Positions 1-64,000 of a stretch of 64,000 nt of DNA are shown here, one piece after another. The position numbers and the translations under genes were made by a program. Numbering within the stretch: the first letter of the stretch is position 1; each line of letters begins with the position of its first letter. The DNA is taken from assembly GCF_000215085.1 (NCBI RefSeq), contig NC_015589.1, positions 434,001 through 498,000 of the forward strand, in the 5' to 3' direction. The notes below the pieces were generated by a model that saw only the letters and a list, made by a program, of their open reading frames with translations, was not told the origin of the DNA and made no database searches. Source of the DNA: Desulforamulus ruminis DSM 2154. Lineage in GTDB: Bacteria; Bacillota; Desulfotomaculia; Desulfotomaculales; Desulfotomaculaceae.

Positions 1-2041
1 ACATATTGAGTACCCGGGGAATGCCAATAACCCCACGGCGGGCCAGTGGTTCCGCCAAGGGTTTATACTGAAACAGCCGTTGGTATTTATAGGTATAAAG
101 ATTGGGTAGCTTAGCATCGGTTTTCGCCTGGCCAATACCCCGTTCGCAGCGGTTTCCGGCATGATATTCCTGACCGTTGGAAAAGCGCTGGGTGGTAATC
201 AGGCACTGGTTACCGCATAACTGGCAGCGGCGATGGGTGGTATTGGCGGTAAAGGCGTCCAGCTCAGCGGCAGATAACAGAGTGGTTTCCATTCCGGCTT
301 GATACCGCTCCCGGGCGATGAGCGCCGCACCAAATGCGCCCATGAGACCGGCGATATCCGGGCGGACAACCTCTCGCTGGAGGATCTGTTCCAGAGCCCG
401 CAACACGGCGTCATTGTAAAAAGTACCGCCCTGAACGACAATTTTATCGCCCAGTTCGTCGGCACTTTTTAGACGAATCACCTTAAACAAAGCATTTTTT
501 ACAACGGAGATAGAAATCCCGGCGGAAATATCGCTGACATCCACCCCTTCCTTCTGGGCCTGCTTGACTTTGGAGTTCATAAATACCGTGCAGCGGCTGC
601 CTAAATCAACCGGATTTTTGGCTTTTAGACCCAAGCGGGCAAAATCTTTAGCCGTCATATCCAGTGCCTGAGCAAAGTTTTCAATGAAGGAGCCGCAGCC
701 TGCCGAGCATGCTTCATTGAGCATAATGGAATCGATAACGCCGTCCCGCACAAAGAAGCTTTTCATATCCTGTCCGCCAATATCCAGCACAAAGGTAACA
801 CCGGGCAGAAAATGCTTGGCTGCCTTGAGATGGGCCACCGTCTCCACCTCACCAAAATCTACCTGCAGAGCGGCTTTGATGAATTGTTCACCGTAGCCGG
901 TAACGGTGGAACAGACAATCTCTGTTTGCTTATTCAGACGCCGGTGCATTTCTTTCAGGGCCGTAATCACCGTCTCCAGTGGTTTGCCCCGGTTGCTGTC
1001 ATAATAGGAATATAATAAACTGTTATCTTCGGCAATTAACACCAGCTTGGTTGTGGTGGATCCGGCGTCGATGCCTAAATAGGCTTTACCTGTATAGGTT
1101 TTTAGATCCAATCGTTGCACGGTGTTTTGCCCGTGTCGGTCGGCAAACTGTTCATATTCCAGTTGATCAGCAAATAAAGGATCCAACGACTTTTGATTTT
1201 CCTGGCGCAGTTGAACTAAATGGAATGGGGATTTTTCATGCAGAAGTTCATAGGGAACCGGCTCTTCCTGTAAAGTAAGGGCAGCCCCAATGGCCACAAA
1301 ATAGGGTGAGCATTCCGGGCTTAGCACCTGATCCTGCCGGAGACCCAAGGTTTCAATAAAGCGCTTCCGCAGTTCTGAAAGAAAATATAAGGGACCGCCA
1401 AGAAAGGCGACGTTACCGCGAATGGCCCGGCCTTGAGCTAAACTGCTGATGGTTTGGTTGACAACGGCCTGAAAAATAGAGGCGGCAATATCCTCTTTGG
1501 CCACCCCTTCGTTCATCAGGGCCTGAACGTCGGTTTTAGCAAATACGCCGCAGCGGGAAGCGATGGGATAAAGGGTGCGGTAGCTTTTAGCCAGTTCATT
1601 TAAACCTGCGGGATCGGTATCCAATAACGCCGCCATATGATCAATAAAGGCGCCGGTGCCCCCGGCACATACGCCGTTCATCCGCTGTTCCACGGTGTTG
1701 CCCAAATAGGTAATTTTAGCATCTTCCCCACCCAGTTCAATTACAGTGCCTGTATGAGGGATCATATGCTTGACGGCATGAGTGGAAGCGATAACCTCCT
1801 GGACAAAAGGCAAGCCCAGGGACTGGGAGAGGCCAATGCCTGCGGAGCCTGTAAACATAACCGACAACAACTTCTGCCGCAGAACGTGCTGGGCCTTGGC
1901 CGCCACCCTTTGAAAAGCGCCTGCGATATCCGAAAAATGCCGGACATACTGTTGAAATACAATGCTGTCTTGCTCATTAAGGATTACCATTTTTAACGTT
2001 GTTGAGCCGATATCAATACCCACACGCAGCGTTTTATCCAT
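1..2041 (-). CDS. Acyl-CoA dehydratase activase-like protein (BcrA/BadF ATPase + DUF2229), partial
   Basis: About 680 N-terminal residues are visible; the gene runs off the left edge. The start ATG at 2041 follows a GGGGGAGAGG ribosome site. Two tandem ASKHA-type ATPase domains of the BcrA/BadF/BzdG family are seen: the first opens with [11 protein letters not shown] near residue 7, the second with [11 protein letters not shown] near residue 320. Each has the GG-D/E-A-K/M and CxxGTGxF/CSAGCGSF-like glycine and cysteine signatures. The visible end has CQLCGNQC and a further Cys, the start of the DUF2229 region. Full-length relatives are about 1400 residues, so roughly half is outside. The family resembles the ATP-driven activators that inject an electron into 2-hydroxyacyl-CoA dehydratases and benzoyl-CoA reductases, but the substrate of the large fused forms in Firmicutes is unknown. 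No dehydratase subunits are in the window. Family confident, reaction not assigned. Confidence 0.85.
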
Positions 2042-2413
2042 TTGCTTCCTCTCCCCCATACTCCATGAATACATAACAACAACGATACATGTTTTAAAAA
2101 GCAAAATTAAACACTGTTTAAATTTATTATATATTTGAAAGTATTTAAAATGCAATGGTTTTTTGATGTGTTTGCCAATCATTTATATAACTCTATGATT
2201 GTTGAGAAGATTCTTTAAGGGCTTGGCGGAATAAGCACTACTCTTAAGGATTAAGCCCGGAGGTTTTAAACGTGATAAAAGCAGGTTCTAAGGAAATATG
2301 TAAAAATTAACCTTTTTTTAAACGGAGGTTAAAGGAAAAACCTTAGAAGTTTAACTTTGATCTAATAAGCTTTAAGAGAACAAATAGTTACCAAATTTTT
2401 GGAGGGGTTGAAA
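2042..2413. other. Divergent intergenic region between activase gene and phoA
   Basis: AT-rich region holding the minus-strand promoter of the activase-like gene and the plus-strand control region of phoA. The right half has the phased TTAA array described separately. A 12-codon reading frame starts at GTG 2271 after GGAGGT, but it is too short to call. Nothing else was recognised. Confidence 0.5.
2307..2356 (+). promoter_or_regulatory. PhoP-box-like array (11-bp phased TTAA hexamers) upstream of phoA
   Basis: TTAACC (2307), TTAAAC (2318) and TTAAAG (2329) are each separated by exactly five bases, and TTAACT (2351) falls in the same 11-bp phase after one poor unit at 2340. This matches the known architecture of Gram-positive PhoP sites (TTAACA-like hexamers, 11-bp period). 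A TAATAA -10 candidate follows at about 2363. Position in front of an alkaline phosphatase supports phosphate-starvation control. The cognate regulator is not identified; the OmpR-type regulator at 55450-56133 is one possibility only. Confidence 0.65.
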
Positions 2414-3907
2414 TTGAATAAATGGTTTAGAAACTGGCAGGCAGCGGTTGCCGTACTGGTGACCATAGCCGTACTGGGGATCTTCATGGCAGGTTCACCT
2501 TCTCGTGGAATCGCTGATTCTGTTAAAGGCGGTGAGTCCTATACTGGAAAAACTCCAAAGTATATCTTTATGTTTGTGGGCGACGGTATGAGTTATCCTC
2601 AGGTTAGTAGTGCAGAGATGTTTCTGGGGCAGCAAGCCATGCCAGGAAAAATTACTCCTAAGCAGCTCAATTTTACCCGGTTTCCTACCCATGGAGCCCT
2701 GATGACCCAAGATTCCTCATCATTTATTCCGGATTCCGCTTCCACAGCGACCTCCCTGGCTTCGGGTCACAAGACTCTTTCCGGTGTAATTAACATGGAT
2801 GAAACAAAAACAAAAGAATACCGTCCTATTACCGAAGATTTAAAAGCAAAAGGCTATAAGATTGGCATCATCACCAGTGTTCCCATCACTCATGCAACCC
2901 CCGCCGCCTTTTACGCCAAGGTTGCCAGCAGGAATGATGCCTATGATATTGGACAGCAGTTGGCAGCCAGTGGATTCGATTTCTTTGGAGGCGGTTCATT
3001 CGATCAGCCCACAGGACCCGAAAAAGATCAGCCGCATATTTTTGAGGTTGTTAAGAACGCCGGTTATAAAGTCGTAAATAACAAGGACGAGATATTGGCT
3101 TTAAACAGCGAGTCCGGCAAAGTAGTGGCCATCAATCCGGAGTTAGATGGAACGGCCATGGACTATGAGATTGACCGCCAAGCGGGGGAACTCTCCCTGG
3201 CCGATTTTGTTCAGAAAGGCATCGATGTATTAGATAATCCCAAGGGATTTTTCATGATGGTCGAAAGTGGGAAAATCGACTGGGCCGGCCATGCTAATGA
3301 CGCAGCCGCCTCCATCCATGATACCATTGCTTTTGGTGATGCAATCCAGAAAGCTTTGGAATTCTATAAGAAACACCCTAATGAAACACTGATTCTGGTT
3401 ACTGCCGACCATGAGTGCGGTGGAATGACCATCGGGTTTGCGAATACCGAGTATGATACCTTTTTTAATAAGCTTCAGCCTGTAACCATGTCCTTTGTGG
3501 ATTTTGGCAAGATTTTTGACCAATACAGGAAAACCGTAACCCGCGATACCGCAAAACTAGAGGATTTACAGGACGAAATTAAAGCCGGATATGGTCTAAC
3601 CATGGCAGATCTGAGTGACTACGAAATTGGCTTGCTGCGGAAAGCTCTGGATTGGTCCATGATTCCAACAGAAGAGAGAAAATACACCGATCAGGAAAAA
3701 ATTCTTTATGGCACTTATGAGCCCTTTACTGTAACCCTCTGCCATATTATAAACAACAAGGCCGGACTCAGCTATACCAGTTATTCCCATACCGGTGTTC
3801 CCGTACCGGTTTATGCCCTGGGTCTGGGTGACGAGTTGTTTGATGGTTTTTATGATAACACAGAAATTTACTACAAGCTGGCTGCCGTTACCAACATTAA
3901 AAACTGA
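2414..3907 (+). CDS. phoA: Alkaline phosphatase, secreted
   Basis: 497-residue PhoA-family metallophosphatase that hydrolyses phosphate monoesters outside the membrane. I chose the TTG at 2414 because GGAGGGG ends six bases upstream; the TTG at 2399 would overlap that site. Residues about 10-27 form a hydrophobic signal or anchor segment. VGDGMS (Asp57) is the first metal-ligand motif, PDSAS holds the nucleophile Ser108, TADHECGGM (Asp332-His333) and SYSHTG (about His459) supply later zinc ligands. It lies behind a PhoP-box-like array, so induction by phosphate limitation is likely. A GC-rich hairpin (about 3952-3981) separates it from the downstream yibE/F frames. No truncation seen. Confidence 0.93.
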   Translation: MNKWFRNWQAAVAVLVTIAVLGIFMAGSPSRGIADSVKGGESYTGKTPKYIFMFVGDGMSYPQVSSAEMFLGQQAMPGKITPKQLNFTRFPTHGALMTQDSSSFIPDSASTATSLASGHKTLSGVINMDETKTKEYRPITEDLKAKGYKIGIITSVPITHATPAAFYAKVASRNDAYDIGQQLAASGFDFFGGGSFDQPTGPEKDQPHIFEVVKNAGYKVVNNKDEILALNSESGKVVAINPELDGTAMDYEIDRQAGELSLADFVQKGIDVLDNPKGFFMMVESGKIDWAGHANDAAASIHDTIAFGDAIQKALEFYKKHPNETLILVTADHECGGMTIGFANTEYDTFFNKLQPVTMSFVDFGKIFDQYRKTVTRDTAKLEDLQDEIKAGYGLTMADLSDYEIGLLRKALDWSMIPTEERKYTDQEKILYGTYEPFTVTLCHIINNKAGLSYTSYSHTGVPVPVYALGLGDELFDGFYDNTEIYYKLAAVTNIKN

Positions 3908-3951
3908 CTTACTTCCAATTAAGAGAAGTTTTATTAAGAGAATTTTATTAT

Positions 3952-3981
3952 TGAGCCTGGGCGGAACCCGCTCAGGTCTCA
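3952..3981 (+). repeat. Intercistronic hairpin between phoA and yibE/F
   Basis: GAGCCTG and CAGGTCTC arms with an inner GCGG/CCGC pairing form an imperfect GC-rich stem. There is no T-run after it, so it may be an mRNA-stabilising or processing structure rather than a terminator. Confidence 0.4.
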
Positions 3982-4009
3982 TTATTGAAAACTGTTGGAG
4001 GTAGGCACA

Positions 4010-4528
4010 TTGTCAGGGAAAACTTCTACAATAGGAAAAATGTTTGAGAACTTATCTAGAGTTTCCATTCGTAATCCATCCAAAGAATTTATTTTTATCC
4101 TGGTTGTGATGATCGTTATTGCATTTCTGGCAGTAATACCTACCGGATTTCCAACCAATGCTTATCCCAACAGCATCCGGGCAGTTTCACGGGTGTTAGA
4201 AGTGAATAATGATAACGTTTTTAGCACCATCGGTTTTGTTTTTCAGGGCGAACAGGTTTGCAAGGTGGAAATATTGGATGGGCCTTTTAAAGGTCGGCAG
4301 GCCTATGCCAGTAATAAATTTTTTGGCCGGCTTGAAGTAGATAAAGTTTTTGTAAAAGGGGATAAGGCCCTGGTGGTGATTGATTACACCGACCAAAAGA
4401 TTCGGCATGTAAATATGATTGATCACTACCGTATTCATCTGGAAGCTTTTTTGGTCGGTATTTTCGGCCTGTTTTTAGTGTTGTTTGCAAGATGGACCGG
4501 CGTAAAAGCATTGGTGTCTTTTTTCTGA
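4010..4528 (+). CDS. YibE/F-like membrane protein, N-terminal part (0 frame)
   Basis: 172 residues from TTG 4010, with GGAGGT at 3997-4002 and 7-base spacing. One N-terminal membrane segment (about residues 25-45), a soluble region, and a second membrane segment at about 145-165, ending GVKALVSFF then TGA. In most YibE/F proteins (about 380-420 residues) this point continues directly into the multi-pass YibE/F core. Here the continuation is in the -1 frame (4492-5268) after a T TTT TTC heptamer. Either the gene is expressed by programmed frameshift, it is a homopolymer sequencing error, or it is a recent frameshift mutation. Function of YibE/F is unknown; the position behind phoA suggests the same transcript. 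Confidence 0.75.
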   Translation: MSGKTSTIGKMFENLSRVSIRNPSKEFIFILVVMIVIAFLAVIPTGFPTNAYPNSIRAVSRVLEVNNDNVFSTIGFVFQGEQVCKVEILDGPFKGRQAYASNKFFGRLEVDKVFVKGDKALVVIDYTDQKIRHVNMIDHYRIHLEAFLVGIFGLFLVLFARWTGVKALVSFF

Positions 4529-5268
4529 CTGTTTTAATGATCTGGAAATTCCTGATTCCCATGATGCTTAAAGGCTGGAATCCAATTATCATTTCCCTGT
4601 TTTTTGTCATTACATCTACTACAACGATACTTTTTCTGGTGGGAGGTCTTAACAGAAAATCAGTTGCTGCTGTCCTGGGATCTCTTTCGGGAACCTTTCT
4701 GACCAGTTTGCTGGCTATTATTTTTGGTAAATACTTTAAAATTCACGGTGCGGTGCTTCCTCATTCCGAAACATTACTTTATGCCGGTTACGCACACTTA
4801 AACCTTACGGATATTTTAATTGCCGTTGTGTTTATCGCCTCCGCAGGGGCGCTAATGGATTTAGCCATTGATATTTCTGCAGCAGTGTACGAGGTGGTCG
4901 AAAAAAATCCTCAAATTAGCAGAGCGGAGGCCATTCAAAGTGGTTTTAATGTTGGCAGGACCGTTATCGGCACCATGACCACCACTTTACTGTTTGCTTA
5001 TACGGGTGGTTATATAGCACTATTAATGATTTTCATGGCTCAAGGGACTCCGGTCATAAACATTCTCAATTTAAAATATATCTCTATGGAGATTATGCAT
5101 ACCATTGTAGGAAGTTTCGGGCTGGTAGCGGTAGCTCCTTTCACGGCAATTATAGCGGGTATACTCTTTACCCAAAAATCTTCTAATAAAAAGCCCGATG
5201 GACAAATAAAGATACAGAATTTAACACCCGCAGTGAAACCAAAGAACCAGACATCGCCGGAGAGTTAA
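4492..5268 (+). CDS. YibE/F-like membrane protein, C-terminal core (-1 frame)
   Basis: Core YibE/F domain with about six to seven membrane segments, including LTVLMIWKFLIPMMLKGWNP right after the frame junction and the conserved ASAGALMDLAIDIS segment. The first nominal ATG at 4492 lies inside the upstream frame and has no ribosome site, so independent initiation is unlikely. The first roughly ten codons up to the slippery site would be an out-of-frame artefact. Best read as the second half of a single product of about 420 residues joined at 4519-4525. C-terminal tail is basic and cytosolic. Family call is good; mechanism of expression is uncertain. Confidence 0.75.
   Translation: MDRRKSIGVFFLTVLMIWKFLIPMMLKGWNPIIISLFFVITSTTTILFLVGGLNRKSVAAVLGSLSGTFLTSLLAIIFGKYFKIHGAVLPHSETLLYAGYAHLNLTDILIAVVFIASAGALMDLAIDISAAVYEVVEKNPQISRAEAIQSGFNVGRTVIGTMTTTLLFAYTGGYIALLMIFMAQGTPVINILNLKYISMEIMHTIVGSFGLVAVAPFTAIIAGILFTQKSSNKKPDGQIKIQNLTPAVKPKNQTSPES
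4519..4525 (+). other. Canonical -1 slippery heptamer T TTT TTC directly before TGA
   Basis: In the 0 frame the codons are TCT TTT TTC TGA (4517-4528), which is an X XXY YYZ arrangement; slipping back one base reads TTT TTT CTG ACT and enters the YibE/F core. No stable stimulatory hairpin is placed 5-9 bases downstream; the only 6-bp stem seen (GATTCC 4554 / GGAATC 4577) is too far. Confidence 0.6.
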
Positions 5269-5723
5269 GTTCGCGAATAATGAGATCATTGGTAGAGTTT
5301 AGCAAGTATTAAAAATTGAGAAACCTGTCTTTTAGATTTGAAAAAGATTCATCTTGATTTTAGGAATATCTGCGTTTATAATTAGTTAGACTTAAAGAAA
5401 GGGACGGTATGACGAACATGCGCTATTAATCCTTTTTAGAGACTTAAGAGACATCACGGACATCACTTTGTCAGGTTGCTTTGGGCGAAGGAATGGTGAT
5501 GTACTAAACTAAGCTCTGGAGAGGATGGGGATAAAGTGCGTGTTTTTTTGCGTCCTTTTTCACTGTCTGCACATTCTCTCCAGGGGCATTACAGGAGGGA
5601 TTTTTTTGTGTTATTAAATATATACCAGCATGGTTGCAAATTTAGGAATTCCGGAAAAATATAAGAAAGGGAAGATTTTCTGGTAGATTGCTTGTTTACT
5701 ACTATTGGGAAAATCAATAATTT
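5269..5723 (+). promoter_or_regulatory. Structured leader region upstream of MFS gene
   Basis: Contains two direct copies of ACATCAC (5451 and 5460) that can each pair with one GTGATGT (5496-5502), giving mutually exclusive stems. They are followed by a 12-bp stem CTGGAGAGGATG (5516-5527) / CATTCTCTCCAG (5572-5583) with one wobble pair, enclosing a T-rich loop. Then comes AGGAGGG (5593-5599) and an 18-codon frame from GTG 5608 to the stop at 5664. This looks like a cis-regulatory RNA or attenuator with a possible leader peptide. I could not match it to a named riboswitch class. Confidence 0.45.
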
Positions 5724-6965
5724 ATGAGTGAAAAAACAATATCAAATTTAGCTGTTCCAGCTCCATCCACCAGTATTTTTCAGAATCGATTCGTACAAAG
5801 GATTATGCTGTCCGCGGTTCTTCTGCAGACGGGTATATGGGTACGAAATTTTGCCATTCTTTTGTTTGTAATGGATAAAACCAACAATGATCCCTTTGCG
5901 GTTTCCCTTATCTCTGTGGTGGAGTTTGCCCCCATTTTCATATTTTCTTTTATCGGCGGAACCTTTGCGGATCGTTGGCGGCCCAAAAACACCATGGTCT
6001 GGTGTGATCTGTTAAGTGCGTTATCGGTGTTTGTGGTTCTGTTAACCATTATTTTTGGCAAATGGCAGGCCGTGTTCTTTGTTACTTTGCTATCGGCTAT
6101 TTTCTCGCAGTTTTCACAGCCTTCGGCGATGAAGCTGTTTAAACGGCACCTTTCCGCGGACCAATTGCAGACCGGAATGGCCATGTTTCAAACCATTATG
6201 GCCATTTTTATGATTATTGGACCGGTGCTGGGAACCTTTGTTTACCAGACCTTTGGCATTCATTTTGCCATTGGTGTAATGGGATTGATGTTTCTGCTGT
6301 CGGCCGGGGCCTTGTTCTTCCTGCCCCCGGACCAAACAACCGAAAAGGAGGAGCAAACCACCGATGTCTGGCAGGAGATGTTGGCCGGCTTCCGGTATGT
6401 TTGGTCAAACAAAGTTTTAAAAACGGTAGGAGGAACCTTCGTTATCAGCGGCCTGGCAGTAGGAGTCATTCAGCCCCTCAGTATCTTTATCGTGCTGGAA
6501 CGATTGGGCCTGCCCAAGGAAAACGTTCAGTGGCTTTTGATGGCCAACGGAGCGGCTATGCTTATTGGCGGGGGCATGGTGATGAAGCTTGCCGGCAAGA
6601 TGAGTCCCCAAAAACTGTTGGCCATCGGCTTTTTTGCCAGCGCCCTTTCCGTGGGGGGAATCGGCCTGTCCACAGAATTTATCCTGACAGTGGCTTTTGA
6701 ATTCCTTAACGGACTCTTTTTCCCCTGTATTTATACCGGCATCAATACACTGATTTTACAGACCTCGGAAGAGGCCTTTATCGGCCGGGTGAACGGGGTG
6801 TTAAGCCCGTTGTTTATGGGAGCCATGGTCATCATGATGAGTTTGGCAGGGTGGTTGAAATCACAGTTTTCACTGTTGATCATCTTTGAAACGGCAGCCT
6901 TGCTGTTTCTGGTGGGGATGTTGCTATTGGTGCCGATTTTTAATGCAAGCACCGTCAGAAAATAA
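5724..6965 (+). CDS. MFS transporter (MFS_3/EntS-like drug or metabolite exporter)
   Basis: 413 residues with twelve predicted membrane segments. The loop after segment 2 has FADRWRPKNTM, the MFS signature between helices 2 and 3. The broader sequence resembles the EntS/MFS_3 group of antibiotic or siderophore exporters. Start ATG 5724 has only a weak GGGAAAA site. The stop is 18 bases before the small membrane protein gene, so they are probably co-transcribed. The long structured leader suggests ligand- or translation-coupled control. Substrate cannot be stated. Confidence 0.8.
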   Translation: MSEKTISNLAVPAPSTSIFQNRFVQRIMLSAVLLQTGIWVRNFAILLFVMDKTNNDPFAVSLISVVEFAPIFIFSFIGGTFADRWRPKNTMVWCDLLSALSVFVVLLTIIFGKWQAVFFVTLLSAIFSQFSQPSAMKLFKRHLSADQLQTGMAMFQTIMAIFMIIGPVLGTFVYQTFGIHFAIGVMGLMFLLSAGALFFLPPDQTTEKEEQTTDVWQEMLAGFRYVWSNKVLKTVGGTFVISGLAVGVIQPLSIFIVLERLGLPKENVQWLLMANGAAMLIGGGMVMKLAGKMSPQKLLAIGFFASALSVGGIGLSTEFILTVAFEFLNGLFFPCIYTGINTLILQTSEEAFIGRVNGVLSPLFMGAMVIMMSLAGWLKSQFSLLIIFETAALLFLVGMLLLVPIFNASTVRK

Positions 6966-6983
6966 AAGGATGAGGGTGGACGA

Positions 6984-7451
6984 ATGGAAGATTCTAAAGG
7001 AACGCTGCCGGGTGGAAAGAAACGGAGTAAAGGGCAAGGGGTGTTGCTTTACCTGGAATCTTCCCTCAACGGTGTGATTTTATTATGGCTGGCGGACCTG
7101 CTGCTGGGACACCTGCCAAAGATGTTACAATATAAAACCATGCTGCTGCCTTATCCGGTAACCGCGGACCTCTTAGCAGAAGCACTGCTGATCATTCTGT
7201 TGGCCATCGGTATTACTTACTACATTAGAAAAAATCGTTCGGTACTGTCCACCGGAAAAAACTCGTCCAGAAAAATGTGGATATGGTTGGGAATGATCAT
7301 GGGAGTTCTTTTGCTATCACTGATTCCGGTGACAAATGATCTTGCTGCTTATATCCTATTTACCGCGAAAATCCACCATATAGCAGGCGGGCTGGCAGCC
7401 ATGATGATCCTGGTGTGGGCAATGCAGATTCTGACTAACAGGCATTCCTAA
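6984..7451 (+). CDS. Small membrane protein, unknown
   Basis: 155 residues, four hydrophobic segments (about residues 25-45, 62-82, 95-117, 125-148), a basic N-terminus and a short loop rich in Lys/Ser. GAGGGTGG precedes ATG 6984. I do not recognise a family. It follows the MFS exporter by 18 bases, so an accessory membrane role is possible but is only inferred from position. Confidence 0.6.
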   Translation: MEDSKGTLPGGKKRSKGQGVLLYLESSLNGVILLWLADLLLGHLPKMLQYKTMLLPYPVTADLLAEALLIILLAIGITYYIRKNRSVLSTGKNSSRKMWIWLGMIMGVLLLSLIPVTNDLAAYILFTAKIHHIAGGLAAMMILVWAMQILTNRHS

Positions 7452-7559
7452 GCTTGTGCATAAATCTTTGTCACCCAAACAAAGGAATGTGACAAAATTG
7501 CTTTTTAAAAGCAGACAAAGAACCGGCAGATAACACACCGAACCACCGGGCTTAATAGA

Positions 7560-7663
7560 AATAGAACACGGATTATACAGATTTCTACGGATTTACACGG
7601 ATTAAATATTTTTAAATTAAAATCCGTGTAAATCCGTATCATCCATTAAATCCGTGTTCTATT
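7560..7663. repeat. Dispersed palindromic element, copy 1
   Basis: 104 bp with inverted ends AATAGAACACGG and CCGTGTTCTATT and internal alternating CGGATT/AATCCG blocks. Same design as copies at 12095, 51519, 52604, 53875 and 62255. Lies between the small membrane protein and tusA, both of which end toward it, and may act as a bidirectional structure. Confidence 0.85.
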
Positions 7664-7708
7664 ATCTTTTATTTTTGAAATGCATTAAGTATTGCGGGAT
7701 TTTTTACA

Positions 7709-7924
7709 TCAGCTTCTTTGTAAGGTCAAGACAAAATCGCTGTCCTGTTCCCCCAGCAAAACCCCGCAGCCTAAACTCTCCGCCATCCGGGTCACATTTT
7801 CCACAGCCACTTTGTTATCCACCAGCACCGCAACCTCTTGAACGTCCCCATCCTGCAGAACCTGTCTGGTCAGGAGCACCGGTTCAGGACAAGAGAGTCC
7901 CCTGGCATCCACAACTCTTTTCAT
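7709..7924 (-). CDS. tusA: TusA/SirA-like sulfur or selenium carrier
   Basis: 71 residues, TusA fold with the sulfur-carrying Cys12 in GLSCPEPV. The start ATG at 7924 overlaps the last 41 bases of yedE, so translation is probably coupled. In many Firmicutes this protein is the N-terminal half of YedF (TusA plus a DsrE-like half, about 200 residues); here only the TusA part exists. YedE-YedF pairs are linked by genome co-occurrence to selenium metabolism, while TusA-YeeE pairs are linked to thiosulfate, so the cargo is not certain. Confidence 0.85.
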   Translation of the reverse strand: MKRVVDARGLSCPEPVLLTRQVLQDGDVQEVAVLVDNKVAVENVTRMAESLGCGVLLGEQDSDFVLTLQRS

Positions 7925-8987
7925 TTTTTACTTCACCCCCAAGCTTAAATTTACAGACTACTAGGCCAATGCCCAGGGTAAAGAGAAGACCGAGAAGAAC
8001 GGCAACCTGTCCCCCCGGAGGAACGCCCGTAGGGCTTGCGGCCAGACCGAAGTTGTGTGCAAAGGCTGCTCCGGCAATTAAACCAAGTACTGTGATAACC
8101 GCATCCGTATTGCCTTCAGAGGCGGCCACCAACTGCCGCAGAGGGCACCCGCCTAAAAGAACGGCGGTTAAACCCGCCAGCAGCATGCCCATAAAATTCC
8201 ACAGGCCGTCCGTATGAGCCAGAGGCTGCCCGGCAAAGCCAAGTTTAAAGCTTCCCACCAGCAGATTGCCCAACAGGGCAGCAACGAAAACCGCTAAAAA
8301 ACCATACAATAAATGATAGTCTTTAAAGAAGATGGCGTCCCGAATGCCGCCGGCCATACAAAGTCTGGAACGCTGGGCCAATACCCCGATGATTACGCCG
8401 GCTCCCAGGGACAGGAACAAGGGTGCATGCAGGGAACCGGGACCGGTTTCACTGGCCAAAATGAAAGGGGGAGCAATGAGTGCTGCGGCCAACAAGCCAA
8501 GCATAAAGAGAGGAAAAACAGAGCCGTTGGCTGACGATACTTTCGCTGCCCGGCCCAAAGAAAAGCCTTTCTTGAGAAACTGAGTACCTAAAATAATGCC
8601 GGCGACCAGGCCCACCAAGCCCACACCGGCGTTCAAATCACCACCGGCCAGGCGTAAAACGGTGCGTACAGGGCAGCCAAGAAATACCAGCATACCGATC
8701 ATGCCCACAAAACCCAAGGCAAATCGTAGCAGAGGGCTGGAGCCGCCGGTGGTTCGGAATTCCCTGGTGAGCAGGGCGGTAAGGGTAGCCCCCAGGCTAA
8801 GGCCAATAATTTCCGGCCGCAGGTACTGAGCAACCGGCGCCCGGTGTAGCCCCAGAGCACCGGTGATATCCCTTAGCATGCAGGCAATACAAACGCCGTA
8901 ATTCCCCGGATTGCCCATTAAAACAAGAAAAACGGCCAACGCCCCCAGGGTTAGTCCGCTTAAAATGATTAAAGCGTGTTTTTGCAT
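7884..8987 (-). CDS. yedE: YedE/YeeE-family membrane transporter (selenium or sulfur)
   Basis: 367 residues, about ten membrane segments. The ATG at 8987 follows GGAGGAGATTCCA-type spacing; the in-frame extension to 9119 is leader sequence. Conserved paired cysteine motifs of YedE are visible: CIACMLRD, GCPVRTVLRLAGGD, RSRLCMAGGIRD and GGCPLRQLVAASEGN, which form the transport path in YeeE-type proteins. Coupled to the TusA gene downstream, which would receive the imported sulfur or selenium species. Selenium is the usual assignment of this subfamily but is not proven here. Confidence 0.85.
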   Translation of the reverse strand: MQKHALIILSGLTLGALAVFLVLMGNPGNYGVCIACMLRDITGALGLHRAPVAQYLRPEIIGLSLGATLTALLTREFRTTGGSSPLLRFALGFVGMIGMLVFLGCPVRTVLRLAGGDLNAGVGLVGLVAGIILGTQFLKKGFSLGRAAKVSSANGSVFPLFMLGLLAAALIAPPFILASETGPGSLHAPLFLSLGAGVIIGVLAQRSRLCMAGGIRDAIFFKDYHLLYGFLAVFVAALLGNLLVGSFKLGFAGQPLAHTDGLWNFMGMLLAGLTAVLLGGCPLRQLVAASEGNTDAVITVLGLIAGAAFAHNFGLAASPTGVPPGGQVAVLLGLLFTLGIGLVVCKFKLGGEVKNEKSCGCQGTLLS

Positions 8988-9327
8988 TGGAATCTCCTCC
9001 TTTGTAACCACTACCAAAAAGACGGGAAACAGGGTTTTAATCATCACCTCCATTTTATAGCGTTGCAGAAGTCGGACTCCTGCCCGTGATTTAGCCCCCT
9101 TGTGGGTTGCGGACCACAAGGAGACAACGATGTATGACTATTGCAAATATTATATATATTTAGATCATTATCCTTCATACTAGTTATGAATAATTTTCAT
9201 ATTGGTCCCATTCAGCATAACTTATTGGAATAAATTGAAAAATAGTTGGTTTTGGATCTGAATTTAATTTTTTCGCTGCCCGGCAATAACCTTAGAATAA
9301 AGGAAAGACTATTTTCAGTGAAATCAT
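8988..9327 (-). promoter_or_regulatory. yedE leader with two hairpins, and end of radical SAM operon
   Basis: On the minus strand the yedE leader has an 8-bp hairpin CCTTGTGG/CCACAAGG (9098-9121) followed by a weaker GCAG/CTGC stem (9065-9083). No T-run follows either one, so transcription attenuation is not obvious. The 9240-9327 part, downstream of the radical SAM gene, shows no convincing terminator. Confidence 0.35.
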
Positions 9328-10230
9328 TTAGATATATTTGAGATAGGTCCTTAACATCTCATAAATTGCCCGGGGGTTTCCGGCACAGAGGAGAGAAAAC
9401 TCCACGGCAAATAAATAACCGCATTGCCGGCAAAGACCGTCAATTTCCACACAGCGGCCGCAAAGATATCGTTGCTTGTTTTCCGACACCACACATTGGT
9501 GGCAGGGGCGGGACCAGTGGTTTTCGAGATAAGTATCCAGGGCGGAGGGGAGGTTGAAAATGGGCATCCCTTTAACGATCATTTTTTTGATGGCAGCAAC
9601 GGCCACTCTTTTTTCCTCCGCATCAAGGGTAAGGGATTCCGTGCCCGGATAAGGAGTATGAAAATTAAATGAGATGGAACGAAGATGAGGATGTTCTTTC
9701 GCCTGCTGACAAACCTCCTCAATATGACGGTAATTCAATTTGTTCACCGCCATATAGATGCAGATATTACAGTTTTCAGCCCGGTTTAAATTCCGCATGA
9801 TTTGATCATAGGTGTCCCCCCTGATTAAATTGTGAGACTCCCTATTGCCGTCAAGGCTTAGGAACAGCACGTCGGCTTCGGGGATATTGAGCTCCAGGGT
9901 TCCGTTGGTAACGAGATTCACCAGGTAAAACCCCATCTTTTTGGCCTCTTTCATTAAGTCCCGGATGTTTTTTCCTCCATCCTGCCAAAGGAGTGTTTCG
10001 CCGCCGCAAAAGAAAAGAATGCGAACGCCTTCCCGGTAGAAAGCCTGCATTTCTGCCAGTACATCCCGATAAGAAAGCATGCGGCCGGTGATGTTGTTGA
10101 CCGCGCAGTGCCGGCAGCTTAAATTGCAGGAATCCGTTAAAATAATGGTTGCTAGAATGGGTTTCTTTTGCCTAAATAAAATGGTTTTGAATCCGAAAAA
10201 AGCCAGGGATAAAAAGTGTCTGCTTTTCAT
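9328..10230 (-). CDS. Radical SAM protein with C-terminal Cys cluster
   Basis: 300 residues. The [4Fe-4S]-SAM motif CNLSCRHC lies at about residues 35-42, followed by the GGE-like FFCGGETLLW and LSLDG motifs of the partial TIM barrel. The C-terminal 70 residues hold CHQC, CGRC and CRQC pairs, like a SPASM/twitch-type auxiliary cluster region. GAGGAAAG precedes ATG 10230, nine bases after the HemN-like gene, so the two form an operon with the XRE regulator. SPASM-like proteins often modify peptides, but no precursor peptide gene is visible. Reaction unknown. Confidence 0.75.
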   Translation of the reverse strand: MKSRHFLSLAFFGFKTILFRQKKPILATIILTDSCNLSCRHCAVNNITGRMLSYRDVLAEMQAFYREGVRILFFCGGETLLWQDGGKNIRDLMKEAKKMGFYLVNLVTNGTLELNIPEADVLFLSLDGNRESHNLIRGDTYDQIMRNLNRAENCNICIYMAVNKLNYRHIEEVCQQAKEHPHLRSISFNFHTPYPGTESLTLDAEEKRVAVAAIKKMIVKGMPIFNLPSALDTYLENHWSRPCHQCVVSENKQRYLCGRCVEIDGLCRQCGYLFAVEFSLLCAGNPRAIYEMLRTYLKYI

Positions 10231-10239
10231 AGTCTTTCC

Positions 10240-11511
10240 TCAAATTTTTATTTCATCAATCCAGGGATGCTTCATGGATTGCTCCCATAAATGATTTAAA
10301 TAATGCAGGGAATATTGTTTTTCCACATAATGATAAGCCCATCTTCCCCAGTCAGTTAATAGGATTTGGGAGCCTTGTTTTTTGGTTATCCCAAGCATTC
10401 TCAAGAGACGGAATAAAAGCTTAAATTCCTGTTCCGGGTCTTTATTAAATCGGGTTTGAAAGGTCCGGGCATCAATCATCCCGTCGTAACATCTCCAAAA
10501 AATCCAGAAAATCATTTGCTCCCTGGCACTCAGGGTACTGACCAGATTAATGGGCATTCTCTTTTCTTTTAAAGCCCGGATATATTCGTCCACATCAAAG
10601 GTATTAAGATAAAAATAATTTCCAAACAGGGAAGTGGCCCCAGCCCCAAAACCCACAAAGCTTTCCCTGGTTACCGAGGTATAGCGGCTATGCGGGTTCT
10701 TTCCGTAAGTCCACACGGAACTTCTTTGATATCCATGCTCTGTGGATATTTTATCAATGAGTTTTAGGATGCGGCCCTCCTGAAGCTCATTAAACCGGCT
10801 GAAGCCCCTTTGCTCGATCTGTTGACCCAGATTGGTCATGGGGAAAAGGATGAGCGGATAGATGGAAAGCTGGTCTATTTTATAAGCATAAATCTTTTTT
10901 AAATCGCAGCGGATGTCTTCCAGGGTCTGCCCGGGCAAATTAGTCATCAGATCAATATCCACACATTTGAAATGATATTTCTGAACCGTTGCTAAAACTT
11001 GCTCGATGTGCCGGGAACCATAATTTCTTCCTAAAAATTTGAGTATTTGATCGTTAAAGGTCTGCACGCCCAGACTGATCAGATTGACGCCCAAATCCTG
11101 CAGTTCCTCAAATAACTTTTCATTGGCCTGGTTGGGGTGAATCTCAATACCAATATCTCCTGCAAAGCCATAACGTTCTCTGATAAAATCAAGGACTTCA
11201 CGGAGTTCAGGCAATAAAAGGGTCGGTGTGCCGCCGCCAATGTAAATGGAAGAGATCCTTTTGCTGTTCATATATTTTTCATACAGTATCAGCTCCTGAA
11301 GCAGAGCTGTTTTATATTTTTGGGCCTGGTCCGCATTGTAAAGGACTTTATTGTAAGGACAATAGGGACAAAGGGTTTTACAAAAGGGAATGTGGAGATA
11401 GATGCCGGTTTCTGCATCCATGGCCTGGAACTGAACCAAACCTTCTTGATAGCCTTTGAATAAAAATTGATCTTTTTTTCCGATCATTCTACGAAACAGC
11501 CTGGTAATCAA
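10240..11511 (-). CDS. HemN/HemW-like radical SAM protein
   Basis: 423 residues. PFCKTLCPYCPYN at about residue 44 is the coproporphyrinogen-oxidase-like CxxxCxxC motif, with YIGGGTPT, DLMTNLPGQT and VGFGAGATSLFG motifs typical of the HemN/HemW/HutW/ChuW superfamily. A C-terminal winged-helix-like region follows. It is not a standard HemW (extra N-terminal 40 residues, altered tail). Superfamily members are true HemN, haem chaperones or haem-ring-opening methyltransferases; which applies is unclear. Its start overlaps the XRE stop (ATGA-type overlap). Confidence 0.75.
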   Translation of the reverse strand: MITRLFRRMIGKKDQFLFKGYQEGLVQFQAMDAETGIYLHIPFCKTLCPYCPYNKVLYNADQAQKYKTALLQELILYEKYMNSKRISSIYIGGGTPTLLLPELREVLDFIRERYGFAGDIGIEIHPNQANEKLFEELQDLGVNLISLGVQTFNDQILKFLGRNYGSRHIEQVLATVQKYHFKCVDIDLMTNLPGQTLEDIRCDLKKIYAYKIDQLSIYPLILFPMTNLGQQIEQRGFSRFNELQEGRILKLIDKISTEHGYQRSSVWTYGKNPHSRYTSVTRESFVGFGAGATSLFGNYFYLNTFDVDEYIRALKEKRMPINLVSTLSAREQMIFWIFWRCYDGMIDARTFQTRFNKDPEQEFKLLFRLLRMLGITKKQGSQILLTDWGRWAYHYVEKQYSLHYLNHLWEQSMKHPWIDEIKI

Positions 11512-11972
11512 GTTTTATCCTCCGCCTTATGTAGTTCCTTTAATCTTTTCTGTACATATTCCAGATCAAAGGAAGAACAGATTCTTCTTTCTTGTGAGTC
11601 CAGAATTCGATAATGCTGGCTGATAATATTTTGTTGAATTTTATAGGGACCCCTTTGCTCCAGGTCCTTCCACCAGACTTTACCGCCCAGGGTGCGTTCA
11701 TAATGATCCTCATAGTGATTAAAAGCCAGGGAAAGCACAAGGTCCTGGGGATTTCCACCCAAGGCCAATTGGATCATTTCACTATCCTTAAATAATAAGG
11801 CCACCAGGGCGGCTCCGGTCCAGCCTAAACTGGATCTGCCTTTTTCGATTTGGACCAGCGTCTTCTTGGACAAACCAATCATTTCAGCCATTTTATCCTG
11901 GGTAAAATCCATCTCGTTCCTAATTAACTTGAGCTTTGCATCCATGATTTTAACAAAGGCGTCCCGGTTCAT
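11508..11972 (-). CDS. XRE-family helix-turn-helix regulator
   Basis: 154 residues. ATG 11972 is placed seven bases after AAGGAT; the ATG at 11981 would overlap this site. Residues about 15-55 form a lambda-repressor-like HTH (MDFTQDKMAEMIGLSKKTLV). The remaining 100 residues are not recognised. Its promoter has a perfect 16-bp palindrome over the -10 element, which suggests autorepression and control of the two radical SAM genes that follow in the same operon. The effector is unknown. Confidence 0.8.
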   Translation of the reverse strand: MNRDAFVKIMDAKLKLIRNEMDFTQDKMAEMIGLSKKTLVQIEKGRSSLGWTGAALVALLFKDSEMIQLALGGNPQDLVLSLAFNHYEDHYERTLGGKVWWKDLEQRGPYKIQQNIISQHYRILDSQERRICSSFDLEYVQKRLKELHKAEDKT

Positions 11973-11997
11973 AAAAATCATCCTTATTTACAATATT

Positions 11998-12013
11998 AGT
12001 GTAATATTACACT
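11998..12013 (-). promoter_or_regulatory. Perfect 16-bp palindrome, probable XRE operator
   Basis: AGTGTAATATTACACT is a perfect inverted repeat. It contains the -10 hexamer of the XRE operon promoter (TAATAT, 12004-12009), so binding would block RNA polymerase directly. Confidence 0.7.
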
Positions 12014-12032
12014 TTTAAAACCATCTTGTAAA
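12004..12032 (-). promoter_or_regulatory. Promoter of XRE-radical SAM operon
   Basis: Minus-strand TTTACA (12027-12032), 17-base spacer and TAATAT (12004-12009). Both hexamers are close to the SigA consensus. Confidence 0.7.
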
Positions 12033-12094
12033 TCCCTTTAAGAAAAATTGCAATAGGGAGAAATTAAAAGACCATAATTTCAAAAATAAAAAAT

Positions 12095-12198
12095 AATAGA
12101 ACGCGGATTTAACGGATTATATGGATTTGCGCGGATCTTAATTTAAAGATTATTAATCCGCGTGAATCCGTGGAAATCCGTATAATCCGCGTTCTATT
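12095..12198. repeat. Dispersed palindromic element, copy 2
   Basis: 104 bp, ends AATAGAACGCGG and CCGCGTTCTATT. Same family as copy 1 but with GC instead of AC in the terminal block on both ends, a compensatory change that keeps the pairing. Lies between the rocB-like gene end and the XRE promoter. Confidence 0.85.
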
Positions 12199-12256
12199 CT
12201 ACGGTTGTTCGTTGTGTTATCTGCCAGAGCAATTTAAAGTATTTACCGCGCTCCCT

Positions 12257-13912
12257 TTACTTTGCTTCAAGAAGTTTCAAAATGATTTCGTTGGTCAGGT
12301 TTGGTACGACTTCCAGAGAGAAGGACATTTCCATTCGTTCATATTTTTTATGAGCGTCATATCCGTAGGGACCGATATTAATGACCGGTACATTAATGTC
12401 CCGGATATCCTGGTATTCCACATAGTGTTTGCTGCCCCAGGCAGGATTGTTGCTGCACACGGCCCGGATTCCTTCTTCGTCGTCGCTCAAAGCCACAAAG
12501 CTCATATCTGAAATATAGGGAAAGAAATTGCGAATGACAATGTTGTGCCGGTAATGGGGTTGCACCAGCTCCAAAGCCTGTTCCATGGCCGCCATCAGAT
12601 TTTTCTCCCGCTCATTTTTGCCGGTCACCTCAATCCTGGGGGAATAAAGGGAGGAGTAAAACAAAATGATGGCCGGGCTTTTATCTTTCATCCACTGCCA
12701 GGCTTCTTCCACCACCTTGGCCGCAAACATGCGGGTATCCAGGGTTTGATCCAAAAGCAGCCGGTTTTTAAAGTCCTGCATATGCTGCTCATAGGCCGGA
12801 CCGTGTTCGGAGACTAATAATCCTTCAAATTCCTCAAAGGTATAAACTCTGGGCTCCCAGGGCACCTCGTGATAGGGTTCGCCGCTCATCCGGCAGTAGG
12901 TCCGGTGCCGGACTTTAAAGGCGGACAAGGCTTGTTCAAAGGCGGCCAGGGCCTGATCCTTTAATTTAGCCAGTACGTCCTTGGGCGACCAGGAGTGGAT
13001 AAAAAAGTTATAATAAACATAGGCTGCCAAAGCTGTTTGCACGGTATAGGCCGGCTTTAAATCGGTCTGCTTCAGGGAGACCGGAGGCGCCGGCGTTTCC
13101 CCGTAGGCCTCGTTGCACAGCTCCGGATTGTAATTGATCTGCCGGGTTAATTCCGCGGCAATGAAATTGGGGTCCAGTCCCTCGAAGCAGGATCCCACAT
13201 GGGTTTCAGACCCGGTAATAAAGAAAGAGGGCAGCAGCTTGCCCACGGTTCCTTTGTAGATATAGCGGTTTTCATCGCCCTGGAAACGGGGAGCCACAAA
13301 GTCGGAGCAAATGGCGGCCTGATAATCAAAGCCGTATTTCTTTTGCCAGTCTTTTAAATTTTTCAAGGCGGATAAAATGCCGTGGGAACTGTCTTCCTCG
13401 TCACATTCACCCACAAATACCAGATTGCCGGACAGCTCTTCCGGATGTTCCGAATAATATTTCAGGAGGTAGAGATGGCTGGCCACGCCGCCCTTCATAT
13501 CCAATACACCACGGCCGAACAGCCATTCACCGGAGGTTAGATGCTGCCGCACCAATTCCGGCAGTTTTTCTTTTTCCAGGGCAGCCATCAAGGCGTCCGG
13601 ATCGCAGGCCACTTCCTTCAGGTGGCTGTAATCCTCAATGCCCACGGTATCAATATGCCCCATCAAAATAACGGTTTTATTGCTGATCTGCTTGGTGCCC
13701 CGGACAAAGGCCAGGACGTTGTAACGCTCCAGCTCGTCTCCTACCGTTGGCGCCAACAGCACCTGGGCGGGATTCTTTGTAAAGTAAGGCAGGGAAGAGA
13801 TCCGTTGAAACAAACTTTGGGCCATGGCTTTTTCGCCGGGTGTGTTGACAATACTGGGCACTTGTGTCAGGGTTTTGGTTAAAAAAAGGACATCTTCACG
13901 GCAGGTTAACAT
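12257..13912 (-). CDS. RocB-like M20-family metallopeptidase
   Basis: 551 residues, long for M20 (usual 370-450) and matching the RocB arginine-utilisation family. Metal and catalytic motifs are GHIDTVG (His near residue 86), GRGVLDMKGG (bridging Asp) and GECDEEDSSHG (general-base Glu). AAAGGAGA precedes ATG 13912. The gene stands alone and diverges from the lysine-riboswitch transporter. RocB is genetically tied to arginine catabolism in Bacillus but its substrate is not firmly known, so I give no symbol. Probably a cytosolic di- or amidopeptidase. Confidence 0.82.
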   Translation of the reverse strand: MLTCREDVLFLTKTLTQVPSIVNTPGEKAMAQSLFQRISSLPYFTKNPAQVLLAPTVGDELERYNVLAFVRGTKQISNKTVILMGHIDTVGIEDYSHLKEVACDPDALMAALEKEKLPELVRQHLTSGEWLFGRGVLDMKGGVASHLYLLKYYSEHPEELSGNLVFVGECDEEDSSHGILSALKNLKDWQKKYGFDYQAAICSDFVAPRFQGDENRYIYKGTVGKLLPSFFITGSETHVGSCFEGLDPNFIAAELTRQINYNPELCNEAYGETPAPPVSLKQTDLKPAYTVQTALAAYVYYNFFIHSWSPKDVLAKLKDQALAAFEQALSAFKVRHRTYCRMSGEPYHEVPWEPRVYTFEEFEGLLVSEHGPAYEQHMQDFKNRLLLDQTLDTRMFAAKVVEEAWQWMKDKSPAIILFYSSLYSPRIEVTGKNEREKNLMAAMEQALELVQPHYRHNIVIRNFFPYISDMSFVALSDDEEGIRAVCSNNPAWGSKHYVEYQDIRDINVPVINIGPYGYDAHKKYERMEMSFSLEVVPNLTNEIILKLLEAK

Positions 13913-14031
13913 GAGCTGAATCTCCTTTTATATAGTTGAATTTAGCGGGTTATTTTAAGGGTCTTCTTAACCATATATCAGAAAGCAATGTCACCCGTCA
14001 AGAAGAAGTTAACAAATGGATAAAAACCAAC

Positions 14032-14060
14032 TTGAATAATGTCTAATTTTCCACTATACT
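14032..14060 (+). promoter_or_regulatory. Promoter of lysine-riboswitch transporter operon
   Basis: TTGAAT (14032-14037), 17-base spacer, TATACT (14055-14060). The predicted transcript starts about 25-30 bases before the riboswitch. Confidence 0.65.
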
Positions 14061-14094
14061 AACATTTAATTAAATAAAAATTCCTCATCGATTC

Positions 14095-14275
14095 GGTGGG
14101 GTAGAGGTTGCGGCTTGTATCAGTAGCCTGTGGGAGATGTGGAGACATCGCAGAAAACAGGGGAAAGGATAAGCTGCCGAAATTGCCGTGTTTCTCCGGA
14201 CCGGCAGTTGGGTCTGTTTCCGAACAGGGGCAGAACTGTCACGGTTACTTGCCATTGACCGTGGAGCGCTATCTT
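14095..14275 (+). promoter_or_regulatory. Lysine riboswitch (L box)
   Basis: The order of conserved blocks fits the L box: AGAGGTTGCGG, then CAGTAGCC, GGGAAAGGATAAGCTGCCGAA, GGTCTGTTTCCGAACAGGGG, and GTCACGG near the 3' side. The closing helix pairs GGTAG (about 14100) with CTATC (about 14270). It is followed by mutually exclusive antiterminator and terminator hairpins, so lysine should switch transcription off. The genes behind it form an amino-acid ABC importer. Confidence 0.88.
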
Positions 14276-14297
14276 CAGTGAAGATATATTGGGTGAG

Positions 14298-14314
14298 GGT
14301 GTTTTTGTAACACC
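14298..14314 (+). promoter_or_regulatory. Antiterminator hairpin of the L box
   Basis: GGTGTT (14298-14303) can pair with AACACC (14309-14314). The second arm is also the 5' arm of the terminator, so the two structures exclude each other. Confidence 0.55.
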
Positions 14315-14339
14315 GGTCCGGTCTAGGCGGTGTTTTTTT
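14309..14339 (+). terminator. Riboswitch-controlled intrinsic terminator
   Basis: AACACCG (14309-14315) pairs with CGGTGTT (14328-14334), with further GC pairing inside, followed by a run of seven T. Confidence 0.8.
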
Positions 14340-14400
14340 ATTTATTCGGTTTGAATAAACCGATATTGGCTAACGAAGCAATGAAGAGGAGAGGGATTTA

Positions 14401-15204
14401 ATGAAAAAAGTTTTTGCACTTATTTTGATCATGGCCTTTTTAGGCCTGTCCGGCTGTGGATCCAACCCCGAGAAAGCCAAAGGGGATCAAGGGGAAGCCA
14501 AATCAGAGGCGAAAATGCAACTGGTGGAGGAAGGCAAATTAACCTTTGCCATGAGCGGATTATACAAACCTTTAAATTATAAGCAAGACGGCAAGCTGGT
14601 AGGGTTTGATGTGGAAATCGGCACCGAAATCGCCAAACGCCTGGGTCTGGAAGCCAATCCCGTAACCAACCCCTGGGAAACCATTCTGCAAGGATTAAAA
14701 GGTAAAAAATATGACGCCATCATCGGCAGCATGTCCATAACGGAAGAGCGTGCCCAACAGGTGGATTTTACTATTCCCTATTATATTGAAGGAGCCCAGA
14801 TTTTTGTGGCGGAGGGCAACCAGGACATAAAGACGCCCGAGGACCTGAAAGGACGCACCATCGGCGTGATTCAGTCCAGTGTATGGAAGAGCCTGGCGGA
14901 AGGTTATTCGGATAAAATCAAAAGCTATCCCAGCGATGTGTACGCGTTGCAGGATTTACCCTCCGGGCGACTTGAGGCCGTAATTACCGACAGCATTGTA
15001 GGAGCCTATGCCATTAAAGAAAACAATTTAAAACTAAAACCCGTCGGCTCTATTTTAAATAAGGACGAGGTGGCTGTGGCGGTGAATAAAGATAATCCCG
15101 AGCTGACGAAAAAAATTAGTGAAGCCATTCAAGCCATGGTGGAAGACGGTACCTACGAACAAATCAGTACGAAATGGTTTGGTTATAACACCCTTAAAGA
15201 ATAA
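14401..15204 (+). CDS. Amino-acid ABC transporter substrate-binding lipoprotein (probably lysine/basic amino acids)
   Basis: 267 residues of the SBP_bac_3 family. Signal peptide with lipobox LSGC (Cys19), then a charged linker and the bilobed domain beginning GKLTFAMSG. The motif IIGSMSITEERAQQVDFT is typical of polar amino-acid binding proteins. AGAGGAGAGGG precedes ATG 14401. The L box upstream makes lysine the likely ligand; arginine or ornithine are alternatives. A 7-bp hairpin after the stop may favour higher expression of this subunit than of the permease. Confidence 0.88.
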   Translation: MKKVFALILIMAFLGLSGCGSNPEKAKGDQGEAKSEAKMQLVEEGKLTFAMSGLYKPLNYKQDGKLVGFDVEIGTEIAKRLGLEANPVTNPWETILQGLKGKKYDAIIGSMSITEERAQQVDFTIPYYIEGAQIFVAEGNQDIKTPEDLKGRTIGVIQSSVWKSLAEGYSDKIKSYPSDVYALQDLPSGRLEAVITDSIVGAYAIKENNLKLKPVGSILNKDEVAVAVNKDNPELTKKISEAIQAMVEDGTYEQISTKWFGYNTLKE

Positions 15205-15210
15205 ATTTTG

Positions 15211-15231
15211 GTGCGCCCTTTTCAGGCGCAC
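15211..15231 (+). repeat. Intercistronic hairpin after the binding protein gene
   Basis: GTGCGCC (15211-15217) and GGCGCAC (15225-15231) form a perfect 7-bp stem with a 7-base loop. No T-run. Such hairpins often stabilise the upstream mRNA segment. Confidence 0.6.
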
Positions 15232-15255
15232 TCTTCGTTCACGGAGGGAACAAAG

Positions 15256-15939
15256 GTGAGTGTTCTGGAAAATATCATCAGTATTTTTAACGCCCATGGT
15301 TTTGCTTTCCTGCTGGCCACCAGGATAACCGTATCCATTACCGCCCTGTCCCTGATTTTTGCAACCCTGATTGGGCTGGTCTTTGCCTTCTTTAAAATAT
15401 CCCACAATAAATTTCTCAATCGGCTGGCGGACCTGTACATTGGTCTGATCCGGGGAACACCCCTGATTGTTCAGATTATGTTTCTTTATTACGGCATATC
15501 CAGCGTGATTGTTTTAAGCAGCTTTACAGCCGGGGCCATGGCACTGGGAATTCACTCCGGGGCTTATATTGCGGAAATCTTCCGGGGAGCCATTCAATCC
15601 ATTCACCGGGGGCAGATGGAGGCGGCCCGTTCCCTGGGGATGTCCAACGCCCTGGCCATGCGCAGGATTATTTTTCCGCAGGCGCTGAAAAGGGCCATTC
15701 CGCCGCTGGGGAATCAGTTTATCATCGGCTTGAAGGATTCCTCCCTGGTGGCCTACATTGCGGTTACAGATTTATTTAACACCGCCTTATCGGTTCAGGG
15801 GGAAAATTACATGCCCTTTGAAACCTATTTTGTGGTAGGGATTTACTACCTGATTCTGGTGCTTCTGTTTACCGTGCTGCTCAATAAACTGGAAGCCCGC
15901 CTTGGCGGGGGCGGAATTAAAGGAATGAAGATCGCATGA
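15256..15939 (+). CDS. Amino-acid ABC transporter permease
   Basis: 227 residues with five membrane segments (HisM/GlnP type). I chose GTG 15256 because GGAGGG lies seven bases upstream; an extension to 15208 would run through the intercistronic hairpin. The EAA-type loop reads [20 protein letters not shown]. Last four bases overlap the ATP-binding subunit start (ATGA). It works with the flanking binding protein and ATPase in the membrane. Confidence 0.88.
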
Positions 15940-16661
15940 TTAAAGTTAAAAATTTACAGAAAGCCTACGGGGATCTGCAGGTTTTAAAGGGCATTGATCT
16001 GGAAGTAAAAATGAGCGAAGTGGTAGTGTTAATCGGTTCCAGCGGTTCCGGAAAAAGCACACTGCTGCGCTGCCTTAATTTTTTGGAAATGGCCGACAGC
16101 GGAGAGATCAGCATTAACAACCAATTCATTGTTCCCGCCCGGACGGACTTAAATAAAGTTCGGGAACGGGTGGGCATGGTTTTTCAGCATTTTAACCTTT
16201 TTCCGCATATGAATGTGTTGGAAAACTTAATGGAAGCGCCGGTTCAGGTTAAAAGAAAACCCAAAGAGGAAGCCCGTAAAAGGGCCATGGATTTGTTGCG
16301 CAAGGTGGATCTGGAGGAAAAATTTCACTGCTACCCGGAAGAACTGTCCGGGGGCCAAAAGCAGCGTGTGGCCATTGCCAGGGCCCTGGCCATGGAACCG
16401 GAGATTATGCTTTTTGACGAGCCCACTTCCGCCCTGGACCCGGAACTGGTGGGCGAGGTGCTGCAGGTTATGAAAGATTTGGCCCGGGAAGGAATGACCA
16501 TGGTGGTGGTAACCCATGAAATGGGTTTTGCCAGAGAAGTGGGGGACCGCATCGTTATGCTCTCGGAGGGACAAATTATTGAGCAAGGCCACCCGTCGGA
16601 ATTCTTTGCCAATCCAAAGCATGAACGGACCCGCCGGTTTCTAAATCAGATTCTTGTATAA
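15936..16661 (+). CDS. Amino-acid ABC transporter ATP-binding protein
   Basis: 241 residues, GlnQ/HisP type. Walker [10 protein letters not shown] near residue 33, Q-loop [11 protein letters not shown], signature LSGGQKQR, Walker [13 protein letters not shown] and the H-loop [10 protein letters not shown] are all intact. The gene overlaps the permease stop by four bases and is followed by a clear terminator, completing the three-gene lysine-riboswitch operon. Confidence 0.92.
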
Positions 16662-16670
16662 ATCAACTTA

Positions 16671-16714
16671 AAAAGAACCTTTGCCGACCCCCTGATTGGG
16701 GGTTATTCTTTTAA
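16671..16714 (+). terminator. Terminator of the amino-acid ABC operon
   Basis: AAAAGAA/TTCTTTT outer arms and a CCCCC-TGATT-GGGGG inner stem, ending in a T-rich run. Confidence 0.75.
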
Positions 16715-16768
16715 AGTAAGAAACGGCGGCCTGGAGAGGATGGGTATCCTTTGGCCGCTGCTCCTTTG

Positions 16769-16777
16769 TGATATAAT
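16769..16777 (+). promoter_or_regulatory. Extended -10 element before the ANTAR gene
   Basis: TGATATAAT is an extended -10 box (TG-N-TATAAT) 53 bases before the start codon. No good -35 hexamer is seen. Confidence 0.5.
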
Positions 16778-16830
16778 AATAGGGAATGCAGAGCAACACC
16801 TAAACTGACTATTTTATTGGGGTGTGAAGT

Positions 16831-17418
16831 ATGTTTGGCAGGCGTGTGCTGCTGGCAGATCCCGATCCGGATTCCAGAAAAAAGCTGAAGGATTTATTGC
16901 AACAGCATGATTATCTTGTTGTTGCGGAAACGGAAACCGGTATGAGTACGCTGCAAGTGGCTTTTCAAAATACACCGGATATTATCCTGATGGAGGGAGA
17001 TCTGCCTGGTAGTAAAGGCCTGGAGATCGCCAGAAAAATTGATGAGCACCGCCTGGCCCCGGTGGTTTTAATAACTTCCCAGACCCACCGGGAATTGCTG
17101 GAAGAGGCCAAGGTATCTTCAGTACTTGGTTTTTTAGTGAAACCGGTGGATGACATGAACCTGGTGCCTACCCTGGAAATGGCTTTGGCAACCTTTAAAA
17201 GGTTGGTAAGAATGGAGAACGAAAATAAGAAATTAAAAAAGGAGCTTAGGGAGAATCAATTGATTGAGCAGGCTAAAGGTTTGTTGATGGATAAAAAAGG
17301 ATTCAATGAACAAAAGGCCCATCGTTATCTGCAGAAGTTGAGCATGGACCGCTGTTGTTCACTGGTTAAAGTAGCCCAACTGGTCATTACTTCATTGACC
17401 CGGCAGGAAAATCATTGA
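16831..17418 (+). CDS. ANTAR-domain response regulator with altered phosphosite
   Basis: 195 residues: receiver-like domain (1-120), coiled linker (125-140) and an ANTAR RNA-binding domain (about 138-190, with the conserved AKGLLMDKKGFNEQKAHRYL). ANTAR proteins bind paired hairpins in nascent leaders and prevent termination. At the receiver phosphosite the sequence is LMEGDLPG, so the usual Asp is Glu55; the Lys of LVKPVDD is kept. A Glu can mimic the phosphorylated state, so the protein may be constitutively active or sense by another route. It lies directly upstream of glutamine synthetase, whose leader has a strong terminator, a known ANTAR arrangement in Firmicutes. Confidence 0.85.
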   Translation: MFGRRVLLADPDPDSRKKLKDLLQQHDYLVVAETETGMSTLQVAFQNTPDIILMEGDLPGSKGLEIARKIDEHRLAPVVLITSQTHRELLEEAKVSSVLGFLVKPVDDMNLVPTLEMALATFKRLVRMENENKKLKKELRENQLIEQAKGLLMDKKGFNEQKAHRYLQKLSMDRCCSLVKVAQLVITSLTRQENH

Positions 17419-17424
17419 GCCTGC

Positions 17425-17447
17425 TTGATATGTATACAGTATATCAA
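17425..17447 (+). promoter_or_regulatory. Dyad upstream of the glutamine synthetase promoter
   Basis: TTGATAT (17425-17431) and ATATCAA (17441-17447) form a 7-bp inverted repeat ending 12 bases before the -35 box. Possible binding site of a nitrogen regulator; the protein is unknown. Confidence 0.4.
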
Positions 17448-17458
17448 AGGTCCTGAGA

Positions 17459-17487
17459 TTGACTTAAATAGTACCGGCAGGTATATT
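17459..17487 (+). promoter_or_regulatory. Promoter of glutamine synthetase
   Basis: TTGACT (17459-17464), 17-base spacer, TATATT (17482-17487). Gives a leader of about 110 bases containing the terminator. Confidence 0.7.
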
Positions 17488-17525
17488 ACATAGTAATAAG
17501 TAAATACATTGAGGGGCAAAGGCGT

Positions 17526-17574
17526 TCCAACCGGACCTTTAGCGAAGAGAAAGGTCTGGTTGGACTTTTTTATT
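17526..17574 (+). terminator. Leader terminator before glutamine synthetase (ANTAR target candidate)
   Basis: A 15-bp stem (17526-17540 with 17550-17564, one G-U pair), 9-base loop, then CTTTTTTA, all inside the 5' leader and 31 bases before the start codon. It would stop transcription unless an antiterminator forms. The neighbouring ANTAR protein is the obvious candidate. Confidence 0.75.
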
Positions 17575-17604
17575 TTGTATAAACAACCCCAAGGAGGAAA
17601 TAAA

Positions 17605-18903
17605 ATGCAGCCCTTAACGGCCCGGGAAGTGATGGAAAAGGCACAGGAATGCCACGTAAAATTTGTACGACTGCAATTTACCGACATTCAGGGTTCTTTT
17701 AAAAATGTTGCTGTCACGGTGGAAGAACTGGAAAGGGCCCTGCAGGCAAAGATCAGCATGGACAGTGCGGTGCTGGAAGGCCAATACGGAGTGCGGCAAA
17801 GGGATGTTTTTTTAAAACCGGACCCCAGCACCTTTGAGGTTTTCCCCTGGCGCCCCCGGGAAGGAGCGGTGGCCCGGTTAATCTGCGATGTTGTGGATGC
17901 CGCCGGAAATGCTTATCCCGGTTGTGTCCGTAGTAAGTTAAAAGATTCTCTGGCCCGACTGGAAAAAAACCATTTTGAACTGACGGTGGGGGCGGAAATT
18001 GAATTTTTCCTTTTCCAAACCGATCCCCAGGGGCATCCCATTCCCTGTACCCACGATAATGCCGGACTTTGCGATTTGTCTCCGGCGGATTTAGGGGAGA
18101 ACGCCCGGCGGGATATGGTGTTGACCTTGGAAGAGATGGGTTTTCAGGTTGTGTCCAGCCATCACGAAAGTGCTCCGGGGCAGCACGAGATTGTATTGAG
18201 AGAAGAGGATCCCCTGGGCATGGCGGATAAAATCGCCACGTTTAAATTTGTAGTGCGGACCATTGCTCAGCGGCATGGACTGCACGCATCCTTTATGCCG
18301 AAGCCTTTGGCTGAACACAATGGTTCCGGTATGGCGCTAAACCTTTGCCTGTGGCAGGAGGGAAACAATGCCTTGGCTGATGAAACAGGTCCCTGCGGTC
18401 TCAGCGCCCAGGCAGGAAGCTTCATTGCAGGAATCACCGGCCATGCTTCGGCTCTGACCGCAATCGTCAATCCCCTGGTGAACTCTTATAAACGCCTGGG
18501 ATGTTCCCATTTAGACCGGGTCTTGAAGGGCTGGTCCGAAGGCAACCGCAATTCCATGATCCGGGTGCCGGGCCAGAGAGGGAACGATACCCGGATTGTT
18601 TTAAGAAATCCCGATGCCACCTGCAATCCCTATTTAGCCCTGAATCTCATCATGCAAACCGGCCTCCGGGGCATTGAACAGGGCCTGCCGCTCCCCACCT
18701 CCCTGGATCAGGATGTTGTTGACCGCCGGGTACCCGGCAACTTAGGAGAAGCCCTGGCAGCCCTCCTGCAGGACCAGTACATCAAAGAGGCCTTGGGCGA
18801 GGTTATCTTTGAACGCTATGTGGATTATAAGAAGCGGGAATGGGATGAATTTCATAACTATCTGCATCCTTGGGAACTGGATAAATATCTAACGAATTAT
18901 TAA
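17605..18903 (+). CDS. glnA: Glutamine synthetase, type I
   Basis: 432 residues; ATP-dependent amidation of glutamate. ATG 17605 follows AAGGAGG. Metal and substrate motifs are GAEIEFFLF, HESAPGQHEI, FMPKPLAEHNGSGMALN and NSMIRVPGQRG. There is no NLYDLP adenylylation site, as in the GSI-alpha group, so it is not likely to be adenylylated. The segment normally reading DGSSIRGF is MDSAVLEGQ here, a departure from classical enzymes. It is probably controlled by the leader terminator and ANTAR protein. A glutamate synthase-like gene follows after 71 bases. An annotation as a glutamine-synthetase-like ligase remains possible. Confidence 0.85.
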   Translation: MQPLTAREVMEKAQECHVKFVRLQFTDIQGSFKNVAVTVEELERALQAKISMDSAVLEGQYGVRQRDVFLKPDPSTFEVFPWRPREGAVARLICDVVDAAGNAYPGCVRSKLKDSLARLEKNHFELTVGAEIEFFLFQTDPQGHPIPCTHDNAGLCDLSPADLGENARRDMVLTLEEMGFQVVSSHHESAPGQHEIVLREEDPLGMADKIATFKFVVRTIAQRHGLHASFMPKPLAEHNGSGMALNLCLWQEGNNALADETGPCGLSAQAGSFIAGITGHASALTAIVNPLVNSYKRLGCSHLDRVLKGWSEGNRNSMIRVPGQRGNDTRIVLRNPDATCNPYLALNLIMQTGLRGIEQGLPLPTSLDQDVVDRRVPGNLGEALAALLQDQYIKEALGEVIFERYVDYKKREWDEFHNYLHPWELDKYLTNY

Positions 18904-18974
18904 AAAGTTTTCTTCACCGGTTAATTCGGTAAGAAATTCTTTTAAAATCAACTAAATTCTAGGAGGAAATGTGA

Positions 18975-20552
18975 ATGACCTATAGCAAAGGCACCAATGC
19001 CAGTACAGCCACCCTTACCAAACTGCGTACCCCGGATAGTCACTGTTCCTTTAGCGGCATGTGCAGCACCTGTTTGGACGGCTGTTCCGGCTTCTGTGAA
19101 ATCGGCAAATCCGCCGTTCGGGGCAAGGAAATTCTTTATCCCCAGCCCTTTGGCAAAGTAACCTCTGCCTCGCAAAAGGATTACCCGGTGGATTACTCTC
19201 ACTTTAATATTATGGGAACTGCCGTGGGGGCCAAAGGAATCGAAGCGGATCCGGATAAGGCTATTTTCCCGGCGGTTAATCTGGAAACCTATCTGGGGGC
19301 CAAGCAAGATTTAAAACTGACCACGCCCATTGTGGTGGCAGCCATGGGCTCCACCAATGTTGCTTCCGATAACTGGGATCACCTGGCCGCCGGCTGCGCC
19401 ATTTCCGGCGCGGGGATTGCCATCGGTGAAAACGTGTGCGCCATGGATCCCAACGTAGAAATAAAAAATGGCCGGGTGGTACATTCCCCCAATTTGGCCA
19501 GAAGAATTAAGGATTTTCAGGAATGGTCCCAGGGGGCCGGGTTTATTGCGGTTCAAGCCAACGTTGAAGATACCAAACTGGGCGTTCAGGAATATGCGCT
19601 GGAAAAACTGGGCGTGGAAGCAGTTGAAATTAAATGGGGCCAGGGTGCCAAGGACATCGGCGGGGAGGTAAAACTAAACTCCCTGGAACGGGCGCTGCAG
19701 TTAAAGGGCCGGGGTTATATTGTCCTGCCCAATCCCGAAGATCCCAAAGTTCAGGAGTCTTATCAAGCCGGGGCATTCAAAGAATTTGAACGTCATTCCC
19801 GCATTGGCATGGTGAGTGAGGAAGGGTTTGTTAAGCGGGTTGAAGAATTGCGTGCCGGCGGGGCAAAATATGTATTCTTAAAAACCGGTGCTTATCGCCC
19901 GGCGGACTTAGCCCGGGCCGTGAAATTCGCCTCTCTGGCGAAGATTGATCTGCTGACGGTGGACGGCGCCGGCGGCGGTACCGGTATGAGCCCCTGGCGG
20001 ATGATGAATGAGTGGGGAGTACCCACAGTGTACATTCAAGCCCTGTTAACCCAATACTGTGATAAACTGGCTGCCAAAGGGGAGTATGTGCCGCCCGTTG
20101 CCATCGCAGGGGGCTTAACCCTGGAGGACCATATGTTTAAAGGTTTTGCCATGAGCGCTCCCTATGTTAAGGTTATTGGCATGGCCCGTTCTCCTTTGGC
20201 CGCCGCCATGGTGGGCAAGAATATTGGGGAAATGCTTAAAGCCGGCAAAGTTCCCAGTGAATACAAGAAATATGGCGACAAGCTGGAGCAGATCTTCATT
20301 AATGCCGCCACGCTGAAAGAGAAGCTGGGAGATCGTTTTAATGAGCTGCCTGTAGGAGCCATTGGTGTTTACAGCTATTTTGAACGCTTATCCCAGGGAC
20401 TGCGCCAGTTTATGTGCGGCGCCCGTAAATTCTCCCTGGAATACATTACCCGGGATGATCTGGTGGCATTAACCCCGGAAGCAGCCCAGGTAAGCGGCAT
20501 CCATTATATTATGGATGCGGATGCCGATGAAGTGGCAAAGATTCTCGGCTAA
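18975..20552 (+). CDS. FMN-binding glutamate synthase family protein
   Basis: 525 residues covering the FMN-binding synthase domain (Glu_synthase) with GAGGGTGMSPWRMMNEWG as the phosphate and flavin site. An N-terminal cysteine group (MCSTCLDGCSGFC, residues about 29-41) could bind an Fe-S cluster. No glutaminase domain and no NADPH-oxidoreductase subunit are nearby. AGGAGG sits eight bases before ATG 18975. Located in an operon-like arrangement after glutamine synthetase, it suggests a GS-GOGAT role, perhaps using ferredoxin. Several homologues of this short type lack proven activity. Confidence 0.82.
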   Translation: MTYSKGTNASTATLTKLRTPDSHCSFSGMCSTCLDGCSGFCEIGKSAVRGKEILYPQPFGKVTSASQKDYPVDYSHFNIMGTAVGAKGIEADPDKAIFPAVNLETYLGAKQDLKLTTPIVVAAMGSTNVASDNWDHLAAGCAISGAGIAIGENVCAMDPNVEIKNGRVVHSPNLARRIKDFQEWSQGAGFIAVQANVEDTKLGVQEYALEKLGVEAVEIKWGQGAKDIGGEVKLNSLERALQLKGRGYIVLPNPEDPKVQESYQAGAFKEFERHSRIGMVSEEGFVKRVEELRAGGAKYVFLKTGAYRPADLARAVKFASLAKIDLLTVDGAGGGTGMSPWRMMNEWGVPTVYIQALLTQYCDKLAAKGEYVPPVAIAGGLTLEDHMFKGFAMSAPYVKVIGMARSPLAAAMVGKNIGEMLKAGKVPSEYKKYGDKLEQIFINAATLKEKLGDRFNELPVGAIGVYSYFERLSQGLRQFMCGARKFSLEYITRDDLVALTPEAAQVSGIHYIMDADADEVAKILG

Positions 20553-20933
20553 AGGTCAGCCAATTCCATAGAAGAACTCTAAAGCCTGCAATATCGGTGG
20601 TCATTGACATCCGCCGGTATGCAGGCTTTTTTTATGGAACACGGATGATGCGGATATTAAATACAGATTAAAAAATCCCTTCAAAAAGTTTTTCTTAAAG
20701 AGATCTTTAGGAACCTTTTAATAACAAAAAAATAATTTATAAAAAGAATTTACCCGAAATCGGCAACAATTGACACATACCCGGGATAAGGTAGAAAGAA
20801 TGATACAGGCCGTGGAACGGTCTGTATCCGGCATGAAAAGCGGCGGATATTTTAGCCAACAAAGTAAAGCAGAATTTGTTTCAAAATAACAAAAAACAAG
20901 ACAGCTTCATGGAAAGGATTGTGTGTTACTAAG
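20553..20933 (+). promoter_or_regulatory. Intergenic region upstream of cysteine synthase
   Basis: Holds the terminator, a decayed half copy of the dispersed repeat (20636-20680, AACACGGATGATGCGGAT), a TTGACA -35 candidate at 20770, and a 12-bp hairpin (20802-20813 with 20817-20828, triloop GGA). A 29-codon frame from ATG 20800 to 20889 overlaps the hairpin but has only a weak ribosome site. No named sulfur riboswitch or T-box was recognised. Confidence 0.4.
20581..20633 (+). terminator. Terminator after the glutamate synthase-like gene
   Basis: AAAGCCTGCA/TGCAGGCTTT outer arms with an inner CGG/CCG pairing and a run of seven T. Confidence 0.8.
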
Positions 20934-21815
20934 ATGTCTTATGAAAACCTACTTCAGATTATCGGCAACACCCCGGTCATCCGGCTTAATTCATACAGCC
21001 GTGAAGGGCTGAAGCTTTATGCCAAGCTGGAAGGAAACAACCCCGGCGGCTCGGTGAAGGACCGGACCGCCAAATATTTAATTGAAAGCGCCGAAAGGCA
21101 GGGCCAACTGCATAAAGACAGGATTCTCCTGGAGGCCACCAGCGGCAACACCGGCATTGCCCTGGCCATGATTGCGGCCACCAAGGGATACCGGTTTACC
21201 GCGGTGATGCCGGAAAATGCCAGTGTGGAGAGAATCAAGCTGTTAAAGGCCTACGGTGCTGAACTGGTGCTGACCGATGGTGGAAAAGGAACCAACGGCG
21301 CCATCGAGGTGGCCCGTCAAATGCTGGAGCAGGATCCCCGCTATTACATGCCCGACCAGTTCAGCAACCCGGCCAATCCCCGGGCTCATTATGAGACCAC
21401 CGGAAAAGAAGTCATTGACGCGCTGCCCGGCGTTACCGCCCTGGTGGCCGGTATCGGTACCGGCGGCACCATATCCGGAACAGGGAAAAGGCTTAAAGCT
21501 TATAATCCCGCCATTGATATTGTTGCCGTTGAGCCGGCGGCGGGGAGCAGGATACAGGGACTGCGAAACATGCAGGCCTATAAACCCCCGGTCTACGACG
21601 ACTCAGTGGTGGACTATAAACTGGATGTTCCGGACCAAGAAGCCTTTAAACTGGCCAGGGAACTTTACACGAAAGAGGGTCTGGCGGTGGGCATCTCCTG
21701 CGGCGCTGCTCTCTGGGGCGCTTTGCAATACGGCAAAAACCTTCAGGAAGGAACCATTGTCATGATCTTTCCGGACCGGGGCGATAAATATTTTAGTACG
21801 GAACTGTTTGAATAA
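20934..21815 (+). CDS. Cysteine synthase (O-acetylserine sulfhydrylase, CysK/CysM type)
   Basis: 293 residues, fold-type II PLP enzyme. NNPGGSVKDRTA carries the PLP lysine, TSGNTGIALA the substrate loop, GIGTGGTISGTG the phosphate loop and GISCGAALW the PLP-nitrogen Ser. ATG 20934 gives the natural N-terminus; TTG 20919 abuts GGAAAGGA and is an alternative. Makes cysteine from O-acetylserine and sulfide in the cytosol. The last part converges on a region of decayed sequence. CysM versus CysK cannot be decided from sequence alone. Confidence 0.88.
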   Translation: MSYENLLQIIGNTPVIRLNSYSREGLKLYAKLEGNNPGGSVKDRTAKYLIESAERQGQLHKDRILLEATSGNTGIALAMIAATKGYRFTAVMPENASVERIKLLKAYGAELVLTDGGKGTNGAIEVARQMLEQDPRYYMPDQFSNPANPRAHYETTGKEVIDALPGVTALVAGIGTGGTISGTGKRLKAYNPAIDIVAVEPAAGSRIQGLRNMQAYKPPVYDDSVVDYKLDVPDQEAFKLARELYTKEGLAVGISCGAALWGALQYGKNLQEGTIVMIFPDRGDKYFSTELFE

Positions 21816-22354
21816 TCCACTTCCGTCCGCAAAGGACAGACTATGGAGCAGATGTAGCCCGCCCAAAGCAAAGGAAAAGGCCGGATATTGGCTTGAATTT
21901 CTGAAATTACTGTAGATAACCCGACTGCCACAGCTTTCGGAGCAGCTCTGGTCTTCCCAATTTTCTGACTGTTTTGGTAGATAACCGAGGTCAAACGGTT
22001 CAGTTCATCGTAGGTATAGACTCTATTCTTCCGCTTCGGATGGCATCCTGAAATAATATTATAATAAGTAACAAACTGGTATAGAAAGACCAGGGGTGGT
22101 CTCACTAAAAGAGGCAGCTCCTTTGTTTTTTGTTTATGGAAAAAGAAAGAGACAGTTCGCAAAAACCTGCCTCAGCGTGTAAATCTAAACGACCATGAAA
22201 AACTTTATATAAGTAATCCTGCGCCCAAAAATGCATCGGTGAGACTACCGAGTGAGATCATGGATCTTCTGGACTTTAAGGTCTTGTCCGCAAAAGCAGA
22301 AAAAAGGCAGTGTCACCCATCAACCTGGAAACAAGAGAAAATTGCTTTTGTTTC
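21816..22354. other. Convergent intergenic region with an RHS-repeat relic
   Basis: Non-coding between cysteine synthase and ybaK. It has a short hairpin AGACCA/TGGTCT around 22085-22101 and the RHS relic described separately. Reading frames here are interrupted and no gene is supported. Confidence 0.5.
21955..22035 (-). pseudogene. RHS/YD-repeat relic
   Basis: The minus strand encodes VYTYDELNRLTSV followed by about ten more residues, a textbook YD repeat of RHS toxins. Only about 25 codons remain, joined to unrelated sequence on both sides. It shows that an RHS-type gene once stood here or that a fragment was transferred in. Confidence 0.6.
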
Positions 22355-22825
22355 CTACTCCCAGCCTTTACATATATTTATCCACTCACAATACCCGGAA
22401 TATTTCTCCAACTCTGGAAGTGTAAGCTCAATGGCGCTATTCCGGCTTCCGCAGGCCGGGAACACCGTTTCAAATCTCTTTAAAGATTCATCCAAATAAA
22501 CTTTAATATCGTCTTTAATTCCAAAGGGGCAAACACCACCTGCGGGATGTCCAATCATTCCAACAACTTGATCCGGTTTCAGCATAACGGCCTTTGTGTG
22601 AAATTGTGCCTTATATTTGGCATTGTCTATTTTCGCGTCACCGGCCATTACGATCAGAATTGCTTGGTCATTTACCAAAAATGACATTGTTTTAGCAATT
22701 CTCTTTTCCTCACACTGGAGTGCCCTGGCTGCTTCTTCTACTGTTGCGCTGGATAGGGGAAGTTCCTGTATGCGATCCTCCATATGCCATTTCTTAAAAT
22801 ATTCTCTTACTGCTTCAATTGACAT
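22355..22825 (-). CDS. YbaK/EbsC-family aminoacyl-tRNA deacylase
   Basis: 156 residues. ATG 22825 is six bases after AGGAGG; the ATG at 22828 is only three. YbaK/ProX-type proteins hydrolyse mischarged tRNAs such as Cys-tRNA(Pro). Conserved features are KTMSFLV with the key Lys, VMAGDAKID and GHPAGGVCPFGI. Single-gene unit on the minus strand, converging with cysteine synthase. The exact tRNA specificity is not predictable. Confidence 0.85.
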   Translation of the reverse strand: MSIEAVREYFKKWHMEDRIQELPLSSATVEEAARALQCEEKRIAKTMSFLVNDQAILIVMAGDAKIDNAKYKAQFHTKAVMLKPDQVVGMIGHPAGGVCPFGIKDDIKVYLDESLKRFETVFPACGSRNSAIELTLPELEKYSGYCEWINICKGWE

Positions 22826-22944
22826 CATGATCCTCCTGACTTAGAGTTTTGGTAGATTTTACTGCATAATAATACAGGCCATATACATGTCGTTGCATAT
22901 AATATGACCGGAAACAGAAAGGGACATTGCCTTTTGTCAATTCT

Positions 22945-23000
22945 TTACTGAGGAACGCACTTTTTAGCTACGGCATGCCGTTTGGAGCCGGTAATGGTTC
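22945..23000. repeat. Diverged direct repeat, copy A
   Basis: Shares TGAGGAACG, ACGGCATG, then GTTT-GAGCCGGTAA and TTCC in the same order with 25157-25210. The two copies flank the VRR-NUC gene and the decayed genes to its right. Confidence 0.35.
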
Positions 23001-23015
23001 CCGAATTGGGGACTG

Positions 23016-24251
23016 TCATTCTTGCCCCAGTCCGATTACCTTCTTTTTATGTACCTTGATCAATTTAAAAGGTAATTGTAAGTGCTCCGAATTACCTCGT
23101 ATCCAGTTTTTTTGGTCTTCACTTAAAGAATCTCCGGATGACTTTACCTCGACAAAGAAAAAATTGTGGTCGTTATAAACAAGTAAATCAGGCCAACCGC
23201 AAAACCGATGCCAATAATCACCTGCCAAATAGTTTAGAATTTTAATGATTGCCTTTATAGGCAGAATCTCGACTATTTTTCTTGTAATTTGAATATCATT
23301 CTGTCGGTGAGCCCATAAATATTGTCTTAACGGTTCACTGGGTTTAATCCAATGTTCAAATGTCCAGAGCAATTCATCCTTATCATTAGGCAGGGCGTTA
23401 AGATGCTCCGCAATTTTACGCGCTCTTCTTTCCGCATATCCACTCGTACCAAAGTCCTCAGGTAAAATTACCCATACAATATCTCCCGGAACTCCTTTAT
23501 CAAAGGCGTTTCTATCTCCAAACCCAACAGTCCTGTTTCTAGGGTCACTATGATGCTGTATAAGTGACCACATTAAAACACCGAATAAAATATGAAAAGG
23601 AACACTTTCTGTGAACAAAACCTTATAGCCTTGTTCTTTAAAATGCTCGGCTACATACTGTTCTACAGAAAAGAGCGCACCATACTTAAAAAGTTTTACT
23701 CTACCGGAATTCTGTTTAACGTAACACCCATCAAGGTTTATTATTTCAACACGGTATTTTGTAATTATCTCTTGTTGAGATTCCTCTTGGAAAGTATACT
23801 TAGGTGCAACCTGATGTAATTTTTTAATTTCTTCAATTACTTTTTTCTCAATTTCTTTATGCACGTCTTTATATTTGCTTACGGCGACCAACCAATCGAT
23901 ATTGTCTCTGCCATTAAGCCATTCGCCGAAACGTCGAGTCGTTTCGAAAAAGATTTCTCGCCAATAGTAACGGACGATTTTTGTTGTTCTCCCATACCCT
24001 TCTGCAACGGGAGTAATCATCTCGGGAAGACCTTTGCATTTATTGCAAACGCGTTTTTGAAATCCGATAGTAACCGGCAGGCGATTCCGCGTACCTAGTT
24101 CCTGAGCAAAATCTAATTGATGGGGTAAATACTTAATTGCAAATTCCTGTTCACATTCACACATCATTACTTCCCTACAAGCCTCACACTGATACTTTCT
24201 TATAAGCTCATACGGATTGAGGCATATGACTTTTTCATGGTTACAACCCAT
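23016..24251 (-). CDS. VRR-NUC domain protein with N-terminal Cys motifs
   Basis: 411 residues. The C-terminal 65 residues are a VRR-NUC (FAN1-type PD-D/ExK) nuclease: GWPDLLVY with the metal Asp, FFFVEVKSSGDSLSEDQ with Glu, Lys and Gln. The N-terminus has Cys/His pairs (CNH, CEAC, CECE and CNKC) that could bind zinc. The middle is not recognised. AGGAGGA precedes ATG 24251. AT-rich with codon use unlike the metabolic genes on either side, flanked by decayed genes, which suggests acquisition. VRR-NUC proteins act on branched DNA in repair or in phage and defence contexts; which applies here is unknown. Confidence 0.75.
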   Translation of the reverse strand: MGCNHEKVICLNPYELIRKYQCEACREVMMCECEQEFAIKYLPHQLDFAQELGTRNRLPVTIGFQKRVCNKCKGLPEMITPVAEGYGRTTKIVRYYWREIFFETTRRFGEWLNGRDNIDWLVAVSKYKDVHKEIEKKVIEEIKKLHQVAPKYTFQEESQQEIITKYRVEIINLDGCYVKQNSGRVKLFKYGALFSVEQYVAEHFKEQGYKVLFTESVPFHILFGVLMWSLIQHHSDPRNRTVGFGDRNAFDKGVPGDIVWVILPEDFGTSGYAERRARKIAEHLNALPNDKDELLWTFEHWIKPSEPLRQYLWAHRQNDIQITRKIVEILPIKAIIKILNYLAGDYWHRFCGWPDLLVYNDHNFFFVEVKSSGDSLSEDQKNWIRGNSEHLQLPFKLIKVHKKKVIGLGQE

Positions 24252-24366
24252 GAGCCATTCCTCCTAAAATTATAAATAGAAGAGGGTCTTGTCCCAAGTG
24301 TTTGCAATGCTCCCTCAAGCTTTCATACTGGCAGGGTGTTGCAAAAACACGTAAACTTCGCTTAAT

Positions 24367-24565
24367 TTATATTGATTTCAACAATAATTTGGTAAATTCC
24401 TCTCTAGTCAGGGATAGAAAGGACGTTCCTTTTTTGTCAATTTTCATGCGGGCCAGGCATTCTGCCCGGGTGATACAAAGAATTCAAGAGAAGGAATACT
24501 CATCGGTCCACTGCCCCGCAGTTCAAAAACCACTGTATCCGCTGCCGGGGATGTTTTTTCAAATA
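24367..24565 (-). pseudogene. Decayed reading frames, possible SLH-like relic
   Basis: Two frames on the minus strand read as protein but are interrupted: one gives FEKTSPAADTVVFELRG and ends at a stop, the next gives ITRAECLARMK and LTREEFTKLLL and ends at 24367. ITRAE and LTREEF resemble S-layer homology starts. The match is short and uncertain. Confidence 0.25.
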
Positions 24566-24585
24566 TGTAAAAAGTAACAAGTCGG

Positions 24586-24622
24586 TATAAAAGGCCGGTC
24601 CAATTAGGGATGGCCTTTTATA
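24586..24622. terminator. Bidirectional terminator
   Basis: TATAAAAGGCC and GGCCTTTTATA pair perfectly (11 bp) around a 15-base loop, with A-run and T-run on both sides. Confidence 0.7.
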
Positions 24623-24631
24623 ATCTATCGA

Positions 24632-24904
24632 TTATATTCTTGAAGAAATTGCACTAAGAAGAATGAATTCAATATTATTAATTTTGGATTTCCCTTTGAA
24701 ATCGATCATAATTTTTATAAAATCCTTCGGTTTCTCAAAATGAAATTCATGACCGGATTTTACATTGATGAATGTGTCGTTCTTTAAAAGAGAATGTGTA
24801 TGATCCGCATCTTTTTCATCCATGGCTGCCAAGAGGATGCCATTTTTATCATAACTCCAATTGGTGTGTATCAAAACGGACGGACAAGTAATTTTTTTGC
24901 CCAT
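24632..24904 (-). pseudogene. C-terminal fragment of an alpha/beta hydrolase
   Basis: 90 residues matching only the tail of the fold: CPSVLIH near the start, and SGHEFHFEKPKDF containing the catalytic-type His followed by the E-x-P pattern. The nucleophile elbow and N-terminal half are missing and not found upstream. No convincing ribosome site. Best read as a truncated hydrolase remnant that ends beside the bidirectional terminator. Confidence 0.6.
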
Positions 24905-25242
24905 TTTGAAAAAACTTTATCCAGTAACAATGTTTAATATAGTAGCTGATAAAATCATCCTTAACACTTTGTTGAAGGAATTGATGCAGGTTAAAATCAT
25001 ATCCACATAAGCAAAAGTATCAGGATTACGTTGGTAAAGCCTTTATTTTTGCATTCCCTATACCTTATGGCGGTGTTGTGGAGACAATGGAAAGGGGAGA
25101 GTTCCTTATACCGTAATACTTCAAGGAAAAGGTTCCTGTAAATGAAATGACGATGTCCGTTGAGGAACGGGAGTCACGGCATGTAGTTTAGAGCCGGTAA
25201 CATTCCAGGATTGCAGGGGATATGGCGGTAGGTTAGCCTTTA
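24905..25242. other. Non-coding stretch with diverged repeat copy B
   Basis: No intact gene. A plus-strand frame around 25030-25120 reads GGVVETMERGEFLIP before a stop but matches nothing I know. The diverged repeat copy B lies at 25157-25210. Confidence 0.4.
25157..25210. repeat. Diverged direct repeat, copy B
   Basis: Partner of 22945-23000 with the same ordered blocks (TGAGGAACG, ACGGCATG, GAGCCGGTAA). Confidence 0.35.
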
Positions 25243-25269
25243 AAGCCTGGATGAAGAACGTCCAGGCTT
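25243..25269 (-). terminator. Hairpin after the broken lipoprotein gene
   Basis: AAGCCTGGA (25243-25251) and TCCAGGCTT (25261-25269) form a perfect 9-bp stem just past the stop at 25277. The T-run is poor. Confidence 0.5.
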
Positions 25270-25276
25270 AACCTTT

Positions 25277-25944
25277 TCACATGGCTGTTGTCATGTACAG
25301 AAACATATCAATTTCCTTTGCCAGCCAAGACCCGTAGCCGGGAAGAAGAATTATATTCCAGGCGTTTTCATTACTGGCGTCCTGAATTCCTAGAAAAGCA
25401 TTGTCATTATTGTCCGGATCAATATAAACTATCAAATCTTTATGCCCCCAGACATTCATTCCTTGGCCGGGGATAAAAGGCTGATAATTCAACCGCATCC
25501 AAACATTCTTGCTGCTGACACCTTGATAAAACCACATCTCTTCATTTGGGGAGTTGTATTTTCGCTTTCCTGAATGACCGGAAGCTTTGTTATTTTTCTT
25601 TTCTCCGTTTCAGAATGGATGCCGGCGCCACTGCGGGAGGCCAGAAATAACAAACGCTCAATATCGGATACCAGTGCATAATTTTCAATGGTTCTAAGCC
25701 GATCCGAAGGATCATTTTTTAAACCCACGCATAGTCCATCTCGTCCCCGCTGGACAACCACATCGTTTAAAATTGACCGTTCGTGCGTTATGTCTTCAGT
25801 GCTTTGGGATGATGCGGGGGCTTCAGGTGACGATACGGGCGGTTTATCGGAAATACTTGAAGTATTTGGCCTTTTGCTGCAGGCAGTAACCGATGTCAGG
25901 GTAAATATCAGCACCAAAAATAAAGCACATGTTTTTTTCATCAT
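25277..25944 (-). pseudogene. Lipoprotein gene interrupted by a frameshift
   Basis: The first frame (start ATG 25944, GGGGAGA nine bases upstream) encodes a signal peptide with lipobox SVTAC, a Ser/Pro-rich linker and a short domain. It runs into nonsense after about 25550. The second frame (from about 25550 to 25277) continues naturally with EEMWFYQG and on to a stop. One base missing in the CCCCAAA tract near 25545-25553 would explain it. Together about 220 residues, no family recognised. A sequencing error is a possible alternative. Confidence 0.55.
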
Positions 25945-26061
25945 AAATATCATTCTCCCCTGGTCAAGATACGGATTGCAGCAGAACCTTCGTATGAATA
26001 TTTGACTGGCTAATATTACAGTTGTAAACTACAAATGAAAAATTCTTACGGAGTTGATTGT

Positions 26062-26454
26062 ATGGAAAGCGTTTTAAAAGTATTGGCTTATATAATAAAC
26101 TGGGTCCATGATTTCGTTATTGGAATTACAAAAGTCTTTGGCTTCAACGCGACGGATAAAGATTTACATTTCTGGTTGCTTGGAATGACTGGCTTGATTA
26201 TTTTTATAATAACAGATTTTTTGTTTCGGCGTATTTCAAGATGGAACATATCGGTGGTTTCTTTTATTTATACCATGACCCTTTTGCTGGTGATTGCTTT
26301 TAGTTTGGAAATTGAGCAGAAGATTACAGGCCGCGGCAATATGGAGTTTGAAGATATTGTCGCTGGACTGTGGGGATTTCTAGCTATATTTGGTGCTTAT
26401 GCCCTTATTAGAGCAACTTTTTACTATGCCAGAAAGCTGTATAATAAATTTTAG
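26062..26454 (+). CDS. Small integral membrane protein, unknown
   Basis: 130 residues, three or four membrane segments. I chose ATG 26062 because GGAG lies eight bases upstream; an extension to 26035 has no ribosome site. NMEFEDIVAGLWGF near residue 95 looks like a conserved patch. Lies alone in the AT-rich accessory stretch, diverging from the broken lipoprotein. No function can be given. Confidence 0.6.
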   Translation: MESVLKVLAYIINWVHDFVIGITKVFGFNATDKDLHFWLLGMTGLIIFIITDFLFRRISRWNISVVSFIYTMTLLLVIAFSLEIEQKITGRGNMEFEDIVAGLWGFLAIFGAYALIRATFYYARKLYNKF

Positions 26455-26621
26455 AAGTTTTTTATTACCTTACAGTAAATATTCCAAACCCGCTTTTTAT
26501 AAAGGATTGGCACAATAGTTTTATCTTTACTTATATAAAACATTCGAGTGGAATTTACACGGAGACGAAATACATTGGAATCTTATGATGAAGCTATAAG
26601 CCCTGATTTACACAGTGCTTT

Positions 26622-26648
26622 TGTCAGAAGGGGCTCCTGACACTTTTT
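26622..26648 (+). terminator. Terminator 1 upstream of AraC gene
   Basis: TGTCAG/CTGACA 6-bp stem with a 9-base loop, followed by CTTTTT. Confidence 0.5.
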
Positions 26649-26654
26649 AAGCAT

Positions 26655-26680
26655 AGACCTTCCTTCAAAAGGTCTTTTAT
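26655..26680 (+). terminator. Terminator 2 upstream of AraC gene
   Basis: AGACCTT (26655-26661) and AAGGTCT (26669-26675) with TTTTAT after. Confidence 0.55.
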
Positions 26681-26775
26681 AATAAATTGACTATAAAAAT
26701 TATTAAGATATAATTGAGAATGAGATGCAATATCAATATTTGCTTGACGAGTAATTTAGGGAAGGGAGCAAGAAG

Positions 26776-27777
26776 ATGGCAGGGTCCATGGCCAAACAAT
26801 ATGAAGTGAACAGCTCGGCCCCGGATGTTTCCTGTGTTTGTGAGGGGTTTAACCGGGCCTATAATGAAGGCTGCGGCGCATATAGTTTTCAAATTCCGCA
26901 GGAATTGGGCAGCGGCCATTTGAAGCAGTTGTCCGGAGGCCGCAATGCAAGGGTTATGGATTTTGATATCCGACTGGCCCGTCAGGTAGAACTCAATGGT
27001 GTTTCAAGGGTACCCCATCTGGATATGCTCTTTTGTCTTGGCGATGATGTGTATTGGGAACTGCCCCAGACGGGCAAAGAATTTGCAATTTTATCCGGTG
27101 AAGGCTATATCGGTGCCTGCCGGGAGAACGTGAAAAGGTGTGTTTACCCCGCCCGATGCGACATTCATTTAATTGAAATTAAGATGCCGTTAGAAAAAAT
27201 AAACGATTTCCTGGGAGAGATTCAGGAAGGCTGCCATTTTTACTGCCATTCTTCAAAAATGGAGCCCTTCGGGAAATTTAGAATAACACCGTCCATCCAG
27301 GTTATTTTACAGCAGATGCTGAAATGCCCTTATCAGGCTTCTTTAAAGCGTTTATATATGGAAGGGAAATTGCTGGAGCTTGTAGCCGTATATTTAAATG
27401 AAACGGTTTACCAGACGGCAAAGATTCCGCAAAGCCTCCCTTTGTCTTCAGATGATGTGAAAAGCCTTTATAGGGCTAAGGAGATTCTTGATGAGAACCT
27501 GGCGCAGCCGCTTCCTTTAAGCCGCCTGGCAAAGCGAGTCTGCCTGAATGAATACAAATTAAAGAAAGGATTTAAAGAATTGTTTGGGGTGCCGGTGTAT
27601 ACTTATGTTTTGGATCAACGGCTGGAGCTGGCAAGATTGCTTTTAGAGGAGAAAAAGCTGCGCGTCAGTGATGTGGCAGGGTTGGTGGGTTACGGAAATA
27701 TGAGTCATTTCGCCGCAGCTTTCCGAAAGAAATATGGAATCAATCCCAGCGACTACTTAAAGAATGTGAATGCCTGA
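26776..27777 (+). CDS. AraC-family transcriptional regulator
   Basis: 333 residues. The C-terminal 100 residues hold the two HTH motifs of AraC (LSRLAKRVCLNEYKLKKGFK and VSDVAGLVGYGNMSHFAAAF, ending KKYGINPSDY). The N-terminal 220 residues are a ligand-binding type as in regulators of siderophore uptake genes. ATG 26776, GGAGCAAGA upstream. It is followed by a promoter with a Fur-like box, which would fit an iron-uptake regulator, yet the next genes are pilus genes. Iron or siderophore sensing is an inference from family and context. Confidence 0.8.
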   Translation: MAGSMAKQYEVNSSAPDVSCVCEGFNRAYNEGCGAYSFQIPQELGSGHLKQLSGGRNARVMDFDIRLARQVELNGVSRVPHLDMLFCLGDDVYWELPQTGKEFAILSGEGYIGACRENVKRCVYPARCDIHLIEIKMPLEKINDFLGEIQEGCHFYCHSSKMEPFGKFRITPSIQVILQQMLKCPYQASLKRLYMEGKLLELVAVYLNETVYQTAKIPQSLPLSSDDVKSLYRAKEILDENLAQPLPLSRLAKRVCLNEYKLKKGFKELFGVPVYTYVLDQRLELARLLLEEKKLRVSDVAGLVGYGNMSHFAAAFRKKYGINPSDYLKNVNA

Positions 27778-27892
27778 ATTGCATATACGCGGTGTACGCA
27801 GTTGTGATACAGATAAAAAGCTTAATGATTGAAAGTAAAAATTTATTTTCTTAATACCGGGAGCAATTAAACTATATATTAGGTAATTTTTA

Positions 27893-27921
27893 TTGACAAA
27901 GATACTAGAATCTTGTACATT
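27893..27921 (+). promoter_or_regulatory. Promoter upstream of the type IV pilus operon
   Basis: TTGACA (27893-27898), exact 17-base spacer, TACATT (27916-27921). Predicted start near 27928, about 117 bases before pilD. Confidence 0.7.
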
Positions 27922-27924
27922 TAT

Positions 27925-27943
27925 GGTAATGAAAATCATTATC
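27925..27943 (+). promoter_or_regulatory. Fur-like box over the pilus promoter start site
   Basis: GGTAATGAAAATCATTATC agrees at 17 of 19 positions with the classical Fur consensus GATAATGATAATCATTATC. A second overlapping half (AATGATTATGATT) follows at about 27951. It covers the predicted transcription start, so iron-replete Fur would repress. Confidence 0.7.
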
Positions 27944-28044
27944 ATATAAGAATGATTATGATTTATGTAATCTAAAAATTTCTTAGCAAGAGGGTTTGGA
28001 TTGCGCGCATTCATTTACTTATAAACCATATAAGGGAGGTGTAT

Positions 28045-28797
28045 ATGTCTTTTGTCATAATCAGTTTTATTTTTGGCTCCATAATAGGCAGTTTCCTTAA
28101 TGTTTTAATCTACCGCTTGCCGCATAAAATGTCGGTAGCCTATCCTTCTTCCCATTGTCCCCTGTGCAAGCATCGTTTAAGGCTGCCCGACCTGTTTCCT
28201 CTTCTCAGTTACATAGTGTTCCGGGGCCGCTGCAGGCACTGCGGCGGGAGGATATCCCTCCGGTATCCTGCTGTGGAACTGCTGTGTGCTCTGGGGTTCC
28301 TGCTGCTGGCTTATCGTCTTGGACCTGGATGGCATTTTATGGCCATGGCGCTCCTTTATTCTGGACTATTAGCATGTTCCTTTATTGATCTTGATTACAA
28401 AATTATACCGGATAAGATCCTTTTGTTTCTAAGCCTGGCTGGGCTGCCGTTAATTCTGGTTCAGCATCACACCGGCGCAGTCCGGTATATAGCGGGGGCT
28501 TTGCTGGGAGGACTGCTTCTGTTATTGCCGGCCCTGGTCTCAAGAGGTGGAATGGGCGGAGGGGATATTAAACTGGCAGGGGTTATCGGTTTATATCTGG
28601 GCTGGCAGAAAATACTGCTGGTGCTGTTCTCCGCCTCGGTTCTAGCAGCTCTGTCCGGTGCGGCCTGGGTTTTGGTTAAAAAAAAATCTTTTCGTGAATC
28701 CATGCCCTTTGGGCCCTTTCTGGCAGCAGGAGCCATGGCTGCGATTCTCTGGGGGGATACCTTGATAAAATGGTATATGGATATGTATTGGCAGTGA
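28045..28797 (+). CDS. pilD: Prepilin peptidase / N-methyltransferase
   Basis: 250 residues. ATG 28045 is five bases after GGGAGG. N-terminal membrane segment, zinc-type CPLC...CRHC pairs (CPLCKHRL and GRCRHCGG), then several membrane segments with the catalytic GGGDIKL (GxGD aspartyl protease motif) near residue 175. Cleaves and N-methylates the two prepilins encoded downstream. First gene of the pilus operon. Confidence 0.92.
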   Translation: MSFVIISFIFGSIIGSFLNVLIYRLPHKMSVAYPSSHCPLCKHRLRLPDLFPLLSYIVFRGRCRHCGGRISLRYPAVELLCALGFLLLAYRLGPGWHFMAMALLYSGLLACSFIDLDYKIIPDKILLFLSLAGLPLILVQHHTGAVRYIAGALLGGLLLLLPALVSRGGMGGGDIKLAGVIGLYLGWQKILLVLFSASVLAALSGAAWVLVKKKSFRESMPFGPFLAAGAMAAILWGDTLIKWYMDMYWQ

Positions 28798-28867
28798 CGC
28801 AGAAGGAAACGGCAGCAGTTAGAAAAAAGCATTGAGAATGAAAAATCATGAAAAGAGGGGGGATACC

Positions 28868-29077
28868 TTGGCGCATACCAATGAAACTGTGTTAGCAAAA
28901 ATATATCAGCTTTATGAATCGGTTTTCCGGCACGATGGATTTGGAGAGTTAAGGGTGGAGGTTCGATTGTTAAAGAGGGGACAGAAAGAAATCATTATTC
29001 ACTGCGGCAAGCAGTACCGCTATGTGGTGGATTACCCCAGCCAGTCAACGGATGAGATGAACTCTGTTTGCAAATAA
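28868..29077 (+). CDS. Small protein in pilus operon, unknown
   Basis: 69 residues from TTG 28868, five bases after GGGGGG; an upstream TTG at 28832 would have no ribosome site. Mixed charged sequence, no membrane segment, no family recognised. Lies between pilD and the pilin gene, so a pilus-related role is only inferred. Confidence 0.5.
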   Translation: MAHTNETVLAKIYQLYESVFRHDGFGELRVEVRLLKRGQKEIIIHCGKQYRYVVDYPSQSTDEMNSVCK

Positions 29078-29123
29078 AAGGGACAGGGTTTGGAAAGTAC
29101 AAGAAGGAGGTGGTGGAAAAAAG

Positions 29124-29291
29124 ATGAAAACAACAGGCCGGGAGGTGAGGCATATCCAAAGGACGCACCCGCCGGGCCGGGTGCAGGTTGTGAAGCAGGC
29201 GCGGGGCCTTGTACGATTTTTATTAATTTTAGGCAAACAACCGAGAAGGAAAGTTCTGTGGGTGAACCCTTCTGAGAAAACAAATTCTTAG
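29124..29291 (+). CDS. Possible small basic protein in pilus operon
   Basis: 55 codons from ATG 29124 to TAG 29291, rich in Arg/Lys with a short hydrophobic run LVRFLLILG. GGTGGTGG and AAGGAGG lie upstream, the latter 13 bases away, which is long. A competing 61-codon frame (29090-29275) in another phase is less likely. Unproven. Confidence 0.35.
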   Translation: MKTTGREVRHIQRTHPPGRVQVVKQARGLVRFLLILGKQPRRKVLWVNPSEKTNS

Positions 29292-29311
29292 AGAGGGGTT
29301 TTTATTTTTCT

Positions 29312-30259
29312 ATGGTTAAAAATGTAAAGAGCAGGATTAAAGGCCTGCTGAAGAGCCAGAGCGGTTTTACCTTGATTGAATTGATTATCGTAGTGGGCAT
29401 CATGGGTTTCCTTGTGGCCATGATCGCTCCCCGGTTAGCCGGTGTTATGAGCGGCGCCGTAGATCAGGTGTGCGACTCCAACCAGACACGCCTGCAGCAG
29501 GTGCTGGGTACCTATACCGAAAAAAACAACAACATTCCTGCTGGCTTAACCAACCTGGTCATTGAGGAATCTGCTGGAAACTATGTGGCGATGAATGCGG
29601 CTGGTATGGTTGATGATAACGACAAAAGCAACGGGGCGGAGGTATTTTCCTCCGAGTTCATTGGGGGCGTGAAGGCTACACTTCATACATTGAATGCTGC
29701 TGAAGCTGAAGAACTTAGAGGTATGGGTATTACAAGTCTGTTTAACTTGAATGTTAGTAAAGCGGTAACAGAATATAACGGTAACGAAATGAGTTGGAAT
29801 GAGAATATTCCTGACAGCACGGTCGGTTTTATGGCCCCGGCTGAGATTGAAGAAGGCCTAACGGTGATGATGTACGGCGGTGGAAGTACAGATACTGCTG
29901 CAAACGCTAGTGCACTTAGTGGTGAACTCCGTCAGCCGGACTTGGCTTACCGTATTATCTTGGGTGTAGGTCCGGAAAGCAATTTGGTAAAAGAGGGATT
30001 AATTACTAAGGCCGGTATGTGCCCCGGCGGCTTGCAGCGCAGCGATCACTTTGCCTACAACAACTACAATATTGCATTGCCTAGGTTAGCGGAAACGGTT
30101 AAACGTTTACCGGCGACTGAGGTGGAGTTTGAGGACGGCCTTACCGGTCGTACAACGACATTCGAATTTGAGGCCCAGGAGCCTTATCAGGCTACTACCC
30201 TTTGCCCGGAAGGTCACACCATTGCCGGGACTGCCGGAGAATGGACGGTCGCTCCTTAA
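29312..30259 (+). CDS. Type IV prepilin, probable major pilin
   Basis: 315 residues, long for a pilin. The class III signal is QSG-FTLIELIIVVGIMGFL: cleavage after Gly, Phe+1, Glu+5 and a hydrophobic helix, about residues 19-45 in total. The C-terminal domain has three Cys (near 54, 232 and 296). A putative O-antigen-ligase-type gene follows, so the pilin could be glycosylated. The ribosome site GAGAGGGG is 13 or more bases from ATG 29312, unusually far. A strong hairpin after the stop may stabilise its message, which fits a highly expressed pilin. Confidence 0.88.
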   Translation: MVKNVKSRIKGLLKSQSGFTLIELIIVVGIMGFLVAMIAPRLAGVMSGAVDQVCDSNQTRLQQVLGTYTEKNNNIPAGLTNLVIEESAGNYVAMNAAGMVDDNDKSNGAEVFSSEFIGGVKATLHTLNAAEAEELRGMGITSLFNLNVSKAVTEYNGNEMSWNENIPDSTVGFMAPAEIEEGLTVMMYGGGSTDTAANASALSGELRQPDLAYRIILGVGPESNLVKEGLITKAGMCPGGLQRSDHFAYNNYNIALPRLAETVKRLPATEVEFEDGLTGRTTTFEFEAQEPYQATTLCPEGHTIAGTAGEWTVAP

Positions 30260-30303
30260 ACAAGGAATATAGACTGATTTAAACGGAAGTATGCACAGCA
30301 TAT

Positions 30304-30335
30304 GAATTTGGGAGGGGGCGTCCCCTCCTAAATTC
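30304..30335 (+). repeat. Hairpin after the pilin gene
   Basis: GAATTT...AAATTC with an inner GAGGGG/CCCCTC stem. No T-run; it could protect pilin mRNA or partly terminate. Confidence 0.55.
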
Positions 30336-30361
30336 AAATTAAAATTTTGGAGGGCGGCTTA

Positions 30362-31555
30362 TTGGAAAGTAAGATCCGGGGGCTTGAGCGGTTAGGAAGG
30401 TTGGAGTTTAAATACATAATTTTACTGTTTATGGTCTGCCTGTATCCTTTGGCGGTAATTCCCCACTCCTTTGATTTTTATGGTCCCTACCCGGACTATT
30501 TTTATGCTCCCCGGTACGTGCTGCTGGGGACCGCAGCCCTGCTGGCCCTGATTGTATTGATAAAGGAGCGGGCAGCTATAAACCACAGGGTGGCATTGCC
30601 CCTGGGGGGCTTTGTTTTGTTCGCTCTGACGGCCACTCTGCTGGCGGCCTACCCGGTAACCGCCTGGGTGGGTTCACCCCTGAGATATACCGGTTTCAGC
30701 ACTTATATTTTTTGCCTAATCCTTTTTCTTTTAGCCTCCCGGGCCAACCGGGAGAAACTACTGCCCTGCATGGCGGCGGCGGCGGCCCTGGTTTCGCTGC
30801 TGGCGGTACTGCAGTTGCTGGACCTCAATCTGGTGCCCAGGGAGGACCTGCGCCAGGGGATAACGGCCTACGGCACCTTGGGCACCCCGGATAATGTAGG
30901 CACTTACGCCGCCTTTGTGCTGCCGGCGGCCCTCTACCTGTATATCGCCAGGCAGCAATCCCGGTGGTTAACGGTAATTGCGCTGATCTATGGCGGGTTA
31001 CTGCTGAGCTTCACCTGGGGAGCCTGGATTGGTGCTTTGGCGGGGATGGCGGCAGTGGGTTTATGCTACCGCCGGACCGGCCATAAAGGCCTGTGGCTGC
31101 GGTTGGCCGGTCTGCTGCTGATGGTGACTCTGCTTTTTGCCGCAGGGACGGAGGTATGGGATCTTCAGAAACGGGTTGGTGTAGTGAACCCGTGGGAACA
31201 GCTTATTGTTATGCAAAATACTGGAAAACTGTTTTTGAGCAGTTGGGAATTTGGCCTTGGGCCGGATCATCTGTTTCACGTAATAAGAATACTGCCCATG
31301 GTGCCGCTGCTGGATAAGACGCCCAATCTGTATCTGGAAACGGCCGTCACCCTGGGAGGCTTTGCTCTGGCGGCTTATCTGATTTTCCTGGGCAATATTC
31401 TTTGGCGGGGGCGGAAGGATGTGCTGCTGGCTATGATGATTGTCTATCTGGTGCAGGGGCTTTTCTATTCCGAGGGACTGCTTTTAATGCCCCTGTTTTG
31501 GATTGTGCTGGGGCTGAGCCAAAACGGCAGGGGTATTGAAAAACCGCAGTCCTAG
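30362..31555 (+). CDS. Multi-pass membrane protein, O-antigen ligase (Wzy_C)-like
   Basis: 397 residues, TTG 30362 seven bases after GGAGGG. Ten or more membrane segments and a large loop with GTLGTPDNVGTYAAFVLP near residue 175, then FGLGPDHLFHV, both typical of the O-antigen ligase/PglL superfamily. In other bacteria such genes next to pilin encode pilin O-oligosaccharyltransferases. Position right after the prepilin supports pilin glycosylation, but the acceptor is not shown. Its stop overlaps the next gene's upstream sequence with only ten bases between. Confidence 0.7.
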   Translation: MESKIRGLERLGRLEFKYIILLFMVCLYPLAVIPHSFDFYGPYPDYFYAPRYVLLGTAALLALIVLIKERAAINHRVALPLGGFVLFALTATLLAAYPVTAWVGSPLRYTGFSTYIFCLILFLLASRANREKLLPCMAAAAALVSLLAVLQLLDLNLVPREDLRQGITAYGTLGTPDNVGTYAAFVLPAALYLYIARQQSRWLTVIALIYGGLLLSFTWGAWIGALAGMAAVGLCYRRTGHKGLWLRLAGLLLMVTLLFAAGTEVWDLQKRVGVVNPWEQLIVMQNTGKLFLSSWEFGLGPDHLFHVIRILPMVPLLDKTPNLYLETAVTLGGFALAAYLIFLGNILWRGRKDVLLAMMIVYLVQGLFYSEGLLLMPLFWIVLGLSQNGRGIEKPQS

Positions 31556-31565
31556 GAGGGGCGTC

Positions 31566-33104
31566 ATGTTCAAAAGGGTACCTCAATACAAGGAAGCCGG
31601 ATTTACGCTGCTGGAGCTGATTATCGTGGTGGCCATTTTAGGCTTCCTGGCGGCGATGATTGTTCCCTTTGCCGGGCACCTCAATAAAAGCCAGCGGGTC
31701 CAAATGACCCGGGAGAAGCTGGAGTCTATCCGGGAGGCTCTCCTAGGACCGGAAAATACCTATGATTCTCAAGGGCTGAGGGTAATCGGCGGTTATGTGG
31801 GGGATCTGGGAGAACTGCCCAAGCTGTACCCTTCCCGATGGGATGATGCTACCAGGGCCTGGGTTTGGGATTCGATGGAGGAAGAAATGTACGGGACGGG
31901 CCAACCCCGGGCCCTTTGGGCCGGGGGGACGGCGGGTGAAAGCCCAGGCGCCGGCTGGAAGGGCCCCTATCTTCTCCCTCCCCGAGACCCTTATCCGGAG
32001 GATGTCAAAGGACTGAGCTGGAGCCGGATAGAGGAACGACGGCTCATTGAACAGCGGCAGGTAGAAGGGAAACTGAGCGATGCCTGGGGACAGGTGCTTT
32101 ATTTTATAAAGGAGGGAATGGGTCCCGATGCCAGTTTGCTGATTGTCAGTGCCGGACCAGACGGTAGGATTAGACTGCCCGACGAGGAAACCCCTGGCTA
32201 TAATGCGGCGGTGGAAGAAAATCAGGACAATATTATCCTGCAGATACGGCATACCGAGTGGGACGAGGGGATTAACCAAAGGTATCTGGGAGAAGAAACA
32301 CGCCGCCGGCTGGAACGTATCCGGGAAGCGTTGCTGGGACCGGACGATGCCTTTGATCCGGTGGGCCGCCGTCTGGTGGGGGGATACTTGGGCGATGTCG
32401 GCCGTTGGCCTCAATTGTGGGAGTGGAGGGAAGGGGATTGGAAGTCGGTGAGTTTCGAAGGGCATGAGGACGGAGAAGAAATTATGGGTCAGCCCCGGGG
32501 TCTGTGGATTTGGCATGAAGGAGAGGGGATTGCTGAACCAAATCCCGGTTTTGAGTGGCGCGGTCCTTATCTAACCAAACCCTGGGGTAAGGGCGAGGAG
32601 GAAGTTCTGCGGGATGCCTGGGGCACCCCCCTGCGTTTTGCCTTGTCTCCGGAGGGAGACCCCGATACCCTGACGGTTACCAGTGCCGGAGCCGATAAGG
32701 ATTTTGATGCCGAGGAAGACAATCAGGCATTGCAAATAAAAAGGAATCAATGGTTGGTTGAGGGGATGCAGGTAAGCGGTAGCGTAAAAAATGAGACTCC
32801 CAAAAAATATATTTATAATGAAGAGTCCGGCCAATGGGAGCCGGCTCCGGCCGACCAGCAGCCGCCCGATGCAGTATTCAAGATTAAACTCTACTGCCGT
32901 CCCGAAGGGGAACCGCTGGAGCTTACTTTGAATGTGCCGGCCGGAGAAAGCCGCTCCTTTGGCCTGACCGGAGAAATGTGCGCGGGCAGGCGTAAAATTG
33001 AAACGGAAGTCTCGGAGCCTGTTTTTTCCGAAGTGTTCATCGGGTCCGGCAGAACCCAGTCTCCCCCCGAAGAAAAGCTGGTTTTCATTGTTCAATCGGA
33101 ATAA
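31566..33104 (+). CDS. Prepilin-like protein with duplicated GspG-type domain
   Basis: 512 residues from ATG 31566 (GGAGGGG upstream). Class III signal EAG-FTLLELIIVVAILGFLAA with Glu+5. The rest contains two copies of a GspG-like domain: REALLGPENTYDSQGLRVIG and later REALLGPDDAFDPVGRRLVG; GQPRALW and GQPRGLW; GWKGPYL and EWRGPYL; DAWGQVLYF and DAWGTPLRF. A C-terminal about 100-residue extension follows. Only one helix serves both domains. Ordinary pseudopilins have a single domain of 120-160 residues. Likely a minor, perhaps tip, subunit. Confidence 0.8.
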   Translation: MFKRVPQYKEAGFTLLELIIVVAILGFLAAMIVPFAGHLNKSQRVQMTREKLESIREALLGPENTYDSQGLRVIGGYVGDLGELPKLYPSRWDDATRAWVWDSMEEEMYGTGQPRALWAGGTAGESPGAGWKGPYLLPPRDPYPEDVKGLSWSRIEERRLIEQRQVEGKLSDAWGQVLYFIKEGMGPDASLLIVSAGPDGRIRLPDEETPGYNAAVEENQDNIILQIRHTEWDEGINQRYLGEETRRRLERIREALLGPDDAFDPVGRRLVGGYLGDVGRWPQLWEWREGDWKSVSFEGHEDGEEIMGQPRGLWIWHEGEGIAEPNPGFEWRGPYLTKPWGKGEEEVLRDAWGTPLRFALSPEGDPDTLTVTSAGADKDFDAEEDNQALQIKRNQWLVEGMQVSGSVKNETPKKYIYNEESGQWEPAPADQQPPDAVFKIKLYCRPEGEPLELTLNVPAGESRSFGLTGEMCAGRRKIETEVSEPVFSEVFIGSGRTQSPPEEKLVFIVQSE

Positions 33105-33150
33105 GGGCACAACTTTAATACAGGCAGTGAATTGACCGGAGGGATGTTTG

Positions 33151-34635
33151 GTGCTGGCGGTTTTAGTCATAGAGATAGACGGCATGACCCTTAGGGCAGC
33201 CGTAGTGAGAAGGAAATTCCGGGATTTTACGGTGAGCCAGTGTATGAAATTGGAGAGGACCGGGGACAGTCCCCTGATTACGCCTGGGGAGCTGACGGCG
33301 GTGCTGGGCAGGCTGGAGAAATTTCCTAAAAATGTGGTTTTGGTTAGCGACCAGACGGCTATGGTTGAAATTACCATGGACCCTAAGCGGTTGAAAAAAA
33401 TGAAATCCTACCAGATCAAAGAGGCGGTGCGCTGGGAGGCGGAGCCCTATATGGCCGTTCCGGCCGCGGAAAGTCTGGTGGGTTACGAAAGAGGGCCGGA
33501 AACCCCCGATGGGCAGGCAAGTCTCTGGGTATCCATGTTTCCCCTTGAAGATTACCAGATGATGAAAAAAAACCTGGCGGAGGGGGGATTAAAGTTAAAA
33601 AGAATATTTCCGCCGGATGTTTGTTTCCCGATCGGGGCGGTGTTCAGCGAAAAGGAAAAGGAGCTGGTGGTGCTGGATGTAGGGCAGCAGACCATGCGCT
33701 TTGCCCTGGTGGAAGACCGGGATATCTCCGCCTTTCGAACGCTGCCGGGAAATTTGGCGGCAGCAAAGGCCCACCTGGATGGTCTGCCGATTCCGGAACT
33801 GGAGCCCACCCTGAAGGAGATTTTGCTGGATCCATCCCTGGAAAACCGTAAATTGGTGATTACCGGCCCTGGTGGTTTAGATTCGGACATTGTCAATTTT
33901 TTTCAACAGAAACTTTTGGTGGAGGCGGCGGGGCTGCAGATGCAGTGCTCAGGACACCCGGCTACCGAATTTGCCACGGTAATCGGCGCAGGTTTAAGGG
34001 AACTTTATCTTCTTGCGGATTGGAAAACCATCGGCATTCATGACGGCATTCCCCTGGCCAAGCAACTTCAGGAAAGGCTGCATGTCTACCCGCTTTTGGT
34101 GGCGGGTACTATCCTGGTTTTTTTCCTGGGCCACTATTTTTTACTGAACTACCAGTCCAATAAAGCGGAAGCGCGGCTGGCTTCCCTGCAGCAGGAATTG
34201 AATGAGGCCAAAACACGGACGGAGCGCTACCAGAATCTGAAAAAGGAAGAGACAAATCAGGAAAAAGAGACTCTGCTGCTGCACAACAAATTGGATTTTT
34301 TGCACACCGGCTTTAGGGAGCGCCATGAGGAAATGGAAACCTTTTTGAAAGCGGTGCTTAATCATTCACCGGGGGATCTGGACATTATTATGATTGCCCC
34401 CGGAACTATAAAAGGACAATGGCTGGTGGGAGGATTAGGTACTTACGCTACTTCGGTTCATTTTCTGTCCACCCAACTGCAAAATGAAGAATGGTGCAGC
34501 TATGTTAATATTATTGGCATTGGAGAGGAAGAGACGAAGATCGAGGTCCCTGTTTATGAGGGTGAAAAATTTGTTACCAAAGAAATCGAAGGAAAAGCAT
34601 ACCTTTTTGGAATGGAAGTAAGAATGAAGAAATAA
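33151..34635 (+). CDS. PilM-PilN-like pilus assembly fusion (GspL-like)
   Basis: 494 residues. GTG 33151 is seven bases after GGAGGG; TTG 33148 is less well spaced. Residues 1-290 form an actin-like PilM domain (VLDVGQQTMRFALVED holds the phosphate-binding turn), a membrane helix lies near 305-325, and a coiled coil plus PilN-like domain follow. Normally PilM is cytosolic and PilN membrane-bound; this joined layout resembles GspL. Links the motor ATPase to the membrane with PilO and PilC. Confidence 0.8.
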   Translation: MLAVLVIEIDGMTLRAAVVRRKFRDFTVSQCMKLERTGDSPLITPGELTAVLGRLEKFPKNVVLVSDQTAMVEITMDPKRLKKMKSYQIKEAVRWEAEPYMAVPAAESLVGYERGPETPDGQASLWVSMFPLEDYQMMKKNLAEGGLKLKRIFPPDVCFPIGAVFSEKEKELVVLDVGQQTMRFALVEDRDISAFRTLPGNLAAAKAHLDGLPIPELEPTLKEILLDPSLENRKLVITGPGGLDSDIVNFFQQKLLVEAAGLQMQCSGHPATEFATVIGAGLRELYLLADWKTIGIHDGIPLAKQLQERLHVYPLLVAGTILVFFLGHYFLLNYQSNKAEARLASLQQELNEAKTRTERYQNLKKEETNQEKETLLLHNKLDFLHTGFRERHEEMETFLKAVLNHSPGDLDIIMIAPGTIKGQWLVGGLGTYATSVHFLSTQLQNEEWCSYVNIIGIGEEETKIEVPVYEGEKFVTKEIEGKAYLFGMEVRMKK

Positions 34636-34665
34636 GAGATTTCAAAGGTATGAAAGGATACAAAT

Positions 34666-35394
34666 ATGAAACGCAAGCTTACCAAGGCCGAAAAATTTTT
34701 GCTTTTGACTGTTCTTTTAGTAGGAGGTTTTTACCTGTACCTAAACAAGGTATATGACCCAAAGGCCAGTGCCTATGAACAGACAAGGACGGAGATTATC
34801 AAGCTGCAGCAGGAAATTCAGGACTTTGGAGAACCCGCCGGCACCCAAAAAATAGCGGCAAAGGTTAATGAAAGTAAAAAGCAAAATCAATGGTTGAAAG
34901 CAGAATTAAATGACGAGTTAACCAAGAAAAAGGCCCTAAATATTCGGGAAGTCACCCTTGTGCTGGATCAATTAAGCAGCCTGGCGGTGGCCAGCGGTTT
35001 ATCCATTCAGGTTGTAGCGGTTAAAGACTTTGACTTGTGGGAGGAAAGCTTCTCCCGGTTTAAGGATTTTCAAAAAGTTAAAGCAGACTCACTCTTGGAA
35101 GAGAAAAAGGCTGACAATCAGAACAAGGACAAACAAAAAAATACCAAACAGAACTCAAAAGTCCCGGAGGGATCAACAGAAGCAAAAGGGGAGACAACGG
35201 AGGACCCCTCCGATCCGTCCACCTATTTTCCCTGGAAAGAATACAATGTAATTTTGAGCGGCGACCTCAACTATATTGCTCGTTATTTTGGGGCTATGAA
35301 GGAAATGAGCCACTGCGTGCTTATTAAAAAAATTGAAGTGCTGCAGAACGAGAAAACCGGCCGGCTGGAATTATTCCTGAATGTGTTGATATAG
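34666..35394 (+). CDS. PilO-like pilus assembly protein
   Basis: 242 residues: short N-terminal membrane helix (about 12-28), a coiled-coil region (30-110), a Lys/Gln-rich low-complexity stretch (about 140-185) and a PilO-type C-terminal domain. AAAGGA before ATG 34666. Interacts with PilN in known systems. Position between pilM/N and pilT supports the call. Confidence 0.75.
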   Translation: MKRKLTKAEKFLLLTVLLVGGFYLYLNKVYDPKASAYEQTRTEIIKLQQEIQDFGEPAGTQKIAAKVNESKKQNQWLKAELNDELTKKKALNIREVTLVLDQLSSLAVASGLSIQVVAVKDFDLWEESFSRFKDFQKVKADSLLEEKKADNQNKDKQKNTKQNSKVPEGSTEAKGETTEDPSDPSTYFPWKEYNVILSGDLNYIARYFGAMKEMSHCVLIKKIEVLQNEKTGRLELFLNVLI

Positions 35395-35407
35395 GAGGGG
35401 AAGGACC

Positions 35408-36508
35408 ATGACACAACAGTGTCCTGCTATGGGAAACAGACCTGTGTTTCATTTGGAGGAATTGCTTCAAAGGGCCAGGAAGCTAGACAGCTCCGACCTC
35501 CACCTTACGGCCGACATGCCGCCGGTGATGCGAATCAACGGCAGACTCCAGTCCCTGGAGGAATACAAGCGGCTTTCTGCCGCCGACATCAAGCGGTTGT
35601 TGTACGACATCCTGACGCCCCGGCAGATTGAGGTGCTGGAAAAAAGATTATCGGTGGATCTGGCCATCAGCTTCAGCAGCAGCGGACGGTTCCGGGTGAA
35701 TGCCTATTACCAGCGGGGCGCCATTACCAGCGTACTGCGGCGTCTTTCCGACGACATTCCCCAGTTGGAAGAATTAAATCTGCCGTCTTCGGTATTTTCC
35801 CTGCCGGATTTGAAAAACGGTCTGGTGCTGGTGACGGGAACCACAGGCAGCGGTAAATCGACCACCCTGGCTGCCATCATCGACCGCATTAATCATAAAT
35901 ACAGCCATAATATTATTACCATTGAAGATCCCATTGAGTATGTTCATTATAACCACCGGAGCATTATCAACCAGCGGGAGCTGCATACCGATGTGGATTC
36001 CTTTGCAGATGCCCTGCGCTCCGCCCTGCGGGCGGACCCCGACGTTATTCTGGTGGGTGAAATGCGTGATTTAGAGACCATCCGCGCTGCCATTATGGCT
36101 GCGGAAACAGGGCACCTGGTCTTTTCCACATTGCACTCTCGGGATGTGGTTTCCTCCATCAACCGAATGGTAGGGGTGTTTCCCACCGATGAACAGACCC
36201 GGATCAGCCAGCAGTTATCTTTGTCTTTAAAGGCAGTCCTTTCCCAGCAACTGCTGCCCCGGGCCAACGGCAAGGGGCGCGTTCTGGCGACGGAAGTCAT
36301 GCCGGTGACCCCGGCCATCAGCAATCTCATCCGATTATCAAAACAGGAGCATATTTATATGAGTATTGAAACAGGGAGAAAACTCGGGATGCAGACCATG
36401 GACCAATGCTTGGAAGAACTGTATAAAGCCGCCCTCATTGACGGGCACACCGCAGTAAAAGCCGCCAACAACCCGCTGCTGATGCAGCAAAAATTAGGAC
36501 TCCGGTAA
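35408..36508 (+). CDS. pilT: Twitching motility ATPase PilT
   Basis: 366 residues. N-terminal SDLHLTADMPP, Walker A GTTGSGKST near residue 140, ITIEDPIEYVH (Asp box), Walker B DVILVGEMRD, and the His box GHLVFSTLHSRD and AIRAAI-like elements. The C-terminus contains the short PilT-specific tail rather than the PilB N-terminal domain. Drives pilus retraction. ATG 35408 follows GGAGGGGAAGGA. Confidence 0.92.
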   Translation: MTQQCPAMGNRPVFHLEELLQRARKLDSSDLHLTADMPPVMRINGRLQSLEEYKRLSAADIKRLLYDILTPRQIEVLEKRLSVDLAISFSSSGRFRVNAYYQRGAITSVLRRLSDDIPQLEELNLPSSVFSLPDLKNGLVLVTGTTGSGKSTTLAAIIDRINHKYSHNIITIEDPIEYVHYNHRSIINQRELHTDVDSFADALRSALRADPDVILVGEMRDLETIRAAIMAAETGHLVFSTLHSRDVVSSINRMVGVFPTDEQTRISQQLSLSLKAVLSQQLLPRANGKGRVLATEVMPVTPAISNLIRLSKQEHIYMSIETGRKLGMQTMDQCLEELYKAALIDGHTAVKAANNPLLMQQKLGLR

Positions 36509-36521
36509 GCGGGAGTTGTCC

Positions 36522-38162
36522 ATGGCGAAACAAAAACTGGGGGAATTTTTACTGGACCGGGGTGTTCTGCAGCAAAATGAACTGACCATTGCCCTGCGTC
36601 TCCAACGCAATGAGAAAAAGAAACTGGGCAGCATTCTGGTGGAACAGGGATTTCTGAACGAAGAGCAGTTGACTTCTCTGATGGCGGAATTTTTTAAACT
36701 GCCTTTGTTTACCTTGAAGGATGTGGTCTTAAGCCCGGAGTTAATGTCCGCGGTGCCCCAGGCGGTGGCTCTTAAAAACCGTATTGTACCGGTGCTGGTA
36801 AAAGAAGACGAAATATTTGTGGCTTGTGCGGAGCCGGTAAACAAATTTATTTTGGAAAACCTGCGCCGGATGAACGGGAAACGGATCAATCCGGTGTACA
36901 TGGCGGATTCTGAACTGTCTCTGGTGCTGAAACAGGTTTATCCGGACTGTGCCGGGACCGAAACCTCCGTGCTTCCGGAGGAAAACGTAGATCCGGCGGG
37001 GCCGGATTACGCCATGAAGGTACTGGATAACACCATTTTGAAAGCCATTGCCCTGGGAGCCTCGGACCTGCACATGGAGCCGGAAAAAAACGGTTTGAGA
37101 ATCCGGGTGCGGGTGGACGGAGTTCTGAGAAGCATTGATAACATCCCTGCGGTGGCGTCCCCGCTGGTTATTTCCAGGCTGAAGGTGTTAAGCAACATGA
37201 ATATTGCCGAGAGACGCAGTCCCCAGGACGGTGGGTTTGCTTTTCAAGAGGAAGACGGCGAACCTACGAACATCCGGGTGTCGACCTTGCCCTGCGCAAG
37301 GGGGGAAAAAGCCGTACTGCGGCTGCTGCCTTCCCAGGAGCGGATTTTAAACCTGGAGGAATTGGGCATGGAAGAAGACGTGGTGGAGGCTTTGCGCAGT
37401 GTCCTTGCGCTGCCCTATGGTTTAATTCTGGTAACGGGCCCCACCGGCAGCGGGAAAACCTTCACTCTTTACGCTGCGCTGAAATATTTGCGCAGCGACG
37501 ATGTAAATATTATCACCATTGAGGACCCCATTGAACTACAGATGGAGGGTATAAACCAGTCCCAGGTGGACGATTCTTCTAAAAAGATGACTTTCAGCAA
37601 TACCTTAAGGGCCATTTTACGTCAGGACCCCAACATTATTATGCTGGGAGAAATTCGGGATGGGGAAACCGCTAAGCTGGCCCTCCAGGCAGCCCTCACC
37701 GGGCACTTGGTAATTTCCACACTGCATACCAATGACGCCGCCAGCGCTGTGGATCGTCTGATTGATATGGGCTGCGAGCGTTTTTTGGTGGGTTCCGCCC
37801 TCAGGGCTGTATTGGCCCAGCGTTTGGTACGCCTAATATGCCCCCGCTGCCGCCGTAAATATAAGCCGACGACCGGCGAACTGCTGGCGCTGGGTCTGAA
37901 TTCAGATTACCAAACGGAATTTTATGCGGGAGACGGATGTCCTTTCTGTCATGGAACCGGGTATAAGGGCAGAACGGCCGTTACAGAGTTTCTGGTGATT
38001 GACCGTGATCTGCAGAAATTGATTGCCCAGGGCGCCGATACGGTGGCCGTAAAAGAATATGCCAGAGACAAAATGCGCTCCATGCGTATGGACGGGATTA
38101 TTAAGTTGCGCCGGGGTATAACCACTGTTTCCGAGGTGCTCAAGGAAACGGTGGAGTGGTAA
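36522..38162 (+). CDS. pilB: Type IV pilus extension ATPase PilB/GspE
   Basis: 546 residues; GGGAG seven bases before ATG 36522. N-terminal GspE/PilB domain (1-150), central GSPII_E ATPase with LHMEPEKNGLRIRVRVDG, Walker A GPTGSGKT near residue 308, IEDPIELQM, Walker B NIIMLGEIRD, His box LVISTLHTND, and a zinc motif CPRC/CPFC near residues 442 and 470. Powers assembly in opposition to PilT. The C-terminal zinc group is intact. Confidence 0.93.
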   Translation: MAKQKLGEFLLDRGVLQQNELTIALRLQRNEKKKLGSILVEQGFLNEEQLTSLMAEFFKLPLFTLKDVVLSPELMSAVPQAVALKNRIVPVLVKEDEIFVACAEPVNKFILENLRRMNGKRINPVYMADSELSLVLKQVYPDCAGTETSVLPEENVDPAGPDYAMKVLDNTILKAIALGASDLHMEPEKNGLRIRVRVDGVLRSIDNIPAVASPLVISRLKVLSNMNIAERRSPQDGGFAFQEEDGEPTNIRVSTLPCARGEKAVLRLLPSQERILNLEELGMEEDVVEALRSVLALPYGLILVTGPTGSGKTFTLYAALKYLRSDDVNIITIEDPIELQMEGINQSQVDDSSKKMTFSNTLRAILRQDPNIIMLGEIRDGETAKLALQAALTGHLVISTLHTNDAASAVDRLIDMGCERFLVGSALRAVLAQRLVRLICPRCRRKYKPTTGELLALGLNSDYQTEFYAGDGCPFCHGTGYKGRTAVTEFLVIDRDLQKLIAQGADTVAVKEYARDKMRSMRMDGIIKLRRGITTVSEVLKETVEW

Positions 38163-38196
38163 AGCTACAAACCAATGAAGGAAAAGGGTTGATATT

Positions 38197-39048
38197 GTGT
38201 TGAACCAAGAACGGATTATTTATCCTGCCGGCAGGTCCGGCAGGCTTCGGGCACTGCAGATGATTGTTTTTCTTTGCTTTGTTTTTACCGCCGCAGGTCT
38301 TGGGGAAGCTCACCCGGCCCCACCGGATGTCATTTCTTTACAGCCCTTGGAAATGTATGACGGAGATGAACGGGTAAAGATCGAACTGCAGGAGGTACTT
38401 AATGCTTATCGAAAGGAAACCGGGAAAAGGGAAAATGCAGATGTATCCTGCTCCTTTAGGGCCCTGCAGGCAGGGATTGCCATGCTTTGGGGAGACGATG
38501 TTCCCCGGCGGGGAGATATACAGGTGTCCAGCGCTCTGCCTTCCTATGGCTCCGTGTTCTGCTTCCGCTACCTGCTGGGGGAAGATGCAACGGTACAGGA
38601 GCAGTCTTTCCAATTGATCCTGCCCAATCAAAGCCGGGTTGAGGATTTATCCTATAAGAATGTATATCGGCTGTCCAAAGAAATTGCCCGGGATCATTAT
38701 ACCTTTGTGATTACCCGCAGATCTACTGGAGAGAGTTTCACTGTCAGGGTGAAGGAAGGAATTTTTTTACCCGGTTACTTTGATCTGCTGAAAAAAGTAA
38801 ATCACCAAATCCCGACAATCCCAACGGAAGTGGAATTGAATCAAATGATTCAGCAGAATGATTTCATGAAGAAGAAGTTTTACAACCAGCCTGATGATAA
38901 ATTATTTTTGGATGTTCCCAGCAGAACCTCCCTCTTGGCCCAGATTGTTCCCGGCAGTATGATTTTATTAATTGCCATCGGTTTAATGCTGCCCGGGCTG
39001 AGAAAAATTGCCGGGCTTTTTAAAAAAATAACCAGAGGTGTGGATTAA
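38197..39048 (+). CDS. Secreted or membrane-anchored protein in pilus operon, unknown
   Basis: 283 residues from GTG 38197 (GAAAAGGG eight bases upstream). A hydrophobic segment near residues 25-42 looks like a signal peptide, a globular extracytoplasmic region follows, and a C-terminal membrane helix lies at about 250-270. Start codon of pilC overlaps its stop (TAATG). No family recognised, but position between pilB and pilC makes a pilus role likely. Confidence 0.6.
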   Translation: MLNQERIIYPAGRSGRLRALQMIVFLCFVFTAAGLGEAHPAPPDVISLQPLEMYDGDERVKIELQEVLNAYRKETGKRENADVSCSFRALQAGIAMLWGDDVPRRGDIQVSSALPSYGSVFCFRYLLGEDATVQEQSFQLILPNQSRVEDLSYKNVYRLSKEIARDHYTFVITRRSTGESFTVRVKEGIFLPGYFDLLKKVNHQIPTIPTEVELNQMIQQNDFMKKKFYNQPDDKLFLDVPSRTSLLAQIVPGSMILLIAIGLMLPGLRKIAGLFKKITRGVD

Positions 39049-40289
39049 TGCCACAATATGTTTATGAAGCAATGGATCCGGCGGGGAAGGCTGCCAGGGG
39101 GACAATAACAGGGAACAGCCTTTCCGAAGCCGGGGGGGAATTACGAAGGAAGGGATTTATCATCACCAACCTCCGGGAGCAGGAGGCTGAAAAGGTGAGG
39201 GAAGAAAAAGCCCGCAGCTTCTCCTTGAACTTGGATGATATATTAGCCAAAGTGACCCGGGTCAAGCAAGATGAAGTGATTCTCTTTTTAAACCAATTGG
39301 CCGCCATGATTACAGCGGGGGTTTCCATCGTAAACGCTTTATCCATTTTGGAAAAACAGTCAACCAACAAAAGGTTCAAAAAGATTCTCTCTGCGGTGAG
39401 ACAGGATGTGGAAGCCGGCAATAGTCTCAGTGAGGCCATGGTGCAGTTTCCTAAAATTTTTCCTCAAATGATAACCAGTTTGCTCCGGACAGGGGAAACC
39501 AGCGGTCTGCTGGATAAGGCAATGGTTCAAGTGGCCCATTATATGGAGGAAAGGCAGGTCCTTAAACGCCAGATCACCAGCAGTGCCATTTATCCCGCCA
39601 TTGTTTTGCTGGCATCCCTGGGTGTGCTTTACTTTATGGTCAGCTTTGTAATTCCCAATATGGCTCCCTTTCTGGAAATGATGGGCGGTGACCTGCCCTG
39701 GAACACCAAGCTGCTAATTTATATTTCAGATAATATATCCGCCAACCTGGACAAGGTGGGAATGGTCGTAGGTGGGCTGGTGGCAGTGGTGCTGATGGCC
39801 TATAAAATCCCTCAGACCCGTTTATTGATCGACCGCTACAAGATTAAGATTCCTCTGGTAGGATCTATTTTTCAGTATGGGCTTATTGTTTCCTTTGCCA
39901 AAACCTTTTCAATTCTTATCAGCAGCGGGGTTTCCATTGTGGAGGCCTTAAAGTGCACCCGGGACACCATCTCCAACAAAGCGCTGGTGGGTGATTTAGA
40001 CAAAATTATCGAAAAGGTGCTCTACGGTGAAAACATCTCCGATCCCCTGTTGGCATCCCGGTCTTTTTTTCCTCCCATGGTTGGGAACATGGTCAAGGTT
40101 GGGGAAGAAACCGGTTTTGTGGATACTTCCCTTCTGACGGTGTCGGGAATCTATGAAAAAATGCTCCAGCTTAAAATTCAGCGCATGACCAGCCTCATTG
40201 AGCCGATATTGCTGATTGTGATGGGCGGTATGGTGGGTTTTATTGCGGCCGCGCTGATTGGAGGCATTATTTCTAGCTACAAAGTATAG
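39048..40289 (+). CDS. pilC: Inner-membrane platform protein PilC/GspF
   Basis: 413 residues with the duplicated T2SF domain (about residues 70-195 and 275-398) and three membrane segments. Repeated motifs include AAMITAGVSIVNAL and FSILISSGVSIVEAL. Start ATG overlaps the previous stop. It closes the pilus operon and is followed by two terminators. Confidence 0.92.
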   Translation: MPQYVYEAMDPAGKAARGTITGNSLSEAGGELRRKGFIITNLREQEAEKVREEKARSFSLNLDDILAKVTRVKQDEVILFLNQLAAMITAGVSIVNALSILEKQSTNKRFKKILSAVRQDVEAGNSLSEAMVQFPKIFPQMITSLLRTGETSGLLDKAMVQVAHYMEERQVLKRQITSSAIYPAIVLLASLGVLYFMVSFVIPNMAPFLEMMGGDLPWNTKLLIYISDNISANLDKVGMVVGGLVAVVLMAYKIPQTRLLIDRYKIKIPLVGSIFQYGLIVSFAKTFSILISSGVSIVEALKCTRDTISNKALVGDLDKIIEKVLYGENISDPLLASRSFFPPMVGNMVKVGEETGFVDTSLLTVSGIYEKMLQLKIQRMTSLIEPILLIVMGGMVGFIAAALIGGIISSYKV

Positions 40290-40295
40290 TTAATG

Positions 40296-40358
40296 CCGGA
40301 CGGGCTTTTACATGGTAGTTTTCGGGCCAATACTACCTAGCGTTGCCCGGTTTTTTTA
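40296..40358 (+). terminator. Terminator of the pilus operon
   Basis: CGGGC and GCCCG arms around a long internal loop, followed by seven T. Confidence 0.6.
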
Positions 40359-40365
40359 ATAGGGA

Positions 40366-40392
40366 AGCCCGGGAACAGCTCCCGGGTTTCTT
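40366..40392 (+). terminator. Second terminator after pilC
   Basis: AGCCCGGGA (40366-40374) and TCCCGGGTT (40380-40388) form a perfect GC stem followed by TTTCTT. Confidence 0.65.
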
Positions 40393-40393
40393 G

Positions 40394-40402
40394 TGTTATA
40401 AT
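40394..40402 (+). promoter_or_regulatory. Extended -10 before the DUF5412 gene
   Basis: TGTTATAAT (TG-N-TATAAT) 60 bases before ATG 40462, right after the terminator. No clear -35. Confidence 0.45.
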
Positions 40403-40461
40403 AAAGGAAAATGCAGGAAGGGTTATTATATTTAGTAATAAGCTATTTGTGAGGTTGTTTA

Positions 40462-40869
40462 ATGAAGCCAATCAATACCGACACAGAGGAAGAGATTAAA
40501 AAGGCCAAAAGACGAGCCTTGGCGGTACTGGCTTTATTTCCCTTGTCTTTTTTGACTCTGCTTGCTTATGGAATTTATTGGGGTTTTTTTGATATGAGCC
40601 ACCTGCCAAAACAAGAATTGCTTACAGCGGTTGACTCACCGGACGGAGCTTATACGGTTAAAGCGTATTTATGCAACGCTGGGGCAACCACCGCTTATGC
40701 GGTTTTAGGGGAATTGCATTTTAATAAAGTAAATAAAAAACCAAAGAACATTTATTGGAATTACCGGGAAGAACATGCAAAAATAGAATGGATTGATCCG
40801 GATACGGTGGTTATTAACGGTCAAAGGCTTAAGGTTCCCGGTCAGTCTTACGATTATAGAAAAAATTAA
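40462..40869 (+). CDS. DUF5412-like membrane-anchored protein
   Basis: 135 residues, one N-terminal membrane segment (about 18-40) and an extracytoplasmic domain with SPDGAYTVKAYLCNAGATT and IYWNYREEHAKIEW, then VVINGQRL, matching my memory of DUF5412. GAGG sits before ATG 40462. Function unknown. First of three closely spaced genes. Confidence 0.7.
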   Translation: MKPINTDTEEEIKKAKRRALAVLALFPLSFLTLLAYGIYWGFFDMSHLPKQELLTAVDSPDGAYTVKAYLCNAGATTAYAVLGELHFNKVNKKPKNIYWNYREEHAKIEWIDPDTVVINGQRLKVPGQSYDYRKN

Positions 40870-40900
40870 TATTTTAAATTGGACGCAGGGAAGTTTTGGG

Positions 40901-41377
40901 ATGGGTTATAACTATAAAGTAAAGCGAGCGCCAGCTTTGTTTTTTTATACACTTTTGCTGGGATACCTCCTAATAAAGGGTACGCAATATAAAAGGGGCT
41001 TAGAGCAGGATTATGAGTTTCTTTCCGCTTTGTTTTTTTCCGTTTTATTTCCTGTTTTTATGGGTGTCTGTTTCGCCCTGCCCAACCTGCTGGATAACCT
41101 GCAAAGGCCTGGGAAGTGGCGGATTGACTGGGTAATATTATTTTCTGTGGGACTCCCGGCGCTTTATGCAACAACTGCTCCACTCCTTTATTTCACCCCT
41201 TTGGGTTATCTGATTCCCAGAACGGTAATTCTTACCTTAAGCCAGGCGACTCCCCGTGCGATTTGTGGAGTCGCTTTGGGATATATAATGGTTACATTGC
41301 TGGAAAAGAAAAATTCAGCGGAGTCAATGCCAAAGGGAACCGATGCGGAATCAAAGTACTGGACCGGAAAGGAGTAA
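40901..41377 (+). CDS. Membrane protein, unknown
   Basis: 158 residues with about four membrane segments. ATG 40901 after GGGAAG; the longer frame from 40793 runs through the previous gene. Basic N-terminus, charged C-terminal tail. No family recognised. Confidence 0.6.
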   Translation: MGYNYKVKRAPALFFYTLLLGYLLIKGTQYKRGLEQDYEFLSALFFSVLFPVFMGVCFALPNLLDNLQRPGKWRIDWVILFSVGLPALYATTAPLLYFTPLGYLIPRTVILTLSQATPRAICGVALGYIMVTLLEKKNSAESMPKGTDAESKYWTGKE

Positions 41378-41379
41378 GC

Positions 41380-42111
41380 ATGGCTTTTTTAAAGGAAGTC
41401 CGGTTTAATTGGGACCAAGTCCAAAATAAAAAGGAATACCCCTTTAACATTCCTGCTTTACAGGAAATCCAAAGTTTAAACCTGGATTACAATGTGGTCT
41501 TTTTTGTGGGGGAGAACGGGACGGGAAAATCAACCCTGCTGGAAGCCCTGGCCCATAAATGCGGCTTTGCAACCATGGGCGGGGGAAGAAATAATATTTT
41601 AGAAGATCGGAGAGGGAATTTTTCTCTGGAGGAGATTTTGACCCTTTCCTGGTTTCCTAAAGTGGATAAAGGCTTTTTCTTAAGGGCCGAGAGCTTTTTT
41701 AATTTTGCCAACTATCTGGATGACATGGCCGAAGAGTTTGGGGGAATTATCTATGCTTCCTATGGAGGAAAACCCCTTCAGCAGCAATCCCATGGCGAGT
41801 CTTTTATCACCTTATTCCAGAACCGTTTTAAGCAAAAAGGCATCTATCTCCTGGATGAACCGGAAGCAGCCCTTTCTCCCCAACGTCAACTGGCCTTTCT
41901 AAGAACCATATGGGAGTTGGAACATACGGGAAAGGCTCAATTCATCATCGCCACCCATTCTCCCATTTTATTGTCTTATCCCAACAGTTGTATCCTGAGT
42001 TTTGATGAAAAGGCCCTAATGCCAAAGGAGTATCAGGACACCGAACACTTTCAGCTAACCAGAGATTTTTTAAATAATCCCAAGGCTTTCCTGGATAAAT
42101 TGTTAAGGTAA
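41380..42111 (+). CDS. AAA/ABC-type ATPase, cytoplasmic
   Basis: 243 residues. ATG 41380 follows AAAGGAG. Walker A VGENGTGKST near residue 46, Q-loop-like spacing, a glycine-poor signature SHGES, Walker B IYLLDEPEAALSP and THSPIL H-loop. This is the short AAA_21-type single-domain ATPase seen in many Firmicutes. No membrane segments, so the membrane protein before it could be a partner but this is unproven. Terminator follows directly. Confidence 0.75.
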   Translation: MAFLKEVRFNWDQVQNKKEYPFNIPALQEIQSLNLDYNVVFFVGENGTGKSTLLEALAHKCGFATMGGGRNNILEDRRGNFSLEEILTLSWFPKVDKGFFLRAESFFNFANYLDDMAEEFGGIIYASYGGKPLQQQSHGESFITLFQNRFKQKGIYLLDEPEAALSPQRQLAFLRTIWELEHTGKAQFIIATHSPILLSYPNSCILSFDEKALMPKEYQDTEHFQLTRDFLNNPKAFLDKLLR

Positions 42112-42144
42112 ACCATTACCGGCCCCACGGTAATGGTTTTTCTT
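42110..42144 (+). terminator. Terminator after the ATPase gene
   Basis: AACCATTACCG (42111-42121) and CGGTAATGGTT (42128-42138), 11-bp stem, then TTTTCTT. Confidence 0.75.
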
Positions 42145-42379
42145 TTGGTCCGTGAGGTGATCAATGGTTAAACAGAAGAAGCCTACAGGGTTCAGAAAGG
42201 ATTAACTTATTTTACAATTTTGAATAAGGCTATGAAACCTTGCTTGTTTTAATTAAAATGCTTATTCTTTTGACATATGCTGGGAGTCAAGCCCTAATTT
42301 CAGGGTGAAAGAATATTAAAATAAGCACAAGTCGTAAACAATAAGTTTACACAAAAAATAGTTTAAAAGGGGGATTACT

Positions 42380-43582
42380 ATGTGGGAAGCCAACATACCA
42401 ATTCACGAGGTTAGGGAAATCCGGGTCAAGACCACGGTTTTTCTAGGGGTCGGCGCCATCAAAAAAATCCATGACATAGCGGCTGAACTGAAACAAAAAA
42501 GAGGAATTGACAAGGTTGTGATTCTTACCGGGAAAGGGTCTTATAAAAGTACCGGGGCCTGGGACCATGTCAGCGCGGCATTGGAGAAAAACGGAATTCA
42601 GCACGTGCTGTACAACAAAGTAACGCCGAACCCCACTGTAGACCAGGTGGACGAGGCTGCTAAAATGGGTAAAGAACTAGGGGCCCAAGGCGTCATTGCC
42701 ATCGGGGGCGGCAGTCCCATTGATGCGGCGAAGTCCGTAGCCATTCTATTGGCCTATCCGGGCAAAACCGCCCGGGATGTGTATGAATTTAAGTTTACAC
42801 CGGATCAGGCGGTACCCATTGTAGCCATCAATCTGACCCACGGTACCGGTACAGAGGCCGACCGTTTTGCGGTGGTCAGCATTCCGGAAAAAGAACATAA
42901 ACCGGCCATTGCCTATGACTGTATTTATCCGCTGTATTCCATTGACGACCCGGCTTTAATGACTAAGCTGCCGGAAAATCAAACCCGTTATGTTAGTATT
43001 GATGCTGTAAACCATATTGTGGAAGCTGCTACCAGCAAGGTTGCCAGCCCTTTTTCCATTATGCTGGCCAAAGAAACCGTTCGTTTGATTTCCGAGTATT
43101 TACCCAAAGCCCTGGCGCAGCCGGAGGATTTAACCGCCAGATACTACCTCCTTTATGCCTCTTTAATTGCCGGGGTGGCCTTTGATAACGGCATGCTGCA
43201 CTTCACCCATGCCCTGGAGCATCCCTTAAGTGCCGTAAAACCGGATTTGGCCCATGGACTGGGACTGGCGGTTATCCTGCCTGCGGTGGTCAAGCAAATT
43301 TATCCTTCCTCCGCAGCCGTTCTGGCAGATGTCTTTTCGCCCATTATACCGGGCTTAAAAGGAGTCCCCGATGAGACAGAAAAGGCAGCCAAGGGAATTG
43401 AGCAATGGCTGGCCAGTGTGGGAATTACTTCTAAGCTGAAAGATCTGGGATTTACCGAAGGGGATGTGGAAAAATTAACGGATCTGGCCTTTAATACCCC
43501 CAGCCTGGATTTATTATTAAGTCTGGCCCCGGTGCCGGCAGACAGAGAGCGGGTTGCAGCCATTTACCACGATTCTCTTTAA
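42380..43582 (+). CDS. Iron-containing alcohol dehydrogenase (type III)
   Basis: 400 residues, NAD(P)-dependent metal-binding ADH. The cofactor site GGGSPIDAAK lies near residue 115 and THGTGTEADRFAV, HIVEA, THALEHPLSA and HGLGLAVIL carry the metal-site Asp/His residues. ATG 42380 follows AAAAGGGGG. It stands at the left edge of the glycyl radical island. Substrates could be acetaldehyde released from isethionate (to ethanol) or sulfoacetaldehyde, the latter being reduced by a type III ADH in Bilophila. Both are inferences. Confidence 0.85.
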   Translation: MWEANIPIHEVREIRVKTTVFLGVGAIKKIHDIAAELKQKRGIDKVVILTGKGSYKSTGAWDHVSAALEKNGIQHVLYNKVTPNPTVDQVDEAAKMGKELGAQGVIAIGGGSPIDAAKSVAILLAYPGKTARDVYEFKFTPDQAVPIVAINLTHGTGTEADRFAVVSIPEKEHKPAIAYDCIYPLYSIDDPALMTKLPENQTRYVSIDAVNHIVEAATSKVASPFSIMLAKETVRLISEYLPKALAQPEDLTARYYLLYASLIAGVAFDNGMLHFTHALEHPLSAVKPDLAHGLGLAVILPAVVKQIYPSSAAVLADVFSPIIPGLKGVPDETEKAAKGIEQWLASVGITSKLKDLGFTEGDVEKLTDLAFNTPSLDLLLSLAPVPADRERVAAIYHDSL

Positions 43583-43601
43583 TCGAATATTTATCCTGTA
43601 T

Positions 43602-43638
43602 AAAAGAGCTTCACTATGCGCTATAGTGAAGCTCTTTT
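43602..43638. terminator. Bidirectional terminator between Fe-ADH and amidohydrolase genes
   Basis: AAAAGAGCTTCACTAT (43602-43617) and ATAGTGAAGCTCTTTT (43623-43638), 16-bp perfect stem with A-run and T-run. Serves both convergent genes. Confidence 0.85.
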
Positions 43639-43768
43639 GACTTATCCTGCTATAAAGTTTGACAGCACCTTTCCACTGCTGTAATCTAAAACAATAACCA
43701 GCCGGGGAAACGGGCAATCGCTTGAGTTCAGGAACGTGAATCTACATCCCAAACAAACTGGCTAAGAA

Positions 43769-44608
43769 TTAACAAGATTGATCCAGTTTCAGTATTCGGG
43801 CGGCATTTTTGTACATGACCTTCTGGCGAACTTCATCCGTAAAGGGGAGCTTTTGATAGTTCTTCAAGGCGTCTTTAAAATGGACAAAGGGGTGGGCGCT
43901 GGCAAAGAGCAATTTGTCGCTGATGATGGTGTTGGCCCCCTGTACATACGCTTCGGACATCGGGAAGAATTCATATTCCGAGATATCCAGATACACATTG
44001 CTGTTTCTTTGAGCTACGGTAATCATTTCATTGACCCAAGGATAGGCGCCGTGGCTTACCACCATGGTCAGTTCCGGGAAATCCCGGGCTACAAAATCGA
44101 TGTACCTGGGCGCAACGTGGTCAATAACCGCATTGGGAACCAGAGTGGCAGGTCCCGTAGTAATTACAATGGGAATATCCAATTCGCAGCATTTGGCATA
44201 GATAGGGTAGTATTTGGCGTCATTAACATAAATTTGAGCCAGGTAAGGGTCGATGGATGCCCCTTTTAATCCCAGTTGGTTAACAGAGCGGTTCAGCTCG
44301 TGGATGGCTGCCATGCCTTTATGAGGATCAAGACCGGCAAAACCAATAAATTTATCAGGGAATTGATTGACCATTTTGGCCACTCCATCGTTGCTGCCTT
44401 TCCACTGGTAGGTGGTTTCGGCGTCTCTTCCCAGAATAACGGCCTTATCTACACCATTTTGATTGAGTTCCTCAACAATTTCCGGAAGATCCTGGGTTTT
44501 GGTATTGGAGAAGCCAATCATATCGCATAAGGTTTTAAACATTTTACTTTCCCCGATGGCCATAACATCGGGCGTGTTGGGCCTAAACCGAAAATCAATG
44601 GTTTTCAT
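43769..44608 (-). CDS. Amidohydrolase-fold protein lacking canonical metal ligands
   Basis: 279 residues of the Amidohydro_2 (ACMSD-like) family. ATG 44608 is seven bases after AGGAG. The first motif, normally D-x-H-x-H, reads IDFRFRP, so both His are Arg. A later position normally SDYPF reads SAHPF. SHGAYPWVNE keeps one His. The metal site is therefore altered or lost. The protein may be a non-metal decarboxylase, a binding protein or a different lyase. It is divergently arranged from the GntR gene and shares a sequence block with the MHS promoter region, so it is likely part of the sulfonate island. Confidence 0.8.
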   Translation of the reverse strand: MKTIDFRFRPNTPDVMAIGESKMFKTLCDMIGFSNTKTQDLPEIVEELNQNGVDKAVILGRDAETTYQWKGSNDGVAKMVNQFPDKFIGFAGLDPHKGMAAIHELNRSVNQLGLKGASIDPYLAQIYVNDAKYYPIYAKCCELDIPIVITTGPATLVPNAVIDHVAPRYIDFVARDFPELTMVVSHGAYPWVNEMITVAQRNSNVYLDISEYEFFPMSEAYVQGANTIISDKLLFASAHPFVHFKDALKNYQKLPFTDEVRQKVMYKNAARILKLDQSC

Positions 44609-44649
44609 GATCATTCTCCTTTGTTGTATAAATTGAAAACATGTGGAAG

Positions 44650-44675
44650 TGATCACAGTAGCATAAAGGGATAAC
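44650..44675 (-). promoter_or_regulatory. Repeat box TGATCACAGTAGC near the amidohydrolase start
   Basis: TGATCACAGTAGC then RTAAA and GGGAYAAC; the same box is at 45895-45922 before the MHS transporter. Probably a regulatory site of the island. Confidence 0.4.
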
Positions 44676-44721
44676 AAATTGTCTATTCTAAAGACAGGAG
44701 TGATTTACAAAGGAGACATAG

Positions 44722-44735
44722 TGATGTTATGATGT
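44722..44735 (+). promoter_or_regulatory. Candidate GntR operator 1
   Basis: TGATGTTATGATGT, shared with 45740-45753 (TGATGTTATAACGT). Lies between the amidohydrolase and GntR genes. Confidence 0.4.
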
Positions 44736-44857
44736 CGCTATGACTTACTATTTATCATATACCGGACAAAAAAATTAATCAACCGGTATTTTTAAAAAAG
44801 GATAACCATGGATAAACGTCGAAATTCAAAGAAAATTTGGCGGGAGGCTGTTTCTTA

Positions 44858-45580
44858 GTGCTTGATAATAATAACCCGGTACCTTTGCATATACAGTTAA
44901 AAGAAATTTTGTTAAAAGAAATCCAGCAAGGGGTTTATAAAGAGAAAATTCCCAGTGAGAGAGAGTTGATCGATAAATACTCCGTAAGTCGTACCACTGT
45001 ACGGGAGGCCGTAACCGCTTTGGTTTATGAAGGAGTATTGCAGAAGATTCACGGTAAAGGCACCTTTATTAATCAGTCCCCTTCAATCAATGAATGGTTG
45101 GGCTATCTAAGCAGCTTTACTGAAACCATTGAAAGAATGGGGATGAAATCCGGCGCACAACTGCTGGAGCAGGGAAGAGGTTCCGACGTAGAAATAGCGG
45201 AGACCCTTGGTGTGGAAGAATATTATTATATAAAAAGACTGCGGTTTGCCGACGACCAGCCGGTAGCCATAGAAAGGCACTACTATCCTTTAGAAGTGGG
45301 GCTTCTTTTGGAAAAATATGATCTAAATAAGGTTACCTTATATGAAAAGTTAGAAGCCGAAGGGATTAATTTACACCATGCGGAACAGAGAATAATGGCG
45401 GAGAGCCCCAGTACAGAGGATGCTAAATTACTGGGAATTTCTGATCATACATGTGTTTTAGTTGCACAACGTCTAATTACCAATCGACTGGGAAATCCCA
45501 TCGAGTACTATCACAGTATTTATCGGGCAGACAAATATGCCTTTAGCTTAAAAATGTCCAGAGGAATGCGAGTGGGTTAA
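44858..45580 (+). CDS. GntR/HutC-family regulator with UTRA domain
   Basis: 240 residues. GTG 44858 is ten bases after GGGAGG; TTG 44837 lies before that site. Winged-helix HTH at residues about 10-75 (IPSERELIDKYSVSRTTVREA), then a UTRA ligand-binding domain. The gene lies in the centre of the island, between the amidohydrolase and the transporter. Likely regulates both, with a sulfonate or acid as effector. The effector is not known. Confidence 0.85.
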   Translation: MLDNNNPVPLHIQLKEILLKEIQQGVYKEKIPSERELIDKYSVSRTTVREAVTALVYEGVLQKIHGKGTFINQSPSINEWLGYLSSFTETIERMGMKSGAQLLEQGRGSDVEIAETLGVEEYYYIKRLRFADDQPVAIERHYYPLEVGLLLEKYDLNKVTLYEKLEAEGINLHHAEQRIMAESPSTEDAKLLGISDHTCVLVAQRLITNRLGNPIEYYHSIYRADKYAFSLKMSRGMRVG

Positions 45581-45612
45581 ATCCGCTTGTAATAAAAATA
45601 ATTTTCCAATTC

Positions 45613-45653
45613 ACCCTGTTTGTCCTTATAAAAAGGGCGTTCAGGGTTTTTTT
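45613..45653 (+). terminator. Terminator after the GntR gene
   Basis: ACCCTG (45613-45618) and CAGGGT (45642-45647) with TTTTTTT; an inner CC/GG pairing supports it. Confidence 0.6.
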
Positions 45654-45686
45654 GTCGGCTAAATTACAAAAAATCATAAAAAAGTA

Positions 45687-45716
45687 TTGCAAAAATATAA
45701 AAAATCAGTGTATATT
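45687..45716 (+). promoter_or_regulatory. Promoter of the MHS transporter
   Basis: TTGCAA (45687-45692), 18-base spacer, TATATT (45711-45716). Start predicted near 45723. Confidence 0.55.
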
Positions 45717-45722
45717 CTTAGT

Positions 45723-45765
45723 AACTGGTAGTTATGTGATGATGTTATAACGTAATCACGTCATG
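45723..45765 (+). promoter_or_regulatory. Candidate operator cluster at the MHS start site
   Basis: AACTGGTA (45723) plus TGATGTTATAACGT (45740) and TAATCACGTCATG (45753-45765). The AACTGGTA block and TAATNACGTCATG block recur at the islA start site (47478 and 47484). Confidence 0.5.
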
Positions 45766-45894
45766 GCGAACCCAAAGTTTGTTTGTGTTAGTGTTCACAG
45801 GTTCAAGCAAATCTAAAATTTAGAAAGGGGGCAAATTAGTCAAGTAAGGATATTTGGGTTAATCAGGGGAAGTAAAACATTTTTTGTGAAATGC

Positions 45895-45922
45895 TGATCA
45901 CAGTAGCGTAAAAAGGGACAAC
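45895..45922 (+). promoter_or_regulatory. Repeat box TGATCACAGTAGC before MHS transporter
   Basis: Second copy of the box at 44650-44675, with two extra A bases before GGGACAAC. Confidence 0.4.
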
Positions 45923-46075
45923 TTATGGATCACAAAGAAATAGAACATGGCAACCTTGGCAGGAGTGATGGATAAACAAAGAACTGCAAGAAAAACTTCG
46001 ACTCCAATAAAGGCATTATTTAATCGTTCTTACGGATGTAAGATTTGGAATACGACATAATTTAGGAGGATAAGC

Positions 46076-47386
46076 ATGAAAGATAAAAAAATGATGCGTC
46101 GTATTGTTAGCGCCAGTTTAATCGGAGCCACTATCGAATGGTATGACTTTTTCCTCTACGGGGTTGTAGCCGGCATTGTCTTTAACAAATTGTATTTTCC
46201 CTCCGATGATCCTGTGGTTTCCACATTGCTTGCCTATGCTACTTTTGCCGTCGGTTTTATTACACGTCCACTGGGAGGCATTATCTTTGGACACTTTGGA
46301 GATAAGATCGGCCGCAAAAGTGTATTGGTTGCCACGCTGATGATCATGGGTGTTTCCACCGTATTGATCGGTTTAATTCCCACTTATGCACAAATTGGTA
46401 TCTGGGCGCCGGTAATTCTGCTGCTCCTGCGGATTTTCCAGGGTATTGGTCTGGGCGGCGAATGGGGAGGCGCGGTGCTGATGACCTTTGAATCCGCTCC
46501 TGAATCGGAGCGTGGTTTTTACGCCAGCCTGCCCCAGATCGGATTGTCGCTGGGTCTGACACTGGCCTCCGGCGTTGTGGGGTTGTTGTCCTTTACGCTT
46601 TCGGATGCTCAGTTCATGGCCTGGGGATGGCGTGTTGCCTTTATCTTAAGCATTGTGCTGGTGGCGGTAGGAATGTATATCCGCCTGCATGTTATGGAGA
46701 GCCCGGAATTCCAGAAGGTAAAAAGCGAAAAAGCCGAAGTAAAGATTCCTTTTATGGAGTTATGGCGCGGTGGGTACGCAGCCAATATATTGGCCGGAAT
46801 GGGTGCCCGATATATTGACGGGGTGTTCTTCAATGTATTTGCGGTTTTCTCCATCAGTTATCTAACCTCCAGCCTGAACATCGACCGTACCGATGCGTTA
46901 ATGGGCGTTATGCTGGCCGCTATCGTCATGTGCTTTACCATTCCTTATTTTGGACGTCTTTCAGACCGTGTGGGTAGAGCCAAACTTTATTTGTACGGCA
47001 GCTTGATCACGGGTATTTCAGCCTTCCCGGCCTTTTGGCTGATGGCTCAAAGCGGCGGAAATATCACCTTGATTTGGCTCTCCATTATTATTCCCTTCGG
47101 AATCTTCTATGCTATGGTCTATGCCCCGGAAGCTGCGTTATTCTCAGATTTGTTTGACGCAAGAGTGCGCTATACGGGGATCTCCTTTGTCTATCAGTTC
47201 TCAGGAATTTTTGCCAGTGGTTTAACACCCATCATTGCCACAAGCTTATTGGCTCTCAACAACGGAAACGCCACTCTGCTTTGCGCCTATGTGGTCTTTG
47301 CCGGTGTCGTCAGCGCCTACTCGGCTGCCTGGATTCGCCGCAACCAAGGTCGTCAAAAACTGGAAAAGACCGTGAATATCTCATAG
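46076..47386 (+). CDS. MHS-family MFS transporter (candidate isethionate or organic-acid importer)
   Basis: 436 residues, twelve membrane segments. The metabolite:H+ symporter signature is visible (ATIEWYDFFLYG near residue 18, GHFGDKIGRKS between helices 2-3, and RIFQGIGLGGEWGGAVLM). ATG 46076 after TAGGAGGATA. The gene sits immediately before islA and has the same candidate operators. MHS proteins import organic acids and betaines with protons, so uptake of the lyase substrate is a sensible inference. Confidence 0.85.
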   Translation: MKDKKMMRRIVSASLIGATIEWYDFFLYGVVAGIVFNKLYFPSDDPVVSTLLAYATFAVGFITRPLGGIIFGHFGDKIGRKSVLVATLMIMGVSTVLIGLIPTYAQIGIWAPVILLLLRIFQGIGLGGEWGGAVLMTFESAPESERGFYASLPQIGLSLGLTLASGVVGLLSFTLSDAQFMAWGWRVAFILSIVLVAVGMYIRLHVMESPEFQKVKSEKAEVKIPFMELWRGGYAANILAGMGARYIDGVFFNVFAVFSISYLTSSLNIDRTDALMGVMLAAIVMCFTIPYFGRLSDRVGRAKLYLYGSLITGISAFPAFWLMAQSGGNITLIWLSIIIPFGIFYAMVYAPEAALFSDLFDARVRYTGISFVYQFSGIFASGLTPIIATSLLALNNGNATLLCAYVVFAGVVSAYSAAWIRRNQGRQKLEKTVNIS

Positions 47387-47442
47387 TGACCTTTTGTAAT
47401 GTCCCAGTATTTATGAAGACTTTTAAAATTGTTGTTAACTGG

Positions 47443-47471
47443 TTGACAAAACAAAAATTAGGGTATAGGAT
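47443..47471 (+). promoter_or_regulatory. Promoter of islA
   Basis: TTGACA (47443-47448), 17-base spacer, TAGGAT (47466-47471). Start predicted near 47478. Confidence 0.6.
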
Positions 47472-47477
47472 AATGTC

Positions 47478-47503
47478 AACTGGTAATGACGTCATGATTA
47501 GAT
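47478..47503 (+). promoter_or_regulatory. Candidate operator at the islA start site
   Basis: AACTGGTA (47478-47485) and TAATGACGTCATG (47484-47496), both shared with the MHS promoter. Contains the perfect palindrome ATGACGTCAT. Confidence 0.5.
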
Positions 47504-47578
47504 TAAATCCATGATGCCTGGGCTGAAATGTGATTGAACTATCATGTGCAAACAAAAGGCTACTAAGGAGGAATGATC

Positions 47579-50065
47579 ATGAGTTCTTGTTGTAACGTAT
47601 TGTCACCTCATGAACAAAGAATTCAGGAAGAAATGCAAGGAAAAGATGATTTTAAAAAAGGCAGGGAAAGGATTTATAAAATCCTGGAAAGCTTCAATAC
47701 CCAGCGTCCCATCATCGATGTTGAAAGAGCAAAATATTTCACCGAATCCATGAAGGAAACCGAAGGGGAACTGCTGGTTTTAAGATGGTCCAAGGCTTTG
47801 CTGCATATTGCTAAAAATATGACCGTTTATATTGATGACCATAACCTGCTGGTGGGCAGAGGCGGTCAACCCGGCCGTTACGGCATGCTTTTTCCGGAGC
47901 TGGACGGAGACTTTTTGGACGTAGCCATTGAACAATTGCCCAGCCGGGTTGAGTCTCCTTTTAACATCAGCCAGGCAGACGCAGATATTGTTATCAACGA
48001 AATTGCTCCCTACTGGAAGGGAAAAACCTTTCATGAGGCACTGGCCCAAGCTCTGCCCGAAGATACTTTAAGGGTAACCTACGACCCCAAGGATGTTTTA
48101 AAATCCAGATTTATTGTCAACGAAACCGCTTCTTTCCGTTCCTCTATTCAATGGGTGCATGACTATGAGCGAGTATTAAAAAGAGGCTTCAAAGGCATTA
48201 AAGAAGAGGCTCAGCAAAAGCTCGCGGCTCTGGACCCCAACAGTCCGGTTAACAATAGGGAAAGGGCGCCTTATCTCCAGGCAGTGATCAATGTATGTGA
48301 TGCTATTGTTCTTTGGGCTCACAGACATGCGGAACTGGCTGCGGAATTAGCTGCTAAGGAAACGGATGCCGTCCGCAAACAGGAGCTGCTGGAAATTTCC
48401 GAGATTTGCCGGTGGGTGCCTGAAAATCCCGCCCGCAACTTCCGTGAAGCGGTTCAGTCCCAATGGTTTACCCAAATGTTCTCCAGAATTGAACAAAAGA
48501 CCGGCACCATTATTTCCAACGGACGCATGGATCAGTATTTCTACCCTTACTATAAAAAGGATCTGGAAGAAGGCCGCATCACCGAAGCAAAGGCCATGGA
48601 ATTATTGGAATGCATGTGGGTTGCCATGGCTCAGTTCATCGACCTGTATGTGTCTCCCACCGGCGGCGCTTTCAATGAAGGCTATGCCCACTGGGAAGCA
48701 GTTACCATTGGCGGACAGACTCCGGATGGCCGGGATGCCACCAATGAATTAACTTACTTGTTTTTAAAATCTAAACAGGAATTTCCCTTAAACTATCCGG
48801 ACCTGGCTGCCCGTATCCATGCCCGTTCGCCGGAGCGGTATATGCACGAGGTTGCCCTAACCATTAAAGAGGGTTCCGGTTTCCCCAAACTAATCAACGA
48901 TGAAGAAGTTATCCCCTTGCTGCTCAGCAAAGGTGCAACCTTTGAAGAAGCTTATGATTATGCGGTTTCCGGTTGCTCCGAGGCCAGAATGCCCAACCGG
49001 GACACCTTTACCAGCGGTTGCGCTTATATCAACTTTGCTTCCGCAGTGGAAATGGTTCTTTATAATGGCAGAACCCGGCTTACCGGAGACGAGCTGGTTA
49101 CTTTTGAAACCGGCGATCCGGGGGAATTCAAGACCTGGGGAGAGTTCTGGAATGCTTATACGGCACAGACAACCAACTTTTTAAAACACGCTTTTATCCA
49201 GCAGCATGCCATTATCAACCTGCGTCCCAGGCACTTTGCCACTCCCCTGGGTTCCTCGCTGCATGACCTGTGCATGGAACACTGCCTGGACCTGCATACT
49301 CCGGTGATTCCCGGCGGGATTGACATGGGTTACTTCGAATTAATTGGTTATGGTACGGTGGTAGATTCTCTGGCTGCCGTTAAAAAGCTGGTTTTTGAGG
49401 ACAAGAAATTGACCATGGCTGAATTAATTGAAGCCTTAAAGTGTAATTTTGAAGGCAAGGAAGCCGTCCGGCAAATGCTTCTCAATGCTCCAAAATACGG
49501 CAACAATGATGACTATGCCGATACCATTGCTCGGGAAGTGGACCGTCAGGCCCTTGAATTTACCAAAAAGTATTCCAAGGAACTGGGCGTACACCTGGAT
49601 TTAAGATTGGTTCCCTTTACTTCCCACGTTCCCTTTGGTAAAGTTGTAGGTGCTACGCCAAACGGCAGAAAGGCCTACACCCCGCTGGCAGATGGATCCT
49701 CCGCATCCCACGGTTGCGATGTAAACGGACCGACAGCCGTATTGTTATCCAACTTTAATTCTAAGAACTACAATTATCGGGAGCGCGCCTCCAGGCTGCT
49801 GAACATTAAGTTTACTCCTTCCTGCGTAGCCGGAGAAGAGGGCACGCAAAAGCTGGTATCCTTTATTAGAACCTGGTGCGATTTGAAACTCTGGCATCTG
49901 CAGTTTAACATCATCAACAGAGAGACCCTGCTCAAAGCCAAAAAAGATCCCGACAAATACCGTGGCTTGATTGTCAGGGTAGCCGGATACAGTGCTTATT
50001 TCTGCGACCTGTCTCCGGACCTGCAGGACGATATCATTGCCAGAACCGAGCACAACACCATTTAA
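47579..50065 (+). CDS. islA: Glycyl radical enzyme, isethionate sulfite-lyase type
   Basis: 828 residues; ATG 47579 is eight bases after AGGAGG (ATG 47573 is too close). Glycyl radical loop RVAGYSAYF with Gly803. Active-site [12 protein letters not shown] gives thiyl Cys466 and Glu468. FRSSIQW gives Arg187 and Gln191, and LRLVPFTSH gives Arg676 and Phe680. These six positions match, with a constant two-residue offset, the residues I recall for Bilophila isethionate sulfite-lyase (189, 193, 468, 470, 678, 682, Gly805). The enzyme should cleave isethionate to acetaldehyde and sulfite. The recalled family sequence has Thr where Ser467 stands. A substrate other than isethionate is possible. It is followed by its activase after a strong hairpin. 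Confidence 0.82.
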
Positions 50066-50084
50066 CTTTTGAATCCGGATTTAA

Positions 50085-50116
50085 CTGTAAGTCCTGCTTT
50101 TCAGCAGGACTTACAG
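50085..50116 (+). repeat. 13-bp hairpin between islA and islB
   Basis: CTGTAAGTCCTGC (50085-50097) and GCAGGACTTACAG (50104-50116) pair perfectly around TTTTCA. No T-run after it. Likely sets a high lyase-to-activase ratio by protecting or partly terminating the transcript. Confidence 0.75.
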
Positions 50117-50140
50117 CCGTATTCAGTCAGGAGGTATTTT

Positions 50141-51082
50141 ATGGCTGGAGCCAATCACCAGGATAAAAATAAATACGGGATTGTTTTTAATATTCAACGC
50201 TACTCGGTGCACGATGGGCCCGGCATTCGAACCATTGTATTTCTCAAGGGCTGTCCCCTGCACTGCCGGTGGTGTGCCAATCCGGAGTCCCAATCTCTGC
50301 AGCCGGAATTAGCCTATAACGATCATAAATGTATCGGGATTCAGGAGTGCGGCTACTGTTTGAAGGCCTGTACCACAGGCGCCATCAGGGAAAAGGACGA
50401 TAAAATTGTCATAGACCGGGAAGGCTGCAACCACTGTGGTCAATGTGCGGAAATCTGCCCTTCCAGGGCTTTAAATATGTACGGTAAAACCATGAGCGTG
50501 GATGAAGTTTTAAATTTAGTGGAGCAGGACAGCAGCTTTTACTCCAGATCCGGAGGCGGTATCACCCTAAGCGGCGGGGAACCCCTGGTGCAGTCGGAAT
50601 TTGCAGCCGCATTATTAAAGGAAGCTAAAAAAAGGAGAATGAATACCGCCATTGAAACCTGCGGTTATGCTGACTGGGACAGGCTGGAACGAGTTTGCGA
50701 ATATACGGATACGGTGCTGTACGATATAAAATGCATTGATAGGGCGAAACATAAGGAATATACCGGTGTTGACAACGAAATCATTTTAGAAAACTTTAAA
50801 AGGCTATGTGAGCGCTTCCCAGACAAAAGTATTCTGGTAAGGACCCCGGTGATTCCCGGTTTTAATGACTCGGAAGGAGATATCGGCGCCATCGTGGAAT
50901 TTATTAAAGGATATCCCAATGTGAAATACGAACTGCTGGCTTACCATCGTTTAGGAGAACCTAAATATACTTACATTGGGAAAGACTATACTCTAAAGGG
51001 TATGGCGCCAATGCAGGAAGAACGCATGGCTGCCTTAAAACGGCTGGCAAGTGAAAAAATGAAGAAGGAGTCCAATTCATGA
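50141..51082 (+). CDS. islB: Glycyl radical enzyme activase (radical SAM)
   Basis: 313 residues; ATG 50141 after AGGAGG. Radical SAM motif CPLHCRWC near residue 41, then an 8Fe-ferredoxin insertion with CIGIQECGYCLKAC and CNHCGQCAEICP, as in GRE activases with two auxiliary clusters. GGGITLSGGEPLVQ is the SAM-binding GGE motif. Generates Gly803 radical on the islA product. Overlaps the next start by four bases. Confidence 0.9.
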   Translation: MAGANHQDKNKYGIVFNIQRYSVHDGPGIRTIVFLKGCPLHCRWCANPESQSLQPELAYNDHKCIGIQECGYCLKACTTGAIREKDDKIVIDREGCNHCGQCAEICPSRALNMYGKTMSVDEVLNLVEQDSSFYSRSGGGITLSGGEPLVQSEFAAALLKEAKKRRMNTAIETCGYADWDRLERVCEYTDTVLYDIKCIDRAKHKEYTGVDNEIILENFKRLCERFPDKSILVRTPVIPGFNDSEGDIGAIVEFIKGYPNVKYELLAYHRLGEPKYTYIGKDYTLKGMAPMQEERMAALKRLASEKMKKESNS

Positions 51083-51429
51083 AAGATTTAAAGGTGCTAT
51101 TTCATGTATCTGACAATGAAGTCTGGCCCAAAGCACTGCTTAATATTACCAATTTTCTTAAGGATGTAGGCCAGAACGGGGCCGAGGTGGAGGTTGTGGC
51201 CAATGCGGGGGCCGTTATGGCTTACTACCCACCGGAAGAAAAGAAAGAACAATTAGAGCAAATGGCAAAGCTTTCCCATATGGGAGTAAAATTTACGGCC
51301 TGCCGCAATGCTTTAAATGCCCACTCCCTGGATGAAAGTCAAAGGCCCGGTTTTGTTGAAGTTGTACCGGGAGGGATTACCGAGGTCGTGAAGAAACAAA
51401 CAGAGGGCTTTATTTATATTAAGCCCTAA
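51079..51429 (+). CDS. DsrE-like protein
   Basis: 116 residues of the DsrE/DsrF-like superfamily (COG1416 type). Conserved VKFTACRNAL carries Cys76-like residue, followed by LDESQRPGFVEVVPGG. Overlaps islB by four bases (ATGA), so it belongs to the operon. DsrE-like proteins bind or relay sulfur. Here a role in handling sulfite or persulfide released next to the lyase is an inference. Confidence 0.78.
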   Translation: MKDLKVLFHVSDNEVWPKALLNITNFLKDVGQNGAEVEVVANAGAVMAYYPPEEKKEQLEQMAKLSHMGVKFTACRNALNAHSLDESQRPGFVEVVPGGITEVVKKQTEGFIYIKP

Positions 51430-51740
51430 AGCCTAATCCATAAACGCGCCGCCGGGCTGCTGCCAAAGAACCCGGAGTGGTTAGATTGTGCAGACCTTTG
51501 TTTCCAAAATTAAAAAAGAATAGAACGCGGATTTTGCGGATTACTATGGATTCTCACGGATTTTGAATTTTTTAATTAAATCCGCGTAAATCCGTATCAT
51601 CCGTTCAATCCGTGTTCTATTTCTTATAGCCCAGTTGTTCACTGGTGTATCTACCTGTTCTTTGAGCGTTATTCTAAGGCGTTTTCGACAGTCCCCATTG
51701 TATTTCAAGAAAAATTAAATGCATGCTAGTTGGAGGAAAA
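51430..51740. other. Intergenic region with dispersed repeat copy 3
   Basis: Contains the repeat at 51519-51621. No terminator with a T-run was seen before it, so the repeat may serve as one. The rest is non-coding. Confidence 0.5.
51519..51621. repeat. Dispersed palindromic element, copy 3
   Basis: 103 bp, ends AATAGAACGCGG and CCGTGTTCTATT. Left of tauE. Confidence 0.85.
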
Positions 51741-52559
51741 ATGTACGAATGGGTTTGTGCTTCCGCAATTGTTTTTGTTGCTTCTGCCCTGCAGTCTATT
51801 ACAGGATTTGGTTTTGCCATTATGGCCACGCCTTTTCTTTTACTATTTTACAATCCACAGGACTGCATCCAAATGGGTACCATTTTGTCCGTTTTTATTG
51901 CCCTGGTGTTAACACCAAAGATAAAACAGCATATTGATTCTGCGATTCTTAAGAGATTGATTATAGGAAGTTTTTTTGGCGTTCCCCTGGGATTGGTGTT
52001 TTTTGCTTTTGCGGGACTGGAAACCATAAAATTATCCATTGCCGTGGTTATTCTGGCTATAACCCTGTATTCATTTTTTCAGAGCTATCAAGCCAGGGTT
52101 AGACAAAGGGCCGTACAAACGCAAACAGCCGGAAGTAACGGGCTGCAATGTGCAGTAGAAATGGAAGGTTCTCCTGTTCCGGCAGAAAAAGAAAGCAGGC
52201 CCATGCGCAAAGAAGTGCTGGTTGGATTCTTTGCCGGGGTGCTTACCACCGGAGTGAATATGCCGGGGGTTCCCATGGCCCTCTATTTTAATAACAGCTC
52301 CTTTGCAAAGGAAGTGATTCGCAGCACTACCCTTGGTTTTTTTATTGTGGTTTATATTACGGGAATGATAATGCAGTTATTCACGGTGGGCATTAGCCTG
52401 CGGGTGGTTACGATGGCCTTATATTTAATACCGGCCGGAGCCTTGGGTATATTTGTGGGCAACCTGCTGTTTGATAAAATAAACCGGGGCATGTTTCAGA
52501 TCATTACCAATTTCCTGCTTGTATATATAGGCATTTATATTTTAGCAGAATCCTTATAA
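51741..52559 (+). CDS. TauE/SafE-family anion exporter
   Basis: 272 residues, eight membrane segments in two halves. The first repeat contains QSITGFGFAIMATPFL, the second GFFAGVLTTGVNMPGVPMALYF, both characteristic of TauE/SafE. ATG 51741 follows GGAGG with four-base spacing. Flanked by repeat copies 3 and 4. Members export sulfite, sulfonates or sulfoacetate. Sulfite export or removal of excess sulfite after isethionate cleavage would fit the island. Confidence 0.82.
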   Translation: MYEWVCASAIVFVASALQSITGFGFAIMATPFLLLFYNPQDCIQMGTILSVFIALVLTPKIKQHIDSAILKRLIIGSFFGVPLGLVFFAFAGLETIKLSIAVVILAITLYSFFQSYQARVRQRAVQTQTAGSNGLQCAVEMEGSPVPAEKESRPMRKEVLVGFFAGVLTTGVNMPGVPMALYFNNSSFAKEVIRSTTLGFFIVVYITGMIMQLFTVGISLRVVTMALYLIPAGALGIFVGNLLFDKINRGMFQIITNFLLVYIGIYILAESL

Positions 52560-52603
52560 GAATGGTTTTACAGAGCAGGCAGGCAACGCAACGAAGGCTA
52601 AAG

Positions 52604-52678
52604 AATAGAACACGGATTGAACGGATGACACGGATTTACACGGATATGAAACAAAGATCAAAAAATCCGTGTTCTATT
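52604..52678. repeat. Dispersed palindromic element, copy 4 (short)
   Basis: 75 bp, ends AATAGAACACGG and CCGTGTTCTATT. Lacks about 30 bases of the central part of other copies. Right of tauE. Confidence 0.85.
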
Positions 52679-52701
52679 GTTTTAGATTACCCCTTGTACA
52701 A

Positions 52702-52727
52702 AAAAGACCCGGATGTCCGGGTCTTTT
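52702..52727. terminator. Bidirectional terminator between tauE and BASS genes
   Basis: AAAAGACCCGGA (52702-52713) and TCCGGGTCTTTT (52716-52727), 12-bp stem with a TG loop. Confidence 0.8.
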
Positions 52728-52752
52728 GTCTATGCCATATTCTATTAAAAAG

Positions 52753-53703
52753 TCAGGAAGAGGCTTCCCTCTCAGGAGCATACCGGAGCAAATAGGCACA
52801 AAGGGCAGCCAGTAATTGTTGAAGAAGCATGGAAATCACAACGGGAATGGCGACAGGGGCAGGAAAAAAAGAAACAGCTAAAACAGCACCGGTACTGATG
52901 TTTCTCATTCCTGTACAGAAAGCCAGGGTAACCTTAACCTCCCGGGGCCAATGTAAAATCCGGCCGCTGAACCAACCCAACAGATAGCCGGAGGAAGAGA
53001 GGACCAGAATCACGGCAATAATGAGCAATAGTTTTAAATCAACAGCCTTAAGATAAGGAGCGATAAGAGCACTATTAATGGCCATTACCACTGCCAGACC
53101 CAGTTTGGAGAAAGGCGCTAAGGGAGCGCCCAGAGATACCTTGACCCTGCCGGAGGTAGCTTCATTTAATAACATGCCTAAAATAGAGGGAAGTACAATC
53201 ATCCACAAAAGCCCCTTCATGATTCCCCAAACATCAATGGATACAGTGGCGTTAGCAAATAAAGAGAGGCTGTAAGGAACGATAAGGGGTGAAAACAAAG
53301 CATCAATCAAGATAATGGAAAAGGCCAGGGCCGTATCCCCTTGATAGTTGGAAGCCCAGATAAGGCTGGTGATCCCCGTAGGAATAACCACCGCTAAAAT
53401 CAGGCCTGTAATGGTAAAGGGATCATGCTTAAATAAAATGTGTCCCAATCCAAAGGCTGCCCCGGGGATCATTAAATGCAGCACCAGCAGGGCTGTCAAT
53501 ATTTGAGCGGGGCGGGAAATGGCTCCCTTCAGGTCTCTAAAACTGGAGCCCAGACTCCCTGAAAAAGTCATAAAGGCAAAAACCCAGGGGATAAGAAAAG
53601 CATAAAGGCTTAGGGACTTGGACAGCAAGAGGCCCAGCAGCACGCTAATAGGAGCAACAACAGGCATGTATTTTTCTAATTTTCCGTTTATCTCCTGAAG
53701 CAT
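52753..53703 (-). CDS. BASS-family transporter (bile acid:Na+ symporter-like)
   Basis: 316 residues, nine or ten membrane segments. Conserved FTGMRNIST and VVIPTGITSLIW sections occur in the two repeats of the SBF/BASS fold. Converges with tauE across a terminator and lies between repeats 4 and 5. BASS members carry bile acids, pantothenate, pyruvate, or organic acids with sodium. A sulfonate or carboxylate role is plausible by place only. Confidence 0.78.
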   Translation of the reverse strand: MLQEINGKLEKYMPVVAPISVLLGLLLSKSLSLYAFLIPWVFAFMTFSGSLGSSFRDLKGAISRPAQILTALLVLHLMIPGAAFGLGHILFKHDPFTITGLILAVVIPTGITSLIWASNYQGDTALAFSIILIDALFSPLIVPYSLSLFANATVSIDVWGIMKGLLWMIVLPSILGMLLNEATSGRVKVSLGAPLAPFSKLGLAVVMAINSALIAPYLKAVDLKLLLIIAVILVLSSSGYLLGWFSGRILHWPREVKVTLAFCTGMRNISTGAVLAVSFFPAPVAIPVVISMLLQQLLAALCAYLLRYAPEREASS

Positions 53704-53957
53704 AGAACCTCCAAGGGTTAAAAACTTAATTTTACAGGAAACACAACAAGGTTATTATTAAGATCATGAAATATTAGTTACCGAACAAATAAAATCCTCC
53801 ATTACGATAAATGTAAAGAATTATCGGAATTTGTAAGCGGTGGTTTGAAGGATCCTTTAGCGTTTCACAAAAGGATAAAACACGGATTAAACGGATGATA
53901 CGGATTTTAATTTAAAGATATTAAATCCGTGTGAATCCGTAAAATCCGTGTTCTATT
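53704..53957. other. Region between BASS and histidine kinase genes, with repeat copy 5
   Basis: AT-rich upstream region of the BASS gene (53704-53870) followed by the repeat. No strong promoter match seen. Confidence 0.4.
53875..53957. repeat. Dispersed palindromic element, copy 5
   Basis: 83 bp, ends ATAAAACACGG (one substitution) and CCGTGTTCTATT. Its right end abuts the stop codon of the kinase (53958-53960). Confidence 0.8.
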
Positions 53958-55460
53958 CTAGCCTTTATTTTGGACGGGCAAAAAGACCGTCATTTTTGTG
54001 CCTTGATTAATTTGGCTTTCCACCTCAATGGTTCCTCTGTGCTGAAGGATAATCCACCTGGCGATGGATAATCCTAAGCCGGTTCCGCCGGTCTGTTTGG
54101 TCCGGGATTTATCCGCTCGATAAAAGCGATTAAAGATGTACGGTAAATCCTCTTTGGAAATGCCGATGCCCGTATCTGTAATGGTAATGACAGCTTGAGA
54201 CTTTTGGGAAAAATAATCAATAATGATTTTTCCACCCTTAGGAGTGTATTTTATACTATTGTCGATAAGGCTTCGCAAAGCCTCTTTGAGCAGCTTGCGA
54301 TCCGCAAAGATAATCATGTTTTCATTGCGCCAGTTTATAATTTCATGGGCAGGATCGATCAGCCTGGTTTCTTTTATAATTTCCTCCATTAATTCCTGGA
54401 TGGAAAAGGATTCTTTATCTATTTTCTGGGTCGCTTTATCCCCTCTGGCTAAAAACAAAAGCTTTTCGATTAAATCCTTCATGTTCTCGGATTCTGTTTT
54501 AATGGATGTGATGGATTCCTCCAGTACCGAGGGATCATTTTTGCCCCAGCGGTCCAATAAATTGGCATACCCCTGAATAACCGCAATGGGCGTTCTTAAC
54601 TCATGGGAAGCGTCTGAGACAAATTGATTCTGTTGTTCATAGGAAAGCTGGATTCTGTCAAGCATGCTGTTAAAGGTCTTGGCCAAATCCTTGAGTTCGT
54701 CCTGAGAACCGCCAACATCCAGCCGGGTATCCAAAGCATTGATGGTTATATTATTAACGGTATTGGTCATTTTTGCCACCGGAAGAAGCATTTTTTTACT
54801 GGCTCTGGAGCCAATTACGATAACAATAATAATCATCACCATGGTTAGGCTGAAAAGAGCAGCCATCAGAAGCCCCACATTAAAAGTTTCTCTTGCTAAG
54901 GGGTTGGTGATTTGAATATAAACCGTATTTGAGTTCCAAATTACTGGATCGTTTAAAACCATTGTCAAGGGAGAGGTGGATTTGCCATAAGGAGTTGGTG
55001 TGGTATTGAATACAAAAAAACGGTTATCCTTTTGCTCATAAAAAACCGGAGATGTTTCTTCAGTAGTATAGATCACTTCCTTCTTTTCGGTAAACAGGGT
55101 GATCTCGATACCATCCAATCTCGACAACTGTTCAATATTCCTGGCGGGGAGTTCCGTATTATCTTTTAAAAGCGATGAAATGATTTCAAAATCCTTTACC
55201 AAGTCTTCCTGGGCATCCCGGCCAAGGTAGGCCACAAAGGCAACGCCAATACCCGCATTGAATAAAAGAAAGATGAGACCGAAAATAACGGCGTAAACGG
55301 CGGTAATTTTAAAAGAAATAGAGAAATAGAGCCTTTTAACTAACCATTGATACAATTGGCGGAGCGCCTTGGGAATCACTTTGCAAAGACTGATAAACAA
55401 TCTCAGCATAAATTTTAAAATTTTTATCAGTATTCTAAAATAAGACCCCTTATTCTTCAT
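53958..55460 (-). CDS. Membrane sensor histidine kinase
   Basis: 500 residues: basic N-terminus, membrane helices near 45-75 and 200-225, extracytoplasmic sensor between, HAMP (about 225-280), HisKA with ASHELRTPIAVI His, HATPase_c with DNSIKYTP, DTGIGISKED and GGTGLGLSIA. Resembles ArlS/CssS-type kinases. Overlaps the OmpR-type regulator by 11 bases. Signal unknown. Confidence 0.88.
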   Translation of the reverse strand: MKNKGSYFRILIKILKFMLRLFISLCKVIPKALRQLYQWLVKRLYFSISFKITAVYAVIFGLIFLLFNAGIGVAFVAYLGRDAQEDLVKDFEIISSLLKDNTELPARNIEQLSRLDGIEITLFTEKKEVIYTTEETSPVFYEQKDNRFFVFNTTPTPYGKSTSPLTMVLNDPVIWNSNTVYIQITNPLARETFNVGLLMAALFSLTMVMIIIVIVIGSRASKKMLLPVAKMTNTVNNITINALDTRLDVGGSQDELKDLAKTFNSMLDRIQLSYEQQNQFVSDASHELRTPIAVIQGYANLLDRWGKNDPSVLEESITSIKTESENMKDLIEKLLFLARGDKATQKIDKESFSIQELMEEIIKETRLIDPAHEIINWRNENMIIFADRKLLKEALRSLIDNSIKYTPKGGKIIIDYFSQKSQAVITITDTGIGISKEDLPYIFNRFYRADKSRTKQTGGTGLGLSIARWIILQHRGTIEVESQINQGTKMTVFLPVQNKG

Positions 55461-56133
55461 CCTTTAGAAGATACCCCACCCCTCGCACCGTATGAATGAC
55501 TTTTTTATGATATTTATCGTCAATCTTGCTTCTGAGGTATCTTATATAGACATCCACAATGTTGGTATCTCCTGCGTAGCCGTATCCCCATACGGCCTCA
55601 AGAAGCTTTTCCCTGGTAAGAACAATATTTTTATTTTCTAAAAAATATCTTAATAAATCAAACTCCCTTTTGGTTAACTCAATGGGTTCATGATTAAAAG
55701 TAACGGAGTATTGATCTAAATCCATTTTTAACCCATGGACTTGTAAAACAGAGCTTTTTATGGCCGGTGCTTTTCTTTTTAAGGCCACCCTGATTCTGGC
55801 CAGAAGTTCCTCAATAGCAAAAGGTTTGGTTACGTAGTCGTCAGCCCCCATGTCTAATCCCATGACCTTATCCATGGTTTCATCCTTAGCAGTGAGCAGA
55901 ATGACCGGAACTTCGGAATGTTTCCTGACTCTCCTCAATATTTCCATACCATTGATGGAGGGGAGCATAATATCCAGTAAGATAAGATCAAATTCTCCGT
56001 CAAGGGCTTTTTGCAGCCCGTCTCTGCCATTGTGGGCCTGTTCCACCTGATATCCTTCATGTTTTAGTTCTAACTCAATAAATCTTGAAAGTTTTAACTC
56101 ATCTTCAATTACCAAAATTTTTTGCCCGGTCAT
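55450..56133 (-). CDS. OmpR/PhoB-family response regulator
   Basis: 227 residues; ATG 56133 is seven bases after GGAGG, the longer frame to 56163 has no such site. Receiver with LILLDIMLPSINGM (phospho-Asp) and DYVTKPFA (Lys), then a winged helix with REKLLEAVWG and RYLRSKIDD. Partner of the kinase that follows. It could be the PhoP-like regulator for the phoA box, but cell-envelope or other stress control is equally possible. Confidence 0.88.
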   Translation of the reverse strand: MTGQKILVIEDELKLSRFIELELKHEGYQVEQAHNGRDGLQKALDGEFDLILLDIMLPSINGMEILRRVRKHSEVPVILLTAKDETMDKVMGLDMGADDYVTKPFAIEELLARIRVALKRKAPAIKSSVLQVHGLKMDLDQYSVTFNHEPIELTKREFDLLRYFLENKNIVLTREKLLEAVWGYGYAGDTNIVDVYIRYLRSKIDDKYHKKVIHTVRGVGYLLKDEE

Positions 56134-56197
56134 TCGTTTTCCTCCAAATAACAAATGAGTCATAATGTCATTATACCCAAGGAAGGGAAGGGGGATC

Positions 56198-56237
56198 TAT
56201 AAAAATAACCTACATTCATCTGTAGGTTATTTTTATA
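56198..56237. terminator. Bidirectional terminator between DUF4342 gene and two-component genes
   Basis: TATAAAAATAACCTACA and TGTAGGTTATTTTTATA pair perfectly over 17 bp around TTCATC. Confidence 0.85.
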
Positions 56238-56254
56238 GTATGGATTATTTCTTT

Positions 56255-56716
56255 TTACTGGGTTGCGGTATGGGGATCTTCCTCAACCAGCTTTTTCTTG
56301 GCGTTGTCCACTGCTTCGGAAACCTTGTGCAAGGTTTTATTCACCTTTAAGTCTTCCCCGTTTTTGCCTTCAAACTTCATTTTATGGCCCGTGACCAAAG
56401 CCAGCAGGAGCACTGGGACCGTGATATGAAAAGTAAAGACGGTAATAAGCACCGTAATGGTTACCGACAGATTGAGAACGGTCCGTTCTTTCTTTTTGAT
56501 AACAAACCGGGTATTGTTCCCTTTATTAAAAAGAGTTTTCATTTTGGACAGAAGAGTGCTTTCTTGTGGTTCCGGTTTGATTTTGTTTTGTCCTTCAAGA
56601 TACACTAAAGCTTCTAATAAATCGCCATTGCATTGAATCAGTGCCTCTCTGGCGTCTGCGTAGCTTACATTGGCTCTCCGTTTTAATTCGTCGATGTGAT
56701 CTAAATTGAATGACAT
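56255..56716 (-). CDS. DUF4342 protein with N-terminal UBA/TS-N-like domain
   Basis: 153 residues; ATG 56716 is seven bases after GGAGG. Residues about 8-45 are a UBA/TS-N-like helical domain (VSYADAREALIQCNGDLLEAL). Then a charged linker and two hydrophobic helices near 90-115. Common in Firmicutes, function unknown. It is separated from the two-component genes by a terminator. Confidence 0.78.
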   Translation of the reverse strand: MSFNLDHIDELKRRANVSYADAREALIQCNGDLLEALVYLEGQNKIKPEPQESTLLSKMKTLFNKGNNTRFVIKKKERTVLNLSVTITVLITVFTFHITVPVLLLALVTGHKMKFEGKNGEDLKVNKTLHKVSEAVDNAKKKLVEEDPHTATQ

Positions 56717-56831
56717 GTTATTCCCTCCAAGTAAATTGTTCATTTTGTTTCTACTCTTAGTATAGGAGGAGATAACTAGAGGAGAATTAACGGTAAATTA
56801 GAATTTGATTAGAAAATTGATTGTTGTATTT

Positions 56832-57986
56832 TTATTGATAGCAAATGGCTCCTGAAAACTCTATAAAAAAGGTTGTACCCTGGGGACTGGTTTCCACCTC
56901 GATAGTGGCATTATGACGGCGGGCAATACCATAACAAACCGCCAGTCCCAAACCGGTACCGTGGTCTTTGGTGGTTAAAAAAGGGGTGCCAATTTTATCT
57001 AAGATATTCTTATCAATGCCGCATCCCTGGTCTTGAACCGAGAGTACAACTTTTTCTTCCCTCATATAGGTACTGATTTTTAGAGTTTTTCCCGAAGACA
57101 TGGCCTCCAGGCCATTCTGGGATAAATTTAAAATGACCTGCCGGAGTTCCTTGGCGTTGGCCTGAATGGGCTGGATCTTCCCTTCCTCAAAGAGGAAAAA
57201 GTTGTTTTGACGATAAGCGTCTGACTGTATTAACGGGGAAATGGATTTGATCAGTTTATTTAAATCAATCATCTCCATGGTCTCGGAGCTGCTTTTAGCC
57301 ACGGATAAAAACTCCGTAATAATCAGGTTGGCCCGATCTAATTCTTCGATCATGAGCTTAAGATATTCTTTATAATCACTGCATTTCGGTTTCTGGCTAA
57401 GCATTTGTAAAAACCCCCGCACGGTGGTTAAAGGATTTCTCACTTCATGCCCAATACCGGCGGCCATCTGGCCAATAATGTTTAAACGGTCCAGTCGCTG
57501 CATTTCCTGCTCGTATCTTTTTCGGTCCCGAATGTCCCGAACAAATAAACTGGCAAATTCCCGGTTGTTCTGGTCTCGAAATACGTTAGAACTGACCTCC
57601 ACCGGGATCGGCGTGCCGTCTTTATGCACAAAACTTAGCTCGCATAAGAATTTACCGGTACAGTTCCGTTCTTCCAGAGCATGATAAGTTCTTTCGTCAT
57701 TCACCTCAATGATGCCTAACCTTCCAACCCTGCACAATTCTTCTTCGGTTTGTCCCAGCATCTTGCAGACGGCAGGGTTTGCAGCCACTACATTGCCGCT
57801 GATGTGAGTTAAAAGGATGCCGTCCATACTGCTGTTAAATAAGGATCGAAAACGTTCTTCACTTTCCCGTAACTGATCCTGGGTCTTCATGTATTGTTCA
57901 TGAACAATTTTCAGTTCATGCATTTCCCTGCGAAGCTGTGTTATTTCAGCAACAAGTTCTTCTTTTGATTTGTCACGGTCTCTCAA
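56832..57986 (-). CDS. Cytosolic PAS histidine kinase (KinA/sporulation-kinase-like)
   Basis: 384 residues from TTG 57986, with CGAGGTGA upstream. N-terminal coiled coil (about 5-45), PAS domain (about 45-165, ending VRDIRDRK), HisKA with GIGHEVRNPLTTVRGF, HATPase with NLSQNGLEAM, DQGCGIDKN and GTGLGLAVCYG. No membrane segments and no response regulator next to it, as in phosphorelay kinases feeding Spo0A. Spore-formation input is inferred, not shown. Confidence 0.85.
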   Translation of the reverse strand: MRDRDKSKEELVAEITQLRREMHELKIVHEQYMKTQDQLRESEERFRSLFNSSMDGILLTHISGNVVAANPAVCKMLGQTEEELCRVGRLGIIEVNDERTYHALEERNCTGKFLCELSFVHKDGTPIPVEVSSNVFRDQNNREFASLFVRDIRDRKRYEQEMQRLDRLNIIGQMAAGIGHEVRNPLTTVRGFLQMLSQKPKCSDYKEYLKLMIEELDRANLIITEFLSVAKSSSETMEMIDLNKLIKSISPLIQSDAYRQNNFFLFEEGKIQPIQANAKELRQVILNLSQNGLEAMSSGKTLKISTYMREEKVVLSVQDQGCGIDKNILDKIGTPFLTTKDHGTGLGLAVCYGIARRHNATIEVETSPQGTTFFIEFSGAICYQ

Positions 57987-58132
57987 GTTATCACCTCGAA
58001 CAGTTTCTATATTAGAATATTCATCATAATTAACCGTTCCCCTTTTTGAGCCACTACAAAGGACTATTTAAATTTATAAAGAAACTAAAGTACTATAAAT
58101 TTATAATGCTTAAATCAGAAGGGAAATGCGTA

Positions 58133-59881
58133 ATGATATCACGTCTCCAGCAAATCCAAGTGACGGTACAACAAATTGCCGAGGCTATATCCAGCGTACT
58201 GATGATGGATGTTACCATATTTGACCAGCATATGGTCCGAATTGCCGGTACCGGTTATCATAGGGATACCGTTGGCCAAAGGATTATTGGTTATTCTGTG
58301 GGACATCAGGTGATTGAAAAGAGAGAAGAGTATATCATTGCGGATATCAAGAGTAATGATGCCTGCCTGGTCTGTGAAAAACAATCCACCTGCATGGAGT
58401 TGGCGCAGCTTTGCTGCCCCATTCTCTTGGGAAGCGAGGTGATTGGTGTTATTAGTCTGATTGCCTTTTCCCGGGAACAGCAAATGGAGATTATTCATAA
58501 AGGGACACAACTTTTGGACTTTATTCGTAAAATGGCTGAACTGATTGCCGCTAAAACCGTTGAGAAAAGCACCGTCAACCGCTTACTTTTTTTAAAGAAT
58601 CAACTGGAAACGGTTCTTAATTTTGTGGCTGAAGGAGTTATTGCCATTGATAACGCCGCCCGGGTTATTAACATGAATTTTGCCGCGGAAAGAATGCTCA
58701 GAACCAAGTTCAATGATGTGCTGGATTTTCATATTAATGAGGTTTTTCCCGGAACACCCATCCCGGAGATCCTTCGCAACGGCAAGGAGTTTTTGGACCG
58801 GGAAGTAAAGATGTGGCGTAACGGCAGGCAGCATCACTACTTAATTAATGCCAAACCGATGCTGGTTGATGGAGTCATTCAGGGGGCTGTGGCCAGCTTC
58901 CGGCTGGTTAATGAAGGGTATCAATCCGGTTACTCTAAAGAGGCGCCGGTTGCTTTTGAAGATATTGTTGGAAACAGCAAGAACCTCGCAGCGGTAAAGG
59001 AGGAGGCAAAGAAGGCGGCTTTCGGTTTGTCTACGGTTCTCATTACCGGGGAAAGCGGGACCGGTAAAGAAATTTTTGCCCGGGCCATTCATTTTACCAG
59101 TGACCGCAGTACAGGCCCTCTGGTGGCCCTAAACTGTGCGGCCATCCCGGAAGCCCTGCTGGAAAGTGAACTCTTTGGTTATGAAGAAGGTTCATTCACC
59201 GGGGCTAAAAAGGGAGGCAAGCCGGGAAAGTTTGAGTTGGCCAATGGAGGGACGTTATTTCTGGATGAAATCGGAGACATGCCCCTTGCTTTACAGGCTA
59301 AAATGCTTCGGGTACTGCAGGAAAGGGTTGTGGAGAGGATTGGCTCCGTTAAAGTGATTCCCATTAATGTGCGTATGATCGCCGCCACCAACCGTAATTT
59401 GGAGGAAATGATTTTAGAAGGGCGCTTCAGAGAGGATTTATATTACCGGCTGAACGTTTTTCCCATTCTGTTACCGGCGCTGCGGGAGAGGAAGAGCGAT
59501 ATTATGGAACTGGCAGGATATTTTATGCAGAAACATGCCCGGGCCTATGGGAAAGACATTCAAAGTATTTCTGCGGAAGCGGAAGAAGTTTTGCTGCAGT
59601 ATAACTGGCCGGGAAATATTCGTGAACTGGAGAATGCTATGGAATGTGCGGTAATAAAAACCTTGGGATCCACGGTGGAAGTTCGCGACCTCCCGCCTAA
59701 AATTGCTGTTACCTCCCAAAGCGGAGAATCATTGCTTCAACACAGTGCCGAGAAGGAAGAGATTTTAAAAGCGCTAAAGAAATATGGCGGCAGTGTGGAG
59801 GGAAAAGCACAGGCGGCGGCCAGTTTGGGCATCAGTATAGCGACTTTGTACCGGAAGATTCGCAAATACGGATTATCCTAA
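58133..59881 (+). CDS. Sigma-54-dependent activator (GAF, PAS, AAA+, Fis)
   Basis: 582 residues from ATG 58133 (AAGGG upstream); the frame to 58046 has no ribosome site. GAF-type N-terminus (about 1-150) with a Cys group [13 protein letters not shown] and CCP that could hold Fe or an Fe-S cluster, PAS (about 170-275), AAA+ with Walker A GESGTGKE, the sigma-54 loop GSFTGA, Walker [12 protein letters not shown], and Fis HTH at the C-terminus. No receiver domain. It is separated from cdsB by a phased TTATCA array and a -24/-12 promoter. Very likely activates the next gene. Confidence 0.9.
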
Positions 59882-59895
59882 TCGGATAAATCCAT

Positions 59896-59944
59896 TTATC
59901 ATTCCTTATCATTTTTTATCATGGTTTATCAGAGACCGTGATAA
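59896..59944 (+). promoter_or_regulatory. 10-bp phased TTATCA array, candidate enhancer
   Basis: TTATCA occurs at 59896, 59906, 59916 and 59926, exactly ten bases apart, and as TGATAA (inverse) at 59939. Located about 38-86 bases upstream of the -24 element. Fits an upstream activating sequence for the adjacent sigma-54 activator. Confidence 0.7.
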
Positions 59945-59981
59945 AGGGGCTGGATATGAGCCTTAAATAGACGGATTGCTT

Positions 59982-59996
59982 TGGTATGTTTCTTGC
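59982..59996 (+). promoter_or_regulatory. Sigma-54 (-24/-12) promoter of cdsB
   Basis: TGGTATGTTTCTTGC: GG and GC are ten bases apart as required, with TTGC at -12. Confidence 0.75.
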
Positions 59997-60022
59997 GTTT
60001 AAGGTTCTGGGGGGATGATCAT

Positions 60023-61330
60023 ATGGATTTTAATAAAATAGTTGCTTTATTAAAAACAGAGGTGCTGCCTACCATGGGATGCACCGAACCGGGGGCGGTA
60101 GCCCTCGGGGCAGCCTATGCCGCTAACGTATTGGAAGAGGGTGCCGCAGTCAGCAAGGTGAGTGTCTCCGTCAGTGCCAACATCTTTAAAAACGGGGTTG
60201 CGGTGGGGATTCCAGGGACGGGACAAACGGGGCTGCCCATTGCCGCTGCTCTGGGTGTGATTAAGAAAAACCCTGAAAAAAAATTATCGGTGTTGGCGGC
60301 CATCCAGCAGCGGGAACTGGTCCTGGCCCAAGCCATGGTGGACCACGGAATCATCCAGGTCAGCGTAGACCATGAAAAGAATAGGCTTTGGATCAAGGTC
60401 AAGGTCGAAACAGCTTCTGAATGGAGCGAGGCCATCATTCAGAATAGCCACACCAATCTCGTCAGGATTAGAAAAAACGGTAAGACCCTATATGAAAAAG
60501 ATCAGGGAAATGATGATGAGATTCAGGATAACCCTTTAAACCTGTGGTGCAAAGAGGCCAGTGTTAATGCAATGGTTGAGGCCATGGAAAGGATTCCCCT
60601 TCAGGACATTCTTTTTATCGCTGAAGGAATTGAAATGAATTTTCTAGCTGCCCAAAAGGGCATTGCCAAAAAACTTGGCCTGGGCATTGGGGCCATACTG
60701 AAGGAAATGGTTGATAACGGCACCCTGTCGGATGATATGATAAATTATGCTAAAATGCTGACGGCAGGGGCAGCGGATGCCAGAATGTCCGGGGAAAATG
60801 TTCCGGTGATGAGCAGTGCCGGCAGCGGCAACCATGGCATTACCGCCATTCTGCCTGTATATGCTGTGGCCCAAAAGACCGGTGCTGCTCCGGATAAAAT
60901 GATACGGGCGGTGGCTCTCAGTCATTTAATTACCATCTATATCAAGCTGCATACCGGAAATTTATCGGCCCTATGCGGCTGTGCGGTTGCCGCAGCCACC
61001 GGAGCCAGTGCGGCCATTACCTGGCTGTTGGGAGGAAAGGGGACGGCCATAGAGGCGGCCATGAAGAATTTAATTGCCAATCTTACGGGAATGATCTGTG
61101 ACGGGGGAAAAGTGGGTTGTGCATTAAAGCTCTCCACCGCCGCAGGAGCCGCCGTGGAGAGTTCGCTGCTGGCCCGGGGAGAGGTTGTGGTGCCGGATAC
61201 CAATGGTATTATTTTAAGTTCAATCCAGGACACCATAAAAAATCTGGGCAAAATCAGCAACCCGGGTATGGTCTTTACGGATAAAGTTATTTTAGAGGTT
61301 ATGTTAAAAAAAGAGAGATCGGTGAGTTAA
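60023..61330 (+). CDS. CdsB-type [4Fe-4S] L-cysteine desulfidase / serine dehydratase (UPF0597)
   Basis: 435 residues; ATG 60023 after GGGGGG. Cys residues in GCTEPG, CGC and GGKVGCALK are those expected for a [4Fe-4S] cluster. Conserved SGSGNHGITAI and KLHTGNLSALCG. Family members split cysteine to pyruvate, ammonia and sulfide, or act on other beta-substituted amino acids. The sigma-54 activator with a Cys cluster next to it could sense cysteine, sulfide or redox state. Confidence 0.82.
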   Translation: MDFNKIVALLKTEVLPTMGCTEPGAVALGAAYAANVLEEGAAVSKVSVSVSANIFKNGVAVGIPGTGQTGLPIAAALGVIKKNPEKKLSVLAAIQQRELVLAQAMVDHGIIQVSVDHEKNRLWIKVKVETASEWSEAIIQNSHTNLVRIRKNGKTLYEKDQGNDDEIQDNPLNLWCKEASVNAMVEAMERIPLQDILFIAEGIEMNFLAAQKGIAKKLGLGIGAILKEMVDNGTLSDDMINYAKMLTAGAADARMSGENVPVMSSAGSGNHGITAILPVYAVAQKTGAAPDKMIRAVALSHLITIYIKLHTGNLSALCGCAVAAATGASAAITWLLGGKGTAIEAAMKNLIANLTGMICDGGKVGCALKLSTAAGAAVESSLLARGEVVVPDTNGIILSSIQDTIKNLGKISNPGMVFTDKVILEVMLKKERSVS

Positions 61331-62227
61331 ATGAAAAAGATCCTGATGGTTTTGCTGTTTTTGTTTGTGACTTCCTGTTCCGGTAACCACACAGGGCAGA
61401 TTGATAGGGAGAAGGAGCAGGAAGCAAAAACAAAGGGCCGGAACCTTTCTGTGGAGAAAACCGAAAAGGCCCCCTTGATCAACGAAAAGGGGAGCACCCT
61501 TGGAGCAAGAATCAATCCTCCGGAAGGTTTTGAAAGGATTCCGGTGTCCGAGGGTTCCTTCGGGCAATATTTAAGGACCCTGCCTTTAAAGCCCCATGGT
61601 TCACAAGTAAAATACTACAATGGCCAAATGAAAACCAGGAATGTTCATGCAGCCGTATTGGATATAGATGTGGGCGACCGGGATTTACAGCAGTGTGCGG
61701 ATGCCGTAATAAGGCTAAGGGCGGAACACCTGTATGCAAGGGGATGGTATGATAAAATTCATTTTAATTTCACCAATGGATTTAAAGCCGATTATCCCAT
61801 CTGGGCCCAAGGCAATCGAATTGTGGTAGAAGAAAACAGGGCCTATTGGGTAAAGAGAGCAGAACCTTCCACTGCTTATGACAGCTTTAGAAAGTATCTT
61901 GATATGGTGTTTGCCTATGCCGGGACATTATCTTTAGCGCAAGAGATGAAAAACGTACCGTTGCAAGAGATGCAAATTGGCGATGTGTTTTTAAAAGGAG
62001 AAGGAACCGGCCATTGCGTTATTGTAATGGATATGGTTGAAAATAAAGCCACCCAGGAAAAATTGTTCCTGCTGGCACAGAGCTACATGCCGGCCCAGGA
62101 TATTCATATACTTAAAAATCCGGAGGACGAAGATTTCAGTCCCTGGTATTCCATCCGCTTCGGAGAAAAATTGATCACACCGGAGTGGAGTTTTTACCCG
62201 GACCAGTTAATGCGATTTGCGGATTAA
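61331..62227 (+). CDS. DUF4846 lipoprotein
   Basis: 298 residues; ATG 61331 directly follows the TAA of cdsB. Lipobox FVTSC (Cys near 16), a charged linker, then DUF4846 with GDRDLQQCADAV, ANGFKADYP-like and WSFYPDQLMRF. Function unknown. Same transcript as cdsB is likely, given zero spacing. Confidence 0.8.
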   Translation: MKKILMVLLFLFVTSCSGNHTGQIDREKEQEAKTKGRNLSVEKTEKAPLINEKGSTLGARINPPEGFERIPVSEGSFGQYLRTLPLKPHGSQVKYYNGQMKTRNVHAAVLDIDVGDRDLQQCADAVIRLRAEHLYARGWYDKIHFNFTNGFKADYPIWAQGNRIVVEENRAYWVKRAEPSTAYDSFRKYLDMVFAYAGTLSLAQEMKNVPLQEMQIGDVFLKGEGTGHCVIVMDMVENKATQEKLFLLAQSYMPAQDIHILKNPEDEDFSPWYSIRFGEKLITPEWSFYPDQLMRFAD

Positions 62228-62682
62228 GGCGGGAAGTTAGGAAACTACTAAAGGAACAGAACACGGATTCAACGGATGATACGGATTTGCGGATTTAAAA
62301 TACAGATGAAAAATTCGTGTAAATTCGTGCAAATCTGTAAAATCCGTGTTTCATTTTTTATTTTTTAGAAGAAGAGGGATTGTTGCAGAAAGAACATCGT
62401 TCGTTTTGCCATAATCCCTTTTCTTCATTATTAAAAAACAGGACGAAGTACGGTTATTTTTTAAGGTTAACCGTTAAAGGTAAAAAAACAACCGTTTAAG
62501 GTGGAATTATTGTTAATTAGCACGGCAAAAAGTACGATATAAAACATACAATTTAATTATAAGGCCTATTTAGTATGATACGTTGCGACACGGTTGCGAT
62601 ATCCCGATTCGGGGGGGGGTAGCAAAAAAGTTAATTAAAAATACAGATTATTTTGTGTTTTTTTAAAATGGAGGTGGAGAAA
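62228..62682 (+). promoter_or_regulatory. Intergenic region upstream of branched-chain SBP gene
   Basis: Contains the repeat copy 6 (62255), two 12-bp direct repeats ACCGTTAAAGGT (62470-62481) and ACCGTTTAAGGT (62491-62502) 21 bases apart, and a run of nine G (62611-62619). No clear promoter hexamers. Otherwise nothing recognised. Confidence 0.4.
62255..62355. repeat. Dispersed palindromic element, copy 6
   Basis: 101 bp, ends AACAGAACACGG and CCGTGTTTCATT, more diverged (arms AAATTCGTG instead of AATCCGTG). Confidence 0.75.
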
Positions 62683-63903
62683 TTGTTTAAATTTAGGACA
62701 ATAACAGCACTGGTAAGCAGCCTTCTTTTATTGGCATTTTTATTAACCGGCTGTGGCGGGGGAGCATCCCAGGATACCATTAAAATCGGGGTCATCCTAC
62801 CTCTGACCGGTGGAGAAGCCATGTTTGGCACCATGGAAAAGAACTCCTTTGAAATGGCTTACGAAGAGCTTAAAGCTGCCGGAAAAACCCAAGTTCAAGG
62901 CAAGGAAATCCAACTGATCTTCGAAGATGATCAAAGTAAACAGGATGTGGCCAAATCCGCTGCGGAAAAACTAATCAACCAAGATCAGGTGGCCATGTTA
63001 ACCGGCGGCTACAGCAGTGCGGTGACCAATGTGGTTGCAGCCAACGCCCAGAGCATGAATATCCCCTTTTTAATTGTCACCGGCTCTGCGGACGATATTA
63101 CCAGGCAGGGCTGGCAGTGGGTATTTAGAGGTACCGCAGCTCCGGCCAGTAAGTATACCGGTGCACTTTGGACCATGATGGAACAAGTGGTTAAACCCCA
63201 GACGGCGGCTTTAATTTATGAAAACACCGACTTTGGCTCCTCTTCCGCCAAGGGTTTTAGAGCAGAATGCGAAAAGAGGGGCATCAAGCTTGTTTTTGAC
63301 CAGTCCTATGAATCCGGGGCCATTGATTTTAAACCTATGCTGGCCAACGCTAAGAATACCAACCCCGATATGGTTTTTGCCGTTTCTTACGTTATGGATG
63401 CCGGGCTGATTGTTAAGCAAATGAAAGAGCTTGATTTCAATACCAAACTTTTTGTGGGTGGCGGAGCAGGTTACACTATGCCGGAATTTGAGGAAAACGC
63501 CGGCAGCGCCTCGGAATATATTGCTTCAACCACCCTGTGGGTACCCAACGTTACGTGGCCTGGGGCGAAAGAATACTTCACCAAGTATAAGGAGAAGTAT
63601 GGCAAAGAGCCGGATTATCACGGCGCCCAGGCCTATGCTTCCATGTATGTGGCGGTGGATGCGCTGAACAGAGCCCAGGAGCTGTCCAACACCGGTATAC
63701 AAAAGGCCCTTAAGGAAACCGATATGATGACGGTGATGGGGCCGGTAAAATTTGAAGCATGGGAAGATTATACTAATCAAAACAAACCCAATACCTATGT
63801 AGTGCAGTGGCAGAAGGGAAATCTGGAAGTGATCTGGCCGGATGAGGTAAAATCCGCTCCTTATGTATACCCCGTTCCGAACTGGAAAGACCGGACCAAT
63901 TAA
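62683..63903 (+). CDS. Branched-chain amino-acid-type ABC substrate-binding lipoprotein
   Basis: 406 residues from TTG 62683, five bases after GGAGGTGG. Signal peptide with LTGC lipobox (Cys about 22) then a Peripla_BP_6 domain starting IKIGVILPLTGG and FEDDQSKQDV. LivJ/LivK-like proteins bind leucine, isoleucine, valine or other amides and acids. A hairpin and a LivH-type gene follow. Exact ligand not known. Confidence 0.85.
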   Translation: MFKFRTITALVSSLLLLAFLLTGCGGGASQDTIKIGVILPLTGGEAMFGTMEKNSFEMAYEELKAAGKTQVQGKEIQLIFEDDQSKQDVAKSAAEKLINQDQVAMLTGGYSSAVTNVVAANAQSMNIPFLIVTGSADDITRQGWQWVFRGTAAPASKYTGALWTMMEQVVKPQTAALIYENTDFGSSSAKGFRAECEKRGIKLVFDQSYESGAIDFKPMLANAKNTNPDMVFAVSYVMDAGLIVKQMKELDFNTKLFVGGGAGYTMPEFEENAGSASEYIASTTLWVPNVTWPGAKEYFTKYKEKYGKEPDYHGAQAYASMYVAVDALNRAQELSNTGIQKALKETDMMTVMGPVKFEAWEDYTNQNKPNTYVVQWQKGNLEVIWPDEVKSAPYVYPVPNWKDRTN

Positions 63904-63911
63904 GGGGTCCA

Positions 63912-63937
63912 GCCGCCGGGGATCTTGTCCCCGGCGG
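63912..63937 (+). repeat. Hairpin after the liv-type SBP gene
   Basis: CCGCCGGGG and CCCCGGCGG arms around ATCTTGT-like loop. No T-run; typical of binding-protein/permease intercistronic hairpins. Confidence 0.65.
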
Positions 63938-63971
63938 TTGATCCCATTACCAATGTTGGGAGGTAACCCGA

Positions 63972-64000
63972 ATGACATTATTCGGTCAAACCGTCATCTG
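63972..64000 (+). CDS. Start of branched-chain ABC permease (LivH-like), partial
   Basis: ATG 63972, with GGGAGGT upstream, encodes MTLFGQTVI before the window ends. Position after the SBP gene and the sequence start match LivH-type permeases. Only nine codons are visible. Confidence 0.5.

Follow-up and report, generated by a model that had tools for sequence, protein, structure and literature searches.

The window, a stretch of 64,000 nucleotides from Desulforamulus ruminis, very probably holds the isethionate-respiration locus of this organism, as judged from the sequences of its genes (Table 1). The IslA part of this system is already known. Its unexpected part is an amidohydrolase-fold partner lacking the metal site, which travels together with IslA. 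D. ruminis (formerly Desulfotomaculum ruminis, DL) is a sulfite-respiring firmicute of the rumen. Sulfide in the gut and the rumen stems in part from the respiration of isethionate and taurine.

Table 1. Genes and sequence elements of the isethionate locus (positions within the window).
Feature	Position	Strand	Evidence and remarks
Amidohydrolase-fold (PF04909) partner, 279 aa, HxH replaced by RxR	43769..44608	-	PF04909 129.8 bits (gathering threshold 26.4); alignments
Palindrome, putative operator, gntR-amidohydrolase intergenic region	44717..44742	.	CATAGTGATGTTATGATGTCGCTATG; core GATGTTATGATGTC also in L187
GntR/UTRA regulator, candidate cluster regulator	44837..45580	+	PF00392 and PF07702
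Promoter-like TTGCAA-18-TATATT ahead of MHS gene	45687..45716	+	region count not above shuffles
Palindrome, putative GntR operator, past the -10 ahead of the MHS gene	45736..45759	.	GTGATGATGTTATAACGTAATCAC
MHS-family (metabolite:H+ symporter) transporter, candidate isethionate importer	46076..47386	+	TIGR00883 414.6 bits, below the cut-off of 443.45
Promoter-like TTGACA-17-TAGGAT ahead of islA	47443..47471	+	followed by ATGACGTCAT (47486-47495); count not above shuffles
islA (iseG), isethionate sulfite-lyase (assigned), glycyl radical enzyme, 828 aa	47579..50065	+	pocket and catalytic residues, clade
Intercistronic RNA hairpin, islA-islB	50085..50116	+	CTGTAAGTCCTGCT-loop-AGCAGGACTTACAG; conserved pairing
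islB (iseH), radical SAM activase, 313 aa	50141..51082	+	Radical_SAM and Fer4 domains; NF048010; RBS ggaggtatttt
DsrE-family protein, 116 aa, one conserved Cys	51079..51429	+	PF02635 32.2 bits (Pfam cut-off 22.7); overlaps the islB stop by 4 nt
TauE/SafE-family membrane protein, candidate sulfite exporter, 272 aa	51741..52559	+	PF01925 109 bits

The open reading frames of the glycyl radical enzyme, its activase and the DsrE-family protein are far beyond chance, and islA, islB and dsrE form one apparent operon, as the preliminary description had it. The open frame of islA (47573-50065, plus strand) comprises 830 codons. An ATG at 47579 yields the 828 residues given in that description, and this start is the right one because its Shine-Dalgarno sequence is better spaced (by eye) and it agrees with the start in close relatives. 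The residues named there, C466, E468, G803, R187, Q191, R676 and F680, are all present in the enzyme, as was confirmed by aligning it to 92 related sequences and by comparison with the structures 5YMR, 7KQ3 and 6LON. Adding 2 gives the 830-codon numbering used below (C468, E470, G805, R189, Q193, R678, F682). The protein contains a PFL-like domain (652 bits) and a Gly_radical domain (101 bits), with the glycyl radical residue G805, the catalytic C468 and, two residues on, E470; T312 and W374 are kept, too. The three residues described as sulfonate-binding in the passages of PMC8473560 (Arg189, Gln193, Arg678) are all found in the enzyme.

The best PDB matches were 5ymr (1411.8 bits) and 7kq3 (1296.8 bits; its PDB title is 'Isethionate sulfite-lyase'), followed by 6lon with 1230 bits. 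6LON, which we take to be HpsG, the DHPS sulfo-lyase, has an Ile at position 682, and seven HpsG-like relatives carry V682 and A312, whereas the enzyme of the window has F682 and T312. Two of its loops agree with 5YMR, and with 7KQ3 except for one change in the second loop, but not with 6LON. In the tree it falls into a clade of 81 rows together with 5YMR and 7KQ3, with 6LON outside (SH-aLRT 90 on a short branch, obtained by a quick method). 6LON forms a long row in this tree. The phylogeny thus places the enzyme in the IslA clade, and together with a pocket of IslA rather than HpsG type this supports its earlier assignment as a putative isethionate sulfite-lyase. The sample comprises the best 80 of 255 candidates from the contig scan, and so leaves out remoter relatives of IslA and the bulk of HpsG.

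It is extremely improbable that the enzyme is an HpsG-type DHPS sulfo-lyase, as its NCBIfam name would have it. The model NF048011 '(2S)-3-sulfopropanediol dehydratase' scores 1584.9 bits (cut-off 1000) and the activase model NF048010 498.9 bits (cut-off 430), and R189, Q193 and R678, the fold and the type of activase are common to HpsGH (6LON) and the window. However, NF048011 also gives 1579 and 1547 bits with IslA-type proteins of the Desulfovibrio group and still 1094 bits with a relative lacking all three sulfonate-binding residues, so that the name does not discriminate. Because the HpsG identity rests on this name and neither pocket nor clade is that of HpsG, we rejected it. The current NCBIfam name for enzymes of this type is unreliable. 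The occurrence of IslA in Firmicutes is not new, since the parts of the literature consulted already report IslA/IseG for Desulfitobacterium (Xing 2019) and list Desulfotomaculum strains among the IslA bearers (Peck 2019).

In the proposed pathway, isethionate would be imported by the MHS symporter, IslA would receive its glycyl radical from IslB, and the activated enzyme would split isethionate into acetaldehyde and sulfite, a reaction established in homologs and attributed to this enzyme by residues and clade. The sulfite would be reduced by DsrAB, an overflow possibly being exported via the TauE-family protein, and oxidation of the acetaldehyde would fall to an AdhE or an acylating dehydrogenase coded elsewhere in the genome. 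Control of the unit probably lies with the GntR protein. The genome contains two acylating dehydrogenases over the cut-off; a frame of 902 codons that matches with 508.8 bits is AdhE-like by size. It also contains two dsrAB pairs (Desru_0386-0387 and 3723-3724), and sulfite is listed as an electron acceptor in the passages of the genome paper, both of which support the earlier proposal that the sulfite feeds dissimilatory reduction.

With the IslAB/IseGH systems of Bilophila, Desulfovibrio and Desulfitobacterium the window shares the pocket and the catalytic residues of the glycyl radical enzyme, the adjacent activase and a Dsr-equipped host. Published clusters have TRAP genes, whereas here an MHS-type symporter lies beside islA; the dsrE and tauE genes downstream are a further difference. 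The microcompartment cluster of Bilophila wadsworthia likewise contains islAB, but shell genes are absent from the locus described here. Its last gene, 00649, is listed in the passages of PMC8667426 as 'hypothetical protein, predicted amidohydrolase function' and is likened to the partner by this description only.

The metal ligands of PF04909 are an HxH motif, two further His and an Asp. Six canonical relatives from the class have HAH/H/H/D at these positions, whereas the partner has R6, R8, T149, H185 and A237. By its sequence the partner has lost the metal centre, four of five ligands being replaced and H185 kept. Both R6 and R8 are found in all 33 partner sequences, and the alignment shows R6, R8, R60, H95, K96, D119, H185 and H238, the candidate pocket residues, to be invariant. 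The closest solved relative is the TIM barrel BB4693 (PDB 3irs, titled 'uncharacterized'; 125 bits, 29% identity, TM 0.82), which has the RxR motif, too. No NCBIfam family was found for the window partner at E 0.001 or for one tailed copy at E 0.01.

Apart from the window, the partner was found in 32 of 83 IslA-type loci, but in none of the ten loci of non-IslA relatives (seven with the sulfonate-binding residues, three without). The neighbour tallies (phmmer) are lower bounds, as some contigs end early; among IslA-type loci flanked on each side by 7 kb or more, the partner was present in 19 of 38. It spans Bacillota, Thermodesulfobacteriota and Nitrospirota and in several loci lies behind islB in the same orientation. 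Distances between partners correlate with those between the corresponding IslA proteins (Mantel r 0.89, 31 sequences; none of 2000 permutations as high). Over 50 genomes the partner tracks DsrA (p=0.00013, without tree correction). At E 1e-50 it is missing from 24 of these genomes, seven of which have DsrA, and hence IslA can do without it.

Each of the 14 distinct loci that gave PF00936-type shell matches has the partner within it or close by. Here, 10 of 11 complete partner copies near islA carry a C-terminal tail. The exception, L133, has an unlike tail of 38 residues, and the copies in L070 and L072 end at the locus edge. The full copies in L196 and L200 carry the tail, as do those in L203, L206 and L211, whose islA stretch has no shell match. 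The window partner has neither a tail nor a shell gene nearby. In the tailed copy L062 a helix was modelled at residues 285-303. The tail looks like a targeting helix, and the tailed copies resemble microcompartment cargo. Since real tails could not be told from unrelated ones by their helical moment (L095 0.71), this call rests on the sequence pattern, the linkage to shell genes and the model.

On the reading that we favour, tentatively and with somewhat less than an even chance, the partner may bind an anionic product state of IslA, e.g. the acetaldehyde-bisulfite adduct, via its invariant Arg pair, and free or hand on sulfite and acetaldehyde. That it is a new metal-free enzyme of organosulfonate respiration, whose Arg pair would hold a sulfonate-like anion and which would split the adduct (1-hydroxyethanesulfonate), in a microcompartment where one exists, appears unlikely. 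If true, sulfite would go to Dsr and acetaldehyde to its dehydrogenase. The adduct may dissociate fast enough unaided at neutral pH. A serious but doubtful possibility is that the partner is no catalyst but a pseudo-enzyme with a role in structure, regulation or scaffolding, in line with the loss of four ligands and the dispensability in 24 of 50 genomes; the deep invariance of the candidate pocket residues looks more like an active site. It is rather unlikely that the partner acts on another small acid, as a lyase or hydratase that needs no metal, and merely co-occurs with isethionate users. PF04909 relatives do include decarboxylases and hydratases, and RxR relatives in the genomes G073 and G095, like 3irs, occur without IslA, in both genomes adjoining a transporter-like ORF. 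However, the tight co-inheritance with IslA, the position behind islB and the absence from all ten non-IslA loci argue against such mere co-occurrence. The partner, conserved, little-studied and travelling with IslA, is a concrete gene for the study of product handling.

The DsrE-like protein had been described as a sulfur relay newly added to the pathway, which was not borne out. Its gene adjoins islB in the window and in 5 of 93 other loci only, including a genome of another family (G042) with the gene order islA-islB-dsrE-amidohydrolase. The window protein belongs to the DsrE/DsrF family by its Pfam score and its conserved Cys, but its gene sits behind the activase of a glycyl radical enzyme. 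A true relay of IslA-derived sulfur to DsrAB is very unlikely, even though dsrE is apparently co-transcribed with islB in these loci and the Cys is invariant in 30 of 30 aligned sequences. The Cys is family-wide, DsrE/TusD-type relays are known to carry persulfide sulfur and not sulfite, and dsrE is missing from most IslA loci fetched. The family occurs in 43 of 113 genomes of the class, also far from islA or where islA is missing, and has three PF02635 matches in the D. ruminis genome. In a comparison limited to the proteins of the window and of the islA loci, the five unlinked dsrE copies examined have no islA-cluster protein adjoining. No dsrF, dsrH, tusA or further DsrE-family or sulfur-relay domain was detected in the ten neighbouring proteins scanned, and passages of the one paper found in the open-licence literature that names both DsrE and IslA draw no connection between them. 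The link between dsrE and islA is real but narrow, and the protein is an optional, lineage-specific accessory of the isethionate locus.

The complete utilisation cluster of ADH, MHS, TauE and BASS genes suggested earlier holds in part. An MHS gene lies beside islA also in L036, L037, L060, L062 and L066, and on the opposite strand in L131. The tauE gene is found downstream in the closest relatives (L035-L038), and the divergent gntR-amidohydrolase pair recurs in G057 (L187). The ADH and BASS genes, however, are not near islAB in L035-L038, and the window ADH scores 158.7 bits with the model of the sulfoacetaldehyde reductase SarD (cut-off 700). Promoter-like and terminator-like sites are weak evidence, as their counts in the region were not above those of shuffled sequences. 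In G057, islA is split; an intein was ruled out, since the insert encodes a 413-aa transposase-like protein (our label), of which L038 has an identical copy nearby.

The preliminary description had mentioned neither the GntR regulator nor the hairpin between islA and islB, and had also passed over the amidohydrolase-fold partner. Rfam gave one match above the gathering threshold, a lysine riboswitch far off. A dispersed repeat as the origin of the hairpin was ruled out, since its core motif has a single occurrence in the genome (3.97 Mb). The hairpin is kept in 12 of 12 aligned sequences (the window and 11 relatives chosen for sharing it), with four pairs changed on both sides, and we propose that it may set the ratio of enzyme to activase.

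The preliminary description had read the glycyl radical enzyme (GRE) of the window as an isethionate sulfite-lyase (IslA), and this core observation is right. Every residue it had named was found by structure-sequence comparison and in the alignment. The closest PDB structures were, in this order, 5ymr (taken here as the enzyme of D. vulgaris), 7kq3 ('Isethionate sulfite-lyase'), then 6lon (presumably the DHPS sulfo-lyase HpsG of Bilophila). Wherever IslA and HpsG differ, the window GRE sides with IslA, the compared segments including SPAGGAFNEG (7kq3) and VPFTSH. Across the IslA-type rows of a 93-row alignment (the window plus 92 related loci, L numbers), R189, Q193, T312, R678 and F682 (830-codon frame) are kept; seven HpsG-like rows (L041-L046, L123) carry V682 and A312, and the sulfonate residues are wholly missing in three (L048-L050). 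A quick maximum-likelihood tree of 95 rows, five others having been removed by a length filter, grouped the window with 5YMR and 7KQ3 in a clade of 81 rows that leaves out 6LON (SH-aLRT 90). Taken alone the tree support is moderate; it places the GRE inside the IslA clade, and the pocket matches.

Coordinates of the features discussed
Feature	Sequence	Coordinates	Strand	Remark
Lysine riboswitch	window	14094-14279		RF00168, 120 bits
Amidohydrolase-fold partner	window	43769-44608	-	279 aa
islA (GRE)	window	47579-50065	+	828 aa
islB (radical SAM activase)	window	50141-51082	+	
dsrE (DsrE family)	window	51079-51429	+	
Inverted short repeats	window	51527-51627		dsrE-TauE gap
Further D. ruminis GRE (L003)	G000:C1	2157792-2159735		
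PF00936 shell genes	D. ruminis genome	2.085-2.102 Mb		around CutC gene
Split islA copy (genome G057)	L038	6932-15929		
RxR relative and transporter-like ORF	L185	8654-11708		no IslA
RxR relative and transporter-like ORF	L186	7601-11417		no IslA

The HpsG model of NCBIfam, NF048011 ('(2S)-3-sulfopropanediol dehydratase'), scored 1584.9 on the window GRE. Since IslA-type proteins of Nitratidesulfovibrio and Desulfovibrio (1579 and 1547) and even L049, which has no sulfonate-binding residues (1094), also exceed its cut-off, this name is not diagnostic, and public names of such GREs may be wrong. The GREs of L048, L049 and L050 (51-52% identity to IslA; N189, N193, K678, F374) are, judged by these residues, a predicted third pocket type; weakly BASS-like genes adjoin the activase. 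D. ruminis has a further GRE below every NCBIfam equivalog cut-off (best match CutC, 761 vs 1050 bits), alongside three others that can be assigned to HypD, CutC and PFL. The PF00936 shell genes of this genome are confined to one region.

An isethionate lyase in Firmicutes is already known. The isethionate cluster of D. hafniense has been shown (Xing 2019), its IseG protein was detected during growth on isethionate (PMC9888536), and cleavage of isethionate to acetaldehyde and sulfite is established for IslA homologs (PMC8473560). D. ruminis is a sulfate reducer from sheep rumen with sulfite among its electron acceptors; its genome paper describes dsrAB in two copies and the use of taurine via Xsc, and the word 'isethionate' does not occur in the main text (PMC3569383). 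Our search of the genome, a single contig of 3,969,014 bases, gave two adjacent pairs of sulfite-reductase-family genes whose positions agree with the published dsrAB copies. Acetaldehyde could be handled by genes elsewhere in the genome: two acylating dehydrogenases pass the cut-off, and a 902-codon frame, AdhE-like by size, gives a third match of 508.8 bits.

Two features are worth following, a hairpin between islA and islB and an amidohydrolase-fold protein, here called the partner, which passes Pfam PF04909. Partner homologs above 150 bits, from Bacillota, Thermodesulfobacteriota and Nitrospirota, lie within the stretch at 32 of 83 IslA-type loci compared to none of 10 others. Among the 113 genomes of the class, whole copies of at least 70% identity occur in 7, the identical set to those with an intact IslA of at least 80% identity; in the nine genomes having only a 51-63% relative, partner matches never exceed 29%, and in G052 both genes are broken. 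G073 and G095, where IslA has no match, encode less similar relatives (45-59%). Partner and IslA distances agree (Mantel r 0.89, none of 2000 permutations as high, 31 sequences including the window), an agreement due in part to common descent of the host genomes. Of 50 genomes picked from IslA loci, one of them (G159) HpsG-like by pocket, 22 have both the partner (E 1e-50) and DsrA (over cut-off) and 17 have neither. Four genomes have the partner without DsrA (G122, G123, G145, G152), G123 and G152 showing fragments below the cut-off where contigs end, which may be truncated dsr genes, and seven have DsrA without the partner (G118, G128, G131, G135, G136, G147, G156). Fisher's test gave p 0.00013, with relatedness ignored and many of the genomes being incomplete metagenome bins. 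Among Bacillota, the partner is present in three with DsrA (L062, L067, L073) and absent from three lacking DsrA (L060, L065, L066).

The RxR relatives of L185 and L186 adjoin a transporter-like ORF with 48-57 bits to the window MHS gene. In G052 (L047, L188; genome 72% complete) islA, islB and the amidohydrolase-fold gene carry stops or frameshifts; other ORFs nearby also seem broken, and decay and poor sequence look alike there.

Of the five metal ligands, which are HAH, H, H and D in six canonical class relatives, four are replaced in the partner (by R6, R8, T149 and A237) and one is kept (H185). By this alignment an R6/R8 pair is predicted at the former metal site. R6, R8, R60, H95, K96 and D119 are invariant in 33/33 partner sequences, as are H185 (32/32) and H238 (31/31) in those covering each position; a more distant genome-wide copy (L219, G152) reads SACPF where others read SAHPF. 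The AlphaFold2 model (pLDDT 93.0) is, among solved folds, nearest to 3irs, likewise an RxR protein. In the Bilophila cluster table the last gene is a 'hypothetical protein, predicted amidohydrolase function', about which the accompanying passages say nothing further (PMC8667426).

PF00936-type shell matches were found at 14 distinct IslA loci; the partner lies within the stretch at 13 and, tailed, about 11 kb off in the genome at the fourteenth (L087). A tail of 36-50 residues, ending in such patterns as IIESVIRELAKRG or LVGEIVREVMARM, extends the partner at ten (L039, L058, L061, L062, L063, L067, L069, L073, L079, L089). The L133 tail is unlike the others, and the partners of L070 and L072 run off the end of the locus, their full copies (L196, L200) being tailed. 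Partners at loci without shell matches have no such tail, L095 having 20 unrelated residues. The link is not a strict rule, since L203, L206 and L211 are tailed though their islA stretch has no shell match. In the L062 model (mean pLDDT 81.8) the tail forms a helix of its own (285-303) behind a low-confidence linker. Microcompartment targeting peptides look like a helix behind a linker.

The IslA pocket, the activase, Dsr, the co-inheritance of the partner, its metal-ligand loss and its tail are demonstrated at sequence level. Isethionate would be taken up by the MHS transporter, GntR would regulate the cluster and TauE may serve export. The boldest step is that the partner might work on a sulfonate-like product state, e.g. 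the acetaldehyde-bisulfite adduct. This would explain its tie to sulfite respiration, a lumen location and its absence from HpsG-like loci; the HpsG product is a ketone.

A DsrE sulfur relay had been proposed as a new part of the pathway. A dsrE gene directly beside islB was seen in a single genus plus one further family: the window, L035, L036, L037, L040 and L047, a disrupted locus. Of the 113 class genomes, 43 have a DsrE homolog and 17 an IslA/HpsG-type match, and beside the unlinked copies of G055, G057, G018, G025 and G067 no protein of the islA cluster was found. The CRNAL-type motif has its Cys in 30/30 aligned sequences, so this family-wide residue indicates nothing specific to the islA operon. 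The DsrE claim is weak; a sulfur relay, though possible, is unsupported.

Neighbours were surveyed in 93 loci (96 scanned, three duplicate contigs removed). Of the utilisation cluster suggested earlier, MHS and TauE recur: MHS adjoins islA in six loci beyond the window (L036, L037, L060, L062, L066 and, on the other strand, L131), and TauE lies downstream in L035-L038. ADH and BASS are both missing near islAB in L035-L038, and at other loci ADH is matched only weakly (162 bits or less). The GntR and amidohydrolase genes are divergently paired in G057 as in the window, and the two sites share the palindrome core GATGTTATGATGTC. One of two islA copies in G057 is split by a transposase-like gene (413 aa) on the opposite strand; an identical copy of that gene lies about 7 kb away, and the second islA is intact.

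A promoter-like TTGACA-17-TAGGAT of its own precedes islA, counts in the region being no higher than in shuffles; dsrE and islB overlap by four bases. The islA-islB gap holds the hairpin CTGTAAGTCCTGCT-TTTC-AGCAGGACTTACAG, whose core occurs at a single place in the D. ruminis genome. In the window and 11 relatives picked for having the hairpin, each of the 12 sequences preserves the 12 predicted pairs, four of which have changes on both sides. In 49 of 92 stretches, window counted, the 95 bases 3' of the GRE contain a perfect stem of at least 10 pairs (G-U allowed), its sequence varying from lineage to lineage. Since no T-run follows the hairpin in the window, it may act in mRNA processing or hold the activase below the GRE. 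In the dsrE-TauE gap a short AATCCG(C/T)G-type repeat in inverted arrangement was spotted by eye.
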